Origin: a virus
Length of the DNA: 47,360 nucleotides
Virus record (IMG/VR): IMGVR_UViG_3300050015_000398
Location: 1 to 47,360 of that record
Reading direction: 5' to 3' (one strand)
Position numbers and translations under genes: made by a program. A model generated the notes under the pieces. The model did not search any database. It was not told the origin of the DNA and saw nothing but the letters and a program-made list of their open reading frames with translations. Shown in pieces: positions 1 to 47,360 of this stretch; the first letter of the stretch is position 1, and the number at the start of each line of letters is the position of its first letter.

Positions 1-158
1 TGCTGGATTTGTTCATCGGATCCGGAACAACGCTGGTCGCAGCGCACCAACTAAAGCGGAACGTTTACGGAATGGAACTCGACGAAAAATACTGTCAGGT
101 TGTGTTAGACCGCTTTAGGAAACTGGAGCCGGAATGCGAGATAAATAAAATTAATTAA
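1..158 (+). CDS. ParB-like/DNA methyltransferase fusion, 3' end (continues from the right end of the window)
   Basis: The reading frame is open from base 3 to a TAA at 156-158 and encodes the last ~52 residues of an adenine/cytosine-N4 type DNA methyltransferase. It begins with the SAM-binding motif I, DLFIGSGTT (F-x-G-x-G), and then has the usual GMELDEKYC helix found at the end of beta-class enzymes. Bases 1-28 repeat 47333-47360, and the frame joins exactly to the gene starting at 46156, giving a 444-residue protein across the junction. The terminase small subunit follows 19 bp later, as is common in Bacteroidetes phages, where ParB-MTase genes sit beside terS. Confidence 0.88.
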   Translation, partial: LDLFIGSGTTLVAAHQLKRNVYGMELDEKYCQVVLDRFRKLEPECEINKIN

Positions 159-177
159 CAAACGAAATAAAAACGAT

Positions 178-621
178 ATGCCATTTCAAAAAGGATATAA
201 AGGCGGTCAACTTTTCACACCGGAACATCAACCGAAAAAGAACGGACGCAAACCAGCGCTTTATAAGCAATTGGCCGCCATGGTTGGGAAACAAGTAAAC
301 CTCACACTTTCCAAAGATGACTTTGTAAAAATCCAGCACTGGCTCCTGGAACGAACCAAAGCAGAACTGAAGGATATCATAAGAGATCCGCAGACTCCAA
401 TATTTATGAGCAGTTTAATAGCCGCCATCATTGGAGACATGAATAGTGGAAGTTATGCCACCGTAGAACGAACATACGACCGATTATTTGGCCGCGCCGT
501 TCAACCAATCGAAGCAACGGTAGAACGAACATACAACCTCGAAGGATTGAGTGAAGATGAGATAATGGAGATAGGCGAAATATTGACTAAAACAACGGTC
601 AAAAATGATAAGTCAGTATAA
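178..621 (+). CDS. terS: terminase small subunit
   Basis: A 147-residue protein just upstream of the large terminase and overlapping its start by 17 bp. The N-terminus (GGQLFTPEHQPKKNGRKPAL) resembles the basic DUF5681-type start seen on many phage small terminases. The remainder is predicted helical, with an acidic C-terminal helix (LSEDEIMEIGEIL). The expected role is recognition of the packaging site and loading of the large subunit. The assignment rests on position, size and the N-terminal pattern; no HTH can be placed with certainty. Confidence 0.75.
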   Translation: MPFQKGYKGGQLFTPEHQPKKNGRKPALYKQLAAMVGKQVNLTLSKDDFVKIQHWLLERTKAELKDIIRDPQTPIFMSSLIAAIIGDMNSGSYATVERTYDRLFGRAVQPIEATVERTYNLEGLSEDEIMEIGEILTKTTVKNDKSV

Positions 622-2092
622 AATATCACAAATCATCCATGACGAAAAATTTAAAATCGCATACGAGAAAGAACGCTGCAAGCGGTCATTCTTTTACTTT
701 TTACAGACATTCTGGGATTTGATAATAAAAGAGCCGCCGATTTATAACTGGCACATCGAATACTTATGCAGCGAACTCCAGATATTATCAGAATCGATTA
801 TTAAAAGAGAGAAAAAACCGTATGACTTAATTATAAACATCCCTCCAGGGACTACAAAATCAACAATAACTACAATCATGTATCCGGCCTGGCTTTGGAT
901 TAAAGATCCATCAATTAGAATTATCACAAATTCATACAGCATGAATCTGTCGATAGAACATGCCACCAAAAGCCGCGACATTATAATTTCAGAACAATAC
1001 CGCCGATTATTTCCATACGTTCAGATACGCCGCGACATGTCGCAAAAAACCAGCTACGAAAATACATTGACCGGAGCCAGATACACCACTTCGACAGGAG
1101 GAACGATCACCGGAAAGCATGCCCACATTATCATCAATGATGATCCGCTCAACCCTGGCCAAAGTACCAGCGCATTAGAAATCTATGCGGCAAATGAGCA
1201 CACAAAAACACTATCAACCAGGAAGGTCAACAAAGCAAATACTCCGACCATTTTAATCATGCAACGGCTGCATGAGAATGACGTTACCGGATATATCCTC
1301 GACAAAAAAGGGCAATCAATAAAGCACATAAACTTACCAGCCGAAATAAGTGAAACGATTAAACCAATCGAACTCAAAGAAAAATACATTAATGGCAAAC
1401 TGGATCCGATAAGATTATCGGACGCGGTGCTTGATGAGGCACGAATAGACCTCGGATCCCGCGCTTATGCCGGCCAATATGAGCAGGAACCGCAAGAAGA
1501 CGGCGGAAATATTATCAAATACGATTGGTTTAAAACAATCACACCGGATGACTTTATTAAAATGCAGGGAAACGTTCAATCCACAGTAACTTTCTTTTGC
1601 GATACAGCTTATACGAACCAGACATGGAACGATCCAACCGGAATCATCGCGACAACAAAACTCGGAAATGATCTTTATATCATCCACGCCAAAAAGGTAA
1701 ATTATAAATTCCCTGACCTTATCCGATTTATGCCGGAATATGTTATAGAACATGGATACACGAATGAAAGCGCAATAAGAATCGAACCAAAAGCAAACGG
1801 ACTGTCAGTTATTGACCAGCTCCAGGAAACAACACATCTGAACATTACCAAGACGCCAACACCAACTGAAGACAAAGAAACAAGACTGAATGCCGCATCG
1901 CCAAGCGTCGAATGCGGACGCGTTATCCTTGTGGCAGGGCAATGGAATGAAGAATTTATAACCGAAATCTGCGGATTCCCAAATAAGACACACGACGAAT
2001 ACGTGGATCTTCTTTGTTATGCAGTTCAGCATCACCTGAAGCCTAATAGCGCCAAAATAGATTTATCAACATTATACAAAAACTTATATTAA
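605..2092 (+). CDS. terL: terminase large subunit
   Basis: A 495-residue packaging ATPase/nuclease of normal length. The Walker A-like loop is at residues 80-88 (PPGTTKST) and the Walker B strand at 175-180 (IIINDD, acidic pair). The C-terminal RNase H-like nuclease starts at FFCDTAY (Asp333), continues through RIEPKANG near 396-403 and ends with an acidic DEYVDLL motif near residue 466. The linker SRAYAGQYEQEPQEDGG is typical of terminases. It would translocate DNA into the prohead at the portal vertex and cut the concatemer. It overlaps terS and is 3 bp before portal. Confidence 0.95.
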   Translation: MISQYKISQIIHDEKFKIAYEKERCKRSFFYFLQTFWDLIIKEPPIYNWHIEYLCSELQILSESIIKREKKPYDLIINIPPGTTKSTITTIMYPAWLWIKDPSIRIITNSYSMNLSIEHATKSRDIIISEQYRRLFPYVQIRRDMSQKTSYENTLTGARYTTSTGGTITGKHAHIIINDDPLNPGQSTSALEIYAANEHTKTLSTRKVNKANTPTILIMQRLHENDVTGYILDKKGQSIKHINLPAEISETIKPIELKEKYINGKLDPIRLSDAVLDEARIDLGSRAYAGQYEQEPQEDGGNIIKYDWFKTITPDDFIKMQGNVQSTVTFFCDTAYTNQTWNDPTGIIATTKLGNDLYIIHAKKVNYKFPDLIRFMPEYVIEHGYTNESAIRIEPKANGLSVIDQLQETTHLNITKTPTPTEDKETRLNAASPSVECGRVILVAGQWNEEFITEICGFPNKTHDEYVDLLCYAVQHHLKPNSAKIDLSTLYKNLY

Positions 2093-2095
2093 GAT

Positions 2096-3490
2096 ATGAA
2101 AACAATCGAACAAATAATGGCTCCAGGCCGCAATGCCGGAGAAATAATAACAGACCTGAAACTGACAACGGTAGTAACGAAAGGATGGTCTGAACTGAAA
2201 AAGGAATACGAACCAAAATATCATCCGGTAATGACAGACCAAAAATACCTCGATGAGACAGACGAAGGCGGAATCACAAAAGTAACCAGAATTACAATCG
2301 GACTCCAAAAACTGGCGGTCAAACGAATGACTCAACTCATGTTCGGAATTCCGGTCAAAAGAATATACACTCCGGAAAATGATACCCAGAAAGAAATCGC
2401 CAAACTTATCGAAGCAATCTATGAACGGAACCGGATCGATACCATTAATTTGGATCGCGGAAAATACATGTTTGCATCTTGCGAAAGTTGCACAATCTGG
2501 TATGCCCAGGAAGAAAAAAACAACATCTACGGAATGCCCAGCAACATCAAAATACGTTGTAAAAGTTATTCACCAATGCACGGAGACTTATTGTACCCAC
2601 TATTTGATGAATTCGACGACCTCATCGCTTTGAGTTTTGAATATGTCCGAAAGGAAGGCACGGAACAAAATACGTACTTCGACACCTATACAAAAGACCT
2701 TCATATCGGCTGGAAAATAAGCGGATCTGATTACAGCGAAGTAGTCAATGAAACACATAAACTTGGAAAAATACCAGGAGTTTATATTCACCGACACGAA
2801 CCAATCTGGGAAGACACCAGCAACCAGGTCTATGAGATTGAATGGACGCTGAGCCGGAATGGAAACTATATCCGCAAAAATGCAAAGCCGTTATTTGTTG
2901 TCTTTGCAGACCAGGCCGTAAATACCGGAGCCGAGGCCAAAGCGGATCCCAATGCGACAAAAGCAGTATTTCAATTCCCTGCAAACGGAAAAGCACAATA
3001 TGTGACATGGGAAAGCGCAAATGAAAGTATTAAATTACAGATTGAAAACTTGTACCGTTCGTTCTTTACTCAGATTCAGATACCGGACATGAGCTTCGAC
3101 CAAATGAAAACCACCCCAATGAGTGGAGAGGCCAGGAAAATGATGTTTATCGACGCACAATTGAAAGTACTGGAAGAAAGCGGACGCTGGCTCGAATTGC
3201 TGGATAGAGAGGTAAATATTATCAAAGCATTTGTGAAGACTATCATACCAGGGAAGGATGACGATGTCGACGGTTTGAAAGTGGAAACAATTATAACACC
3301 TTTCAAAATCTCTGACGAAACCGAAACAATAAAGAATATCGCGGCTGCCACTGGCGGACTTGCAATCGTGAGCCAGATTGAAGGCATCCGAACACTCGGC
3401 TGGTCTGAAGATCCGGAAAAAACACTGCGGGAAATTAATGATCAACAAAAGGCCAGCCAAATGACGAACTTATTTAATCCAACGGTTTAA
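2096..3490 (+). CDS. portal protein
   Basis: A 464-residue protein directly after terL, matching the SPP1 gp6-like portal family in length and position. Visible traits are an N-terminal region with ITKVTRITIGLQKLAVKR followed by MFGIPVKR, a central beta-rich wing, and the helical stretch LYRSFFTQIQIPDMSFDQMK...MSGEARKMMFIDAQLKV typical of this family. It forms the dodecameric ring at the capsid vertex that binds terminase, connectors and the MuF protein. It starts 3 bp after the terL stop. Confidence 0.88.
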   Translation: MKTIEQIMAPGRNAGEIITDLKLTTVVTKGWSELKKEYEPKYHPVMTDQKYLDETDEGGITKVTRITIGLQKLAVKRMTQLMFGIPVKRIYTPENDTQKEIAKLIEAIYERNRIDTINLDRGKYMFASCESCTIWYAQEEKNNIYGMPSNIKIRCKSYSPMHGDLLYPLFDEFDDLIALSFEYVRKEGTEQNTYFDTYTKDLHIGWKISGSDYSEVVNETHKLGKIPGVYIHRHEPIWEDTSNQVYEIEWTLSRNGNYIRKNAKPLFVVFADQAVNTGAEAKADPNATKAVFQFPANGKAQYVTWESANESIKLQIENLYRSFFTQIQIPDMSFDQMKTTPMSGEARKMMFIDAQLKVLEESGRWLELLDREVNIIKAFVKTIIPGKDDDVDGLKVETIITPFKISDETETIKNIAAATGGLAIVSQIEGIRTLGWSEDPEKTLREINDQQKASQMTNLFNPTV

Positions 3491-3503
3491 AACAGAATAA
3501 ACA

Positions 3504-5204
3504 TTGACACCTTTAGAGTGGGAAATCCAGCATAAACTAAGGATCGAACAATATGCAAAACAGATCGATGCCATTTTTAATAAAGCCGTAGTGGAAGCAA
3601 CCAGTATCGGCCAACTTTTCAATGCTGCTGATTTGTTAAGCAAACCCTTTGAGTTTTCCGATTACCCACAAACTAAAGACCGGATCGATAAGCTCATGAA
3701 TAAAATGAATTCAGAGATTAACGCCACCGTTGTCAATGGGGTATCTGCTGAATGGGAAGATAGCAATTATAAAAATGACCAAATAGCGCAAAAAATACTC
3801 GGATACAAACCAGACGAAATCCCCTCCGGAAACTTTCAAAAATATTTCAACAACAATGACCAGGCACGCGAAGCATTCTTAAAACGTGCGGATTACGGAA
3901 TGAACCTCAGCGACCGCGTCTGGAACTACACAAATTCATTCAAAAAAGAAATCGAACTTGGACTGGACGTCGGAATACGATTAGGAATCTCCGCCTCCGA
4001 AATGGCCGGAGATTTAAAACAATACCTAAAATACCCCGATAAACTATTCAGGCGAGTAAGAGATGAACATGGAGATCTTCAACTCTCCAAAGCCGCCGCC
4101 GCCTTCCATCCAGGACAGGGTGTTTACAGATCAAGTTACAAAAATGCGCTTCGGCTCACTCGCACTGAAACTAACATGGCCTACCGCGCGGCAGATCACG
4201 AACGCATGCAACAATGGGATTTTATCGTCGGATTTGAAGTTCATGTATCAAACTCACATGTGATTGAAGACATCTGCGACGACCTGGAAGGAGCCTACCC
4301 GAAAGACTTTGTATTCAGTGGTTGGCATGCGCAATGCATGTGCTGGACTACGACCATCCTGAAAACACCGGAAGAAATCGACGCGGACATGCAGAAAATC
4401 ATGGACGGCGAACCAGTCGACGCGAACAGTGTTAATGAAGTAAAAGACATACCGGACAACTTCAAACAATGGGCTGCAGATAACGAACAACGCATCGCCA
4501 CGGCCAAAAATATGCCGTATTTCATAAAGGACAATTTCAATGGAAATGACGTGAATAAATGGTTTATTCAACCAAACGAAATCCCAAAAATTAATCCACT
4601 TTTTAAGAATTTTACATCTGAATTAAATAAGGATGTTCTATTTAGGGGAGATATAAGGGATAAAGGAAATATTTTCACAAGTGCATCTAATATGATGGAT
4701 TACAAATTAGACGGAGATATAAAAAATAAAGCAGGATTTCATTGGTTTACATCCGAAAAATCGTATGCTGAAAAATATGCAACTGAACAAATGTCAACAA
4801 AAAGAGGATTAATAGAAAAACAAATACTGACGGAAATTCAAACAGGCAAAATTGAAATTCTTGACTTTACTAAAATGAATTTAACTGACGAGGTTAATTT
4901 TATGAAAAATTTATATGACAGTGGATTAAACGAATTAATGCATAAACAAGGATTGTTACCACTACTAAAAGAAGGTGAAATAATTTCAAAAAAAGAACTT
5001 GAGAAATTATTAGGTCGCCCGATTATCGGTTCTATTTTGCCACAAGGAGCTCAATTTTCTGATAGAGATATGGGAGTTAAATTTTTTAAATGGTTAAAGG
5101 ATAATGGTTTTGGTGGGTATAAATTTAAAGAATATCAATGGGGTGATGAGATAGGTCTTTTATCAGAAAAATACTTCAAAATAACAAGCAGAAAATATTA
5201 TTAA
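3504..5204 (+). CDS. MuF-like minor head protein with a C-terminal ADP-ribosyltransferase-like toxin domain
   Basis: A 566-residue protein with a TTG start, 13 bp after portal. Residues about 1-340 are a phage Mu gpF-like head morphogenesis domain: the helix LRLTRTETNMAYRAADHERM (~216-235) and the Cys/His-containing GWHAQCMCW (~273-281). From about residue 350 the protein changes character. VLFRGDIRDKGNIFTS (~378-393) and FHWFTSEKSYAEKYA (~413-427) look like the beginning of an ART/DUF3990-like toxin fold (hydrophobic-YRG, then T/S-x-D/E...A..YA). The DNA also becomes clearly A+T-rich after about 4570, unlike the first part. MuF-toxin fusions are known from other phages; the exact catalytic type here is inference. 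Confidence 0.8.
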   Translation: MTPLEWEIQHKLRIEQYAKQIDAIFNKAVVEATSIGQLFNAADLLSKPFEFSDYPQTKDRIDKLMNKMNSEINATVVNGVSAEWEDSNYKNDQIAQKILGYKPDEIPSGNFQKYFNNNDQAREAFLKRADYGMNLSDRVWNYTNSFKKEIELGLDVGIRLGISASEMAGDLKQYLKYPDKLFRRVRDEHGDLQLSKAAAAFHPGQGVYRSSYKNALRLTRTETNMAYRAADHERMQQWDFIVGFEVHVSNSHVIEDICDDLEGAYPKDFVFSGWHAQCMCWTTTILKTPEEIDADMQKIMDGEPVDANSVNEVKDIPDNFKQWAADNEQRIATAKNMPYFIKDNFNGNDVNKWFIQPNEIPKINPLFKNFTSELNKDVLFRGDIRDKGNIFTSASNMMDYKLDGDIKNKAGFHWFTSEKSYAEKYATEQMSTKRGLIEKQILTEIQTGKIEILDFTKMNLTDEVNFMKNLYDSGLNELMHKQGLLPLLKEGEIISKKELEKLLGRPIIGSILPQGAQFSDRDMGVKFFKWLKDNGFGGYKFKEYQWGDEIGLLSEKYFKITSRKYY

Positions 5205-5283
5205 AAAAACAGAGGATAGAGTTAATTAAAGAAAAAAGAGACAGATTATTAAAGGTTTTAAAAAGTTGGATTAAATAAATAGA

Positions 5284-5314
5284 AAAAAAAAGACAGCGTA
5301 AAACTGTCTTTTTT
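5284..5314. terminator. bidirectional Rho-independent terminator
   Basis: A perfect stem AAAAGACAG (5288-5296) / CTGTCTTTT (5304-5312) with a 7-nt loop is flanked by an A-tract on the left and T-tract on the right, so it can work on both strands. It lies between the end of the rightward packaging operon (5204) and the end of the leftward small-gene operon (5343), separating the two convergent units. Confidence 0.85.
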
Positions 5315-5342
5315 CATTAAAAGAGTAACGGTTCTTTATTTT

Positions 5343-5600
5343 TCATTTTAAATGCCCTCCCCGATTAGTTTTTTTTCTGATTAATTCATGACACGAAATA
5401 GAACACTTGAACCCATGCCAGACCGCGCCAGGACTGGATAGGTTCTTATTCCAAAGGTTCTCAATTTTACAGCCGACGGTTTCGGCATTGAATACGTCGT
5501 AGATAGCAGCCAGGGATCCAAAGAAATACTCCAGCTGCCCATCAGAGCGCGGTGCCGGTTTGAACACCACGCGGTAGAAATTTACTTTATTATTTTCCAT
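5343..5600 (-). CDS. conserved-looking hypothetical protein, 85 aa
   Basis: The function is not recognised. The frame is open further upstream, but the ATG at 5598-5600 is preferred. It lies ~30 nt downstream of a good minus-strand promoter (5631-5661), and the residues upstream are encoded by promoter and repeat DNA. The protein starts MENNKVNFYRVVFKPAP, has a centre GSLAAIYDVFNAETVGCKIENLW and two cysteines near the end (FKCSISCHEL), followed by a basic tail. It is the last gene of the leftward block before the terminator. Confidence 0.6.
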   Translation of the reverse strand: MENNKVNFYRVVFKPAPRSDGQLEYFFGSLAAIYDVFNAETVGCKIENLWNKNLSSPGAVWHGFKCSISCHELIRKKTNRGGHLK

Positions 5601-5630
5601 TTTAATACGATTTAATAAGTAAAACAAATA

Positions 5631-5661
5631 CAAAGGTACGAAAAAATAATGAGATATGCAA
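5631..5661 (-). promoter_or_regulatory. Bacteroidetes-type promoter (-7 TACCTTTG, -33 TTG)
   Basis: On the minus strand TACCTTTG (complement of 5631-5638) matches TAnnTTTG exactly. A TTG (complement of 5659-5661) lies 20 bp upstream, the expected spacing for Bacteroidetes sigma-ABfr promoters. It points into the 85-residue gene at 5343-5600. Confidence 0.75.
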
Positions 5662-5682
5662 GTCCGCAGATAAAACCATACC

Positions 5683-5727
5683 GGACAACGCGGACATTTG
5701 ACCGGACAACATAGGACAACGCGGACA
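5683..5727. repeat. phased direct repeats GGACAAC upstream of a promoter
   Basis: GGACAAC occurs at 5683-5689, 5704-5710 and 5714-5720. The outer two copies extend to GGACAACGCGGACA (5683-5696 and 5714-5727). Starts are 21 and 10 bp apart, about two and one helical turns, so all copies face the same side of the helix. They sit 22-66 bp upstream of the -33 element of the leftward promoter. A regulator binding array is a reasonable guess. Confidence 0.5.
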
Positions 5728-5814
5728 CTATTCATTCATTGATTCATCATCCAGGACATCGGTCAACTTGCCAAACAACCGGATAATAAACATCCGATAT
5801 TGAGTATCGGCCAT
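5728..5814 (-). CDS. small hypothetical protein, 28 aa
   Basis: ATG at 5812-5814 and TAG at 5728-5730 encode MADTQYRMFIIRLFGKLTDV followed by an acidic tail. The start codon is 3 nt after the stop of the upstream minus-strand gene (5818-6090), so translational coupling is likely. No known family is recognised. The evidence is coupling and a compact frame only. Confidence 0.4.
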   Translation of the reverse strand: MADTQYRMFIIRLFGKLTDVLDDESMNE

Positions 5815-5817
5815 CAA

Positions 5818-6090
5818 TTAAACTGCATATCGCATGAGCCAGAAATTTGAATCATTGCCAGCCGCCGGAAAATTGATAGTCATACGAGGGAACTCCAGCA
5901 TTGGAACGCGGTCGGAATTTAAAGCAATATGAAATGATTGGATATTTCCATAACCGGAACGCGTCATTTTAAACTGAACCCGATCATCCGTAACCGTGAC
6001 GAACCAATTGTCGCCAAAATTGTCCTGAGCAAATTTTGTGGACTCATTTGAGAGAGCCGAGAGAGCGAGATAATAAGCGTTTGTTTTCAT
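5818..6090 (-). CDS. hypothetical protein, 90 aa
   Basis: Starts MKTNAYYLALSALSNE at an ATG 33 bp from the divergent promoter for the gene at 6144. The sequence alternates hydrophobic and polar residues (NWFVTVTDDRVQFKMTRSGYG, then PRMTINFPAAG), suggesting a small beta-rich cytoplasmic protein. There is no signal peptide, membrane segment or recognised motif. It is first in a short leftward unit with the 28-residue ORF. Confidence 0.6.
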   Translation of the reverse strand: MKTNAYYLALSALSNESTKFAQDNFGDNWFVTVTDDRVQFKMTRSGYGNIQSFHIALNSDRVPMLEFPRMTINFPAAGNDSNFWLMRYAV

Positions 6091-6122
6091 GATATAAATT
6101 ATTTTATTAAATAGAAAATTAT

Positions 6123-6130
6123 TACATTTG
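6123..6130 (+). promoter_or_regulatory. -7 element TACATTTG for the gene at 6144
   Basis: TACATTTG matches TAnnTTTG exactly and lies 13 bp before the ATG at 6144, giving a very short leader. The -33 region is A+T-rich without a clear TTG. Confidence 0.55.
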
Positions 6131-6143
6131 CAAAAAAAAATAG

Positions 6144-6371
6144 ATGAAAGACCGTTTTATAGTTCAAAAATCAGAATTGAAACCAAATCACTGGGTTTGT
6201 ACGGATAGAGAAAACTTAATAGTCTGTACATTTGAAAATCATAAATTCAATGAAACCCAGAAATTTGATATTTTAGAAAGTTTTGATCCTAATAATTACA
6301 TGCAGATGGCACGAATAATGCGAGAATTCGGAGATTACCTTTCAGAATTTCATTATAAAAAAGTATTTTGA
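6144..6371 (+). CDS. hypothetical protein, 75 aa
   Basis: The only rightward gene inside the leftward island. It encodes MKDRFIVQKSELKPNHWVCT... and ends in an aromatic/basic tail (YLSEFHYKKVF). It has its own TACATTTG promoter. Its last 19 bp overlap the 3' end of the convergent gene 6353-6667. Base composition is A+T-rich. No family recognised. Confidence 0.6.
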   Translation: MKDRFIVQKSELKPNHWVCTDRENLIVCTFENHKFNETQKFDILESFDPNNYMQMARIMREFGDYLSEFHYKKVF

Positions 6372-6667
6372 CTTCTTCTCTTTTCGTTGACTATATGAAT
6401 AAAGTTATGATTTACTTTTTCATTTAACGAATAAGCCGAAATTACTAAAGCATGAGCGTTTTTTTCTTCAAATGTTGAAAACAGTTCAAAATGATTCATA
6501 CAGAAATCATGCTGCTCTTTAGTGGGAACAAAATCTTTATCTTTCCAGTTGTCATAAAGCATTTTTTTAACTTTCCGTTGGTCATAAGCCCTTTGTTCTT
6601 CAGGGTCTTTCATTCTTTCAGCAAATTCCCTGCGTTGTGATGCCGATGGTTTCCATTTGTAGCTCAT
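6353..6667 (-). CDS. hypothetical protein, 104 aa, charged and helical
   Basis: The ATG at 6665-6667 (MSYKWKPSASQRREFAERMK) is preferred over an in-frame GTG 18 nt upstream. The N-terminal third is highly charged and helical (REFAERMKDPEEQRAYDQRK). The centre has KEQHDFCMNHFELFSTFEEKN. No catalytic motif is visible. Its 3' end overlaps the convergent gene at 6144-6371 by 19 bp. Confidence 0.55.
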   Translation of the reverse strand: MSYKWKPSASQRREFAERMKDPEEQRAYDQRKVKKMLYDNWKDKDFVPTKEQHDFCMNHFELFSTFEEKNAHALVISAYSLNEKVNHNFIHIVNEKRRSQNTFL

Positions 6668-6713
6668 AATATATTCCGGTTCCACGCGAGAGCCACCGGA
6701 TAAGCATAGGTTA

Positions 6714-6956
6714 TTATTTTACAGTTATTGAGTCGTCGATTTCAGTATAAGGGTGCTCCATGATAGCAGACCAAATGGCCTCGGTCATTTCAGATCCATA
6801 ATTGATACCATCAACCCAGGCGCGAGCAATCTCGCGAGTGGATCCGTTCATTTTCATAAGGAACTTTTCAACATAGAAATCAACCTCGCCCTGGTTGATT
6901 GAAGGAACGGAAACCGGAACCTTGCGTCCGGAACGATTAAAAGCGGTAGTTTTCAT
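6714..6956 (-). CDS. hypothetical protein, 80 aa
   Basis: Starts MKTTAFNRSGRKVPVSVPSI and continues with a helical, acidic segment (EVDFYVEKFLMKMNG, then EMTEAIWSAIMEHPY). It is probably a small soluble regulatory or accessory protein; no family recognised. A TACCTTTG box lies 56 bp upstream of the ATG. Confidence 0.6.
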   Translation of the reverse strand: MKTTAFNRSGRKVPVSVPSINQGEVDFYVEKFLMKMNGSTREIARAWVDGINYGSEMTEAIWSAIMEHPYTEIDDSITVK

Positions 6957-7011
6957 AAGATAGATTTTTTAAGTTTAAGAAAAGCGAACCATTTACGCGC
7001 TTCTCATAGAA

Positions 7012-7019
7012 CAAAGGTA
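7012..7019 (-). promoter_or_regulatory. -7 element TACCTTTG for the leftward gene 6714-6956
   Basis: The complement of 7012-7019 is TACCTTTG, identical to the -7 box at 5631-5638. The -33 region has no well-placed TTG. The leader to the ATG at 6956 is about 50 nt. Confidence 0.55.
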
Positions 7020-7122
7020 CGTTTTTATATTCAATAGTCAGCATTATAAGTGCTTTATTTTCAGCGAATTAAGTTAAACTAATCTAACGAATGATAACAA
7101 AAATAGCATCCGGAGCGACCGT

Positions 7123-7707
7123 CTATACGTAAATTAAACTTGTGTTGTTTTTACAATTCCCCGATAATTTGCTTCTTAATGTACCTTTGTTCATGCCCAG
7201 AGCATTAGCAGCTTCTTTCACTCCAAAGTAAACAATTCCTGTTTTGGTGTCTAAAATTCGTTTTCGATGTACCAAAGACAATTTCTGCCGCGTTGCTTCC
7301 GAAACAATTTTACCTTTAGCTGATAAAGACATTTTTAAACGACTTTCATCTGAAAATTGCCTCCCTTTATTTGCAATTGATATTTTTAACCGCGAATCTT
7401 CGGCCAACTGACGACATTTGTCTTTATCTTTGGTTAACGATAAATTCATCCCTTGCTTACCAATACATTCAAATAAATCTTGATAATACCTCTCTTGAGT
7501 GTTAAGTTCAGAAACATCACAAGTTGTAATAATTTCAAATTTATGTTTTTCGACTCCGTATTCTATAAATGAGAGGTATAGTCGCGGTTGGTACTTACAA
7601 CTTAACTTTTGATACTCTTCCCATCTTCGTTCAATATTGACACTTTGACCAATATAAATTTTTCCACTTGGACTTGTGATTTTATAAATTCCGATTATCT
7701 CTTTCAT
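7123..7707 (-). CDS. GIY-YIG homing endonuclease with NUMOD-type DNA-binding repeats
   Basis: A 194-residue protein with GIYKITSPSGKIYIGQS at residues 6-22 (the GIY and YIG strands) and the catalytic-type arginine in NIERRW just after. The middle carries three related short helical repeats (DSRLKISIANKGR, ESRLKMSLSAKGK, ATRQKLSLVHRKR), the NUMOD3-like module. The C-terminus has an HTH-like motif (GVKEAANALGMNKGTLRSKL) as in NUMOD1. It would cut DNA site-specifically to spread its own gene. It is free-standing at the outer end of the leftward island, next to the capsid operon promoter. Confidence 0.92.
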   Translation of the reverse strand: MKEIIGIYKITSPSGKIYIGQSVNIERRWEEYQKLSCKYQPRLYLSFIEYGVEKHKFEIITTCDVSELNTQERYYQDLFECIGKQGMNLSLTKDKDKCRQLAEDSRLKISIANKGRQFSDESRLKMSLSAKGKIVSEATRQKLSLVHRKRILDTKTGIVYFGVKEAANALGMNKGTLRSKLSGNCKNNTSLIYV

Positions 7708-7720
7708 ATTATTTTAAAAA

Positions 7721-7821
7721 GCAAGACGCCCACAAAATCGAGTAGTAGAGAATACTGTCATTCGCAAGCGTCTTATTAAATTCTTTTTATCGGTCTCTAC
7801 TCCGATGTCAAACCTTTTGAC
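7721..7821 (-). ncRNA. candidate structured leader RNA with kissing loops, upstream of the GIY-YIG gene
   Basis: Read on the minus strand there are three stems. (1) GTCAAA / TTTGAC, 6 bp, 3-nt loop (7807-7821). (2) ATCGG / CCGAT, 5 bp, 8-nt loop AGTAGAGA (7789-7806). (3) AAGACGC / GCGTCTT, 7 bp, closing a 38-nt loop (7723-7774). The 8-nt loop of stem 2 is perfectly complementary to TCTCTACT inside the loop of stem 3 (7744-7751), so a kissing or pseudoknot contact is possible. A T-run follows stem 3, 14-18 nt before the ATG. No known family was recognised; a cis-regulatory leader or intron relic are alternatives. Confidence 0.5.
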
Positions 7822-7904
7822 GAACAAAAATAGTGAATTCTATTCAATACCACAAATTATATAACACTTATCTTCAAAATATTAAGATAAATAAATCTAA
7901 AATA

Positions 7905-7949
7905 GTGAGCATATTGTACTCACATATTAAAACAATATAGCTATATTTA
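7905..7949 (+). promoter_or_regulatory. promoter with dyad operator A, head of the capsid/tail block
   Basis: The dyad GTGAGCA (7905-7911), spacer TATTG, TACTCAC (7917-7923) has one mismatch. A weak -7 box TATATTTA lies at 7942-7949. The dyad centre is ~28 bp upstream of the -7 box. The same dyad occurs at three other promoters in this genome. It precedes the scaffold gene at 7994. Confidence 0.65.
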
Positions 7950-7993
7950 CAGCCTAAAGATTTAGGAACTCAAAATACTAACTAAAAAACAAC

Positions 7994-8680
7994 ATGAAAC
8001 AAAAACTAATCGAAGGACTGAAAGTCAAATATCCAGGCTTGCAGGACTCAATAATCACCAGGATGGCCGATAAAATGGCAAAGACTGTAACAACGGAAGA
8101 CCAGGTCGACACCGCAATCGAGGGGACGACTATCCAGCAATTAATTGATAGTTATACAGATAGCCGCGTAACCGAAGCAAGCGTTACAGCCGTTGTTAAC
8201 TATGAAAAAAAGCATAATATTAAGGATGGGAAAGCAATCGCGGCAGAAAATCCGCAACAGGAACCAGCCAAACCAGGGGACGAAACACCTGCATGGGCAA
8301 AGCTATTAATTGATCAGAACAAAACCCTGAGCGATAAAATCGCAGCCATTGAAGGAAACAAAGTAACCACTGAAAGACTCACCAAACTACGCGCCGAATT
8401 AACCGGAGCGCCTGAAACTCTCCTCGCGAGATTTGAAAAGGACATGCCAAAAGACATGAACGATGAACAATTTAATGAATGGATCACTGGCGTTAAAACC
8501 GACGTGGAACCATTCATCACTGCCTTAGTTCAAAAAGGGGTAGTATTCAATCCACCAGCATCTGGCGGGAAAGGAACACCTACACCTGAAGCATCGCCGG
8601 AAGTAAAAGCACGGATTGAGGAACGAGCAAAAGAAGCTGTTCTGGAACCATCAGCCATAAAAGGGCTCCCAAATAAATAA
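7994..8680 (+). CDS. capsid scaffolding-like protein
   Basis: A 228-residue hydrophilic, helical protein immediately before the head-fibre and capsid genes, the usual scaffold place. The N-terminus MKQKLIEGLKVKYPGLQDSI and the middle helix WAKLLIDQNKTLSDKIAAIEG are coiled-coil-like. A Pro/Gly-rich linker (NPPASGGKGTPTPEASPE) precedes a short C-terminal helix. No protease motif is seen. It is the first gene after operator A. The function is inferred from position and composition. Confidence 0.65.
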   Translation: MKQKLIEGLKVKYPGLQDSIITRMADKMAKTVTTEDQVDTAIEGTTIQQLIDSYTDSRVTEASVTAVVNYEKKHNIKDGKAIAAENPQQEPAKPGDETPAWAKLLIDQNKTLSDKIAAIEGNKVTTERLTKLRAELTGAPETLLARFEKDMPKDMNDEQFNEWITGVKTDVEPFITALVQKGVVFNPPASGGKGTPTPEASPEVKARIEERAKEAVLEPSAIKGLPNK

Positions 8681-8708
8681 ATCAATTTCACAAAAAAAAT
8701 CAAAGAAA

Positions 8709-9320
8709 ATGAATGTAAAATTTAAATATACTGCAGCCGAATCAGTAGAACCTGTAGTATTTGAAGAAATATTCGCAGAAAGACCAGGTGGTGGATTAGT
8801 AGCCAATCAAGTCTATGACTTGAAAGCAGGAACTGCCATGGGTTTATCAGGCGGAAAATACGTGCCCATCAGAGCGTATCGATTGACCAAAGCAGTTGCT
8901 GCCCAGGATACCACAATCGAAATTGCTAAGGGTAGTGGAATCGTTATCGGCGACATTATCGCCCATGATGGAACCGGACTGGCAAGTACCAACTTGAACT
9001 CAACCGATCCATTAAAAGATGTTGTGACAGTTACTCTCGGAATTGTTATCCCGATTGACACCGTCCTCTATCAAGCCGCAAATTTGTCAGTAGCCGCAAC
9101 ACCAGAAGTGGTAGATGGCACTGGCCATACAACCACAGTAGGAGTTCCTGCTGTTACCCCATTGCCAAAATACACACCCGCATACGTGCTGGGTGACAAT
9201 GTAATTGCCGCCGAGGGTGATAAGCTCGTTAGACTTGTTAACGGTGCTAATTTGAGAAAAGAAACCGCTCCGATTTCGGAAGAAGTTGTGGCTTTGTTGA
9301 AAAACATAACACTTGTATAA
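8709..9320 (+). CDS. head fibre / capsid decoration protein
   Basis: A 203-residue beta-rich protein lying 4 bp before the major capsid gene. It begins with FKYTAAESVEPVVFEEIFAE and is otherwise rich in Val, Thr, Gly and Ala with no charged clusters, typical of decoration proteins that sit on capsomers. The tail (EEVVALLKNITLV) is helical. It is similar in size and place to the head fibre proteins of other Bacteroidetes phages, but no specific motif proves it. Confidence 0.6.
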   Translation: MNVKFKYTAAESVEPVVFEEIFAERPGGGLVANQVYDLKAGTAMGLSGGKYVPIRAYRLTKAVAAQDTTIEIAKGSGIVIGDIIAHDGTGLASTNLNSTDPLKDVVTVTLGIVIPIDTVLYQAANLSVAATPEVVDGTGHTTTVGVPAVTPLPKYTPAYVLGDNVIAAEGDKLVRLVNGANLRKETAPISEEVVALLKNITLV

Positions 9321-9323
9321 GCC

Positions 9324-10427
9324 ATGAAGACTCCATTATTTGACCTGGATATACCAGGCATGCAAGCAGAAGTAAATTCTTACAAACCAGGAAGTGGACT
9401 CGCATGGAGTACCTTATTCCCACTGAAATACACTCCGAAATTCGACCTGAAAGGAATCGAAGGAAACGATGGTATTCCGGTCTCTGCTGACCGCGTAGCG
9501 TTTAACACCAAATCCCCAATCAAGACTCGTAAAAAAGTCGGATCCTGGAGCGGTGAATTGGCCAAAATATCCATCTCGAAAGTGAAGGATGAAAAAGCCA
9601 TCAACGAATACAATGATTTGAAAGTCATTGCCGCATCGAACACTGAAGACAAAGCAACCGCTCGTTATTTGGTTGACATGGTCTATGACGACATCAAAGC
9701 AACAAGCGATGGCCTCGACTACAAAATCGAAATCGACGCTTTGAGAATTGGATCCGCCGGACAACAAACATTCATCGCTGCAATCGACGGTGACAATGCA
9801 ACTGCCGATGTTATTGATTTCAACATCCCCGCCGCAAACTTTGTCGGAGTTACAACCGTTTGGAGCAATGTCGCTGCCGATGGTATCAAAGATATCATCA
9901 CCCAACAGAAAGCAATTGCTGCCCAGGGTTTGAAAAAACCGCTTTATGCAATCATCGAAGATGCAACTTTTGAATTGTTACTGGCACAAACAGCAACGCT
10001 CAAACGCGTAGCTTCTGTAGTTGTTAACGCCGTAGGCCTCACCGCCTCCGAAGTTTTGAGCGTAGATAACGTGAACTCATACATGCGGATGAAAGGATTC
10101 CCACAATTCCTGGTTATTGATAGTTACGCAACTATTGAAACAAAAGCAGGAGTGCAGACCACAATCAAACCATGGAACGCTAATGCCGTTGTTTTGACTC
10201 CGACTCCACAATTGGGATGGACTTATTACAAACCAGTTCCGGTTATTGCAAACAGTGACGCCTTACAAGTACAAGGGAAATATGGAAAAACAACCGTTTA
10301 TAGCGACCTTAACCCGATGGTTGAAGTTACTATGGGTGAAGCCTACGTACAACCAGCACTTATCAACCGCGCATCGTTGGTATTCATTAACATCGCCCAT
10401 GCGACAGTATGGAATGGCGGAGTTTAA
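9324..10427 (+). CDS. major capsid protein
   Basis: A 367-residue protein in the normal capsid position and of normal size for an HK97-fold/E-type capsid protein. Features are an N-terminal arm, the segment SGLAWSTLFPLKYTPKFDLK, a long central helix around NEYNDLKVIAASNTEDKATARYLVDMVYDD, and a beta-rich C-terminal half ending TMGEAYVQPALINRAS. Neighbours (scaffold and fibre upstream, connector genes downstream) support the call. It follows the fibre gene by 3 bp and probably shares its transcript. Confidence 0.85.
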   Translation: MKTPLFDLDIPGMQAEVNSYKPGSGLAWSTLFPLKYTPKFDLKGIEGNDGIPVSADRVAFNTKSPIKTRKKVGSWSGELAKISISKVKDEKAINEYNDLKVIAASNTEDKATARYLVDMVYDDIKATSDGLDYKIEIDALRIGSAGQQTFIAAIDGDNATADVIDFNIPAANFVGVTTVWSNVAADGIKDIITQQKAIAAQGLKKPLYAIIEDATFELLLAQTATLKRVASVVVNAVGLTASEVLSVDNVNSYMRMKGFPQFLVIDSYATIETKAGVQTTIKPWNANAVVLTPTPQLGWTYYKPVPVIANSDALQVQGKYGKTTVYSDLNPMVEVTMGEAYVQPALINRASLVFINIAHATVWNGGV

Positions 10428-10439
10428 AAATTTGACAAA

Positions 10440-10760
10440 ATGACGGTCATCGAAGCATTAAAAACCGTTTCCAATTATCCCATACCCACCGCTGTCCTGG
10501 AAAGAATAGCGGTGGCCAGAGATTTGGAGCCGACAGGTGTAATGAACGCGGTGAGCTTTACGGAATCGAAGTATAGATTGGCGGAGGCCGATACCATGCT
10601 CTGGATTGCTGACGCTCCCAATTTTACTGAAGGTGGAGTTATTATTTCATTTTCAGGGAAAGAAAAGGATTTACTACGTTCAAAAGCACATTCGATTTAT
10701 AAAGGATTTAATGAAACGGTGAATGATATCTCTTACGGATACATAGGTACAAGTTTATGA
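10440..10760 (+). CDS. head-tail connector, adaptor-like (gp6-type)
   Basis: A 106-residue helical protein directly after the capsid gene. MTVIEALKTVSNYPIPTAVLERIAVARDL is a small helical bundle start, with GGVIISFSGKEKDLLRSKAHSIYK near the middle. Size and order fit the adaptor ring that binds portal. Its stop overlaps the next start (ATGA at 10757-10760), so the two are translationally coupled. Confidence 0.6.
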   Translation: MTVIEALKTVSNYPIPTAVLERIAVARDLEPTGVMNAVSFTESKYRLAEADTMLWIADAPNFTEGGVIISFSGKEKDLLRSKAHSIYKGFNETVNDISYGYIGTSL

Positions 10761-11068
10761 TCACGAACGGAACAATAAAAGTCTTGGGTGTTAGCGGAGG
10801 CGGAGTCGACAGTAATGGCGATCCAATCAAAGCCACAGCAATAGCCAGTCCTGAAATAGATTGTTTTTTTAAATTGAAAACTGACAAAAAATTCAGTTAC
10901 GATATTGGAGAATCAAAGGTATCAACTTACGAAATCCATATCGATACACAGGAATTCACATCGGCCAGGATCAGATTAACAGACGACCGAAACCAGGCAA
11001 TCGGAGACTTTGATGTTCTAAGCGTAGAATATCTGGATATTGCCCAACGAATAAAGATAACAGTGTGA
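10757..11068 (+). CDS. head closure / stopper-like connector
   Basis: A 103-residue beta-rich protein (GTIKVLGVSGGGVDSNGDPI, then STYEIHIDTQEFTSARIRL and EYLDIAQRIKITV) coupled to the preceding adaptor gene. In siphovirus order this slot usually holds the stopper that keeps DNA in the head. The call is by position and fold impression. Confidence 0.55.
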   Translation: MITNGTIKVLGVSGGGVDSNGDPIKATAIASPEIDCFFKLKTDKKFSYDIGESKVSTYEIHIDTQEFTSARIRLTDDRNQAIGDFDVLSVEYLDIAQRIKITV

Positions 11069-11072
11069 GAAA

Positions 11073-11516
11073 ATGAGTGTAACACAAATAACTCCACAAA
11101 GCGAAATCGAAGCCTACTTAAAACAACAAGTTGAGCGGCGAAATCAGGCAATACTTTATAAGTTAGCATCAATAGCCGAGCAAGTGGCCAACTTTGCAAA
11201 GGAGACCAGAGGATATACGGATAGAACCGGAAACCTTGTGAGCTCGACAGGATATGTACTCGTACAAGATGCAAAAGTAATAAGCGGAAAATTTGAATCA
11301 GCGCTTAAGGGTGAATCCGGAGCCAAACAAGGCGAAGCGTTCGCGGCAGAAATCGCCGCAACTTTACCGCAAGGAATCGGATTCGTAATCGTTGCAGGAA
11401 TGAATTATGCAGCTTATGTCGAAGCAAAAGGATTCAATGTCCTCGCAATTTCGGAAATAAAAGCGCAAAAACTCGTGGAAGAAATGATCGCAAAACTGGG
11501 ATTAAAAGCACAATGA
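11073..11516 (+). CDS. HK97 gp10-like neck/tail completion protein
   Basis: A 147-residue protein with an N-terminal helix (QSEIEAYLKQQVERRNQAILY), the motif TRGYTDRTGNLVSSTGYVLV typical of the gp10/tail-completion family, and AGMNYAAYVEAKGFNVL, the usual beta-strand plus YA-YVE motif. Its C-terminal helix ends at AQ and the stop overlaps the next start by 4 bp (ATGA). Confidence 0.7.
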   Translation: MSVTQITPQSEIEAYLKQQVERRNQAILYKLASIAEQVANFAKETRGYTDRTGNLVSSTGYVLVQDAKVISGKFESALKGESGAKQGEAFAAEIAATLPQGIGFVIVAGMNYAAYVEAKGFNVLAISEIKAQKLVEEMIAKLGLKAQ

Positions 11517-11920
11517 AAAAGACTGGCGGAAATATTGAAACGGACATTTATAACCTATTGTCATCCGGATTAAAAACAATCTGCTCAACAGGAAATGTCT
11601 ACAAATCAGAAGGTCGTGGGAAAAACGCAACCACTGAAGACGCCGTCGTTATATTCATGGGTGGACTTGATGACCAGGTGCAAGAGGGCATCGTAACTGT
11701 TAACATTTTCATAAACGATATTGATAATGGAACAGGGACAAAAGTAAAAGATGCCGGAACTTGCCGATCCGTTGAAAGTTCATTATTGAGCTTAATAGAC
11801 TCCGCAACAACAACCGAGTACGAACTAACCCGCAAATCAATCATTCAAACATTCGCCGTCGAAGAAATAGATCAGCATTTTGTCAATGCAAAAATACAAT
11901 TTAAAAGGATAACCATCTAA
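11513..11920 (+). CDS. tail terminator/completion-like protein
   Basis: A 135-residue alpha/beta protein (ETDIYNLLSSGLKTICSTGNVY, then VTVNIFINDIDNGTG and VESSLLSLIDSA), with a strand-rich C-terminus (NAKIQFKRITI). Order after the gp10-like protein and before the tail tube indicates the tail terminator role. It overlaps the preceding gene by 4 bp. Confidence 0.6.
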   Translation: MKKTGGNIETDIYNLLSSGLKTICSTGNVYKSEGRGKNATTEDAVVIFMGGLDDQVQEGIVTVNIFINDIDNGTGTKVKDAGTCRSVESSLLSLIDSATTTEYELTRKSIIQTFAVEEIDQHFVNAKIQFKRITI

Positions 11921-11930
11921 AAAAATAGAT

Positions 11931-12416
11931 ATGAGTACAATAATGAGTTGGAGCAAATGCGCCATAACAATTGGAAAAACCGGAGCCGTCGATGCCATGG
12001 CAGCAGTCCTGACATCAATCGGAACCATAAAAGATAAGTCCACCGTTTTAGCAACTGCTGAAGGCGAAAAGCTGACAGCAAAATCTACAGGCGGAGTGCT
12101 GGTAGCTCAGGAAAGCAAAGACGGAGACGTTACGCTTACTACCAGAATCATGGAACCGGACTATGCAGTGATCGCCGCCTTTATCGGAGCCACAAACAAT
12201 ACCACCAACCTGGTAATCAACACGAATGTCGTTGCGGATTGCTGGTCGGTACAATTGGCACCAAAGAATGTCGGAGCAACCGGAATAAAAATCCGCAAAG
12301 CGTCTGTAGATTATAAAGAAGGCTACAGCGAAGACGAGGGACATTTTGCAGATGTTGTATTTACCGTCCTGCAATGTGCAGACGGCGAACTTTACACCAA
12401 ATACAAAAAAACCTAA
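11931..12416 (+). CDS. tail tube protein, short paralogue
   Basis: A 161-residue protein beginning MSTIMSWSKC. It closely resembles the next gene across its whole length: TIKDKSTV-ATAEGEKLT near residues 27-45, ESKDGDVTLTTRI, NVGATGIKIRKASVDYKEGYSEDEG and VLQCADGELYTK. Size and location between the tail terminator and tail chaperone fit the major tail (tube) protein. It lacks the ~68-residue insertion present in the downstream paralogue. Four bases separate the two genes. Confidence 0.7.
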   Translation: MSTIMSWSKCAITIGKTGAVDAMAAVLTSIGTIKDKSTVLATAEGEKLTAKSTGGVLVAQESKDGDVTLTTRIMEPDYAVIAAFIGATNNTTNLVINTNVVADCWSVQLAPKNVGATGIKIRKASVDYKEGYSEDEGHFADVVFTVLQCADGELYTKYKKT

Positions 12417-12419
12417 CCC

Positions 12420-13109
12420 ATGAGCACAATCATGAGTTGGAGCAAATGCGTTATTAAAGTGGCCAAAACAGGAACGGCTGACGCATTGGGCTCTCCTTTA
12501 GTATCGATAGGTACTATCAAGGACAAATCCACCGTAATGGCTACCGCCGAGGGTGAGAAACTGACCATGAAAGCGACTGGTGGATTCACAATCGCCCAGG
12601 AAACATCAGATGGAGAAATGACACTTACAACCCGAATCGTTGAATCGGATTTTAAAACCATTTCACAAATGATGAACACCAACGTAGTATCCTATGCCGG
12701 AAGTTTATCGAATGCAACAACACTACATATCGCAAAGGGCAGTAATGCTTTTATCGGGATGTATTTGAGCGATGGAACACATATCGCCCCGGTTACAGAC
12801 ATTGATAAAACAAACGGATCCTACGATAACCTGACAATTACACTGGGAGCCGCAACCACCACCGGAGATATTCTGTTTGAATGCGACGTAAATGGAAATT
12901 TACTTCTTAAATCAAATATTATCCCCGAAAACTGGTCGGTTGAGATAACGCCAAAAAACATCGGCGCTACCGGAGTACGAATCCGCAAAACATCTGTGGC
13001 CTATAAAGAGGGCTATAGTGAAGACGAAGGAGCCTACGCCGATATCACCTTTTCAGTACTTCAATGCGCTGATCTGGAACTTTATACAAAATTTAAAAAA
13101 ACAGCTTAA
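12420..13109 (+). CDS. tail tube protein, long paralogue with internal insertion
   Basis: A 229-residue protein, a tandem duplicate of the preceding gene: the same MSTIMSWSKC start and the same C-terminal EITPKNIGATGVRIRKTSV...YKEGYSEDEGAY. Between about residues 80 and 150 it has an extra, beta-rich, Thr/Gly-rich segment (NATTLHIAKGSNAFIGMYLS through GDILFECDVNG) that resembles a surface decoration domain in a loop. A terminator hairpin follows its stop. Confidence 0.7.
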   Translation: MSTIMSWSKCVIKVAKTGTADALGSPLVSIGTIKDKSTVMATAEGEKLTMKATGGFTIAQETSDGEMTLTTRIVESDFKTISQMMNTNVVSYAGSLSNATTLHIAKGSNAFIGMYLSDGTHIAPVTDIDKTNGSYDNLTITLGAATTTGDILFECDVNGNLLLKSNIIPENWSVEITPKNIGATGVRIRKTSVAYKEGYSEDEGAYADITFSVLQCADLELYTKFKKTA

Positions 13110-13111
13110 TT

Positions 13112-13146
13112 AAAAGGCCGTAATGCTAATCGCGGCGGCCTTTTTT
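13112..13146. terminator. Rho-independent terminator after the tail tube genes
   Basis: The stem AAAAGGCCG (13112-13120) / CGGCCTTTT (13136-13144) is followed by a T-run to 13146. It probably attenuates transcription after the abundant head and tube genes, because the next gene begins only 12 bp later with no obvious new promoter. Confidence 0.8.
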
Positions 13147-13157
13147 AATTCATCAAT

Positions 13158-13646
13158 ATGGACACACTCGAACAGAAAACCGCTAATGAAGTACTGCAGG
13201 AACCGCTTATTATAAAAATAGACGGGAAAGATTATCAGGTAGCACCTCCGACACCAGCAACGGTGGTAAAAATATCAGCCATTGTTTCGGAATTTCCTGA
13301 GCAGTTTATCGATAAGAAAAAAATCATAGAAAGTATTATAGCAACGGCCAAAGATTGTGGATCCATTGGAATGTTCGCCGCAACGCTTATCCTCGGCGAA
13401 ACAAAGACGAAAAAGGAAATCAAAAGAGACAAATATAAGATATTCAAAAGGGAAATCAGCAAAGACGACCTGGCGGATATTATAATGCATAAAATGAAAA
13501 ATAGCGAACTGAATAAAACCATTTCTTTAATTTTATCGAGATTGGAGATTATAGATTTTTTCGCTATTACCACTTCCCTAAACGAAATCAACATTCTGCG
13601 GAAGACAAAGGAAGTGGAGAAGAAAACGACAGCATCTGGAGTCTGA
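13158..13646 (+). CDS. tail assembly chaperone, short form (G)
   Basis: A 162-residue protein between the tube and tape-measure genes, the position of the lambda G analogue. It contains PLIIKIDGKDYQVAPPTPATVVKISAI and a helical C-terminal half. A TTTTTTC heptamer in the zero frame at 13556-13562 allows a -1 shift into the downstream frame. Without shifting, translation ends at TGA 13644-13646. Confidence 0.75.
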   Translation: MDTLEQKTANEVLQEPLIIKIDGKDYQVAPPTPATVVKISAIVSEFPEQFIDKKKIIESIIATAKDCGSIGMFAATLILGETKTKKEIKRDKYKIFKREISKDDLADIIMHKMKNSELNKTISLILSRLEIIDFFAITTSLNEINILRKTKEVEKKTTASGV

Positions 13647-13855
13647 TCGGTGGCATGATGAAGGCCTACCCTTCAATGACACCCGATTACATTTTATATG
13701 AAATGAGCTACGTTAACATGGCATTATACAGCTCGATATTACCTCCAATGGACTCCCCAAAGTCAAAGAAAGAAAACTCTTTTGACGAAAGTACTGACGC
13801 AAACGATCCGGATAATTTTAATAATGACGAAACCGAAACTGTTGTAAAATCATGA
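13158..13855 (+). CDS. tail assembly chaperone, -1 frameshift fusion (G-T)
   Basis: The zero frame runs to the heptamer T-TTT-TTC (13556-13562, residues IDFF). In the -1 frame the reading is open without a stop from there to TGA at 13853-13855, giving a 232-residue fusion. The extension reads ...DSIWSLIGGMMKAYPSM then TPDYILYEMSYVNMALYSS and an acidic tail, the usual GT-type pattern. The independent frame from ATG 13655 (66 residues) is therefore probably the T part rather than a separate gene. The fusion recruits tape-measure and tube proteins in known siphoviruses. Its end overlaps the tape measure start (ATGA). Confidence 0.7.
13556..13562 (+). promoter_or_regulatory. programmed -1 ribosomal frameshift heptamer TTTTTTC
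   Basis: In the zero frame the codons are TTT TTC preceded by T, a canonical X-XXY-YYZ slippery site. The -1 frame is open from here to 13855 and crosses the gap between the two short frames. Confidence 0.65.
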
Positions 13856-16800
13856 ATGAAGAAGGGAAAATATGGTATGCCGTAGGCGCGGACACCAGCG
13901 GATTACAGGGAGACATTGACAAAGCAAAACAATCATTTAAAACCCTTTCGGATTCAACACAAGCCGAAGGGAATAAAATCAATAGTTCATTTTCGGATGT
14001 TGGCAAAACTATTGCCTCATCGGGAGATGCTGCACTCGCAGCCACCAAGGCTTTGATTGACAAAGCAAAGGAAAACATTCAGAACCTTGAAAAAATGATT
14101 GCCGGATTAAAAAAGCAAATGGACGATGCAAATCCAGGCACGCAAAGAGAAAATTTAAATATGGACTTTAATTCGGCCAATCATAGTCTAAATGCTCAAA
14201 AAACTATTCTTGCCGATTTGGAAAAACAAAAGGGAAGTTTAGTCACCGCACAAAAAGCCGGAGTAGCCCAAAATGAAGTAGAAGAAAGTTCACAAGTTAG
14301 TATGATCGGCTCATTAGGAAGATGGGCAACTGGTTTATTCACCGTTACTGCAGCTTTAAAGGTCGGAAAATCTATCATGGAATCCACAGAATCAACGGCG
14401 CATCAACTTGAAATAGCAGTAGGGCAGGTCGAATCTGCAACTAATTTCTTATTCAAAACAATAGCCACCGGAGACTGGAGTAACTTTATTAATGGGATGG
14501 AAAAGGCTATTGTAGGAGCAAGAGAATATGTTGATGCAATGGAAGAAGTCAATAATAAAACTAATGAACAAAAAATAAGGTCATCAAACTTAGATATAAA
14601 AATCGGCGAACAACGTGCTTTGTCTTATAGTAGTGATCCAAAAGTAGTAAAAGCAGCACTCACAGAAATTATCAAATTACAAACACAAAAACTTACAGAG
14701 GAGGCTCAACTCGCCAAACAAAGCTATGAGGTTTCCCGTAAAAAAATAGCCGATGATAATGGCTGGAATGAAAAAGAACTCGAAAATACAATTAAGTATT
14801 ATTCAAAGAACAAAGACATAATTCAACAAGGGGAAGAATACAATAAACTTGTTAAAGGGGTTACGCTTGGTAATGCGGTTAACTCTCCTGTTGGTAAAAT
14901 TATTTTACCAACGATAGTATCTTCTGTTATAAACATCGCCAATACTAATAATCAAGAGAAGCAACTTGACGATTTAATAAAACGAGTGGGGCCGAAAATA
15001 AAACAATACGGACAACTCGCTACTGATTTTTCAAAAGTAACATTCAAAGAAAGAAATGAATTAGCAAACCAATTAGCAGTAGCCCAGGACAAAGAAGCCG
15101 CTATTAATATTAATAACCGCCGCGACAAGCAACGATTAGTCACATTAAACGATGCGGATGAAAAAGCTGCGGTAGAAGCAGCCAAAAAAGCTGCGGATGA
15201 AAAAAATAAAGTTCTCAAAGAGCAACTCGATTATACCACCGAAATAGGAAAAAAGCGTATCGCCAATACCTATGAAATTGAGCAACAAAATTTAAATGCT
15301 GAAGCAGAAGGTGCGGAAAAATCACGCAAACAAGCCGATCTGGACTATCGGAAAACGCTTTCAAACTTAGATATTCAAAAGGCGGAACGAATAAAAAAGC
15401 AGAACGAAATAAGCGGTGGCATTGATAAGAAAACAGGGAAGCCAACAGAAAAGTTTTCAACTTCTATCCCTATTGAAGACCAGAAACAACTTGATGACTT
15501 AGCTGCGTCCGCACTCAAAGTAAAGAATGCTGAAATTGAAAAAATTACCAAAACGGAATTAGATAAGCTGAAAGCATTGTATGTCAAATACGGCGATGAA
15601 CGTGTGAAAATTGAAGACGAATACAATGACAGGATTCAAAAGTTAGCACAAGCCGGATTCATTATTCAGGCTGCAGAAGTAGCTATGGAACGGAATGAAA
15701 AAATCAGCGCCGTTTCTGAACGTTTAATCAAAGAAACCGACCTTTATAAACTCGCAAGCGGTAAACAGTTACTCATTTCAAAAGAACTTACCCAGCAACT
15801 TATCGAAGAAAGTAAAAAACAAATAGCTGCCGCCGTAGCCAATCCGGATGTTTCAAAAAGATTATCTCAGGCAGACGCTGATAATTTACTTGCCAAACTG
15901 GATAAAGCAGACCTCACAGTTCAAAAAACAGACAATCCGTTTGCCGATTTGATCGCCGGAGTTGAAATTTACAAAAAGGCAAGGCTCGAACAAAGTAAAT
16001 CAAATACCAAAACGGATATTGCAAACTTTTCCACACTGGAAGATGCTGCCAACAAAGCACAAAAAGCAACTCTGCAAGCCGCCGCCGAAGCGCTGCATGG
16101 GATTTCTGATATAATTAGTACTGTAACAAGTGAATTGACCGGATTAACCGATGCTCAAAAGAAAACGGTTGATGAGGTTACAAAAATGATTGCCGGAGCC
16201 GCCTCACTTGCAGAGGGTATCGCTACAGGAAATCCGATAACAATCATTCAGGGTTCTATTGAGTTATTGATGAATTTGCAAAAGTTAATGGATGTCAGTG
16301 AGCAGCAAATTGAAAAACGAATTGCGGATGACAAGACAGCGATCGATAATTTAAAGGACGCATACGATAAACTGGGTTATGCTATTCAGAAAGCATTCTC
16401 TACCGATAAAGCCAAATTAATCGCTGAACAGACAGCAAATTTAAAAGATCAAGCGAAAGCAATACAAGATCAGATCGATGCTGAAAATAAAAAACAAACC
16501 TTAAAGGATTATATGGCCAATCTTAATCCTGTCGCATGGGCATATTCTCTGCTGATGACAGGATCAGATCCCGAAACATTAAAAACACTTAACCAAGAAC
16601 TTGCGGATATTAATCAGCAAATCGAAACCAACAAAGACGCTCAACTTGAAGCGCTAACAGGAACATCAGTAATGTCGGCTATTGATGACTTTGCCAATGC
16701 TTATGCCGACGCCTTTACAACCGGCGAAGATGCCGCTTTGAAATCTGCAGACATAGTAAAAAATATCCTTAAAAAAGCATTGGTTGAAGATTTGAAAGAT

Positions 16801-17208
16801 GACCTTCAAAAACCAATTCAGACATTAATGGACTTGATAGCTGGCAATGCAACGCAAGCGGCTATCGATGCTCAAATGGGAGTAATTAATGCCGCTGCAG
16901 CAACGAATCTTGATGCCTTTAAAAATCTTGGATTAACAAACCCACGAACCGCCGCCTCCACCGGAATAGCAACAGCCAGCCAGGCCAGCGTTGATGAAAA
17001 TAACGGACGGCTGACGGCCATAGAAGGCCACACATTCAACATGAATGAAACTTTGAAAATAGTCGCCGCAAATGGAGTAGTCATGCGGGCACATCTCTCC
17101 AGAATTTCAAACAACACCGATAGACTGGAGGCAATCGAAAATTCAATCGGATCCGTGAAAAGCGGAATCGACCAAATAAATACAAAAGGAATCAATATTA
17201 AAGTATAA
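13852..17208 (+). CDS. tape measure protein
   Basis: An 1118-residue protein, the longest of the tail body genes, placed after the chaperone as in siphoviruses. It is mostly helical and coiled-coil, rich in Lys, Glu, Ala and Gln, with hydrophobic patches near residues 150-165 (LGRWATGLFTVTAALKVG) and near 780-800 (KMIAGAASLAEGIATGNPI). The C-terminal ~100 residues are Ala/Asn-rich, including DRLEAIENSIGSVKSGI. At roughly 1.5 angstroms per residue it predicts a tail of about 160-170 nm. It starts inside the chaperone stop and is followed after 1 bp by the distal tail gene. Confidence 0.9.
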   Translation: MNEEGKIWYAVGADTSGLQGDIDKAKQSFKTLSDSTQAEGNKINSSFSDVGKTIASSGDAALAATKALIDKAKENIQNLEKMIAGLKKQMDDANPGTQRENLNMDFNSANHSLNAQKTILADLEKQKGSLVTAQKAGVAQNEVEESSQVSMIGSLGRWATGLFTVTAALKVGKSIMESTESTAHQLEIAVGQVESATNFLFKTIATGDWSNFINGMEKAIVGAREYVDAMEEVNNKTNEQKIRSSNLDIKIGEQRALSYSSDPKVVKAALTEIIKLQTQKLTEEAQLAKQSYEVSRKKIADDNGWNEKELENTIKYYSKNKDIIQQGEEYNKLVKGVTLGNAVNSPVGKIILPTIVSSVINIANTNNQEKQLDDLIKRVGPKIKQYGQLATDFSKVTFKERNELANQLAVAQDKEAAININNRRDKQRLVTLNDADEKAAVEAAKKAADEKNKVLKEQLDYTTEIGKKRIANTYEIEQQNLNAEAEGAEKSRKQADLDYRKTLSNLDIQKAERIKKQNEISGGIDKKTGKPTEKFSTSIPIEDQKQLDDLAASALKVKNAEIEKITKTELDKLKALYVKYGDERVKIEDEYNDRIQKLAQAGFIIQAAEVAMERNEKISAVSERLIKETDLYKLASGKQLLISKELTQQLIEESKKQIAAAVANPDVSKRLSQADADNLLAKLDKADLTVQKTDNPFADLIAGVEIYKKARLEQSKSNTKTDIANFSTLEDAANKAQKATLQAAAEALHGISDIISTVTSELTGLTDAQKKTVDEVTKMIAGAASLAEGIATGNPITIIQGSIELLMNLQKLMDVSEQQIEKRIADDKTAIDNLKDAYDKLGYAIQKAFSTDKAKLIAEQTANLKDQAKAIQDQIDAENKKQTLKDYMANLNPVAWAYSLLMTGSDPETLKTLNQELADINQQIETNKDAQLEALTGTSVMSAIDDFANAYADAFTTGEDAALKSADIVKNILKKALVEDLKDDLQKPIQTLMDLIAGNATQAAIDAQMGVINAAAATNLDAFKNLGLTNPRTAASTGIATASQASVDENNGRLTAIEGHTFNMNETLKIVAANGVVMRAHLSRISNNTDRLEAIENSIGSVKSGIDQINTKGINIKV

Positions 17209-17209
17209 A

Positions 17210-18079
17210 ATGACAGGCGAAGTAGAAATAGATGGATGGTCAATAAGTGAAATCTACGGTTTTGTGATAGGGGATGGGAGTTATGAGAATCTCGTTCAAT
17301 TCCCGCCATTAAAACCACCAAAGGTAAACAACTGGATAGAAGAAAATGGAATCGACGTTGACTTAACAGCGCCGAAACTTGCCGCCAATGATATCGAAAT
17401 CAAATTTGTAAGCGTTTCCAGAACATCCAATCTGCCAGGATTAATATGGTTATTAGAGACGACCATCTCCACCAACAAAGCATATCATTCATTCAACTTT
17501 ATAGATCTCGGAATTACTAAATCGCTTCGTTTGCTGGAACATAGCGCAAATGTAGGCACGAATTCACATCTGCGGCAAATCACGCTGAGATTCAGCGACG
17601 ACCTCCCTTTTAATGATTATGATCCTATAAGTCCCGAAAGCACTATAACTCGAAATACAGTATACGCCATTGATTCTGCTCCATTTACAGATTATAACGT
17701 TTTGATTTTGGAAGGAACCGATGAAGAAATTACCAAAGAACCTCCGGTAAAGGAAAACCTGAAAGTTGACATATCAATAGAGAACGGAGTGACCTATGAT
17801 CCCAAAAATGTCACATGGGACGCAAAGGACGTGAACATAAAATGCCTGATGCTGGCCACATCAAATACCCAATTCGGTCGGAATTTAAATGCGTTGTTAT
17901 ACCAACTAATACAGCCAGATCTTCATGTCTTTGGATTTGGAAATGAAGATTATGATTTTTATTATAAATCCATGAGAGTAGATAGATTTACAACATACAA
18001 AGGAAACGGAATATGGTGCGAATTTACATTAGTGCTTTGTTTTACAAACTATAAAGGAACCGGATCATACATACCATGA
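17210..18079 (+). CDS. distal tail (Dit-like) protein
   Basis: A 289-residue protein between the tape measure and the tail-tip adhesin, the Dit position. It begins with a beta-rich segment (EVEIDGWSISEIYGFVIGDG). A second beta domain ends with LVLCFTNYKGTGS. The C-terminal part also contains TSNTQFGRNLNALLYQLIQP. The last 4 bp overlap the next gene. The function is inferred from order and length. Confidence 0.65.
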   Translation: MTGEVEIDGWSISEIYGFVIGDGSYENLVQFPPLKPPKVNNWIEENGIDVDLTAPKLAANDIEIKFVSVSRTSNLPGLIWLLETTISTNKAYHSFNFIDLGITKSLRLLEHSANVGTNSHLRQITLRFSDDLPFNDYDPISPESTITRNTVYAIDSAPFTDYNVLILEGTDEEITKEPPVKENLKVDISIENGVTYDPKNVTWDAKDVNIKCLMLATSNTQFGRNLNALLYQLIQPDLHVFGFGNEDYDFYYKSMRVDRFTTYKGNGIWCEFTLVLCFTNYKGTGSYIP

Positions 18080-21000
18080 TATTACATTATAACAGCACAA
18101 CCAAAACCGTCAAAGTAAGCGATGAGAGCTACCGATACAGGAAAATAATGGCCGACGATGCCATTACCCTTATTTTTTCATTGCCCGAATATATCGACTT
18201 CCCAATTGGAACTTATACGGATGATCTGGTGACTCGATATACACTTTTGAGTCCGGCCAACTTCGTAAAGATAAACAGCCGGAACTACGAATACACCCTT
18301 ATCCTCGAAGCCGCAAAAGGGACGCTCTCGAAATACATATTCAGAGACATAGCATCACATCGTTTGAAATTTCCACTCACGGTCAAACCGCAGGAATTTG
18401 TACAGCTTCTTGTTGACAACCTAAATCGACAAGATAGCGGATGGACGGTCGGAACTTGCATCGAGGCAAACGATATCAATATCAATTTTTCATTCAATAC
18501 TTGCGCTGAAGCACTGCAAATGATAGCAGACGCATTTAAGACAGAATGGGAAGTGGCAGGAAAAGTTATCAATTTACAAAAAGTAGAATATAATAAAAGT
18601 ACTCCTCTCGAATTAAAATACGGAAAAGATAATGGTATTATTAGTGGAGTCAAGAGACAAAACAATAATACCACCGACAAAGCCATCGACGTGTTATACA
18701 CCCAGGGTGGAGAGAAGAACATCGATCCATCTACATATTTAAGTCCCCTTCTTTTATTACCAATCAGCCAGACATACGACCTGGACGATGAACATTCGTA
18801 CATAACCGATGCCGATGGCTTCTCATTAAAAAAAGTAGGAAATACTATCGCAACACCAAATGAAGGAAGCCTGGACTGTTCGGAAATCTACCCATCCAGA
18901 GAAGGAACAATCTCCGAAGTTGTGGCTGTTGACATTTTACAGAATTTCTATGATTTTATTGATACCAGCATACCAGACGATCTCGATTATGCCGATTATC
19001 AAATTGCCGGAGAAAAAATGACCGTGATATTCCAAAGCGGAATGATTGCAGGAAAAGAATTTGAAATCAACTATTTTCATACAGTCATCGGAGAAAAATC
19101 AGCAAAACGATTTGAAATAGTCCCTCAAACGATTGATGGACAAATAATGCCCAATGAGACCTTCAAACCAGTCGATACAGATAAGTACGCCGTCTTCCAT
19201 ATTGCAATGCCTGCAGCCTATCTTTGTGACGACCTGACACAAACCGGAGCCTCCTGGGATATGTTCAAAAAAGCAGCTCAGTATTTATCGGAAAACGAAA
19301 ATCCACATTTCACATTCGATGGACAACTTGATGGAATATGGGCTCAGGAAAACTGGATTAATATCGGCGGGAAAATTGTGCTTGGCGGTTATGCCTCATT
19401 GACAGATGACCAGTTCCAGACATCGGCCGTCCTGATTCGCATTGTTGGAATTAAGGATTATATCAATAAACCATACCAGCCACAAATAGAATTATCAAAC
19501 GTTCCGGTAGGAACATCGATAAGTACCGAACTCGGAAAAATAGCCACCACCGAGGTGACGATTGAGACAGCCAAAAATGAAGGCTTGCAATTTACAAAAA
19601 GGCAATACCAGAGCGTACAGGAAACTATGGACATGCTGAATGCAGCATTGCTGAATTATAGTGGATCCATTAACCCAATTACACTCCAGACCATGCAAGC
19701 CATCGTAGGAGATGAGAGTCTGCAGTTCCGATTTGTAACCAGCAAAACAACTCCAACAGAAATTGATCCCACAATTGTATGGACTGAATCAACGAAACTC
19801 CTGACCATAGGAGCAACTATCATCCAACACATGACGCTGGGGATTTCAACTCTTGGATCCAGCCACGAAGTAAGCGAATATTTATTCTGGAACATGGCCG
19901 CATTTACATCCCCAGCATTGACAGACGCAACCAAAAAATATTACCTATATGCCAAAGTAAGCAAAATCACGCAAACCGGAATATTTTATCTAAGCGAAAC
20001 ACCAATAGCAATCGAAGCATTGACCGGATATTATTACCTCCTCATAGGACTGATTAATTCGGAATTTGAAGACGATAGGAACATTTCACTCCTTTACGGA
20101 TTTACAGAAATCCTTCCAGGCCGGATAACGACAAACCGGATTCAGTCAGATGATGCATCAACTTATTTTGATCTCGTTAACGGCGAAATCGGTGGGAATA
20201 TTAAGTTTAAATCAGGCAATAATTATATTGAGGTAGGAACCGGAATCGCCGATGCTGTGAATAACATTCAGGTAGGCGGTCGAAACTTAGTTCAAAACAG
20301 TGACTTTGATAAAGGAACAACAATAGGGGAAGCGGTCGCTGACGGTTTTAGTGTTTATAATAATGATCCTGATAATGAACCTGTATCTCCATTTATAATT
20401 GCATCCGGAGGTGTCGATAATGGGAAATATCAACGGATTGAATGGGAAGGCGACCACCAATCAACTAAAGGTATTATTGGGAATATTGTTGAAAACTGGA
20501 AGCCAAACACCGAATATATTATCAGCTTTTGGGCAAAAGGTACGTCTCTGGATCCGTATCAGTTATTATTAGGTTGGGATACGTATCCATCTATATCGAC
20601 AACTATAAAGAATCCTGATATTCTGACTACATGGCAACAATATGTGTTCAAAATTAAATGGGGTGCAACGGTTGAGACAGAGGGTCATTTCTTTATTTAT
20701 GCAACTTATGGTGGCGATGGTGGCACGGTTGACTTTGATAAGCTAAAAATCGAGATAGGGAATGTCGCTACCGACTGGACTGAAGCGCCGGAAGACACGG
20801 CGGATGCTATAGCCGAAAATGTTTCGTTTATTGAAAGCATAAAATCCGAACTGCAAGGCCAGATCGATAAACAAATTACATCATGGTTTTATAACTATGG
20901 GGTAGACGAAAACGAAGTTCCTTTAACACCTACATTAGATAATTATCCTGTTGATGGCGATCCTGCAGGGGACTGGTCGACAAACGAACTTAAAAATAAC

Positions 21001-24000
21001 CACCTCGGCGATTTATGCTATGATCTTGATACAGGCCATTGTTTCAGGTTCGCTTTGAGTGGAACATACCAATGGGTACAGATTACCGATTCAGATTTTT
21101 TATTAGCGCTGGCCGCTGCAGCAGCAGCTCAGGATACTGCAGACGGTAAAAGGCGGGTTTTTACAGCCGAACCAACTACTCCATACGACGCCGGAGACCT
21201 CTGGGCCGGCGGATCAACCGGAGACTTAAAGAAATGTACTCAAGGCCGAGTACCAACAGGAACATCTCCTGTTCCAGATAACCACTTAACCGGAATATAT
21301 CAACCAGGCGACTGGGTACTTGCAACCAAATATACCGACGACACGGCGGTAACTAATTTAATTATTGGTGGAAGAAACCTATTACCTAATACCTTAGGAA
21401 CGTATCAAACAAAAACAATACCAAATGTAAATTATTGCTACTTTACAGAAATTCAAACATCATTAGCTGCTTGGGATTTAAAAGTCGGAGATGCTTTGAC
21501 TTATTCATTTATTGTTACCGATATGCCCGCTGGGGTAACTGCATTCGCATCGGTATTTTTAAAAGTTAATAACGTAGACACTTACCCAAATTGCGGTGTG
21601 CTTAAAAACAATGGAGACGTAAATACTTTCACGTTCACAATACCCGCATTGACAACGCAAATAGCATTTTTTGTAGGATTTACTGCCTTGGTAAATGGGA
21701 ATATACGATATAAATGTGTAAAAGTTGAAAGAGGTAGCAAGGCTACTGGGTGGACGCCCGCACCCGAAGATATTACGGCTGCTATTTCTGTAGCTCAGGC
21801 AGAAGCGGATGCGGCAAACGCCATTCTTGATGCTGTCATTGCCGATGGAACACTTTCAACGATTGAAAAAATAACAGAAAGGGCAAGATGGAATCAGATA
21901 GTCGCTGAAAAATCAACCATTAACACACAGGCTGGCTCTTTTAGCCTGACATCTGCAAATACTACATATAATAATGCTTTTGCTGCATTAGCAAATTATC
22001 TAAACGCCGGTAATACTTGGTCAAGTGGTTATCCAGCATGGTTGGCTGATACGACGCAAGACACAACAATAGTAGGAGCGGACTATAAAGCTGCGTGGGA
22101 CACTTATTTTGCTGCCTACGGGGTTCTTTTAAATGCAATTTCAACGGCTGCAAAACAAGCGGGAACGGATGCATCAACGGCTTTAAACCAGATCCTTTCT
22201 GATTTGGGTAATAATAATAAATTAACCTCAATTGAAAAAATGGTAGTGAAGTTGCAATGGGATATGATTGCGACTGAATACCCAACACTTTCATCGCAAG
22301 GGGAGGATATTCTGGGAGTAGCGGATGAATATGAAGATAGTTATAGTTATTTACATGATTATTTATTCTTGTCTCCAAATGGAATATTGTTAAATATGTC
22401 AACCACTTCGAACATTACAAAATCTGTATTTGATTCTAATTTTAATTTATATTATCAACGAAAAGCCCAACTTATATCGGAAATGTCGGCTATGGCAAAT
22501 TCAAGAGCTGCAGCTGCCCAAGTCACAGCAACGTCAGCAAATAATGCTGTCTTGGCGGTCATTGCAGATGGAACACTTTCAACGATTGAAAAAGCGAGTG
22601 AAACAGTACGGTGGAATGAAATTATATCAGAGAAAACAAACATAGATGCACAGGCAACATCCTTTTCAATAACAACCGCTAAAACAAATTATGATAATTC
22701 TTTTACTGCATTAGCAAATTATCTAAACGCCGGTAATACTTGGTCAAGTGGTCTGCCATCTTGGTTGGCTGACACAACCCACGACACAACAATAGTAAAC
22801 ACATCCCTTTATAAATCAAACTGGGCTACATATTACAGCACCAAAATACTTCTTTTAAATGCAATTTCAACGGCTGCAAAACAAGCGGGAACGGACGCCA
22901 GTGCTGCGCTGAATCAAATAATTACTGATTTAGGTACTGATGGACAATTATCTGTCATCGAAAAAGGAGTAGCTAAGGCTCAATGGGATTTAATCGCTGG
23001 GGATTATATCAACCTGACAAATAGCAGTGTAAATTTAGGAGTAAGCACGACAAACCTTGCATCTGCATACACCGCATTGTCCGCTTATCTGTTTTCAACC
23101 GGAGGTGGTATATTGGGAAATATGTTAATAACAAGTAATGCCGATTCTACTCCCGCATTTATAAAAGCCAATTTCGATGCTGCATTCAATTTATTTTACC
23201 AGCGAAAAGCCGAGTTATTAACAGCCATTTCACAGAAAGCGGTTGATAATTTGGTTATCGGGGGCTCGAACTTATTATACAATTCTGATTTTTCAAAAGG
23301 GTTGAATAATTGGAATGTCAATCTTGGTGGTAGTACTCCAGTTGAAACGATGGTAATTCCTCGAGGGTGGACAATTCCATTGGCTTATGCTCCTGTGGGT
23401 TCTGCCGGGTTGACACACTTAGTCAATGGATTAAGGTATAATCAGTCGACTCAAATTAATTTGCCGTTTAATGTCTGTTTTAATAATGTTCAGTATAGTT
23501 CTATTTTTGTAAACGATATAAGTTATATTACATTTGGTTCTGCTGTACAAACAGCCTCTTTCAGTGCTACAAGCCCGAATGTTCCGACGCTATTTATATC
23601 GGCGCATTCCCGAAATTACATAGTGAATTTGTATGCCGGCGTTCACCCTACAAAAAATAATATCTATGTTATCAGGTACGAGGGAAATGATTACAATGAC
23701 ACTCAAAAACCGCTGATTTGGGAAGCGTGGTTTTATAAAGAATCAGAAATAATTGATATTCATATTGTCGCTAATACAAATACTTCTACAAGCCCCGCGA
23801 GAGTTGATGGAATGTCTACTGGTAGTGCATGGATTTATTCGGGTGCTTTATTCTCAATAAATACCACGACAGGTTTACGGCTTAATCCCGTCTCATTGCC
23901 ATCTAATATTTTAAATTGTATTTCTGTTTTAGCACAGCATGAATGGGATGGGTTGAGGTATCAGTGGGCCTTTGGTATTGGAGTTAAATATACCCTTAGT

Positions 24001-25209
24001 TTTTGGATAAAATCAAGCCACGCCATGAACGTTGGATGTGGAGATGAATCGTATGGGTATGTTGCCGTGTCATCCACCACAACATGGCAAAAAATTGTAA
24101 AGACGTTTACCTCGGGAAGCCCGTCGAGTAATAATCTAATTTTCTATGCAGCAGCTGGACAAACAGGAATGATTTATCTGGCGAACGTTCAACTTGAAAT
24201 CGGGGATAAAGCAACCGATTACAAAAAGAACACCAATGAAATTGCTGTCGACGTAACACAATTCAATTTTCTTAAAGACGCATTATCGACAACTACTGAC
24301 ATTGACGGAGGCTTAATGGCTACGGCTTTGCTTCGCATGAAAGACCCGTCAAATAACTTCAACGGCGGATTGAGCGGGCTGAACGACAATGTTGGATTTT
24401 GGACGGGTGGAACTTATGCAGACGCTTTGTTGGATTCGACTAAAGCATTCAAAGCCATAATGTCCACAGGTAGACTTGATAAGAAAGATGGTTCGGGACA
24501 TGGAGCCAAAGGGAATTTTGCGTGGGATATAGGTGGTAATTTATTTATAAAAGGAATTTTAGATGCTATAAGTGGGGGAAATATAGGAGCTTTTAATATC
24601 ATCGGGAATAGTTTAACAACGGGGTCAATAGAATTTGGAGATACTCCGGTTGAAAGTTTGTCTTTATTATTATCACCTGTCAATGTTACAACTCCGGCAG
24701 TTATGGGTACAGGTGTAAATACACATGCGGCGTATATGGTTCTGACAATGCCATCCACCTTATCATTTAAGGTTACTACGACCTTATTAAGTTCAACCAC
24801 AGGGATGGGCTTTAATATATATATCAGAAAATACACATCGGGCTATAATTACGGGGGAGATGCAATTGTATTCTCAAGCTATCTTTCTCTTGGAACAGGG
24901 GAAACGGGTACTTATTCTGTTAGTTTGCCTGCGGGAAATTATTATATCTCTGTGGAATTAGCGGGTTCGAACACGGATAATATTTCTGTTAGTATAAATA
25001 GCCCGACAGATACAGGTACTATAACAGCGGCAGGGTATGTTTCTCAAAGCAAAATAGGAAACAATGGATTTTATTCATTTTGGGGAGCAACTTCTTACTT
25101 CTATTTTAGTTCAACGTATGGTTTTGAAGTACGATTTGGAAATTATGGATTACGGGCAACATCTGCTGGGTTGCAAAAGATGACGACAGGGACATGGGGT
25201 ACATTATAA
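18076..25209 (+). CDS. tail tip / receptor-binding adhesin with carbohydrate-binding-like modules
   Basis: A 2377-residue protein. Residues 1-~560 are Tal-like (tail tip hub: LILEAAKGTLSKYIFRDIAS, QEFVQLLVDNLNRQ). Three jelly-roll or carbohydrate-binding-like modules start with similar sequence: VGGRNLVQNSDFDKG near 732, IGGRNLLPNTLG near 1097 and IGGSNLLYNSDFSKG near 1728. Each ends with an L-x-x-V-x-x-E-x-G-x-x-x-T-D/G-W/Y motif. Between them is a duplicated ~241-residue helical module (residues ~1257 and ~1498). The C-terminus is beta-rich and Gly/Ser-rich. It would sit at the tail tip and bind surface glycans. No peptidase motif is recognised. Confidence 0.8.
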   Translation: MILHYNSTTKTVKVSDESYRYRKIMADDAITLIFSLPEYIDFPIGTYTDDLVTRYTLLSPANFVKINSRNYEYTLILEAAKGTLSKYIFRDIASHRLKFPLTVKPQEFVQLLVDNLNRQDSGWTVGTCIEANDININFSFNTCAEALQMIADAFKTEWEVAGKVINLQKVEYNKSTPLELKYGKDNGIISGVKRQNNNTTDKAIDVLYTQGGEKNIDPSTYLSPLLLLPISQTYDLDDEHSYITDADGFSLKKVGNTIATPNEGSLDCSEIYPSREGTISEVVAVDILQNFYDFIDTSIPDDLDYADYQIAGEKMTVIFQSGMIAGKEFEINYFHTVIGEKSAKRFEIVPQTIDGQIMPNETFKPVDTDKYAVFHIAMPAAYLCDDLTQTGASWDMFKKAAQYLSENENPHFTFDGQLDGIWAQENWINIGGKIVLGGYASLTDDQFQTSAVLIRIVGIKDYINKPYQPQIELSNVPVGTSISTELGKIATTEVTIETAKNEGLQFTKRQYQSVQETMDMLNAALLNYSGSINPITLQTMQAIVGDESLQFRFVTSKTTPTEIDPTIVWTESTKLLTIGATIIQHMTLGISTLGSSHEVSEYLFWNMAAFTSPALTDATKKYYLYAKVSKITQTGIFYLSETPIAIEALTGYYYLLIGLINSEFEDDRNISLLYGFTEILPGRITTNRIQSDDASTYFDLVNGEIGGNIKFKSGNNYIEVGTGIADAVNNIQVGGRNLVQNSDFDKGTTIGEAVADGFSVYNNDPDNEPVSPFIIASGGVDNGKYQRIEWEGDHQSTKGIIGNIVENWKPNTEYIISFWAKGTSLDPYQLLLGWDTYPSISTTIKNPDILTTWQQYVFKIKWGATVETEGHFFIYATYGGDGGTVDFDKLKIEIGNVATDWTEAPEDTADAIAENVSFIESIKSELQGQIDKQITSWFYNYGVDENEVPLTPTLDNYPVDGDPAGDWSTNELKNNHLGDLCYDLDTGHCFRFALSGTYQWVQITDSDFLLALAAAAAAQDTADGKRRVFTAEPTTPYDAGDLWAGGSTGDLKKCTQGRVPTGTSPVPDNHLTGIYQPGDWVLATKYTDDTAVTNLIIGGRNLLPNTLGTYQTKTIPNVNYCYFTEIQTSLAAWDLKVGDALTYSFIVTDMPAGVTAFASVFLKVNNVDTYPNCGVLKNNGDVNTFTFTIPALTTQIAFFVGFTALVNGNIRYKCVKVERGSKATGWTPAPEDITAAISVAQAEADAANAILDAVIADGTLSTIEKITERARWNQIVAEKSTINTQAGSFSLTSANTTYNNAFAALANYLNAGNTWSSGYPAWLADTTQDTTIVGADYKAAWDTYFAAYGVLLNAISTAAKQAGTDASTALNQILSDLGNNNKLTSIEKMVVKLQWDMIATEYPTLSSQGEDILGVADEYEDSYSYLHDYLFLSPNGILLNMSTTSNITKSVFDSNFNLYYQRKAQLISEMSAMANSRAAAAQVTATSANNAVLAVIADGTLSTIEKASETVRWNEIISEKTNIDAQATSFSITTAKTNYDNSFTALANYLNAGNTWSSGLPSWLADTTHDTTIVNTSLYKSNWATYYSTKILLLNAISTAAKQAGTDASAALNQIITDLGTDGQLSVIEKGVAKAQWDLIAGDYINLTNSSVNLGVSTTNLASAYTALSAYLFSTGGGILGNMLITSNADSTPAFIKANFDAAFNLFYQRKAELLTAISQKAVDNLVIGGSNLLYNSDFSKGLNNWNVNLGGSTPVETMVIPRGWTIPLAYAPVGSAGLTHLVNGLRYNQSTQINLPFNVCFNNVQYSSIFVNDISYITFGSAVQTASFSATSPNVPTLFISAHSRNYIVNLYAGVHPTKNNIYVIRYEGNDYNDTQKPLIWEAWFYKESEIIDIHIVANTNTSTSPARVDGMSTGSAWIYSGALFSINTTTGLRLNPVSLPSNILNCISVLAQHEWDGLRYQWAFGIGVKYTLSFWIKSSHAMNVGCGDESYGYVAVSSTTTWQKIVKTFTSGSPSSNNLIFYAAAGQTGMIYLANVQLEIGDKATDYKKNTNEIAVDVTQFNFLKDALSTTTDIDGGLMATALLRMKDPSNNFNGGLSGLNDNVGFWTGGTYADALLDSTKAFKAIMSTGRLDKKDGSGHGAKGNFAWDIGGNLFIKGILDAISGGNIGAFNIIGNSLTTGSIEFGDTPVESLSLLLSPVNVTTPAVMGTGVNTHAAYMVLTMPSTLSFKVTTTLLSSTTGMGFNIYIRKYTSGYNYGGDAIVFSSYLSLGTGETGTYSVSLPAGNYYISVELAGSNTDNISVSINSPTDTGTITAAGYVSQSKIGNNGFYSFWGATSYFYFSSTYGFEVRFGNYGLRATSAGLQKMTTGTWGTL
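21844..22894 (+). repeat. in-frame direct duplication inside the adhesin gene, 723-726 bp period
   Basis: Near-identical DNA blocks recur. GATGGAACACTTTCAACG is at 21844 and 22567. A >40-bp block starting CTGCATTAGC is at 21983 and 22706. A >40-bp block starting TTCTTTTAAATGC is at 22124 and 22850. Spacing is 723, 723 and 726 bp. The spacing keeps frame and corresponds to a ~241-residue helical module present twice. Confidence 0.85.
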
Positions 25210-25221
25210 ATAATAATCAAA

Positions 25222-25256
25222 ATGAGTATAACGTACTCATATTATTCATATATTTG
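25222..25256 (+). promoter_or_regulatory. promoter with dyad operator B, head of the fibre/lysis block
   Basis: The perfect dyad ATGAGTA (25222-25228), spacer TAACG, TACTCAT (25234-25240) is followed by TATATTTG at 25249-25256, an exact TAnnTTTG box. The dyad centre is ~18 bp before the box and covers the expected -33 position, which has no TTG. The gene start is 43 bp downstream at 25299. Confidence 0.75.
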
Positions 25257-25298
25257 CAAAGAAATAATTATTAAAACTGAATCAGCAACAGATAAGAT

Positions 25299-26528
25299 AT
25301 GAAAAAAATTAGAATAGGAAACGATTTCACATTACTCTGGGCAATCGAAAGGGATGGCGAGCCGGAAGACCTTGTTAGTGCTTCTGACAAAAAACTCACG
25401 ATCCGAACTGTCTACGATTCAAAAGAACTCCAGGTGAATATTGTAGACACGAATAAATTATCTATTGACTTCACACCGGAGATCATAACCAGGATAGCAG
25501 ATTATAACCTACTTTTTACCTACACATTGCCTGATATTGAACTTTCAGATCAAGACCGGAAGTGTTCCATTGACCTGGACTGTTTTACAATTGTCCCCAA
25601 TTCAGCATTGGCGGACGCTGCGGCAGATTTTAGTGTTACTTCTGACATGGCAATCGGATTTCATGGAGATAACGCCTTTATCGTTTGGCAAAAAATAGCA
25701 GGAAATGAAGATAAAACAGAGGATGATTATTTTGATTTTCTTCAACTCCCCGCCACCGAAGTAGCCGAAGCGGTTACCATAGCCGAAGGGTTGAGAGTAA
25801 TTGCAGAAGATGGGCGCGTAGAAGCCGAAGAATTACGAGTAACCGCCGAAGAAGGAAGAGTTTCAGTTTGGAATATCATTACAGGCTGGTATGATTCGGC
25901 TGTAAGTTGGTATAACGGCGCAGTTTCGGCAGTTTCACAGGCATTAGAGGATATTGCAACGGCTATCGGGCTATCTGAAACAGCCACAGGAAACGCACAG
26001 AACGCAGCCGATTTAGCAAATGAAAAAGCAGGATTAGCCGATGATGCCGCAAATGCAGCCAATCAGGCAGCCGAAGCGGTTGTTGACGGTCGGTCAGTTG
26101 AAATTCAGAACGGAAGCGGATATATTCAATGGCGATTAGTAGGCGATACGAACTGGACGAACATTATCAGCATAGCATCTATCACACCCGCTAATGCAAA
26201 AGAAGTTGAATTGCAGGTTGCAGGTGGATATATTCAATGGGAATTAACAGGTGGAAGTTGGACTAATTTGATTCAGGTAAGCACACTTGTAGGAGCAACA
26301 GGCAAAGGAATTACTTCAATCACCCGCACTTCGGGAAATGGTGCAGCGGGAACGACTGACACTTATACTATTACTTTTTCAGATAGTACAACTTCGACAT
26401 TTACGGTAGTGAATGGTGCAAACGCTTATCAATCTTATGTCAATACAACATCCGACAGTCCGGTTCTGACAGAAACTGAATGGAGTAATCAACTTACAGG
26501 AGTTTTAACTATTTTAAATTCAATCTAA
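25299..26528 (+). CDS. baseplate/tail fibre protein (BppU-like N-terminus)
   Basis: A 409-residue protein. The N-terminal ~130 residues (MKKIRIGNDFTLLWAIERDG) resemble upper baseplate proteins. A helical/coiled segment with repeated AEGLRVIAEDGR, AEELRVTAEEGR follows. An Ala-rich trimer-like stretch (NAADLANEKAGLADDAANAA) then leads to two copies of G-G/S-Y-I-Q-W-x-L (near 270 and 310). A C-terminal TDTYTITFSDSTTSTFTVVN module is common in fibres. It is the first gene after operator B and 1 bp from the next fibre gene. Confidence 0.7.
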   Translation: MKKIRIGNDFTLLWAIERDGEPEDLVSASDKKLTIRTVYDSKELQVNIVDTNKLSIDFTPEIITRIADYNLLFTYTLPDIELSDQDRKCSIDLDCFTIVPNSALADAAADFSVTSDMAIGFHGDNAFIVWQKIAGNEDKTEDDYFDFLQLPATEVAEAVTIAEGLRVIAEDGRVEAEELRVTAEEGRVSVWNIITGWYDSAVSWYNGAVSAVSQALEDIATAIGLSETATGNAQNAADLANEKAGLADDAANAANQAAEAVVDGRSVEIQNGSGYIQWRLVGDTNWTNIISIASITPANAKEVELQVAGGYIQWELTGGSWTNLIQVSTLVGATGKGITSITRTSGNGAAGTTDTYTITFSDSTTSTFTVVNGANAYQSYVNTTSDSPVLTETEWSNQLTGVLTILNSI

Positions 26529-26529
26529 A

Positions 26530-27861
26530 ATGGCAACACAGACTACCATAGCAGCAGCGTTGCAGGAGAAGATTAATTCAAAAGCAGCATTAAAAACGGC
26601 TTTTGAAAGACGAGGGCTGACCGTTGGAACTGCAAAATTAAGTGAATATGCAGGCATTTTAGATACACTACCTACATGGTCAAGACCCTCCGACTGGTTA
26701 AAAATTGACAGCCTTGTACTTTCATCTGACCATAAAATGGTAGGACTATATGCTGTTTATCCAGATGTTAACGATTACGGAATGACCAATACGGTAGCAT
26801 TCGTTATCAAAGGAAATCACACTATCGACTGGGGTGATGGTTCAACTATAGAAAATGTGAATAGCAATGTACAGGCTCAACATACTTATACATACGCTTC
26901 ATTGTCATCAAACACCTACTGCACACGAGGTTATAGACAGGCAATTATAACGATTACACCTCAAAGCGGACAGAACATAACTAATATTCAGTTGGGGAAA
27001 AAACATACTTCGGTTGTACAGGGCAGGATATTTTCACAATGGCTTGATATAACACTTTCAGGAGCAAACATAAGTACTTTCAGAATATCAGAAATAAGTT
27101 TTGCAAATTTGTTGGAAAATTTCAAAGCAGTACAATCAACAACGGCTTGCACGAGTTTACTTTCAACTTTTCAATATTGCTATTCGCTGCAAACATTAAA
27201 TTTAAGTTCATTCAATACGGCTTTGGTTACAAATATGTCATATATGTTTACTGGTTGCACTTCGCTGCAAACATTAAATTTAAGTTCATTCAATACGGCT
27301 TTGGTTACAAATATGTCAAATATGTTTCAATATTGCTATTCGCTGCAAACATTAAATTTAAGTTCATTCAATACGGCTTTGGTTACAAATATGTCATATA
27401 TGTTTAATAGTTGCACTTCGCTGCAAACATTAAATTTAAGTTCATTCAATACGGCTTTGGTTACAAATATGTCATATATGTTTTATAGTTGCTATTCGCT
27501 GCAAACATTAAATTTAAGTTCATTCAATACGGCTTTGGTTACAAATATGTCAAATATGTTTCAATATTGCGCTTCGCTGCAAACATTAAATTTAAGTCAA
27601 ACAACATTTAATTCTGTTACCCCAGTCGGTAATTTCGCAGGTTTTTTAGGTTCGAATGGTTCTTTAACTTTAGTAAGAATACCACATGTTTTGTGGAGTT
27701 TTACTGTTTCATATAATCCAATTTCGGATACAAATCTAAACCTGCTGTTTGGCGATTTAGACACAACCACAGGACAGACAATAACAATAACGGGATGCAC
27801 GGGAGCTGCAACCTGCAATAAAACACTAGCAACCAATAAGGGATGGACAGTAGTAGGTTAA
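26530..27861 (+). CDS. tail fibre with BspA/DUF285-like leucine-rich repeats
   Basis: A 443-residue protein. The N-terminus (MATQTTIAAALQEKINSKAA) is a short attachment helix. Residues ~95-125 have HTIDWGDGSTIENV, a PKD-like motif. From ~219 there are six tandem 26-residue repeats with consensus SLQTLNLSSFNTALVTNMS-x-MF-xxC-x. These match the DUF285/BspA-type surface repeats that mediate binding. The C-terminal ~80 residues (ending NKGWTVVG) resemble BspA ends. Repeats are nearly identical in DNA, and only the x positions (for instance TGCT, QYCY, NSCT, YSCY, QYCA) differ. A host-range determinant is likely. Confidence 0.75.
   Translation: MATQTTIAAALQEKINSKAALKTAFERRGLTVGTAKLSEYAGILDTLPTWSRPSDWLKIDSLVLSSDHKMVGLYAVYPDVNDYGMTNTVAFVIKGNHTIDWGDGSTIENVNSNVQAQHTYTYASLSSNTYCTRGYRQAIITITPQSGQNITNIQLGKKHTSVVQGRIFSQWLDITLSGANISTFRISEISFANLLENFKAVQSTTACTSLLSTFQYCYSLQTLNLSSFNTALVTNMSYMFTGCTSLQTLNLSSFNTALVTNMSNMFQYCYSLQTLNLSSFNTALVTNMSYMFNSCTSLQTLNLSSFNTALVTNMSYMFYSCYSLQTLNLSSFNTALVTNMSNMFQYCASLQTLNLSQTTFNSVTPVGNFAGFLGSNGSLTLVRIPHVLWSFTVSYNPISDTNLNLLFGDLDTTTGQTITITGCTGAATCNKTLATNKGWTVVG
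27184..27597 (+). repeat. tandem 78-bp repeats in the fibre gene
   Basis: TCGCTGCAAACATTAAATTT recurs at 27184, 27262, 27340, 27418, 27496 and 27574, exactly 78 bp apart, in frame. The last copy is partial. Differences are limited to a few bases around the variable codons, so the array expanded recently and could change copy number by recombination. Confidence 0.95.
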
Positions 27862-27865
27862 TATT

Positions 27866-28060
27866 ATGGAAATAACAGCAGGATTTTATAAATTAGACAA
27901 CGGAACATTATTATATGCCCCGAATTACGTGCTAAACAAAGATTACGAATTGCATATTGAGTATAAAAATAATTATACCTATCCTTTTTTTGATTGGTAT
28001 TTTTTTGAAAGAGAAGATGATGCATTAATTTATTTTGGAATTGATAAACAAATACTATAA
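27866..28060 (+). CDS. hypothetical protein, 64 aa
   Basis: A small protein directly after the repeat fibre (4 bp). It reads MEITAGFYKLDNGTLLYAPN and is rich in aromatic and acidic residues (NYTYPFFDWYFFEREDD). It may be a fibre chaperone or accessory protein of the fibre operon; no family recognised. Confidence 0.6.
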   Translation: MEITAGFYKLDNGTLLYAPNYVLNKDYELHIEYKNNYTYPFFDWYFFEREDDALIYFGIDKQIL

Positions 28061-28066
28061 TGGTTA

Positions 28067-28356
28067 ATGCTTATTGAGGTTTGTTGGTCTTTTCGGGTAG
28101 TTATTGCGGGCGGTAATCTGAACAACAGCGGTAATGCGGATACGAATTACGTTTCGCACCTAAGCTATTTTTTTTAGACTAACAACCTTGCCGCTTGGCT
28201 TGGATTACCGGCAATTTCATATTTTACGTTGGTAACACTCTATCCGCTGAAAATAATTGGACAAAAACACAAACATTTAATGGCGTTGATTTTGGGAATG
28301 GCACAAACATAAATAAAACAGATGGGCAATTAAATTTTTTTTTAACTATTAATTGA
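28067..28356 (+). pseudogene. remnants of a tail-fibre/adhesin C-terminus
   Basis: A ~290-bp stretch holding no intact long gene. A 36-residue frame (28067-28177) reads VVIAGGNLNNSGNADTNYVS. In another frame a segment without start codon reads SAENNWTKTQTFNGVDFG and then GTNINKTDGQLNFF up to TGA at 28354-28356. This is the kind of text found in phage tail fibre ends. The two parts are in different frames, so this looks like a decayed or exchanged fibre tip. A small functional peptide from 28067 cannot be excluded. Confidence 0.5.
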
Positions 28357-28363
28357 AACGAAA

Positions 28364-28675
28364 ATGATTCCAACAATCTATACAGTCATTGCAGCTTTTG
28401 TCACTGCCATAGCCGTTGTTTTATCGGCAATAATTTCATCCCGATATACTTCCAATAAAGTCAAAAACGGCTTTATGGTTGAAATGCAGGGAGTCTATCA
28501 AAAAATTATTACCGATCTTCAAGCGACGAATGAACGATTGATTGAAGAGCGGGAAGATAACCGCAAAGAACTGAATTTGATAAAAGATAAAGTTCAAACG
28601 GTTATGGTCGAAATGGCAATACTTAAGAGTAGACAATGTATTAATATAAATTGCCCGACAAGGGTTTATCCGTAA
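28364..28675 (+). CDS. small membrane protein with coiled coil, lysis-associated
   Basis: A 103-residue protein. One N-terminal transmembrane helix (TVIAAFVTAIAVVLSAIIS) is followed by a long amphipathic/coiled region (QKIITDLQATNERLIEERED). The C-terminal end CININCPTRVYP has two cysteines. Position before a holin-like protein and an endolysin suggests a role in lysis or in the membrane assembly of the holin. The family is seen in Bacteroidetes phages but its function is not known. Confidence 0.6.
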   Translation: MIPTIYTVIAAFVTAIAVVLSAIISSRYTSNKVKNGFMVEMQGVYQKIITDLQATNERLIEEREDNRKELNLIKDKVQTVMVEMAILKSRQCININCPTRVYP

Positions 28676-28679
28676 AAAT

Positions 28680-29111
28680 ATGAAAGAGAAATTATCGTTT
28701 TTGGAAAAAGTAAAAAAAGCGTTTGAATCGGTAAGGCATTCTATCAGAAAGTACCCTGAATTACTGTCAATTCCTGTCGTATTGATTTTGTGGGTGCTGT
28801 TTGGCTGGGTTCTCTGGATGTATTCTCCGGAATCGGCTCCCTTCGATTCCGCCATCTTCCAGATACCGATTTACACGGCGTTTTTGTTGATTTTTGCGTT
28901 GGCTTTTACCTGGTTTATATTGCACAAACGGTTTGGAACTATAACCAAATACCTGAAAAGTAAAGATGAAAGTAAGGACAAAATCACATTCAAAGAAGAC
29001 TTTAAAAATTTACAACCATGGCAACGAATCGTTATTTCGGTAGGTGTGCAATTCTTATTATTATTTGCTTTTGCATCCTTAGCCCACGTGCTTATTGCGG
29101 GGAGAGTTTAA
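28680..29111 (+). CDS. holin-like protein, three membrane segments
   Basis: A 143-residue protein with hydrophobic segments around LLSIPVVLILWVLFGWVLWM, IYTAFLLIFALAFTWFIL and VISVGVQFLLLFAFASLAHV. Basic, charged ends and the loop between segments 2 and 3 complete it. Its last 94 bp overlap the endolysin start in another frame. Gene order supports a holin that forms the membrane lesion. Confidence 0.65.
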   Translation: MKEKLSFLEKVKKAFESVRHSIRKYPELLSIPVVLILWVLFGWVLWMYSPESAPFDSAIFQIPIYTAFLLIFALAFTWFILHKRFGTITKYLKSKDESKDKITFKEDFKNLQPWQRIVISVGVQFLLLFAFASLAHVLIAGRV

Positions 29112-29575
29112 GTCCGGAGCAACTGAAAGTTCAAAAGATCTATCTTTCGCTGATAGGAATCAAAGAACTTACCGGCCATAATGACGGACCGGAAGTAGAA
29201 ATGATTTTGCATAGTTGTGGATTAAAAAAAGGTGATGCCTGGTGTGCGGCTTATGTTTGTTATTGTTTTAAAACAGCAGGAGTGAAAGCACCGATAAGTG
29301 GTTATTCGCCTAACTGGTTTCAGTCAAAGTATGTGATATGGACTAAAGGTGGAATGAATAACAAAACGCCTCGGGCTTGCGATGTCGGAGGTATTTATTT
29401 CCCTAAAATGGGACGAATTGCACATACGGTTTTTGTCCATAAATGGGAGCCTGGTACAGGATTTATGATCTCAGCAGAAGGCAACGCCAACAACAGATTA
29501 AGCAGGGAAGGGAACTGTTGCTGCATGAATAGAAGATTGAAAACTAATTTCAGTAAAATAAGCAGATATATATGA
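29018..29575 (+). CDS. CHAP-like cysteine-peptidase endolysin with signal peptide
   Basis: A 185-residue protein. The N-terminus (CAILIIICFCILSPRAYC) is a signal or signal-anchor segment. The domain carries the motif GDAWCAAYVCYCFK (nucleophile Cys near residue 76) and a His in IAHTVFVHKW (near 136), with AEGNANN afterwards, matching CHAP/NlpC-type amidases. It probably cleaves peptidoglycan stems. No better in-frame start exists downstream of the 94-bp overlap with the holin gene. The stop overlaps the next small gene (ATGA). Confidence 0.8.
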   Translation: MATNRYFGRCAILIIICFCILSPRAYCGESLSPEQLKVQKIYLSLIGIKELTGHNDGPEVEMILHSCGLKKGDAWCAAYVCYCFKTAGVKAPISGYSPNWFQSKYVIWTKGGMNNKTPRACDVGGIYFPKMGRIAHTVFVHKWEPGTGFMISAEGNANNRLSREGNCCCMNRRLKTNFSKISRYI

Positions 29576-29688
29576 CAAAGTGTACTCGCTGCCAAACTTT
29601 CACAAAAAATCCTGAACACAAGGATTTCTCAACTTTTTGCGACGAATGCCATTTGAGGGATATTAACTGGAAAAATAAAGAATTATGA
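29572..29688 (+). CDS. 38-aa zinc-ribbon-like protein in the lysis cassette
   Basis: The ATG at 29572 overlaps the endolysin stop (ATGA), and the stop TGA at 29686-29688 overlaps the next ATG (29685). The product MTKCTRCQTFTKNPEHKDFS ends with FCDECHLRDINWKNKEL and has two CxxC pairs, so it could bind one zinc. The coupling on both sides argues that it is a real gene. No family recognised. Confidence 0.65.
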   Translation: MTKCTRCQTFTKNPEHKDFSTFCDECHLRDINWKNKEL

Positions 29689-30278
29689 TACAAGCAAAAT
29701 TATTAGAATTTCTAAAAAAATACTGGCTCTATATTGTAATAGGGCTGGCAGCGTTGATAATCGGCTTCTTTTTAGGACGTGGAAACACGAAAACAATCAC
29801 CAAAACTGTCTATATCAAGGGCAAAGAAATACACGATTCAGTTCCGAAGCCGTATCCAGTGACCGTCTATATTCCATCCGATCCAATTCTGCCAACAAAA
29901 CCTGAAACAATACGTATTGCAGGAAAACCTGAATATCACGTATTAAAAGTAGATACCGCTAAAATTATAGCAAATTATATCGTTAAACGCTCGTATAAAA
30001 TCAATGCTTTTGATAATAAAAATGGAAAATTGGTTATTAAACCGGTAGTTCAGTACAATGAGTTACAGTCGATCCCGTATGATTTTACACCAATGACGCA
30101 AATAACAACGGTTACAAAAGAACGGCTTATAACACCGTTTGTCGGTGCGAGCTGGAACAGTTTTGGATTTGTTGGAGCCGGTGGTGGAGTTTACTATAAA
30201 AATATAGGACTTGGAGCGAAATATATTACGGATTTCACAAAAACGGGTTTCGAGATAAACGGATATGTGAAGTTTTAG
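29685..30278 (+). CDS. inner-membrane anchored protein with beta-barrel-like end, spanin candidate
   Basis: A 197-residue protein. A single N-terminal membrane helix (YIVIGLAALIIGFFLG) is followed by a periplasmic domain with the Pro-rich segment PYPVTVYIPSDPILPTKPET. The C-terminal ~60 residues have repeated Gly/aromatic strands (VGASWNSFGFVGAGGGVYYK) ending in F, as in outer-membrane beta-structures. It resembles DUF6808-type phage proteins. Because it follows the endolysin, a membrane-bridging (spanin-like) role is possible. It ends with TAG. Confidence 0.6.
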   Translation: MIQAKLLEFLKKYWLYIVIGLAALIIGFFLGRGNTKTITKTVYIKGKEIHDSVPKPYPVTVYIPSDPILPTKPETIRIAGKPEYHVLKVDTAKIIANYIVKRSYKINAFDNKNGKLVIKPVVQYNELQSIPYDFTPMTQITTVTKERLITPFVGASWNSFGFVGAGGGVYYKNIGLGAKYITDFTKTGFEINGYVKF

Positions 30279-30367
30279 ACCTGTCCTTTTTTCTCAATAA
30301 AATAAAAGCAAAATTTGCAATCTCAAAACAATAGTTTTCTATTATTAATTTCAAAATTTTTATCAAC

Positions 30368-30769
30368 ATGAAAAAGTTTTTTTTAATTTGTGTGGCTCTG
30401 ATCGCATTCTTAGCCACAAATGCTTCAGGTGGAAATCAGTATCAAACTGATCAGTTACGAACGTGTTACGTCACGCAGGCTTCACCCCAAATCATGCCGG
30501 TTTATAACTTCGTTGCTCCAGAAATCACTCCGGTGATTAGTTATGCAGCCACTCCGGCACAAACAACTTATTTTTATAGTTCAATTTCAGAAACGGATGG
30601 GTGGAGGGCTCCGGTATGGATTCCAAGCCTGTTAGCCGTTTCGAATAATAAATCTAACGTTATCTCTAAAAATATTATTCAAATTCCGATACTTACACTT
30701 AATAGTAAAGGGACAAACAGAATGCCGGATAATTATAACGTAAATTATAGCTACGGATTACGGAATTAA
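30368..30769 (+). CDS. secreted protein with signal peptide, 133 aa
   Basis: The N-terminus MKKFFLICVALIAFLATNAS is a clear signal peptide with a likely cut after NASG. The mature part is rich in Thr, Tyr, Pro and Ser (MPVYNFVAPEITPVISYAAT) without cysteines except one. It is the last rightward gene before the regulatory switch. A role in lysis or in altering the host envelope is possible. No family recognised. Confidence 0.6.
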   Translation: MKKFFLICVALIAFLATNASGGNQYQTDQLRTCYVTQASPQIMPVYNFVAPEITPVISYAATPAQTTYFYSSISETDGWRAPVWIPSLLAVSNNKSNVISKNIIQIPILTLNSKGTNRMPDNYNVNYSYGLRN

Positions 30770-30776
30770 GTTTGAG

Positions 30777-31169
30777 TTAAATAAAAAATCGTTTTGTTAT
30801 TTTCATACCGTCCACAGTTCGAGAGAATAGGGACGGTATTTTTTTCAAAATCAAGGGACTGAACGAGGTAAAAGTCCCAATACAGTCCCCTGATACATTG
30901 AAACCCGCATTAAATCGGATTATCTGTGCGGCTGAAGGGATCAACTCCTGCCCTTTAGATTGGAAGCCAGATTCCAAATTGTTTTTCCTTTCAAAATAAT
31001 CAATAGTTTTGTTTATAGCATTTGCAATATCGGTAAGCGTTCCCAAAGAAATATCTTTCACTTTCAATTTACTACTAAATGCTTGAGGGCTGATATTCAG
31101 CGTTTCCGCAATAGATTTTAGTTTGAATCCATTATCTAAAAGAATTCTACTCACTTCATCACCAGACAT
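30777..31169 (-). CDS. XRE-family repressor-like regulator
   Basis: A 130-residue protein. An N-terminal helix-turn-helix of the XRE/Cro-CI kind is at residues ~3-45 (GDEVSRILLDNGFKLKSIAE, then LNISPQAFSSKLKVKDIS and TLTDIANAI). The remaining ~80 residues have no protease motif. It is transcribed away from the rightward early genes with overlapping promoters between them. It is probably the lysis/lysogeny or early-gene switch regulator. Whether it binds the 7-5-7 dyads is unknown. Confidence 0.8.
   Translation of the reverse strand: MSGDEVSRILLDNGFKLKSIAETLNISPQAFSSKLKVKDISLGTLTDIANAINKTIDYFERKNNLESGFQSKGQELIPSAAQIIRFNAGFNVSGDCIGTFTSFSPLILKKIPSLFSRTVDGMKITKRFFI
30805..30845 (+). terminator. 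terminator for the lysis operon
   Basis: The stem ATACCGTCC (30805-30813) / GGACGGTAT (30831-30839) has a 17-nt loop and a run of T's to 30845. It ends the rightward transcript, and lies inside the 3' part of the convergent repressor gene. Confidence 0.75.
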
Positions 31170-31203
31170 AAATAAAGGGTTTTTAGTTAATAATCATTAA
31201 AAT

Positions 31204-31257
31204 CAAAAATAAAATAAAGGTTTTTGCATTTTATATAAAGGAAAGTATTTATATTTG
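31204..31257. promoter_or_regulatory. divergent promoters of the regulatory switch
   Basis: Rightward: TATATTTG at 31250-31257 with TTTG at 31223-31226 (spacing 23, a little long). Leftward: TATTTTTG (complement of 31204-31211) in front of the XRE gene start at 31169. The two boxes are ~40 bp apart, so binding of a repressor could block both. Confidence 0.6.
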
Positions 31258-31372
31258 CAATGTATTTAGAAAGCATTATTAAAAAATTAAGACAATGCAA
31301 AGTAAACAGCAAAGATAATACAAAACAATAATTAAAAGTAATCATTTTTAAAAATCTTATAAAACATGCATT

Positions 31373-31531
31373 ATGAAATCAATTAATCACAATAGAACAC
31401 GAATTATTATCAAGAATCTGTACTGCTTTTATCAGGGACTTAAACAACCTGTTGATAATTCGGAAGAAATGGACAACGATTGGATGGATTCAATTAACGG
31501 AGCTAATTACTTATTAAAATTAGGATATTAA
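31373..31531 (+). CDS. small early protein, 52 aa
   Basis: The ATG is at 31373-31375 and the TAA ends at 31531, 2 bp before the next ATG. The product MKSINHNRTRIIIKNLYCFY continues with an acidic middle (NSEEMDNDWMDSI) and ends NYLLKLGY. It is the first gene after the rightward early promoter, with a leader of about 110 bp. No family recognised. The spacing to the next gene supports it. Confidence 0.5.
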   Translation: MKSINHNRTRIIIKNLYCFYQGLKQPVDNSEEMDNDWMDSINGANYLLKLGY

Positions 31532-31533
31532 TC

Positions 31534-31836
31534 ATGAATACAATTTTAACAAACACAGACAGGATAGTAGAAGATTTTTTTGAAACGATAGCAGATATAG
31601 TAAGACCAATTGAAAAGATTAGAACCGTATCTGACCAGCTTTGCAAGTTACAACTTGAAATCGGAACCTGCGAACAACGCCTTCAACAATTGAAAGCAGC
31701 CGAAGAAAATAAAAATTGGCTTTTCTACAGCTTAAAAGAAAAAGCAAAATGGTATCAGGACTTAGGAAAAAAAGTTGATAAAGAAATAGCCATCATTGCT
31801 CAAAACGAAAAAAAATTAAACGAACTAATAAAATAA
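31534..31836 (+). CDS. coiled-coil hypothetical protein, 100 aa
   Basis: A mostly helical, charged protein (KIRTVSDQLCKLQLEIGTC; EQRLQQLKAAEENKNW; KKVDKEIAIIAQNEKKLNEL) with two cysteines in the middle. It is likely a small coiled-coil factor. It is part of the rightward early operon, 4 bp from the HTH gene. Confidence 0.6.
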   Translation: MNTILTNTDRIVEDFFETIADIVRPIEKIRTVSDQLCKLQLEIGTCEQRLQQLKAAEENKNWLFYSLKEKAKWYQDLGKKVDKEIAIIAQNEKKLNELIK

Positions 31837-31840
31837 ACTT

Positions 31841-32086
31841 ATGGACTTTTTAGAACAAAAAAATCAAATCATCGCACAGATGATGCGTGGCGACAAAAAA
31901 GCCATCGCCAAACGTGCCGGAGTATCGGTAGTAACAGTATGGAGCGCACTAAACAAGCCATCGCTCAACGAAATGACAGAAGCTGAAAAAAAGGCTTGGG
32001 TTGCTGCAGTTGAATTTATCAACCAGAGATTGAACTGTAACGAAAAAATTGAAAAACAGACCTCAAAAGTTGCTGAGAGATTATAG
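31841..32086 (+). CDS. Cro-like helix-turn-helix protein
   Basis: An 81-residue protein. The segment GDKKAIAKRAGVSVVTVWSALN (residues ~18-39) is a standard HTH, AIAKRAGVS being the helix-turn and VVTVWSAL the recognition helix. It is transcribed opposite to the XRE gene as in Cro/CI pairs, though the partner relation is inferred. It ends with TAG. Confidence 0.7.
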   Translation: MDFLEQKNQIIAQMMRGDKKAIAKRAGVSVVTVWSALNKPSLNEMTEAEKKAWVAAVEFINQRLNCNEKIEKQTSKVAERL

Positions 32087-32087
32087 T

Positions 32088-32289
32088 ATGAACACTGAAA
32101 CAGAAGGAGAACAGGAAGTAATGAAACTTACTGCATGGGGCGGGGCTTCAATTCCTACGCCCAAACCCGAATTAAAGGATACGTTCAATCGGTATTCCGT
32201 TTGCATATCAAAAACTACTAACACGAGATGAGTTAGGTGAAATTGACACCATTGCAGAAAACTTCAATGAAATATACGAATCATTATGA
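32088..32289 (+). pseudogene. small early gene with a frameshift
   Basis: Frame 1 from ATG 32088 reads MNTETEGEQEVMKLTAWGG and a proline-rich segment before stopping at TGA 32229-32231. A second frame (+1) is open from about 32171 to TGA 32287-32289 and reads IGIPFAYQKLLTRDELGE then IDTIAENFNEIYESL. Its stop overlaps the next gene start (ATGA), as normal genes do here. A single base change in ~32175-32200 would join them. It is therefore a frameshifted gene, a sequencing error, or a programmed shift. Confidence 0.5.
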
Positions 32290-32417
32290 AAGCAAAGGAT
32301 TTTTATTGGTCGTTTTTCGGTAGTAAACTATTGGAAAAAATAGGGATAGCCATTGTTGTTATCGGATTTATTTACTGGATAGTAGAAGCCGCAATTTCAA
32401 TAATTCAAAAATGGTAG
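32286..32417 (+). CDS. small single-pass membrane protein, 43 aa
   Basis: ATG at 32286 (overlapping the previous TGA by ATGA) and TAG at 32415-32417. The product starts MKAKDFYWSFFGSKLLEKIG and contains one membrane helix (IAIVVIGFIYWIVEAAISI). No family is recognised. Confidence 0.55.
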   Translation: MKAKDFYWSFFGSKLLEKIGIAIVVIGFIYWIVEAAISIIQKW

Positions 32418-32420
32418 ACA

Positions 32421-32660
32421 ATGGAAAAGCAACCCGAACTTTTTAAGAAAGAGAAGATTCGCTTAAGAAACGGACAATATGCCAGCTTAAAACAAAAGGC
32501 AATTGACGACAAAATTTTCCGTGCAAAACTCACGGAACTTCAGAACAGAAAACTCGAAAGAGAAAACAGGAATCAAAAAAATTATATTGAAATCTTAGAA
32601 AACAAATTACAAAAATTACAAAATGGAAGAAGTAAAAATCAGATCTTTGAAGTTACGTAA
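32421..32660 (+). CDS. charged helical protein, 79 aa
   Basis: A small protein rich in Lys, Arg, Glu and Asn, fully helical (IRLRNGQYASLKQKAIDDKI, ...LENKLQKLQNGRSK). Its end overlaps the start of the SMC-like gene by 38 bp in another frame, suggesting coupling. It may be an accessory subunit of the ATPase. No family recognised. Confidence 0.55.
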   Translation: MEKQPELFKKEKIRLRNGQYASLKQKAIDDKIFRAKLTELQNRKLERENRNQKNYIEILENKLQKLQNGRSKNQIFEVT

Positions 32661-34575
32661 CTTCAAAGGAACCCGCAACCTGACCGTTCCATTTAATCCG
32701 GACGGTCAAACATCAATATCCGGAGACAATGAGACAGGGAAAACTACCATCTTCGACGCTTTCACATGGCTCCTATTTGGGAAAGACAGCCTGGGAAAGA
32801 CAGCCTTTGAGATTAAAACCCTCACGCCGGACAACCAACCGATCCCACAATTAGACCACGAGGTCGAAGGCAAACTACTGGTCGATGGTCGATTAATTAA
32901 ACTCCGCAAAGTTTATCGTGAAATATGGGGAAAAACCAGAGGCGAAGCTGAAGTGAAACTCATGCGCGACGAAACGGTTTGCTATTGGGATGGCCTCGAA
33001 ATCCTGGTCGGAGAATACAATCGACGCATCAGCGACATAATCAGCGAGGATTTATTCAGACTTATCACTGATACCGCTTATTTTAATCGACTCGGAATGA
33101 GCGGAAAACGCGAAGTTTTGATATGCATGGCCGGAACCATAGACATGGACTCCATACTGGAAACCAGACCAGACCTCGCAGAAATAATCAATCTGGTCAA
33201 CGGTAATGATATCACTGACGAAAAAGCGAAGGCTGCAGCAGAAAAAAAGAGACTCCAGGATGAATGCAAGTTGATCCCAAGCCGGATCGATACCGCTTAC
33301 ACTCTTATGCCGGAGAAAAAAGACTGGGACTCAATCAAAGACCGGATCCTCGAAGGCGAAAACAACATCAAAGCCATCGACGCAAAAATCCAGGACGTTA
33401 CATCCGCCGGAACCGAACTCAACGAAAAAGCAGGAAAAATACTGAATGAAATCGGATCCCTGCAGCGCGAGTTTTCAACAAAGCAAAATCAATTCAGATT
33501 GGAAGTTGAGCAATACAACAATGGACTCGAACTCGAAGTCGGAAATTTACAGAACCTGATCTCCCGAAAATTCAATCTCATAGAAAATACGAAACATGAG
33601 ATCGAAAGTAAACAGGAAATCATCGACAATCTGAACAAACGAAATGCCGAACTCCGCGAAGACTGGAACCGGATAAACGAAACCACAATCCAGATCGATC
33701 CGAACCAATTATGCTGCCCGACATGCGGACGTGAATATGAAGCCGACCAAATGACCGGAATCGAGGCCGAACTAACGGAAAAGTTCAACAAACGCAAAAT
33801 TTCAGATCTTAACGGAATCAGCACCCAGGGAACCGGAAACAAAAACAGGATTGATAAACTGATTGCCGAAATCGAAGGTTTAAATCAGTTAATCGAAAAA
33901 ATAACTATCGATCACGACAAACTGGTGACTGAATTAATCGCAAACCAAAAAACCCCACGGAAAAACTTTGAAGAAATGACCATACCGGAATTGTTCGACA
34001 TTGAAAACGGAATATTCATTTTAAAACAGGAACTGGAAGACCTAAAAGCAAGCCAGAGCCAGCCGGACACTTCCGAAATGAAAAACGAAAAGCAACTCAT
34101 CCAACTTGAGATAAATGCTCTCAACCGTGAACTTGGAGCCATCGCACAAATCGAACTGACCGAAAAAGAGATAGCGAACCTGACTGAACGCCAACGCGAA
34201 CTATCCCAGCGCATCGCTGAAATAGAACAGTTCGAATTTCAGATCGCCGAACTTGGGAAAACTAAACTCCAGGAAACAGAACGACTGGTGAACGAAAAAT
34301 TCAACTACGTTCAATTCCGGCTTTTCAAATTCCTGAAAAACGGTGGAGAGGAACCAGTCTGTGATGCCATGGTGAACGGCGTACCATTTGACAGCCTGAA
34401 CAGCGCCGCCAGGATTAACTGCGGAATGGATATCATCAACGCACTCTGTGAATACCATCAGGTACACGCTCCGGTGTTCATCGATAACCGCGAAACTATA
34501 AACGATCTTCTACCTAGCGAAAGCCAGATTATTAACTTGGTCGTAACCAAAGATAAACAATTGATTATTAACTAA
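32623..34575 (+). CDS. SbcC/Rad50-like ATPase with zinc hook
   Basis: A 650-residue protein. The N-terminal ATPase half has SLKLRNFKGTRNLTV and Walker A GDNETGKTT (34-42). A long coiled coil runs from ~200 to ~560 and is broken at residues 365-368 by CPTC, the zinc hook. The C-terminal half carries VNGVPFDSLNSAARINCGMD (signature-like) and APVFIDNRETIND (Walker B-like). Length is short for SbcC but normal for phage SMC proteins. It sits with RecT downstream, so a recombination/repair role is expected. No SbcD partner was recognised. Confidence 0.85.
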   Translation: MEEVKIRSLKLRNFKGTRNLTVPFNPDGQTSISGDNETGKTTIFDAFTWLLFGKDSLGKTAFEIKTLTPDNQPIPQLDHEVEGKLLVDGRLIKLRKVYREIWGKTRGEAEVKLMRDETVCYWDGLEILVGEYNRRISDIISEDLFRLITDTAYFNRLGMSGKREVLICMAGTIDMDSILETRPDLAEIINLVNGNDITDEKAKAAAEKKRLQDECKLIPSRIDTAYTLMPEKKDWDSIKDRILEGENNIKAIDAKIQDVTSAGTELNEKAGKILNEIGSLQREFSTKQNQFRLEVEQYNNGLELEVGNLQNLISRKFNLIENTKHEIESKQEIIDNLNKRNAELREDWNRINETTIQIDPNQLCCPTCGREYEADQMTGIEAELTEKFNKRKISDLNGISTQGTGNKNRIDKLIAEIEGLNQLIEKITIDHDKLVTELIANQKTPRKNFEEMTIPELFDIENGIFILKQELEDLKASQSQPDTSEMKNEKQLIQLEINALNRELGAIAQIELTEKEIANLTERQRELSQRIAEIEQFEFQIAELGKTKLQETERLVNEKFNYVQFRLFKFLKNGGEEPVCDAMVNGVPFDSLNSAARINCGMDIINALCEYHQVHAPVFIDNRETINDLLPSESQIINLVVTKDKQLIIN

Positions 34576-34588
34576 CAATAACGAAAAT

Positions 34589-34634
34589 AAGTGAGTACTA
34601 AGTACTCACTTTACCAAATTATTGATTACATTTG
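34589..34634 (+). promoter_or_regulatory. promoter with dyad operator C, head of the SEC-C/RecT unit
   Basis: The perfect dyad AAGTGAGTAC (34589-34598), spacer TAA, GTACTCACTT (34602-34611) has ten-bp arms. It contains the shared 7-5-7 core (GTGAGTA, 5 bp, TACTCAC). TACATTTG at 34627-34634 is an exact -7 box, with the dyad centre ~27 bp upstream. It directly follows the SMC-like gene and precedes the SEC-C gene ATG at 34645, so a frame starting at GTG 34591 is not the real start. Confidence 0.75.
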
Positions 34635-34644
34635 TCGTACAAAA

Positions 34645-34854
34645 ATGAGAAAATCAAAATACATGCGCATACACATCGACTCTGTTATATGCGGAAATGG
34701 AACACCAATTAGAGCAAAAAAAGTAGGACGAAATGAACCATGCCCATGTGGAAGTGGTAAAAAATCCAAAAATTGCTGTGGAACAGAAACTAAATATTTT
34801 GTAAAGAAAAAACAAGTTGAAACTCCTGGGACACAACACACAACTGAGGAATAA
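34645..34854 (+). CDS. SEC-C zinc-binding motif protein, 69 aa
   Basis: The protein holds the SEC-C pattern [17 protein letters not shown] (C-x-C-x8-C-C), the small zinc motif known from SecA ends. The ATG at 34645 is chosen because the upstream part of the frame contains the operator and promoter. The SEC-C motif binds protein partners (SecB-like) in known cases; here the role is unknown. First gene of the RecT unit. Confidence 0.7.
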
Positions 34855-34898
34855 ATTTGATAATAATTAAACCGCCGAAAGGCATAAAAAACAACAAA

Positions 34899-35894
34899 AT
34901 GGAACCAAACGAACAACAAGGTATTTTCGGAACACCAACTATCGACACCGGAGTGAAACCAGAAACTCCTCCAATCCTAGAGAAAAAAGAACCGACACCG
35001 GAGCCAAAAAAAGTAGCTACAGCAACAACTCCAGCAACGCAAACAGCAGCTCAAATAGCCGCTTTAAAATCCCGCGAACTACAGGATGCAACAACCAACG
35101 CCGTACTCTCACACCTCATGGATTTACAGAGTGATGGAAAACTTCAACTTCCGGATAATTACAGCGCCGGAACGCAACTGAAACTGGCATGGCTTAAACT
35201 CCAGGAAATTGAAAACAAAAACGGACAACGCGCGGTCGATTTCTGCACCAAAGAATCAATCGTTAATGCACTTCTGGAAATGACCGTCCAAGGATTGAGC
35301 GTAGCCAAAAAGCAAGGCGATTTTATCATGTACGGAAACAAGCTGCAGTTTCAACTCGAATACCATGGAGTTGTGGCTTTGGCTCGGAGACTTGGCGGCG
35401 TTGTTGGCGTACCAACAGCAAATGTTATCTATGACGATGACGAATTCCAATACGAAATCGACGTAACAACTGGAAAGAAACGAATTGTAAAACACATTCA
35501 GGATTTCATGAACATCGATTCGAACAAAATCAAAGGTGCTTATGCCACGCTTCAGCTGGCCGACGGCTCCACATACGTCGAAATCATGAACATCGGACAG
35601 ATCCGCCAGGCATGGATGCAAGGGGCAACCAAAGGACAAAGCCCTGCTCACAAAAACTTTCCAGACCAAATGTGCATGAAGACCGTCATAAGCCGAGCCT
35701 GCAAACTTTTTGTATCAACCAGCGACGACTCCGGCCTTTACATGGGTACCAGCGACGGCGAAGATGCCAGCGAAAAAATCACTCAAACTCCTACAACACA
35801 GCCGGAGAAAAAAGAGAAACGCGAAGTTATCGACATCCCATCGGAAGTTGCAGACGATAAACCGAAAGCACCAAAAGCAACGCCAAACTTTTAA
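34899..35894 (+). CDS. recT: RecT-family single-strand annealing protein
   Basis: A 331-residue protein from ATG 34899. The N-terminal ~60 residues are a Pro/Thr-rich linker. The core from ~70 to ~290 shows RecT traits: LPDNYSAGTQLKLAWLKLQE, VNALLEMTVQGLSVAKKQGD, FQLEYHGVVALARRLGG and MCMKTVISRACKLFVS. The C-terminus is charged. It anneals complementary single strands. Partner nucleases are not obvious nearby, other than the SMC-like ATPase and the MBL hydrolase. A TTG start at 34857 is possible but less likely. Confidence 0.85.
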   Translation: MEPNEQQGIFGTPTIDTGVKPETPPILEKKEPTPEPKKVATATTPATQTAAQIAALKSRELQDATTNAVLSHLMDLQSDGKLQLPDNYSAGTQLKLAWLKLQEIENKNGQRAVDFCTKESIVNALLEMTVQGLSVAKKQGDFIMYGNKLQFQLEYHGVVALARRLGGVVGVPTANVIYDDDEFQYEIDVTTGKKRIVKHIQDFMNIDSNKIKGAYATLQLADGSTYVEIMNIGQIRQAWMQGATKGQSPAHKNFPDQMCMKTVISRACKLFVSTSDDSGLYMGTSDGEDASEKITQTPTTQPEKKEKREVIDIPSEVADDKPKAPKATPNF

Positions 35895-35899
35895 AGAAA

Positions 35900-36193
35900 A
35901 TGGGACAACGGATTGAAGTTAAACCAGGGGATAAATACGGACGACTAACCATCGTCCGTGAATCCGAAAGAATCGCAAAAAAAAGGTATTTTATTTGCAA
36001 ATGCGACTGTGGAAAAGAAATAAATACCCGATTTGTAAATTTACGAGACGGACACACCAAAAGTTGTGGATGTTTAAGAAACGAACAGAATCAAACCGTC
36101 GCAATAACACATGGAGAAAATAAAACCAGGCTTTATTCAATCTGGCACAGCATGAAACAACGTTGTTTAAATCCAAACTCACATGCAACTTAA
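35900..36193 (+). CDS. truncated AP2/HNH-type homing endonuclease remnant, 97 aa
   Basis: The sequence begins like the mobile AP2/HNH-associated family: GDKYGRLTIVRESERIAKKR, a four-cysteine zinc motif CKCDCGKE...KSCGCLRNE (near 34-65), and then THGENKTRLYSIWHSMKQRC. Normally this continues with YGGRG and the nuclease; here the frame ends at NPNSHAT and overlaps the MBL start by 11 bp. It is probably a 3'-truncated remnant left when the next gene was placed here. Confidence 0.7.
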   Translation: MGQRIEVKPGDKYGRLTIVRESERIAKKRYFICKCDCGKEINTRFVNLRDGHTKSCGCLRNEQNQTVAITHGENKTRLYSIWHSMKQRCLNPNSHAT

Positions 36194-36920
36194 AATATTA
36201 GGATCATCGAGCGCTGGAAACTGTTACATTTTAGAGAATGAAAAATCGACATTAATCATTGAGTGCGGTCTTCCATTATTCGAAGTGAAAAAAGCTGTTG
36301 ATTTTAAATTAAACAAAATCAACGGATGTCTGGTCACTCACGAACATTCTGATCATTCCAAATACGCGAAGGAATACGCTGCCGCCGGAATTCCGGTCAT
36401 GGCATCCGAAGGAACCCTGGACGCACTGAAACTGACCAGCCACGCGGCAAAACGCATGAGACAAAACCAGATCTGCGACGCCGGAGACTTCCAAATTATG
36501 GGTTTCAAAGTGAAGCATGACGCCGCGGAACCAATGGGCTTTTTGATTAAACATCCAGAGGCCGGAAAAATCCTATTCGCAACGGATACCTCGGAATTGG
36601 AGTACGACTTCAATGGACTGACGCAAATCATGATCGAAGCGAACTACAGCGAGGCAATCACATACCAACTCGTTATGAACGGACACCTCAACGCGAGACA
36701 TCAAGCCCGCGTAGAGCAATCACATATGAGCCTGGAGACGGTAGGAAAATTCCTAAAACGAACCGATCTGACCAGCATCAATAACATCGTCCTGCTACAC
36801 TTAAGCAACGGAAATAGCAACGCGCGAGAATTCAAAGAATTAATACAGCAGCAAACCGCCAAAACGGTGACCATAGCGGACAAAGGAATAAACATTAATT
36901 TTTCAAAAACACCATTTTAA
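36183..36920 (+). CDS. MBL-fold metallohydrolase
   Basis: A 245-residue protein with the metallo-beta-lactamase signature THEHSDH at residues 52-58. Further metal ligands are in NGHLNARH (~167-174), near DTSELEYD (~139-146) and LLHLSNGN (~203-210). Family members are nucleases or hydrolases; phage versions next to RecT are frequently nuclease-like. The 11-bp overlap with the truncated endonuclease indicates a recombination joint. Confidence 0.85.
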   Translation: MQLKILGSSSAGNCYILENEKSTLIIECGLPLFEVKKAVDFKLNKINGCLVTHEHSDHSKYAKEYAAAGIPVMASEGTLDALKLTSHAAKRMRQNQICDAGDFQIMGFKVKHDAAEPMGFLIKHPEAGKILFATDTSELEYDFNGLTQIMIEANYSEAITYQLVMNGHLNARHQARVEQSHMSLETVGKFLKRTDLTSINNIVLLHLSNGNSNAREFKELIQQQTAKTVTIADKGININFSKTPF

Positions 36921-36934
36921 CACTCAATCCTGAA

Positions 36935-37036
36935 ATGGATATTCAGCGGTTGACAAAACATGTTGAGGATTTGATCGGACTTATTGAACTCAACAGAGAA
37001 TTAATTACAGATAAGAAAATTTTCAATCAATACTAA
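36935..37036 (+). CDS. small hypothetical protein, 33 aa
   Basis: A short acidic/helical frame (MDIQRLTKHVEDLIGLIELN) ends with TAA at 37034-37036, 11 bp before the next ATG. It fits tightly between the MBL and repeat-protein genes. No family recognised; small size makes it uncertain. Confidence 0.4.
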   Translation: MDIQRLTKHVEDLIGLIELNRELITDKKIFNQY

Positions 37037-37047
37037 AACAGCAAATT

Positions 37048-37947
37048 ATGAATTTTGAAGAATTTAAAGAGGAAATCCTCAAAAGAGCAAAGAAAGCTAA
37101 TGCCTGTACTTCACAGTATAAAAGAGCTGCAGAAACAACTACTATCGATGAATTAATCGAAGTACTCAAAGACAATATCAATTTTGCTAAAGACAATGAC
37201 ATTCTAACTATTGAATTGAGCAAACAGTACGAACGTCCTGAATTATTCGGTATTGGAAAAGGAAATACAGGATTTTTCAACAGCGGATACCGTAACAGCG
37301 GAGACCGTAACAGCGGAGACCTTAACAGCGGATACCGTAACAGCGGAGAACGTAACAGCGGATACCGTAACAGCGGAGAACGTAACAGCGGAGAACGTAA
37401 CAGCGGAGACCTTAACAGCGGATACCGTAACAGCGGAGACCGTAACAGCGGATACCGTAACAGCGGAGACCGTAACAGCGGAGACCTTAACAGCGGAGAC
37501 CGTAACAGCGGAGACCGTAACAGCGGATACCGTAACAGCGGAGACCGTAACAGCGGAGACCGTAACAGCGGAGACCGTAACAGCGGAGACCTTAACAGCG
37601 GCTACCGAAACAGTGGAGTTTTCTGTACCAGAAAACGCGAAGATACAGTTCCATTCTTCAACAAAGAATCTGAAATGACATGGGATGAATGGTACAGTAA
37701 CAAAGCCTATTATATTACAAGAGATTTAAAAATAACTGAGTGGATTGATTGGGATTCAATGACAGATTATGAAAAGAAAGAATATTCAAAAGCTTTTGTA
37801 ACTGGTGGACGTGTGAAAGTTTACAAATACAAACAAGCATGGACCAACCTTTGGGAAACTCTTTCAGACGGAGATAAAGAAATTGTAAAGTCGCTTCCAA
37901 ATTTCGATACTGAAGTATTCCTTGAGATAACAGGAATAAGACTTTAA
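37048..37947 (+). CDS. pentapeptide-like (NSGxR/L) repeat protein
   Basis: A 299-residue protein. The N-terminal 75 residues are helical (EEFKEEILKRAKKANACTSQ). Residues ~78-190 are 22 perfect five-residue units N-S-G-(D/Y/E)-(R/L), close to the right-handed pentapeptide/MPTR helix repeats. A C-terminal ~110-residue domain (TWDEWYSNKAYYITRDLKIT) follows. Pentapeptide proteins may imitate DNA and protect gyrase or inhibit restriction. Here the faces carry both Asp/Glu and Arg, so DNA mimicry is not clear. Confidence 0.75.
   Translation: MNFEEFKEEILKRAKKANACTSQYKRAAETTTIDELIEVLKDNINFAKDNDILTIELSKQYERPELFGIGKGNTGFFNSGYRNSGDRNSGDLNSGYRNSGERNSGYRNSGERNSGERNSGDLNSGYRNSGDRNSGYRNSGDRNSGDLNSGDRNSGDRNSGYRNSGDRNSGDRNSGDRNSGDLNSGYRNSGVFCTRKREDTVPFFNKESEMTWDEWYSNKAYYITRDLKITEWIDWDSMTDYEKKEYSKAFVTGGRVKVYKYKQAWTNLWETLSDGDKEIVKSLPNFDTEVFLEITGIRL
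37279..37617 (+). repeat. 15-bp tandem repeats in the pentapeptide-like gene
   Basis: Twenty-two units of 15 bp start at 37279 (AACAGCGG + TAC/AGAC/AGAA variants + CGT/CTT), with unit 22 starting at 37594, then a partial copy (AACAGTGGA). Because the period is a multiple of three, other frames over this stretch also stay open, but they are shadows. Confidence 0.95.
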
Positions 37948-37955
37948 AATGGTTC

Positions 37956-38045
37956 GGGGTATTAGCTCAGCTGGATAGAGCAATAAGCGCCGGAGTGTTA
38001 TCCCGGTTTGCTGAAAATACGTGGGTTCGATTCCCGTATACTCCA
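37956..38045 (+). tRNA. tRNA-like gene, 90 nt, unusual anticodon arm
   Basis: The acceptor stem GGGGTAT (37956-37962) / ATACTCC (38038-38044) has one G-U and discriminator A. The D arm GCTC...GAGC is canonical, and the T arm GTGGG-TTCGATT-CCCGT is canonical with two G-U pairs. CCA is not fully encoded. Between D and T arms there are about 45 nt instead of ~22-30. One fold puts CCGG / CCGG around GTGTTAT, which would give anticodon GTT (Asn), leaving extra bases on both sides. Another pairs ATAA / TTAT with an 11-nt loop. It may be a degenerate tRNA or a class-II-like variant; the amino acid is uncertain. Confidence 0.55.
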
Positions 38046-38066
38046 CAAAAAAATAAAAATTCATTT

Positions 38067-38224
38067 ATGACCTACAAAATTAAAGAGATAGAAAAGACCT
38101 GTTTAAACATGGGACTTTCAAAGCATTAATCAAACAAAAACAACGTGATAAATGGAAATCAAAAGAGATTTGTTTTACGGAAAACTTTCATACACGAGCA
38201 GAACCCTCTTTTTATGATTACTGA
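38067..38224 (+). pseudogene. frameshifted small gene
   Basis: ATG 38067 opens MTYKIKEIEKTCLNMGLSKH and stops at once. One frame over, after the run TTTAAACATGGG, the text continues without stop as HGTFKALIKQKQRDKW, then FTENFHTRAEPSF and YDY to TGA 38222-38224. Inserting a single base in the A-run near 38104 would join them as ...TCLKHGTFKAL. It is a likely decayed or mis-sequenced gene between the tRNA and the first attC-like repeat. The TGA ends immediately before the TAAC of that repeat. Confidence 0.5.
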
Positions 38225-38350
38225 TAACGTTTCGGCTACCCGCTGTGGCGATTTGCGGGGCACAAATTTTCAAAACTTAGTATAAACTCAAAGCGGGAGC
38301 AACCACTCCAAAACCGCACAATGTCGCCATTGCGGGTGAGGCGTGTGTTA
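38225..38350 (+). repeat. attC-like inverted repeat 1 (126 bp)
   Basis: The left arm 38225-38258 starts TAACGTTTCGGC. The right arm 38314-38350 ends GCGTGTGTTA. Its reverse complement starts TAACACACGCC and then shares ACCCGC, TGGCGA and TGCGG with the left arm in the same order. Ends are TAACG...GTGTTA, the AAC/GTT layout of attC. Arms are imperfect with unpaired bases, and the ~55-bp centre is variable. The stop of the preceding gene is directly before it. Confidence 0.6.
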
Positions 38351-38399
38351 CCTGCTGGGCTTTCTTTCTTAATCAACTAATTTTAAACAAAAGACAAAA

Positions 38400-38807
38400 A
38401 TGAACAGAGAAATTATTTTTAGAGCGCAACGACTTGGAACGAAAGAATGGTTGCAAGGAGATTTGATTAAAATGTCAAAAATTGACCCATTTACCTATAT
38501 AGCCATAGGAATTGGGTATAAAATTGACAACCCAGAACTTGGTAAATCAATTAAAGTTCTTCCTGGTACAGTTGGACAATTTACAGGGCTAACCGACAAA
38601 AATGGAACTAAAATTTTTGAAGGTGATATAATTAAAGTTGATATTTTTACAAAACCGTATTTTATTTCATTTGGAAAATCTGAAAAATGGGGAGCTTGTT
38701 TTTGTGTTCAAAGTAAAAATTCAATTATATTTTTTACGAAAAACTGGGCTGAAACTTCTGAGATAATTGGGAATATCCACGACAACCCCGAACTGCTCAT
38801 TTTTTAG
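38400..38807 (+). CDS. YopX family protein
   Basis: A 135-residue protein with the YopX pattern: IIFRAQRLGTKEWLQGDLI at the start, VGQFTGLTDKNGTKIFEGDI in the middle and IIGNIHDNPELL at the end. These small proteins are common in phages of Bacteroidetes and Firmicutes; function unknown. It lies between two attC-like repeats, with TAG 38805-38807 9 bp before the second. That is the usual position of a cassette gene relative to its attC. Confidence 0.85.
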   Translation: MNREIIFRAQRLGTKEWLQGDLIKMSKIDPFTYIAIGIGYKIDNPELGKSIKVLPGTVGQFTGLTDKNGTKIFEGDIIKVDIFTKPYFISFGKSEKWGACFCVQSKNSIIFFTKNWAETSEIIGNIHDNPELLIF

Positions 38808-38816
38808 CCTTGCAGG

Positions 38817-38887
38817 TAACGACCGAGGCTATGATTTTGCCTCTTTGTTTCAAATAGACGTTGTGGCAAAAACATAGGCTAGTGTTA
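38817..38887 (+). repeat. attC-like inverted repeat 2 (71 bp)
   Basis: It begins TAACGACCGAGGCTATG (38817-38833) with TTTTGCC at 38835-38841, and ends GGCAAAAACATAGGCT-AGTGTTA. GCTATG / CATAGGC and TTTTGCC / GGCAAAA pair across a ~25-bp centre. Extra bases on the left arm remain unpaired, as in attC extrahelical bases. Termini TAACG / GTGTTA are the same as in repeats 1 and 3. Confidence 0.65.
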
Positions 38888-38959
38888 TGTACTGTTTTTT
38901 CTTTCTTTTCTTAATGAAAGTTAAACTTTCTTAATTGGTTGAAAATACTTTGTTTTTTG

Positions 38960-38991
38960 TTTGCAGAAACCAAAATAACACCGTATCTTTG
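38960..38991 (+). promoter_or_regulatory. promoter TTTG-N20-TATCTTTG
   Basis: TTTG at 38960-38963 and TATCTTTG at 38984-38991 with a 20-bp spacer are a full Bacteroidetes promoter. It lies in the 5' part of the second cassette, so the cassette may carry its own promoter. Confidence 0.75.
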
Positions 38992-39035
38992 TATCAACAA
39001 AAACAAATAATACAAACAATTTAAAACTTACAATC

Positions 39036-39224
39036 ATGAACACAACTACAGTATTATCAGAACTTACAACTGGAACTAAATTTTTCATGACAAACAATCC
39101 AGAAAAAGGAAATTATGTATTTGACCGTATTTACAAAGGATTTTGCGAATTTAAAGGAGAAAACGGTTCAATTTGCAAAACACCAGAACGCACAGGCTTG
39201 ATCGTTAAAGTAACAATTTTGTAA
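39036..39224 (+). CDS. small cassette protein, 62 aa
   Basis: Starts MNTTTVLSELTTGTKFFMTN and ends RTGLIVKVTIL. It is a compact beta-rich protein with two cysteines. It is downstream of a strong promoter and its stop overlaps the next start by one base (TAATG). No known family recognised. Confidence 0.65.
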   Translation: MNTTTVLSELTTGTKFFMTNNPEKGNYVFDRIYKGFCEFKGENGSICKTPERTGLIVKVTIL

Positions 39225-39391
39225 TGAAAAAAGAAAATCGGGGAGGCGTAAGAACCTCCCTAACTAAAAAAATAGGCAGACCAACAAAAGAGCCTACAAG
39301 GGTTTTAAATTTTCGTGTTCCTATCAAAGAATACGACCGTTTAAAACCTCTTGTCGGTGAATACTTGGCATCTTTGTTAAATGGGGCATAA
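39224..39391 (+). CDS. ribbon-helix-helix-like small protein, 55 aa
   Basis: ATG at 39224-39226 overlaps the previous stop; TAA at 39389-39391 is at the same time the first bases of attC-like repeat 3. The product starts MKKENRGGVRTSLTKKIGRP, then EPTRVLNFRVPIKEYDRLKP. The basic N-terminus followed by a strand (RVLNFRVPIKEY) and helices suggests a ribbon-helix-helix DNA-binding or antitoxin-type protein. The call is tentative. Confidence 0.6.
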   Translation: MKKENRGGVRTSLTKKIGRPTKEPTRVLNFRVPIKEYDRLKPLVGEYLASLLNGA

Positions 39392-39512
39392 CGTTGGTGG
39401 TATGAAATCGAAGCGGAATGCGAGCTACACCATTTTCCCGATGCAGGGAAATTGGTACGGGATACAAAGCTTCGATAACCACCTAAACCGCTTTGTTTTA
39501 TACCACGTGTTA
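39389..39512 (+). repeat. attC-like inverted repeat 3 (124 bp)
   Basis: The left arm TAACGTTGGTGGTATGAAA... (39389-39416, ending AAGCGG) pairs with the right arm CCGCTTTG...ATACCACGTGTTA (39488-39512). The right arm is 3 nt shorter. The centre carries an extra hairpin: TTTCCC / GGGAAA around GATGCA near 39434-39451. Termini TAACG / GTGTTA match repeats 1 and 2. Confidence 0.65.
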
Positions 39513-39553
39513 GCAAATCGGCTTTTATTGTAAACAATTTAATACAAATAATT

Positions 39554-39811
39554 ATGAATCATTTACTTTCAATTAGAACAAACATTCTTTACTCAAAGGA
39601 AAAAAGTAAAGACGGTGAAGAAACTTACAAGAGGTTTCACGAACTTATATTTTTAGTTGATAAACCTCAATACTTATCAACTAATGAAGGTGATATTGTC
39701 AGGCAGCGAACAATTGAAGAACTTCGATTTAATGTTTCGGATGATGCCTTTGATTTAATGATTAAACACCTTTTAAAATTAAAAGACATTGACGAATCGG
39801 AGATGGTTTAA
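39554..39811 (+). CDS. small cassette protein, 85 aa
   Basis: Starts MNHLLSIRTNILYSKEKSKD. The middle is EETYKRFHELIFLVDKPQYL and the end is FDLMIKHLLKLKDIDESEMV. It is an acidic alpha/beta protein without membrane segments. It sits after repeat 3 and before a half repeat (TAAC at 39821), 9 bp after its stop. No family recognised. Confidence 0.6.
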   Translation: MNHLLSIRTNILYSKEKSKDGEETYKRFHELIFLVDKPQYLSTNEGDIVRQRTIEELRFNVSDDAFDLMIKHLLKLKDIDESEMV

Positions 39812-39820
39812 GCTGTTTGC

Positions 39821-39840
39821 TAACATCATCCTATACGCAC
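39821..39840 (+). repeat. possible half attC-like site, array boundary
   Basis: TAACATCATCC starts 9 bp after the stop of the preceding cassette gene, the same spacing as the complete repeat 2 (9 bp). No matching right arm or GTGTTA follows before the replication genes begin (39858). It may mark a deletion boundary of the array. Weak evidence on its own. Confidence 0.3.
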
Positions 39841-39857
39841 TTCAAAATTTTGCACCT

Positions 39858-39977
39858 ATGAATTACAACGAGTTAAGAGATAAATTATTTGAAAATTACG
39901 AAAGTGGAGCAATCACCGACGAACTTGCAATAAAATATTTTTGTGGCATCTGTTGGAATAAAATCAAAAAAATATGA
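39858..39977 (+). CDS. small hypothetical protein, 39 aa
   Basis: The ATG at 39858 (MNYNELRDKLFENYESGAIT) is chosen over upstream in-frame starts lying in repeat-like DNA. It is helical, with two cysteines in FCGICWNKIKK. The stop overlaps the initiator start (ATGA). No family recognised. Confidence 0.5.
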   Translation: MNYNELRDKLFENYESGAITDELAIKYFCGICWNKIKKI

Positions 39978-40777
39978 AAGATAACAAGCTAAACAGTTAT
40001 GATCTGAGTCGTCAATTTTTCGACTGGTGTTTTGAAAATCCAGAGAAAGTAACCCCGAATCACATCGCGCTTTATTTTTTTTCAATTGAGCATTGTAACC
40101 GACTCGGATGGAAGGAAAAATTCGGATTCCCAATGGAGATGGCAAAGGACGCGATCGGAATTAAAAACTACCGGACATATTCAAAAGCATTCAATGATTT
40201 AATCGAATGGGGATTCATTAAACTGGTTCAAAAATCGAAAAATCAATATTCGGCGAACATTATTGCTATTGTAAAAAATACAAAAGCAAATACAAAAGCA
40301 TTCGACAAAGCACTGCAAAAGCACAGTCAAAAGCACAGTCAAAAGCACAGTCAAAAGCAAGTCCACGGCATTGTAGGTATAAATAAACAATATAACAATA
40401 CAATAAACAAGGAACAAGAGCAGAAAAAAAACACTCCCGAAATTCCTAAAGTTTTTTTATTAGAAATTTCAGAGATTGAAGACTTCCTTCTTAGCGAACA
40501 AATATGGATGGAACAAACCGTCTGCATGCGGCAGAAATTGAAACCAGATCAAGCCAAAATATCAATCCACCAATTTGTCGAAACACTTAAAGACCGTGCT
40601 GAAGAAACAAAAACCACCACCGACGCAAAGCAACATTTTATCAACTGGCTAAAAAAACAAAAAATACAAGATGGAACAAATAAAAAACCAGGTGCTTCGT
40701 TTGCGGAACGAAATGATCCAAACTCCAGTCAGTTCTGCGGATTACGAACCAAACGCGAAATCAAAAGCGCTATTTAA
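39974..40777 (+). CDS. replication initiator / DnaD-like (DUF7833-type) protein
   Basis: A 267-residue protein. The N-terminal ~90 residues form a winged-helix-like domain (LSRQFFDWCFENPEKVTPNH; YRTYSKAFNDLIEWGFIKLV). A Lys/Gln/His linker with KHSQ repeated three times precedes the C-terminal domain, EQIWMEQTVCMRQKLKPDQA...HFINWLKKQK, typical of the DUF7833 type in Bacteroidetes phages. It overlaps the helicase loader by 107 bp. It is likely the replisome organiser that binds the phage origin, but no origin repeats were found nearby. Confidence 0.75.
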   Translation: MKDNKLNSYDLSRQFFDWCFENPEKVTPNHIALYFFSIEHCNRLGWKEKFGFPMEMAKDAIGIKNYRTYSKAFNDLIEWGFIKLVQKSKNQYSANIIAIVKNTKANTKAFDKALQKHSQKHSQKHSQKQVHGIVGINKQYNNTINKEQEQKKNTPEIPKVFLLEISEIEDFLLSEQIWMEQTVCMRQKLKPDQAKISIHQFVETLKDRAEETKTTTDAKQHFINWLKKQKIQDGTNKKPGASFAERNDPNSSQFCGLRTKREIKSAI

Positions 40778-41324
40778 AAAAACAGTATTTGAAGTATGTC
40801 CTCAATTCAGAACAACAACCGAAAATACCGGAATCATTAATGAGATATATTTTTATGCTCACGGACGAGGTAAACTCGATCCAAAAAAGGGGATTTTATT
40901 GTGGGGAGAAATAGGAGCCGGAAAATCAACGCTAATGAAAATACTTGCAGAATATCAAAGGAAAATCGACAGCGAAAAAGGATTTAAATGTGTGAATTGC
41001 GGACATTTAGCAGCTCAATACTCCACCTTTGGAGCCGAAGCACTAAATGAAAGCACATGGAACGAATCTTATAAAGGAGTCGATCCGATAGAAAGAGGTT
41101 TTGATGAGTTGGGACGAGAACCAACGCCAGCCAAATATTATGGAAGCGAACTGAACGTAATGCAATATGTCCTTCAAATCCGTTACGATCTGAAAGTGAA
41201 AACACATTGTACAACCAATCTAACTCCCGAAACAATCGGTGAAAAATACGGAATCCATATAATGGATAGAGCCGTAGAAATGTTCAATTTTATCAAATTA
41301 GAAGGAGAGAGCTTAAGAAAATGA
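40671..41324 (+). CDS. DnaC-like helicase loader ATPase
   Basis: A 217-residue AAA+ protein. Walker A GEIGAGKST is at 79-87. A Walker B-like region FDELGREP is near 143-150, and HCTTNLTPETIGEKYG carries the sensor/arginine-type features of DnaC proteins. A C4-type pair near residues 104-107 (CVNC) is unusual. It loads the host DnaB helicase at the phage origin. It overlaps the initiator gene by 107 bp, so it is translated from within it. Confidence 0.8.
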   Translation: MEQIKNQVLRLRNEMIQTPVSSADYEPNAKSKALFKKTVFEVCPQFRTTTENTGIINEIYFYAHGRGKLDPKKGILLWGEIGAGKSTLMKILAEYQRKIDSEKGFKCVNCGHLAAQYSTFGAEALNESTWNESYKGVDPIERGFDELGREPTPAKYYGSELNVMQYVLQIRYDLKVKTHCTTNLTPETIGEKYGIHIMDRAVEMFNFIKLEGESLRK

Positions 41325-41363
41325 ATGAATTAAATATAATAACCAGAAAAAGAAGAAGATAAT

Positions 41364-41411
41364 ATGAAACAATTTAAAGGAAAAGCGATTTACAATGGGA
41401 AAACTTATTGA
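41364..41411 (+). pseudogene. N-terminal remnant of a radical SAM gene
   Basis: The frame reads MKQFKGKAIYN and then GKTY before a stop. The first 11 residues match the usual start of the radical SAM protein that follows at 41527 (its own start is NYAIYQPKNKAAEYAEW). The break falls exactly where the endonuclease-like remnant (41395) begins, so it looks like an insertion site scar. Confidence 0.55.
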
Positions 41412-41505
41412 TATAACAGGAAAACGATTTGGACGGAATGAGAACCGGCATAACATTGTCAATAAGTCTACACATGGACTTTCTAAACTTCCTATTCAAA
41501 AATAG
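41395..41505 (+). pseudogene. internally deleted AP2/HNH-type endonuclease remnant
   Basis: MGKLIDITGKRFGR is the start of AP2/HNH-type mobile endonucleases, but the expected zinc and nuclease parts are missing. After 14 residues the text changes to NENRHNIVNKSTHGLSKLPI and stops (TAG 41503-41505). THGLSK-PI is a motif that in full-length relatives lies ~50 or more residues further on. So most of the gene has been lost in frame. Confidence 0.55.
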
Positions 41506-41526
41506 TAAACAACAAAACTTGGCAAA

Positions 41527-42345
41527 ATGAGTAATTACGCAATATATCAACCAAAAAATAAAGCCGCTGAATATGCCGAATGGGCTTGTAATTTTTATGT
41601 TGGCTGTAGTAACAATTGTTCTTATTGTTACCTTAAAAAAGGTATCGGTGCAAAGGTTTTAGGAGGAAATGTACCAACACTTAAGAAGTGTTTCAAAGAT
41701 GAATCACATGCTTTAGAGGTATTTGAAAAGGAATTGAAAGCAAATTTACCTGAATTACAAAAACATGGTTTATTCTTTAGTTTTACAACTGATCCGTGTT
41801 TGCGTAAAACATTTGATTTGACAATGCAAGCAATGAGTATTTGTTTAAAGAATAACGTTCCAGTTACAATACTAACCAAAGTGTCGGTATGGGTTGATTT
41901 TTTTCTGATTAATATTAGTTTTTCTAACAATAGTTTTTTTGTTCCTAATTGGGAAAGTTTGATATTATTTATGTTTACCCTCACAGGCCGGGATGATTTA
42001 GAACCTAACGCCTCAACCAATCAGGAGCGAATCGAAGCAATGAAGAAACTGCATGCTGCAGGCTTTAAGACAGGTGCAAGTATCGAACCTATTGTTGAAT
42101 TAGTTAATAGTTTTCAAATGATTTGTGAGACCAATTGCATTTGTGACATATATAAAATAGGGATTGAATCAGGGAAAAAGTATGAGAAATCAGAATTGAG
42201 AAAATTTGTCTATAATGTAATTAGACAAAATGAGTTTTCGGGATCAAAAATTTATTATAAGGATTCTCTTTTAAAACAAGTCGGAATAACTCGTGAAGAT
42301 TTACCTGAAAATTGCGTCACCCGGGATTATAATTTATTCAAATAA
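41527..42345 (+). CDS. radical SAM protein
   Basis: A 272-residue protein. The iron-sulfur motif GCSNNCSYCY (Cys27, 31, 34: CxxxCxxC) follows EYAEWACNFYV. FSFTTDPC, PVTILTK, FTLTGRDDLEPNASTNQERI and TGASIEPIVE are typical of the SPL-like radical SAM group found in Bacteroidetes phages. The substrate is unknown; a nucleotide or DNA modification role is possible. Its N-terminus appears re-created downstream of an endonuclease scar. Confidence 0.85.
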   Translation: MSNYAIYQPKNKAAEYAEWACNFYVGCSNNCSYCYLKKGIGAKVLGGNVPTLKKCFKDESHALEVFEKELKANLPELQKHGLFFSFTTDPCLRKTFDLTMQAMSICLKNNVPVTILTKVSVWVDFFLINISFSNNSFFVPNWESLILFMFTLTGRDDLEPNASTNQERIEAMKKLHAAGFKTGASIEPIVELVNSFQMICETNCICDIYKIGIESGKKYEKSELRKFVYNVIRQNEFSGSKIYYKDSLLKQVGITREDLPENCVTRDYNLFK

Positions 42346-42367
42346 ATCAATATAAAAATCACACCCA

Positions 42368-42598
42368 ATGGGAACATTTAATCAAAAGGAACCAAAAGAG
42401 AAACGGAAAGTCGACACCGACGAAAATGGAGATGTCGTCGACAAACTCGAAAAATTCCGTAAAAGAGATCGCCAAAAAATAGGCGTAAAGATCGACGACA
42501 AAACCTACATCCTGATAAGAAAGGAAAAATTCACAAAAGACTATGCCGACGATTATCGGCTGAGACTTATCAAATCACGTGAAAGCATGAATATATGA
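42368..42598 (+). CDS. charged hypothetical protein, 76 aa
   Basis: MGTFNQKEPKEKRKVDTDEN has a charged, disordered N-terminus, then VGVKIDD-like strands (KIGVKIDDKTYILIRKEKF) and a helical end. Its stop overlaps the next gene start (ATGA). No family recognised. Confidence 0.6.
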   Translation: MGTFNQKEPKEKRKVDTDENGDVVDKLEKFRKRDRQKIGVKIDDKTYILIRKEKFTKDYADDYRLRLIKSRESMNI

Positions 42599-42993
42599 AA
42601 ATCTATATCAGCGGGAAAATCTCCGGAATACCACTCCACAAAGCCAGCGCGAAATTTTGGCTCGCAGCAAAACAGGCTGAAACCCTATATCTTGCCGAAC
42701 CAACCGTCCATGTGATAAACCCAATCAACATCAAACCGCTGCTGGGGATCAAAAAATACTGGTGCTACATGGCCGCCGACCTATGGAAACTCATCTGGTG
42801 CGACGCTGCCTATTTCATGGCAAGCTGGAAACAAAGTCGCGGAGCCAGGATAGAACGCAAAATCTGCGAGTTTTTGAAAATACCAATCCATGACGAATTC
42901 GACACAGGAGAATACTCAGATTTTATTCAGGAAATGGAAATCTTCAATACATGGTTGAAATTAAAATCACATTTAGGATTAACAAATACCTAA
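42595..42993 (+). CDS. DUF4406 / nucleoside deoxyribosyltransferase-like protein
   Basis: A 132-residue protein. It begins MKIYISGKISGIP, the Rossmann-like strand and loop of DUF4406, and continues with VINPINIKPLL and ACDAAYFMASW-type text (WCDAAYFMASWKQSRGARIE), whose catalytic-type acidic residues resemble nucleoside 2-deoxyribosyltransferases. Its role in phages is unknown, perhaps nucleotide salvage or modification. Confidence 0.8.
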   Translation: MKIYISGKISGIPLHKASAKFWLAAKQAETLYLAEPTVHVINPINIKPLLGIKKYWCYMAADLWKLIWCDAAYFMASWKQSRGARIERKICEFLKIPIHDEFDTGEYSDFIQEMEIFNTWLKLKSHLGLTNT

Positions 42994-43016
42994 ACAAGCC
43001 TCATATTCGTACGATA

Positions 43017-43505
43017 ATGAAACCAGACATACAAACACCCACAACAGGGTACGATCTGCTCAAGCTGAAAGAGCAGCAAAGCCACAAGCACAAAATATAC
43101 ATCGGAATCGATACCGGAGTACACACCGGAGTAGCGTTCTGGGAAACCAGCACAAAAAGCCTGACAAAAGTCAGTACAATGAAAATCCATGAGGCCATGA
43201 AACTGGTTGAAGATTGTATTTATAGATATGGAGCTGAAAACGTAATGGTTCGCTTTGAGGATGCCCGACTTCGTAAATGGTTCGGAAATGCCGGACGAGA
43301 ACAACTACAGGGAGCCGGATCAATAAAAAGAGATTGCACAATCTGGAATGACTTCCTGTCCGATTTAAAGATTGAATTCAAAGCGGTTGCACCGAAAAAT
43401 AATACCACCAAAATGAGCGCCGAACAATTCAAACGAATCACCAAATGGGAAGGACGGACAAACGAACATTCGAGAGATGCAACATTTTTAGTATTTGGAA
43501 TTTAA
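43017..43505 (+). CDS. RuvC-like Holliday junction resolvase
   Basis: The ATG at 43017 gives 162 residues; an in-frame start at 42951 would overlap the preceding gene. RNase H fold motifs: IGIDTGVHTGVAF (Asp32), VRFEDAR (Glu81) and EHSRDATFLVF (Asp154), an acidic triad as in RuvC/phage resolvases. It would cut junctions or branched DNA before packaging. It is the last intact gene before the broken methyltransferase locus. Confidence 0.8.
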   Translation: MKPDIQTPTTGYDLLKLKEQQSHKHKIYIGIDTGVHTGVAFWETSTKSLTKVSTMKIHEAMKLVEDCIYRYGAENVMVRFEDARLRKWFGNAGREQLQGAGSIKRDCTIWNDFLSDLKIEFKAVAPKNNTTKMSAEQFKRITKWEGRTNEHSRDATFLVFGI

Positions 43506-43515
43506 AAAATAAATT

Positions 43516-43635
43516 ATGATTGAATTAAACAAAATATATCAAGAGCCGAATTTACAAACACTTTCCAAAATGGAAAACGATAGCATTGATTGTGTGATTA
43601 CCTCACCGCCGTACTGGCAACTAATAATATTTTAA
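43516..43635 (+). pseudogene. N-terminal fragment of a DNA methyltransferase
   Basis: Thirty-nine residues MIELNKIYQEPNLQTLSKME... end in the catalytic motif SPPYWQ, then LIIF and stop. They duplicate the start of the methyltransferase that follows the HNH gene (44260) but with different residues (IELNKIYQEPNLQTL against ENRIFQEPNLETL). The text breaks right after SPPYWQL, the point where a mobile endonuclease gene has been inserted. Confidence 0.75.
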
Positions 43636-43676
43636 TTATATTTGCCTATATGGATATTATTTGATACCTTTACGAA

Positions 43677-44252
43677 ATGAAAGAAGATGGAAGATTTAAA
43701 AAGGGACAAACATACCGAACTCCTAAGTTGCATTGGGATAAAGAGTGGCTTAATCAAAAATATACGATAGAAGGGCTAAGCACCACCGAAATAGCTAATA
43801 TAACAAACTGCAACCATCGTGTTATATCTTTTTGGATGAAAAAACACGGTATTAAAGGGCGTTCTGTTTCAGAAGCAAGAAAGATAAAAAAATGGGGACA
43901 ATACGGAATAGAAAACCCAATGTTTGGGAAAACAGGAGATCTAAATGGAAATTGGAAAGGTGGAATCACTCCTGAAAGACAACTGTTTTATATAAGTGAA
44001 GAATGGAAAAAAGCAGTAAAAGAAACTTTTATTAGAGATAATTTTATTTGTGTGAAGTGTGGTCAAACGCATAAAGACAAATATCATCCATTGCATATAC
44101 ACCACGTTGTTTCATTTAAAACGTCAGAACTAAGAACAGATATAAATAACCTTGTTATTCTTTGTAAGGATTGCCACAACTGGGTTCACAGCAAGAAAAA
44201 CACAAATAAACAATACATTAAAACTTATGAACAATTTAAAATTGAGAAGTAG
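43677..44252 (+). CDS. HNH homing endonuclease
   Basis: A 191-residue protein. An N-terminal helix-turn-helix (LSTTEIANITNCNHRVISFW, 34-53) is followed by a NUMOD3-like motif (NPMFGKTGDLNGNWKGG, 80-96). The HNH nuclease comes last: CVKC (125-128), HIHHVVSF (140-147), asparagine in INNLVILC (~157), CKDCHNWVH (163-171). It lies between two copies of a methyltransferase N-terminus, so it is the mobile element that disrupted that gene. A TATATTTG box is at 43637-43644. It ends with TAG. Confidence 0.9.
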   Translation: MKEDGRFKKGQTYRTPKLHWDKEWLNQKYTIEGLSTTEIANITNCNHRVISFWMKKHGIKGRSVSEARKIKKWGQYGIENPMFGKTGDLNGNWKGGITPERQLFYISEEWKKAVKETFIRDNFICVKCGQTHKDKYHPLHIHHVVSFKTSELRTDINNLVILCKDCHNWVHSKKNTNKQYIKTYEQFKIEK

Positions 44253-44259
44253 GGAGGAA

Positions 44260-45174
44260 ATGGAAAACCGCATCTTTCAAGAGCCAAATCTTGAAACCTT
44301 ACGGAGAATGCCTGACGGTGTTCTTGATTGCGTTATTACCTCTCCTCCCTACTGGTAGAGTCAACTTCGAGATTACGGTTATGAAGGACAATGGGGATTA
44401 GAACCAACATTTCAACTTTACTTAGAACATTTATGGTCAATGATGGATGAAATTTACAGAGTATTAAAACAGGCGGGTACTTGTTGGGTTAATTTAGGGG
44501 ACACATATTCTAAAGAAGGGATGTCGGGAGGGAATCCGTCTAAATTTCCAGAAAAACTTTCAATTAAAAGACCTAAAAATGAAATAAAAAACAAATCCCT
44601 TATATTGCTTCCGCATCGTTTCGCAATTGGATGTATTGACAGGGGATGGATTGTTAGAAATGATTGTATTTGGGCAAAACGTAATGGAATGCCAGAAAGT
44701 GTTTCCGACAGATTTAGTAAGAAACATGAGTACTTCTTTTTTATGGTTAAATCGCAAAATTATTATTTTGATTTGGATGCAATAAGAGATAAGCACCAAA
44801 CGAGCTGCAGCAGAACTACAAGAAAAATGAATGAAATACAAAAACATGGTTCTACATCTACATTTAATGGTGGAAATGATTATAACGAAAACGGTAAAAA
44901 CCCCGGCGCCGTTTCCGATTTTTGGGATATACCAACAAAACCAAGTTCATCAAAGCATTATGCAAGCTATAATGATTCACTTTTATTAAAACCAGTTTTG
45001 GCTGGCTGCCCTGAAGGTGGTATTATTTATGATCCATTTATGGGAACAGGAAGTACCGCAGAAGTGGCATTAAGAAGTAACAGAAAGTTTATCGGAAGTG
45101 AAATGAGTAAGGATTATTGTGAGATAGCAAATAAACGATTAGAACCTTTCAAAATGCAAACATCTCTATTCTAA
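44260..45174 (+). pseudogene. DNA N4/N6 methyltransferase interrupted by an amber codon
   Basis: The ATG at 44260 follows an unusually strong AGGGAGG site (44251-44257). The frame reads MENRIFQEPNLETLRRMPDG, then SPPYW, then TAG (44356-44358), then SQLRDYGYEGQWGLEP and so on to 45174. Family members have SPPYWQLRDYG; here six bases (TAGAGT) separate W from QLRDYG. The rest is intact: LPHRFAIGCIDRGW, NDCIWAKRNGMPES and the SAM motif DPFMGTGSTAEVA near the end. TAG is a normal stop elsewhere in this genome, so the enzyme is probably split or dead unless read through. Confidence 0.8.
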
Positions 45175-45203
45175 AAGATGGATTTTAAACATTATTTCCA
45201 AAA

Positions 45204-45238
45204 GTGAGTACATAATACACATATTATCATTATTTTTG
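45204..45238 (+). promoter_or_regulatory. promoter with dyad operator D, head of the packaging block
   Basis: GTGAGTA (45204-45210), spacer CATAA, TACACAT (45216-45222) is the weakest of the four dyads (5 of 7 in the right arm). TATTTTTG at 45231-45238 is an exact TAnnTTTG box with the dyad centre 18 bp upstream, the same spacing as operator B. The ATG is at 45259. The unit reads through the circular junction into terS, terL and portal. Confidence 0.6.
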
Positions 45239-45258
45239 CAACGTCAATTAACCCCGAA

Positions 45259-46023
45259 ATGGAAAAAAGAGAAAACACACCGGAAGGAATAGCCGAAAAC
45301 AAACTCGACGATCTCGGTATTTTTGACATGCCAGACTTTGACATACCGGAATTTGATATGTCTTCCTTTGATATAATCGACGAACCGGATGAGATTGAAT
45401 CCAGGTATATGAAGCCAAAAATCTACAGACCGATTAAGCAATCGAATATCAAATACGAGAATGCCGAAAAGCTGGCCAAGCAACTCACCCTCGGAAAAAA
45501 CGAACGCGCAAACGTCATCGTTCCTGGCTCCTTCATCTTTGGAGACTTTATCGAAGCATACATCGTGGCGAACAACGCCAAAATTAAAAAGATGACCGTT
45601 TCCACACTTTCATTATCACAGGACAACGTCGACAGCATGGCGAACCTAATCAAAGGCGGATTTGTGGACGAATTGAATTTGATAATCAGCCACTACTTCT
45701 TTGCAAATGAGCGCAACGTTTTAATTCCATACATATACCAGGAACTGGACACCGTAAAAGGAATCTTTCAACTTGCCGTCGCCGGATCCCACACAAAAAC
45801 CGTCACATTCGAAACCCTCGGTGGGAAATTTATCGTTATGCACGGATCAGCGAACCTCCGATCCAGCCAGAATCTGGAACAATTCACAATTGAAGAAAAC
45901 GAGGATTTATACCGATTTTATGACGACTACCAGGATAAAATCATCGACAAATACAAAACAATAAACAAGGCCGTGAGAGTAAAGGCTTTGTGGAATTTAA
46001 TAAACACCAAAAAATTAGACTAA
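45259..46023 (+). CDS. PLD-like fold protein with acidic N-terminus
   Basis: A 254-residue protein. The N-terminal ~45 residues are acidic with short D-x-P-x-F-D repeats (FDMPDFDIPEFDMSSFDIID). The C-terminal region contains FIVMHGSANLRSSQNLEQFT, a pattern seen in PLD/NERD-like phage proteins (the G-S-A/x-N-x-R-S-S core), though a full HKD is not seen. It is regularly found before ParB-MTase/terminase genes in Bacteroidetes phages. A DNA-end or packaging function is possible. Confidence 0.6.
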   Translation: MEKRENTPEGIAENKLDDLGIFDMPDFDIPEFDMSSFDIIDEPDEIESRYMKPKIYRPIKQSNIKYENAEKLAKQLTLGKNERANVIVPGSFIFGDFIEAYIVANNAKIKKMTVSTLSLSQDNVDSMANLIKGGFVDELNLIISHYFFANERNVLIPYIYQELDTVKGIFQLAVAGSHTKTVTFETLGGKFIVMHGSANLRSSQNLEQFTIEENEDLYRFYDDYQDKIIDKYKTINKAVRVKALWNLINTKKLD

Positions 46024-46024
46024 C

Positions 46025-46174
46025 ATGGCATCAGGATCAGAGGGAAAAGTCAAGGGAGAAAAGACAAAACTCAAAAACAACACAAAAGCGAAAGCGCGGA
46101 CACCAAAGTATAAAAAATGGACTTCGAATTCAAGTACGCCTTTTAATCAAGGAAAATGGAAAATACAAAAGTAA
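46025..46174 (+). CDS. small basic protein, 49 aa
   Basis: The ATG at 46025 is 1 base after the previous stop; the stop TAA is at 46172-46174, overlapping the ParB-MTase start by 19 bp. The product MASGSEGKVKGEKTKLKNNT continues with many Lys and ends FNQGKWKIQK. Its strong positive charge suggests nucleic-acid binding. No family recognised. Confidence 0.55.
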   Translation: MASGSEGKVKGEKTKLKNNTKAKARTPKYKKWTSNSSTPFNQGKWKIQK

Positions 46175-47360
46175 CCGTTCAAACCTTAAAGATTCCAATA
46201 GGAGCCATCGAACCAAACAAAGGACAAATCGAAGGACTCCCAACGAATCCACGTTTAATCCGAGACGAGAAATACGAAAAATTAAAACAGTCAATCATCG
46301 ACGATCCCGAAATGATGGAGCTTCGCGAAATCCTTGTTATTGAGCATAAAGGGAAATACATTGTAATAGCAGGAAATATGAGGTTTCGAGTTTTAAAAGA
46401 CCTCGGATACAAAGAAGCAATCTGCAAGATTATCCCCGAAGGAACCAGCGTAGAAAAACTGAAAGCGTACACTATCAAAGATAATTCTGGATTTGGAGAG
46501 TGGGACTTTGACCTATTGGCAAACGAATGGGACTTGGATTTATTAGACAAATGGGGACTCGACGTCCCATTAATCGACCTCACACCAGACGACGAACCCA
46601 CCGAGGCGGAAGATGACCATTTCGATATCCCTGACGAAATAGAAACTGACATAAAAATCGGCGACTTATTCGAAATAAAATGCAACGGACTAACGCACCG
46701 GATACTCTGCGGAGACAGCACCAAACAGGAACATGTCGACCTACTCATGGCCGGAAAACAAGCGGACGCTTTGATAACCCATCCACCATACAACGTGGAC
46801 TACCAAGGCGGAACTGCGGCAAAACTGAAGATCGAAAACGCCAAAATGAATGATGCAAACTTCAGAACATTTCTGAATGACGCTTTTAAACAAGCCTCCA
46901 GAGTTTTAAAACCAGGCGGAGCGTTTTACGTTTACCATGCAAGCCGTGAAGTTTCAAATTTTGTAGGAGCCGTTGTCGATAATGGACTCCTTTACAAACA
47001 AATGCTGGTATGGGTGAAAAATAGTATGACACTCGGACGCCAGGATTACCAATGGAGACATGAACCAATTTTGTACGGTTGGAAGGATGGAGCCAGCCAT
47101 TATTTTACAAACAACCGGAGCCTTACAACCGTCATCGAAGACCAGATCGACATAGACAAATTGAGCAAAGCAGAAATGCGCGACATGCTCACGGAAATGC
47201 TATCCGACATCGCCATACCGCAAACAATAATCCGTGAAGACAAACCACTCCGGAATACCGAACATCCGACCATGAAACCAGTCAAACTATTGGGAAGAAA
47301 TATCTATAATTCGACCAGAATGTACGAAACGGTGCTGGATTTGTTCATCGGATCCGGAAC
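46156..47360 (+). CDS. ParB-like nuclease / DNA methyltransferase fusion, 5' part (continues at base 1)
   Basis: Residues ~10-110 are a ParB/Srx-like domain (LPTNPRLIRDEKYEKLKQSI; VIAGNMRFRVLKDLGYKEA). An acidic linker follows (DDEPTEAEDDHF), then a methyltransferase domain: KIGDLFEIKCNGLTHRILCG, the catalytic loop written THPPYNVDY (~208-216), and VLKPGGAFYVYHAS. The frame is open to 47360 and joins to bases 3-158, where the SAM motif DLFIGSGTT completes it (444 residues in all). The usual motif is (D/N/S)PP(Y/F); here the first residue is His. The likely job is modifying phage DNA against restriction, if active. Confidence 0.88.
   Translation, partial: MENTKVTVQTLKIPIGAIEPNKGQIEGLPTNPRLIRDEKYEKLKQSIIDDPEMMELREILVIEHKGKYIVIAGNMRFRVLKDLGYKEAICKIIPEGTSVEKLKAYTIKDNSGFGEWDFDLLANEWDLDLLDKWGLDVPLIDLTPDDEPTEAEDDHFDIPDEIETDIKIGDLFEIKCNGLTHRILCGDSTKQEHVDLLMAGKQADALITHPPYNVDYQGGTAAKLKIENAKMNDANFRTFLNDAFKQASRVLKPGGAFYVYHASREVSNFVGAVVDNGLLYKQMLVWVKNSMTLGRQDYQWRHEPILYGWKDGASHYFTNNRSLTTVIEDQIDIDKLSKAEMRDMLTEMLSDIAIPQTIIREDKPLRNTEHPTMKPVKLLGRNIYNSTRMYETVLDLFIGSG
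47333..47360. repeat. 28-bp identity with the left end (bases 1-28)
   Basis: Bases 47333-47360 are identical to 1-28, and the methyltransferase frame passes through without a shift. This fits a circularised assembly or circularly permuted genome of ~47,332 bp. It is not evidence for a physical terminal repeat of the virion DNA. Confidence 0.9.

Follow-up and report, generated by a model that had tools for sequence, protein, structure and literature searches.

The closest described systems to the locus studied here are the IntI integrons, in which small-gene cassettes stand in tandem, the attC sites are hairpins with AAC and GTT at their ends, and attI adjoins the gene of a tyrosine recombinase, with the array on the upstream side of that gene. 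IntI is defined by an additional domain (PMC9668308). Its I2 helix docks the extrahelical bases of attC and is regarded as the innovation that allowed single-strand recombination; intermediate forms are said to be missing (PMC7790495). An R-arm pairing of 9-11 nt between cassette ends is known (PMC2727003), and complete integrons have rarely been reported in Bacteroidetes (PMC9024848). AttC-like arrays without an integrase (CALINs) were reported in phage genomes by Qi et al. 2023, including Polaribacter phage P12002L, and 5/6 tested sites recombined with IntI1 (PMC9892861).

We analyzed one virus record of 47,360 bases, called the window throughout. As in phage CALINs, it contains an attC-like array and no integrase; as in IntI integrons, small-gene cassettes follow each other in tandem, the hairpin sites have AAC/GTT ends, and each cassette start is complementary to its own end. 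The locus looks like an integrase-less member of an unrecognised, phage-borne integron type. Most likely, it belongs to an integron-like system confined to Bacteroidota phages and forms an array of three cassettes, with the recombinase encoded in relatives and missing here. Counted with each site upstream of its gene, the array resolves without remainder into three cassettes with a site each and a half site at the end (Table 1). In the open-access papers that we searched, no description of a non-IntI phage integron was found.

Table 1. Features of the putative cassette array and its right-hand flank in the window
Feature	Position	Strand	Remarks
attC-like hairpin site 1	38225..38350	+	126 nt; upstream of YopX gene
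YopX-family gene, 135 aa	38400..38807	+	cassette 1 cargo; Pfam PF09643, E 6e-18
attC-like hairpin site 2	38817..38887	+	71 nt; scan score 11
62-aa gene	39036..39224	+	cassette 2 cargo; ORF
55-aa gene	39224..39391	+	cassette 2 cargo; ORF; stop codon overlaps site 3
attC-like hairpin site 3	39389..39512	+	124 nt; scan score 12
85-aa gene	39554..39811	+	cassette 3 cargo
Half site and attI-like flank (TTTGCTAACATCATCCTATACGCAC)	39816..39840	+	array end; TAAC at 39821-39824
DnaD-like replisome organiser gene	39974..40777	+	PHROG replisome organiser; backbone right of array

The host of this virus is probably a flavobacterium-like Bacteroidota, since the terminase is nearest to those of vB_RanS_PJN03, Croceibacter P2559Y, and Cellulophaga phi12:1. 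No near-identical phage record was found for the right third of the window. The array is flanked by a tRNA-like feature on one side and the DnaD-like gene on the other. The tRNA-like feature, left of the array (37956-38045), scored 40 bits with the Rfam tRNA model –the sole Rfam match in the window– and ARAGORN makes no call there. Besides, positions 37048-37947 encode a pentapeptide-repeat protein, and this stretch contains some 23 near-identical repeats of 15 bases. In viral contig L002 (9848-10669), a gene with a CxxxCxxC motif that looks radical-SAM-like by eye belongs to the cassette cargo; in the window (41364-42345) it lies outside the array, and the opening codons (MKQFKGKAIYNG, near position 41364) seem separated from the remainder.

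At the site level, a mechanical scan of the 47,360 bases for TAAC-hairpin-GTTA elements of 50-160 nt with a stem score of at least 8 retrieved the three sites and no others. First-order Markov shuffles gave 0.075 sites per window at a score of at least 9.5, and three sites in 0/200. Judged by their sequence, the three repeats would be the recombination sites of a mobile cassette array. This is in line with the earlier note, which had proposed an attC-like cassette array inside a phage: its coordinates for the repeats and their TAACG starts and GTGTTA ends are exact, the TAAC half site is present at the array end, no integron integrase was found in the window, and the array itself is supported by the scan, the shuffles, a covariance model, and the pairing of cassette ends. 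It had also remarked that the GTTRRRY consensus is not fully matched, and the core sites (GTTACCT, GTTATGT, and GTTAGCA) indeed depart from GTTRRRY / RYYYAAC, unlike those of IntI integrons. The site sequences are not conserved, since a 19-base piece of site 1 had no match in viral contigs, and in genome contigs it matched unrelated sequence alone, with no hairpin site.

For the cassettes, each would consist of a hairpin site and one or two genes. The cargo is the YopX gene and three small genes without known family. The strongest signal of the array, absent from the earlier note, is that each cassette start is complementary to its own end, as for GTTACCTGCTGGGCT and AGCCTTGCAGGTAAC in cassette 1. 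Against a background of random GTTA/TAAC pairs within the window, 9/10 informative positions matched for the start/end pair of cassette 1 (GTTACCTGC/GCAGGTAAC, p = 8e-5), 6/10 for cassette 2 (GTTATG/CATAAC, p = 0.026), and 7/10 for cassette 3 (GTTAGCAAA/TTTGCTAAC, p = 0.006), where the end is the terminal half site. The variable part of this complementarity differs between the window cassettes. Across 51 phage cassettes, the first 15 nt against the own last 15 nt gave 355 complementary matches vs. 181 ± 11 when permuted. The pairing covers about 10 nt, is interrupted by a near-constant mismatch at position 11 (where identity is 8%, against a background of 11%), continues over positions 12-15, and then ends. 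The cassette-end complementarity of integrons is thus found in a version longer by the position-11 mismatch and four pairs, whereas in IntI-linked cassettes it covers 10-11 nt and then fades.

The 85-aa gene has relatives in viral contigs L031 (91%), L032 (86%), and L033 (58%), and a change at one end of its cassette is compensated at the other: the window has GTTAGCAAA..TTTGCTAAC, and L032 has GTTAGCAAC..GTTGCTAAC. Its place also differs, being farthest from the integrase in L032 and adjoining the attI-like site in the window. Exact cassette boundaries in related phages, which the earlier note had pointed to as a check, were observed for this cassette: DNA homology between the window and L174 stops exactly at TAAC (window 39824, L174 4551). 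For the 62-aa gene, a relative in L034 (82%) has the gene in common and not the cassette. Within cassette 2, ahead of the 62-aa gene, positions 38960-38991 read TTTG-N20-TATCTTTG, which by eye is a Bacteroidota-type promoter that this cassette may bring along. Viral contigs L044, L078 (387-801), and L101 (1641-3925) hold YopX-type genes together with sites of the same type, so such genes may be common as cargo; the records of these contigs contain no clade integrase.

Hairpins between small genes could also be REP-like palindromes or intrinsic terminators with no tie to recombination, and T-rich stretches do follow sites 1 and 2. We consider this very improbable: neither element predicts start/end complementarity that is specific to each cassette, exact boundaries, the presence of an attI motif, or the concentration of sites upstream of a single integrase clade.

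The last two points come from relatives, which we retrieved by scanning viral contigs with the L032 protein and with an alignment. In L032 –the same contig as L174– the order is array, half site, 277-aa tyrosine recombinase, and a homologue of the window DnaD-like gene. L174 is syntenic with the window, but the integrase lies between attI and the DnaD-like gene, whose homologue follows it with 73.5% DNA identity; the boundaries of the integrase module are exact. The recombinase clade was carried by 21 viral contigs at 52-100% identity, all uncultivated and including a few near-copies (pairs L175/L176 and L166/L174). We found 47 sites in 90 kb upstream of the clade integrase vs. 0 in 111 kb downstream, and at least one site in 17/18 contigs with more than 500 bases upstream of it; the exception, L187, has the attI motif alone.

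As in IntI integrons, an attI motif stands beside the integrase gene in the relatives. The attI-type site of the phage system would be TAAC-N-TATATGTA, and in most relatives TAAC-N3-6-TATnTGTA is located about 40 nt ahead of the integrase start codon. The right-hand half site of the window is best described as a putative attI-like site: its flank resembles the TAAC-N-TATnTGTA of the relatives, although the match is loose and no integrase adjoins it. Beyond these contigs, the best relative in 395 Bacteroidota genomes scored 255 bits vs. 510-565 inside the clade, and the best match among 50,697 phage records was 34% identical.

At the protein level, the phage recombinase (about 277 aa) is close to XerA and lacks the integron-specific I2 insert that IntI has. 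It scored 161 bits in two pieces against TIGR02249 (cut-off 265) and 182 bits against the XerA model (cut-off 220). The insert is missing from the relatives' integrase by HMM, by alignment, and by an AlphaFold model (mean pLDDT 83, pTM 0.59), which presents no helix at the I2 place. Its nearest folds are XerA (5hxy) and IntI4 (2a3v). Support in the tree was 100/100 for each of the phage, IntI, and Xer clades. At 93/84, the branching among the phage clade, IntI, and one XerA-like row leaves more than one candidate for the sister group of the phage integrase. By HMM, sequence, and fold, the nearest recombinases are XerA-like (archaeal XerA, PDB 5hxy). However, XerA is known as a dif-type chromosome resolvase, whereas the phage clade goes together with arrays of cassettes that have hairpin sites.

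The closest cellular relatives are chromosomal XerA-like recombinases without the IntI insert (Bacteroidota genomes L209, L210, and L212). One strong attC-like hairpin was observed within about 2 kb of each (L209 8486-8610, L210 11841-11964, and L212 11782-11906, on the reverse complement of each locus), and for the chromosomal XerA-like recombinases nearest to the phage clade, the surrounding DNA out to about 10 kb contained no more than one strong site. Recombinase and hairpin might be a cellular version of the phage system, with support too weak for us to claim it. A likeness also exists with pdif modules, small gene modules moved by Xer-type recombinases; their sites are short, double-stranded, and dif-like, unlike the 50-130-nt hairpins of the phage system.

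The earlier note had described the array as CALIN-like. If this were an ordinary CALIN, the phage would have captured attC cassettes from the IntI integron of a host, and the host IntI would move them in trans. In favour of this, IntI was above the NCBIfam cut-off in 105/395 sampled Bacteroidota genomes (SusD matches supported the Bacteroidota assignment in 16/24 checked), phage CALINs with IntI1-active attC are known (PMC9892861), and the phage sites have the AAC/GTT ends and own-end complementarity of IntI sites. Still, we consider this reading unlikely, on the comparison of the two site types. Scanning twenty IntI regions, we counted 2.5 extrahelical bases per site in the IntI-linked stems, with almost all of them confined to one arm (0.05/2.50), and 0/40 sites were free of them. 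The phage stems have 0.36/0.38 bulged bases per site on the two arms and none in 17/42. Thus, the extrahelical bases on one side that had been read into the window repeats are not a consistent feature of the phage site type, which lacks the conserved extrahelical bases of IntI sites. Moreover, arrays of this type occur with an integrase clade other than IntI.

Two covariance models bear on the same point. R1 was built from sites linked to the phage integrase (the window was excluded, but a phage related to it was among those used for training) and matched site 1 with 43.4 bits (E 3e-7; next best in the window 15) and site 3 with 34.4 bits (E 2e-5). It missed the short site 2 (8.9 bits); the loop of R1 is longer. 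R2, built from 28 IntI-linked Bacteroidota attC, found nothing significant in the window: its best score was 10 bits, sites 1 and 2 reached 7.6-7.9, and site 3 was unlisted. Covariance search, a kind of check that the earlier note had named, therefore supported sites 1 and 3 with the phage model, left site 2 without a significant match to either model, and, with the IntI-type model built here, spoke against the IntI type. Elsewhere, R1 matched one IntI-linked site in seven IntI loci, and R2 matched 37 sites in IntI loci vs. none in eight phage loci; default filters passed over the L002 sites in the covariance search. R1 and R2 thus separate two site types. While the phage CALINs of PMC9892861 were found by IntI-type attC models, the window sites are missed by the IntI-type model built here and appear to belong to a system with its own integrase. 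The same scan on the known CALIN phage P12002L found no TAACG..GTTA array of the window type. Taken together, integrase linkage, end pairing, exact boundaries, and the failure of R2 on the window disfavour the terminator, REP, and ordinary CALIN readings. As a separate observation, 105/395 genomes with IntI is far above the few complete integrons in PMC9024848.

Regarding polarity, each site had been assigned in the earlier note to the gene before it. We dropped this assignment: site 1 follows no clear gene, the relatives' sites precede and often start their own gene, L032 has integrase and attI at the 3' end of the genes, and the spacer lengths fit a reversed polarity. Along the gene direction, phage sites start with TAACG and have spacers of 5 + 2. 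IntI arrays have spacers of 6 + 2 in the orientation with an AACG start. That orientation goes against the canonical cassette direction, since the IntI array leads away from intI the other way. As the phage spacers fit it, and attI and integrase lie on the 3' side of the cassette genes in the relatives, the phage genes run opposite to the canonical direction of IntI cassettes, each with its site upstream. Unlike IntI sites, the phage sites often encode protein N-termini: an in-site ATG opens a frame of at least 40 codons beyond the site in 20/42 phage sites vs. 3/42 in the antisense control. The window genes start outside their sites.

The two strands of the phage sites also differ, in a way that IntI integrons do not share. 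When the gene-sense strand is folded, most mismatches in the stem take the form of G.T wobbles (53 vs. 7), and this strand folds more stably in 43/45 phage sites, whereas IntI-linked sites have no strand bias (22/45). The earlier note had proposed folding both strands to see whether the bottom one forms a longer stem; at sites 1 and 2 of the window, the sense strand folds better (-24.1 vs. -20.5 and -13.0 vs. -8.5 kcal/mol).

From the features read in the sequences –array, boundaries, end complementarity, strand asymmetry, integrase linkage, and missing insert– we infer single-strand recombination with a crossover within TAAC. The genes are directed towards the attI-like site and the integrase, and each site is 5' of its gene; in roughly half of the relatives it also contributes the start codon and the opening residues. 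In the proposed mechanism, the gene-sense strand, single-stranded during replication or DNA entry, would fold into the hairpin, more stable than its antisense counterpart because imperfect pairs are G.T wobbles on this strand and C.A mismatches on the other. The recombinase would cut this strand within TAAC and join the hairpin either to double-stranded attI, giving insertion, or to another site, giving excision. Replication would then resolve the product, as established for IntI integrons.

Since the window record contains no integrase of the clade in cis (it may be incomplete), either another phage would supply the integrase in trans or the array would by now be frozen. A frozen array would be a relic, immobile since integrase loss, with its cassettes now ordinary phage genes. 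The clade integrase was likewise not found in the array-bearing L002, L031, L044, and L101 records, which may be fragments, and L174 has one at the syntenic place, which fits such a loss. However, the site stems and cassette-end pairing of the window are intact, and arrays without integrase are known from several records, in keeping with supply in trans. We regard the relic as possible, with the balance leaning against it; it concerns present activity and not origin.

Finally, we propose, with confidence a little short of even, that the recombinase of this phage system never had the I2 helix and recombines single-stranded hairpins. The system would then be either a survivor from a stage of integron evolution before I2 or a separate invention; G.T wobbles would take the place of extrahelical bases in strand choice, and the N-termini of cassette proteins would be encoded by the sites. 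If true, hairpin cassette arrays with an integrase without I2 and no conserved extrahelical bases would represent an intermediate or a second solution. Phages would then run their own cassette-exchange system, trading early-region genes with exact boundaries, and this system would be overlooked by searches requiring IntI.
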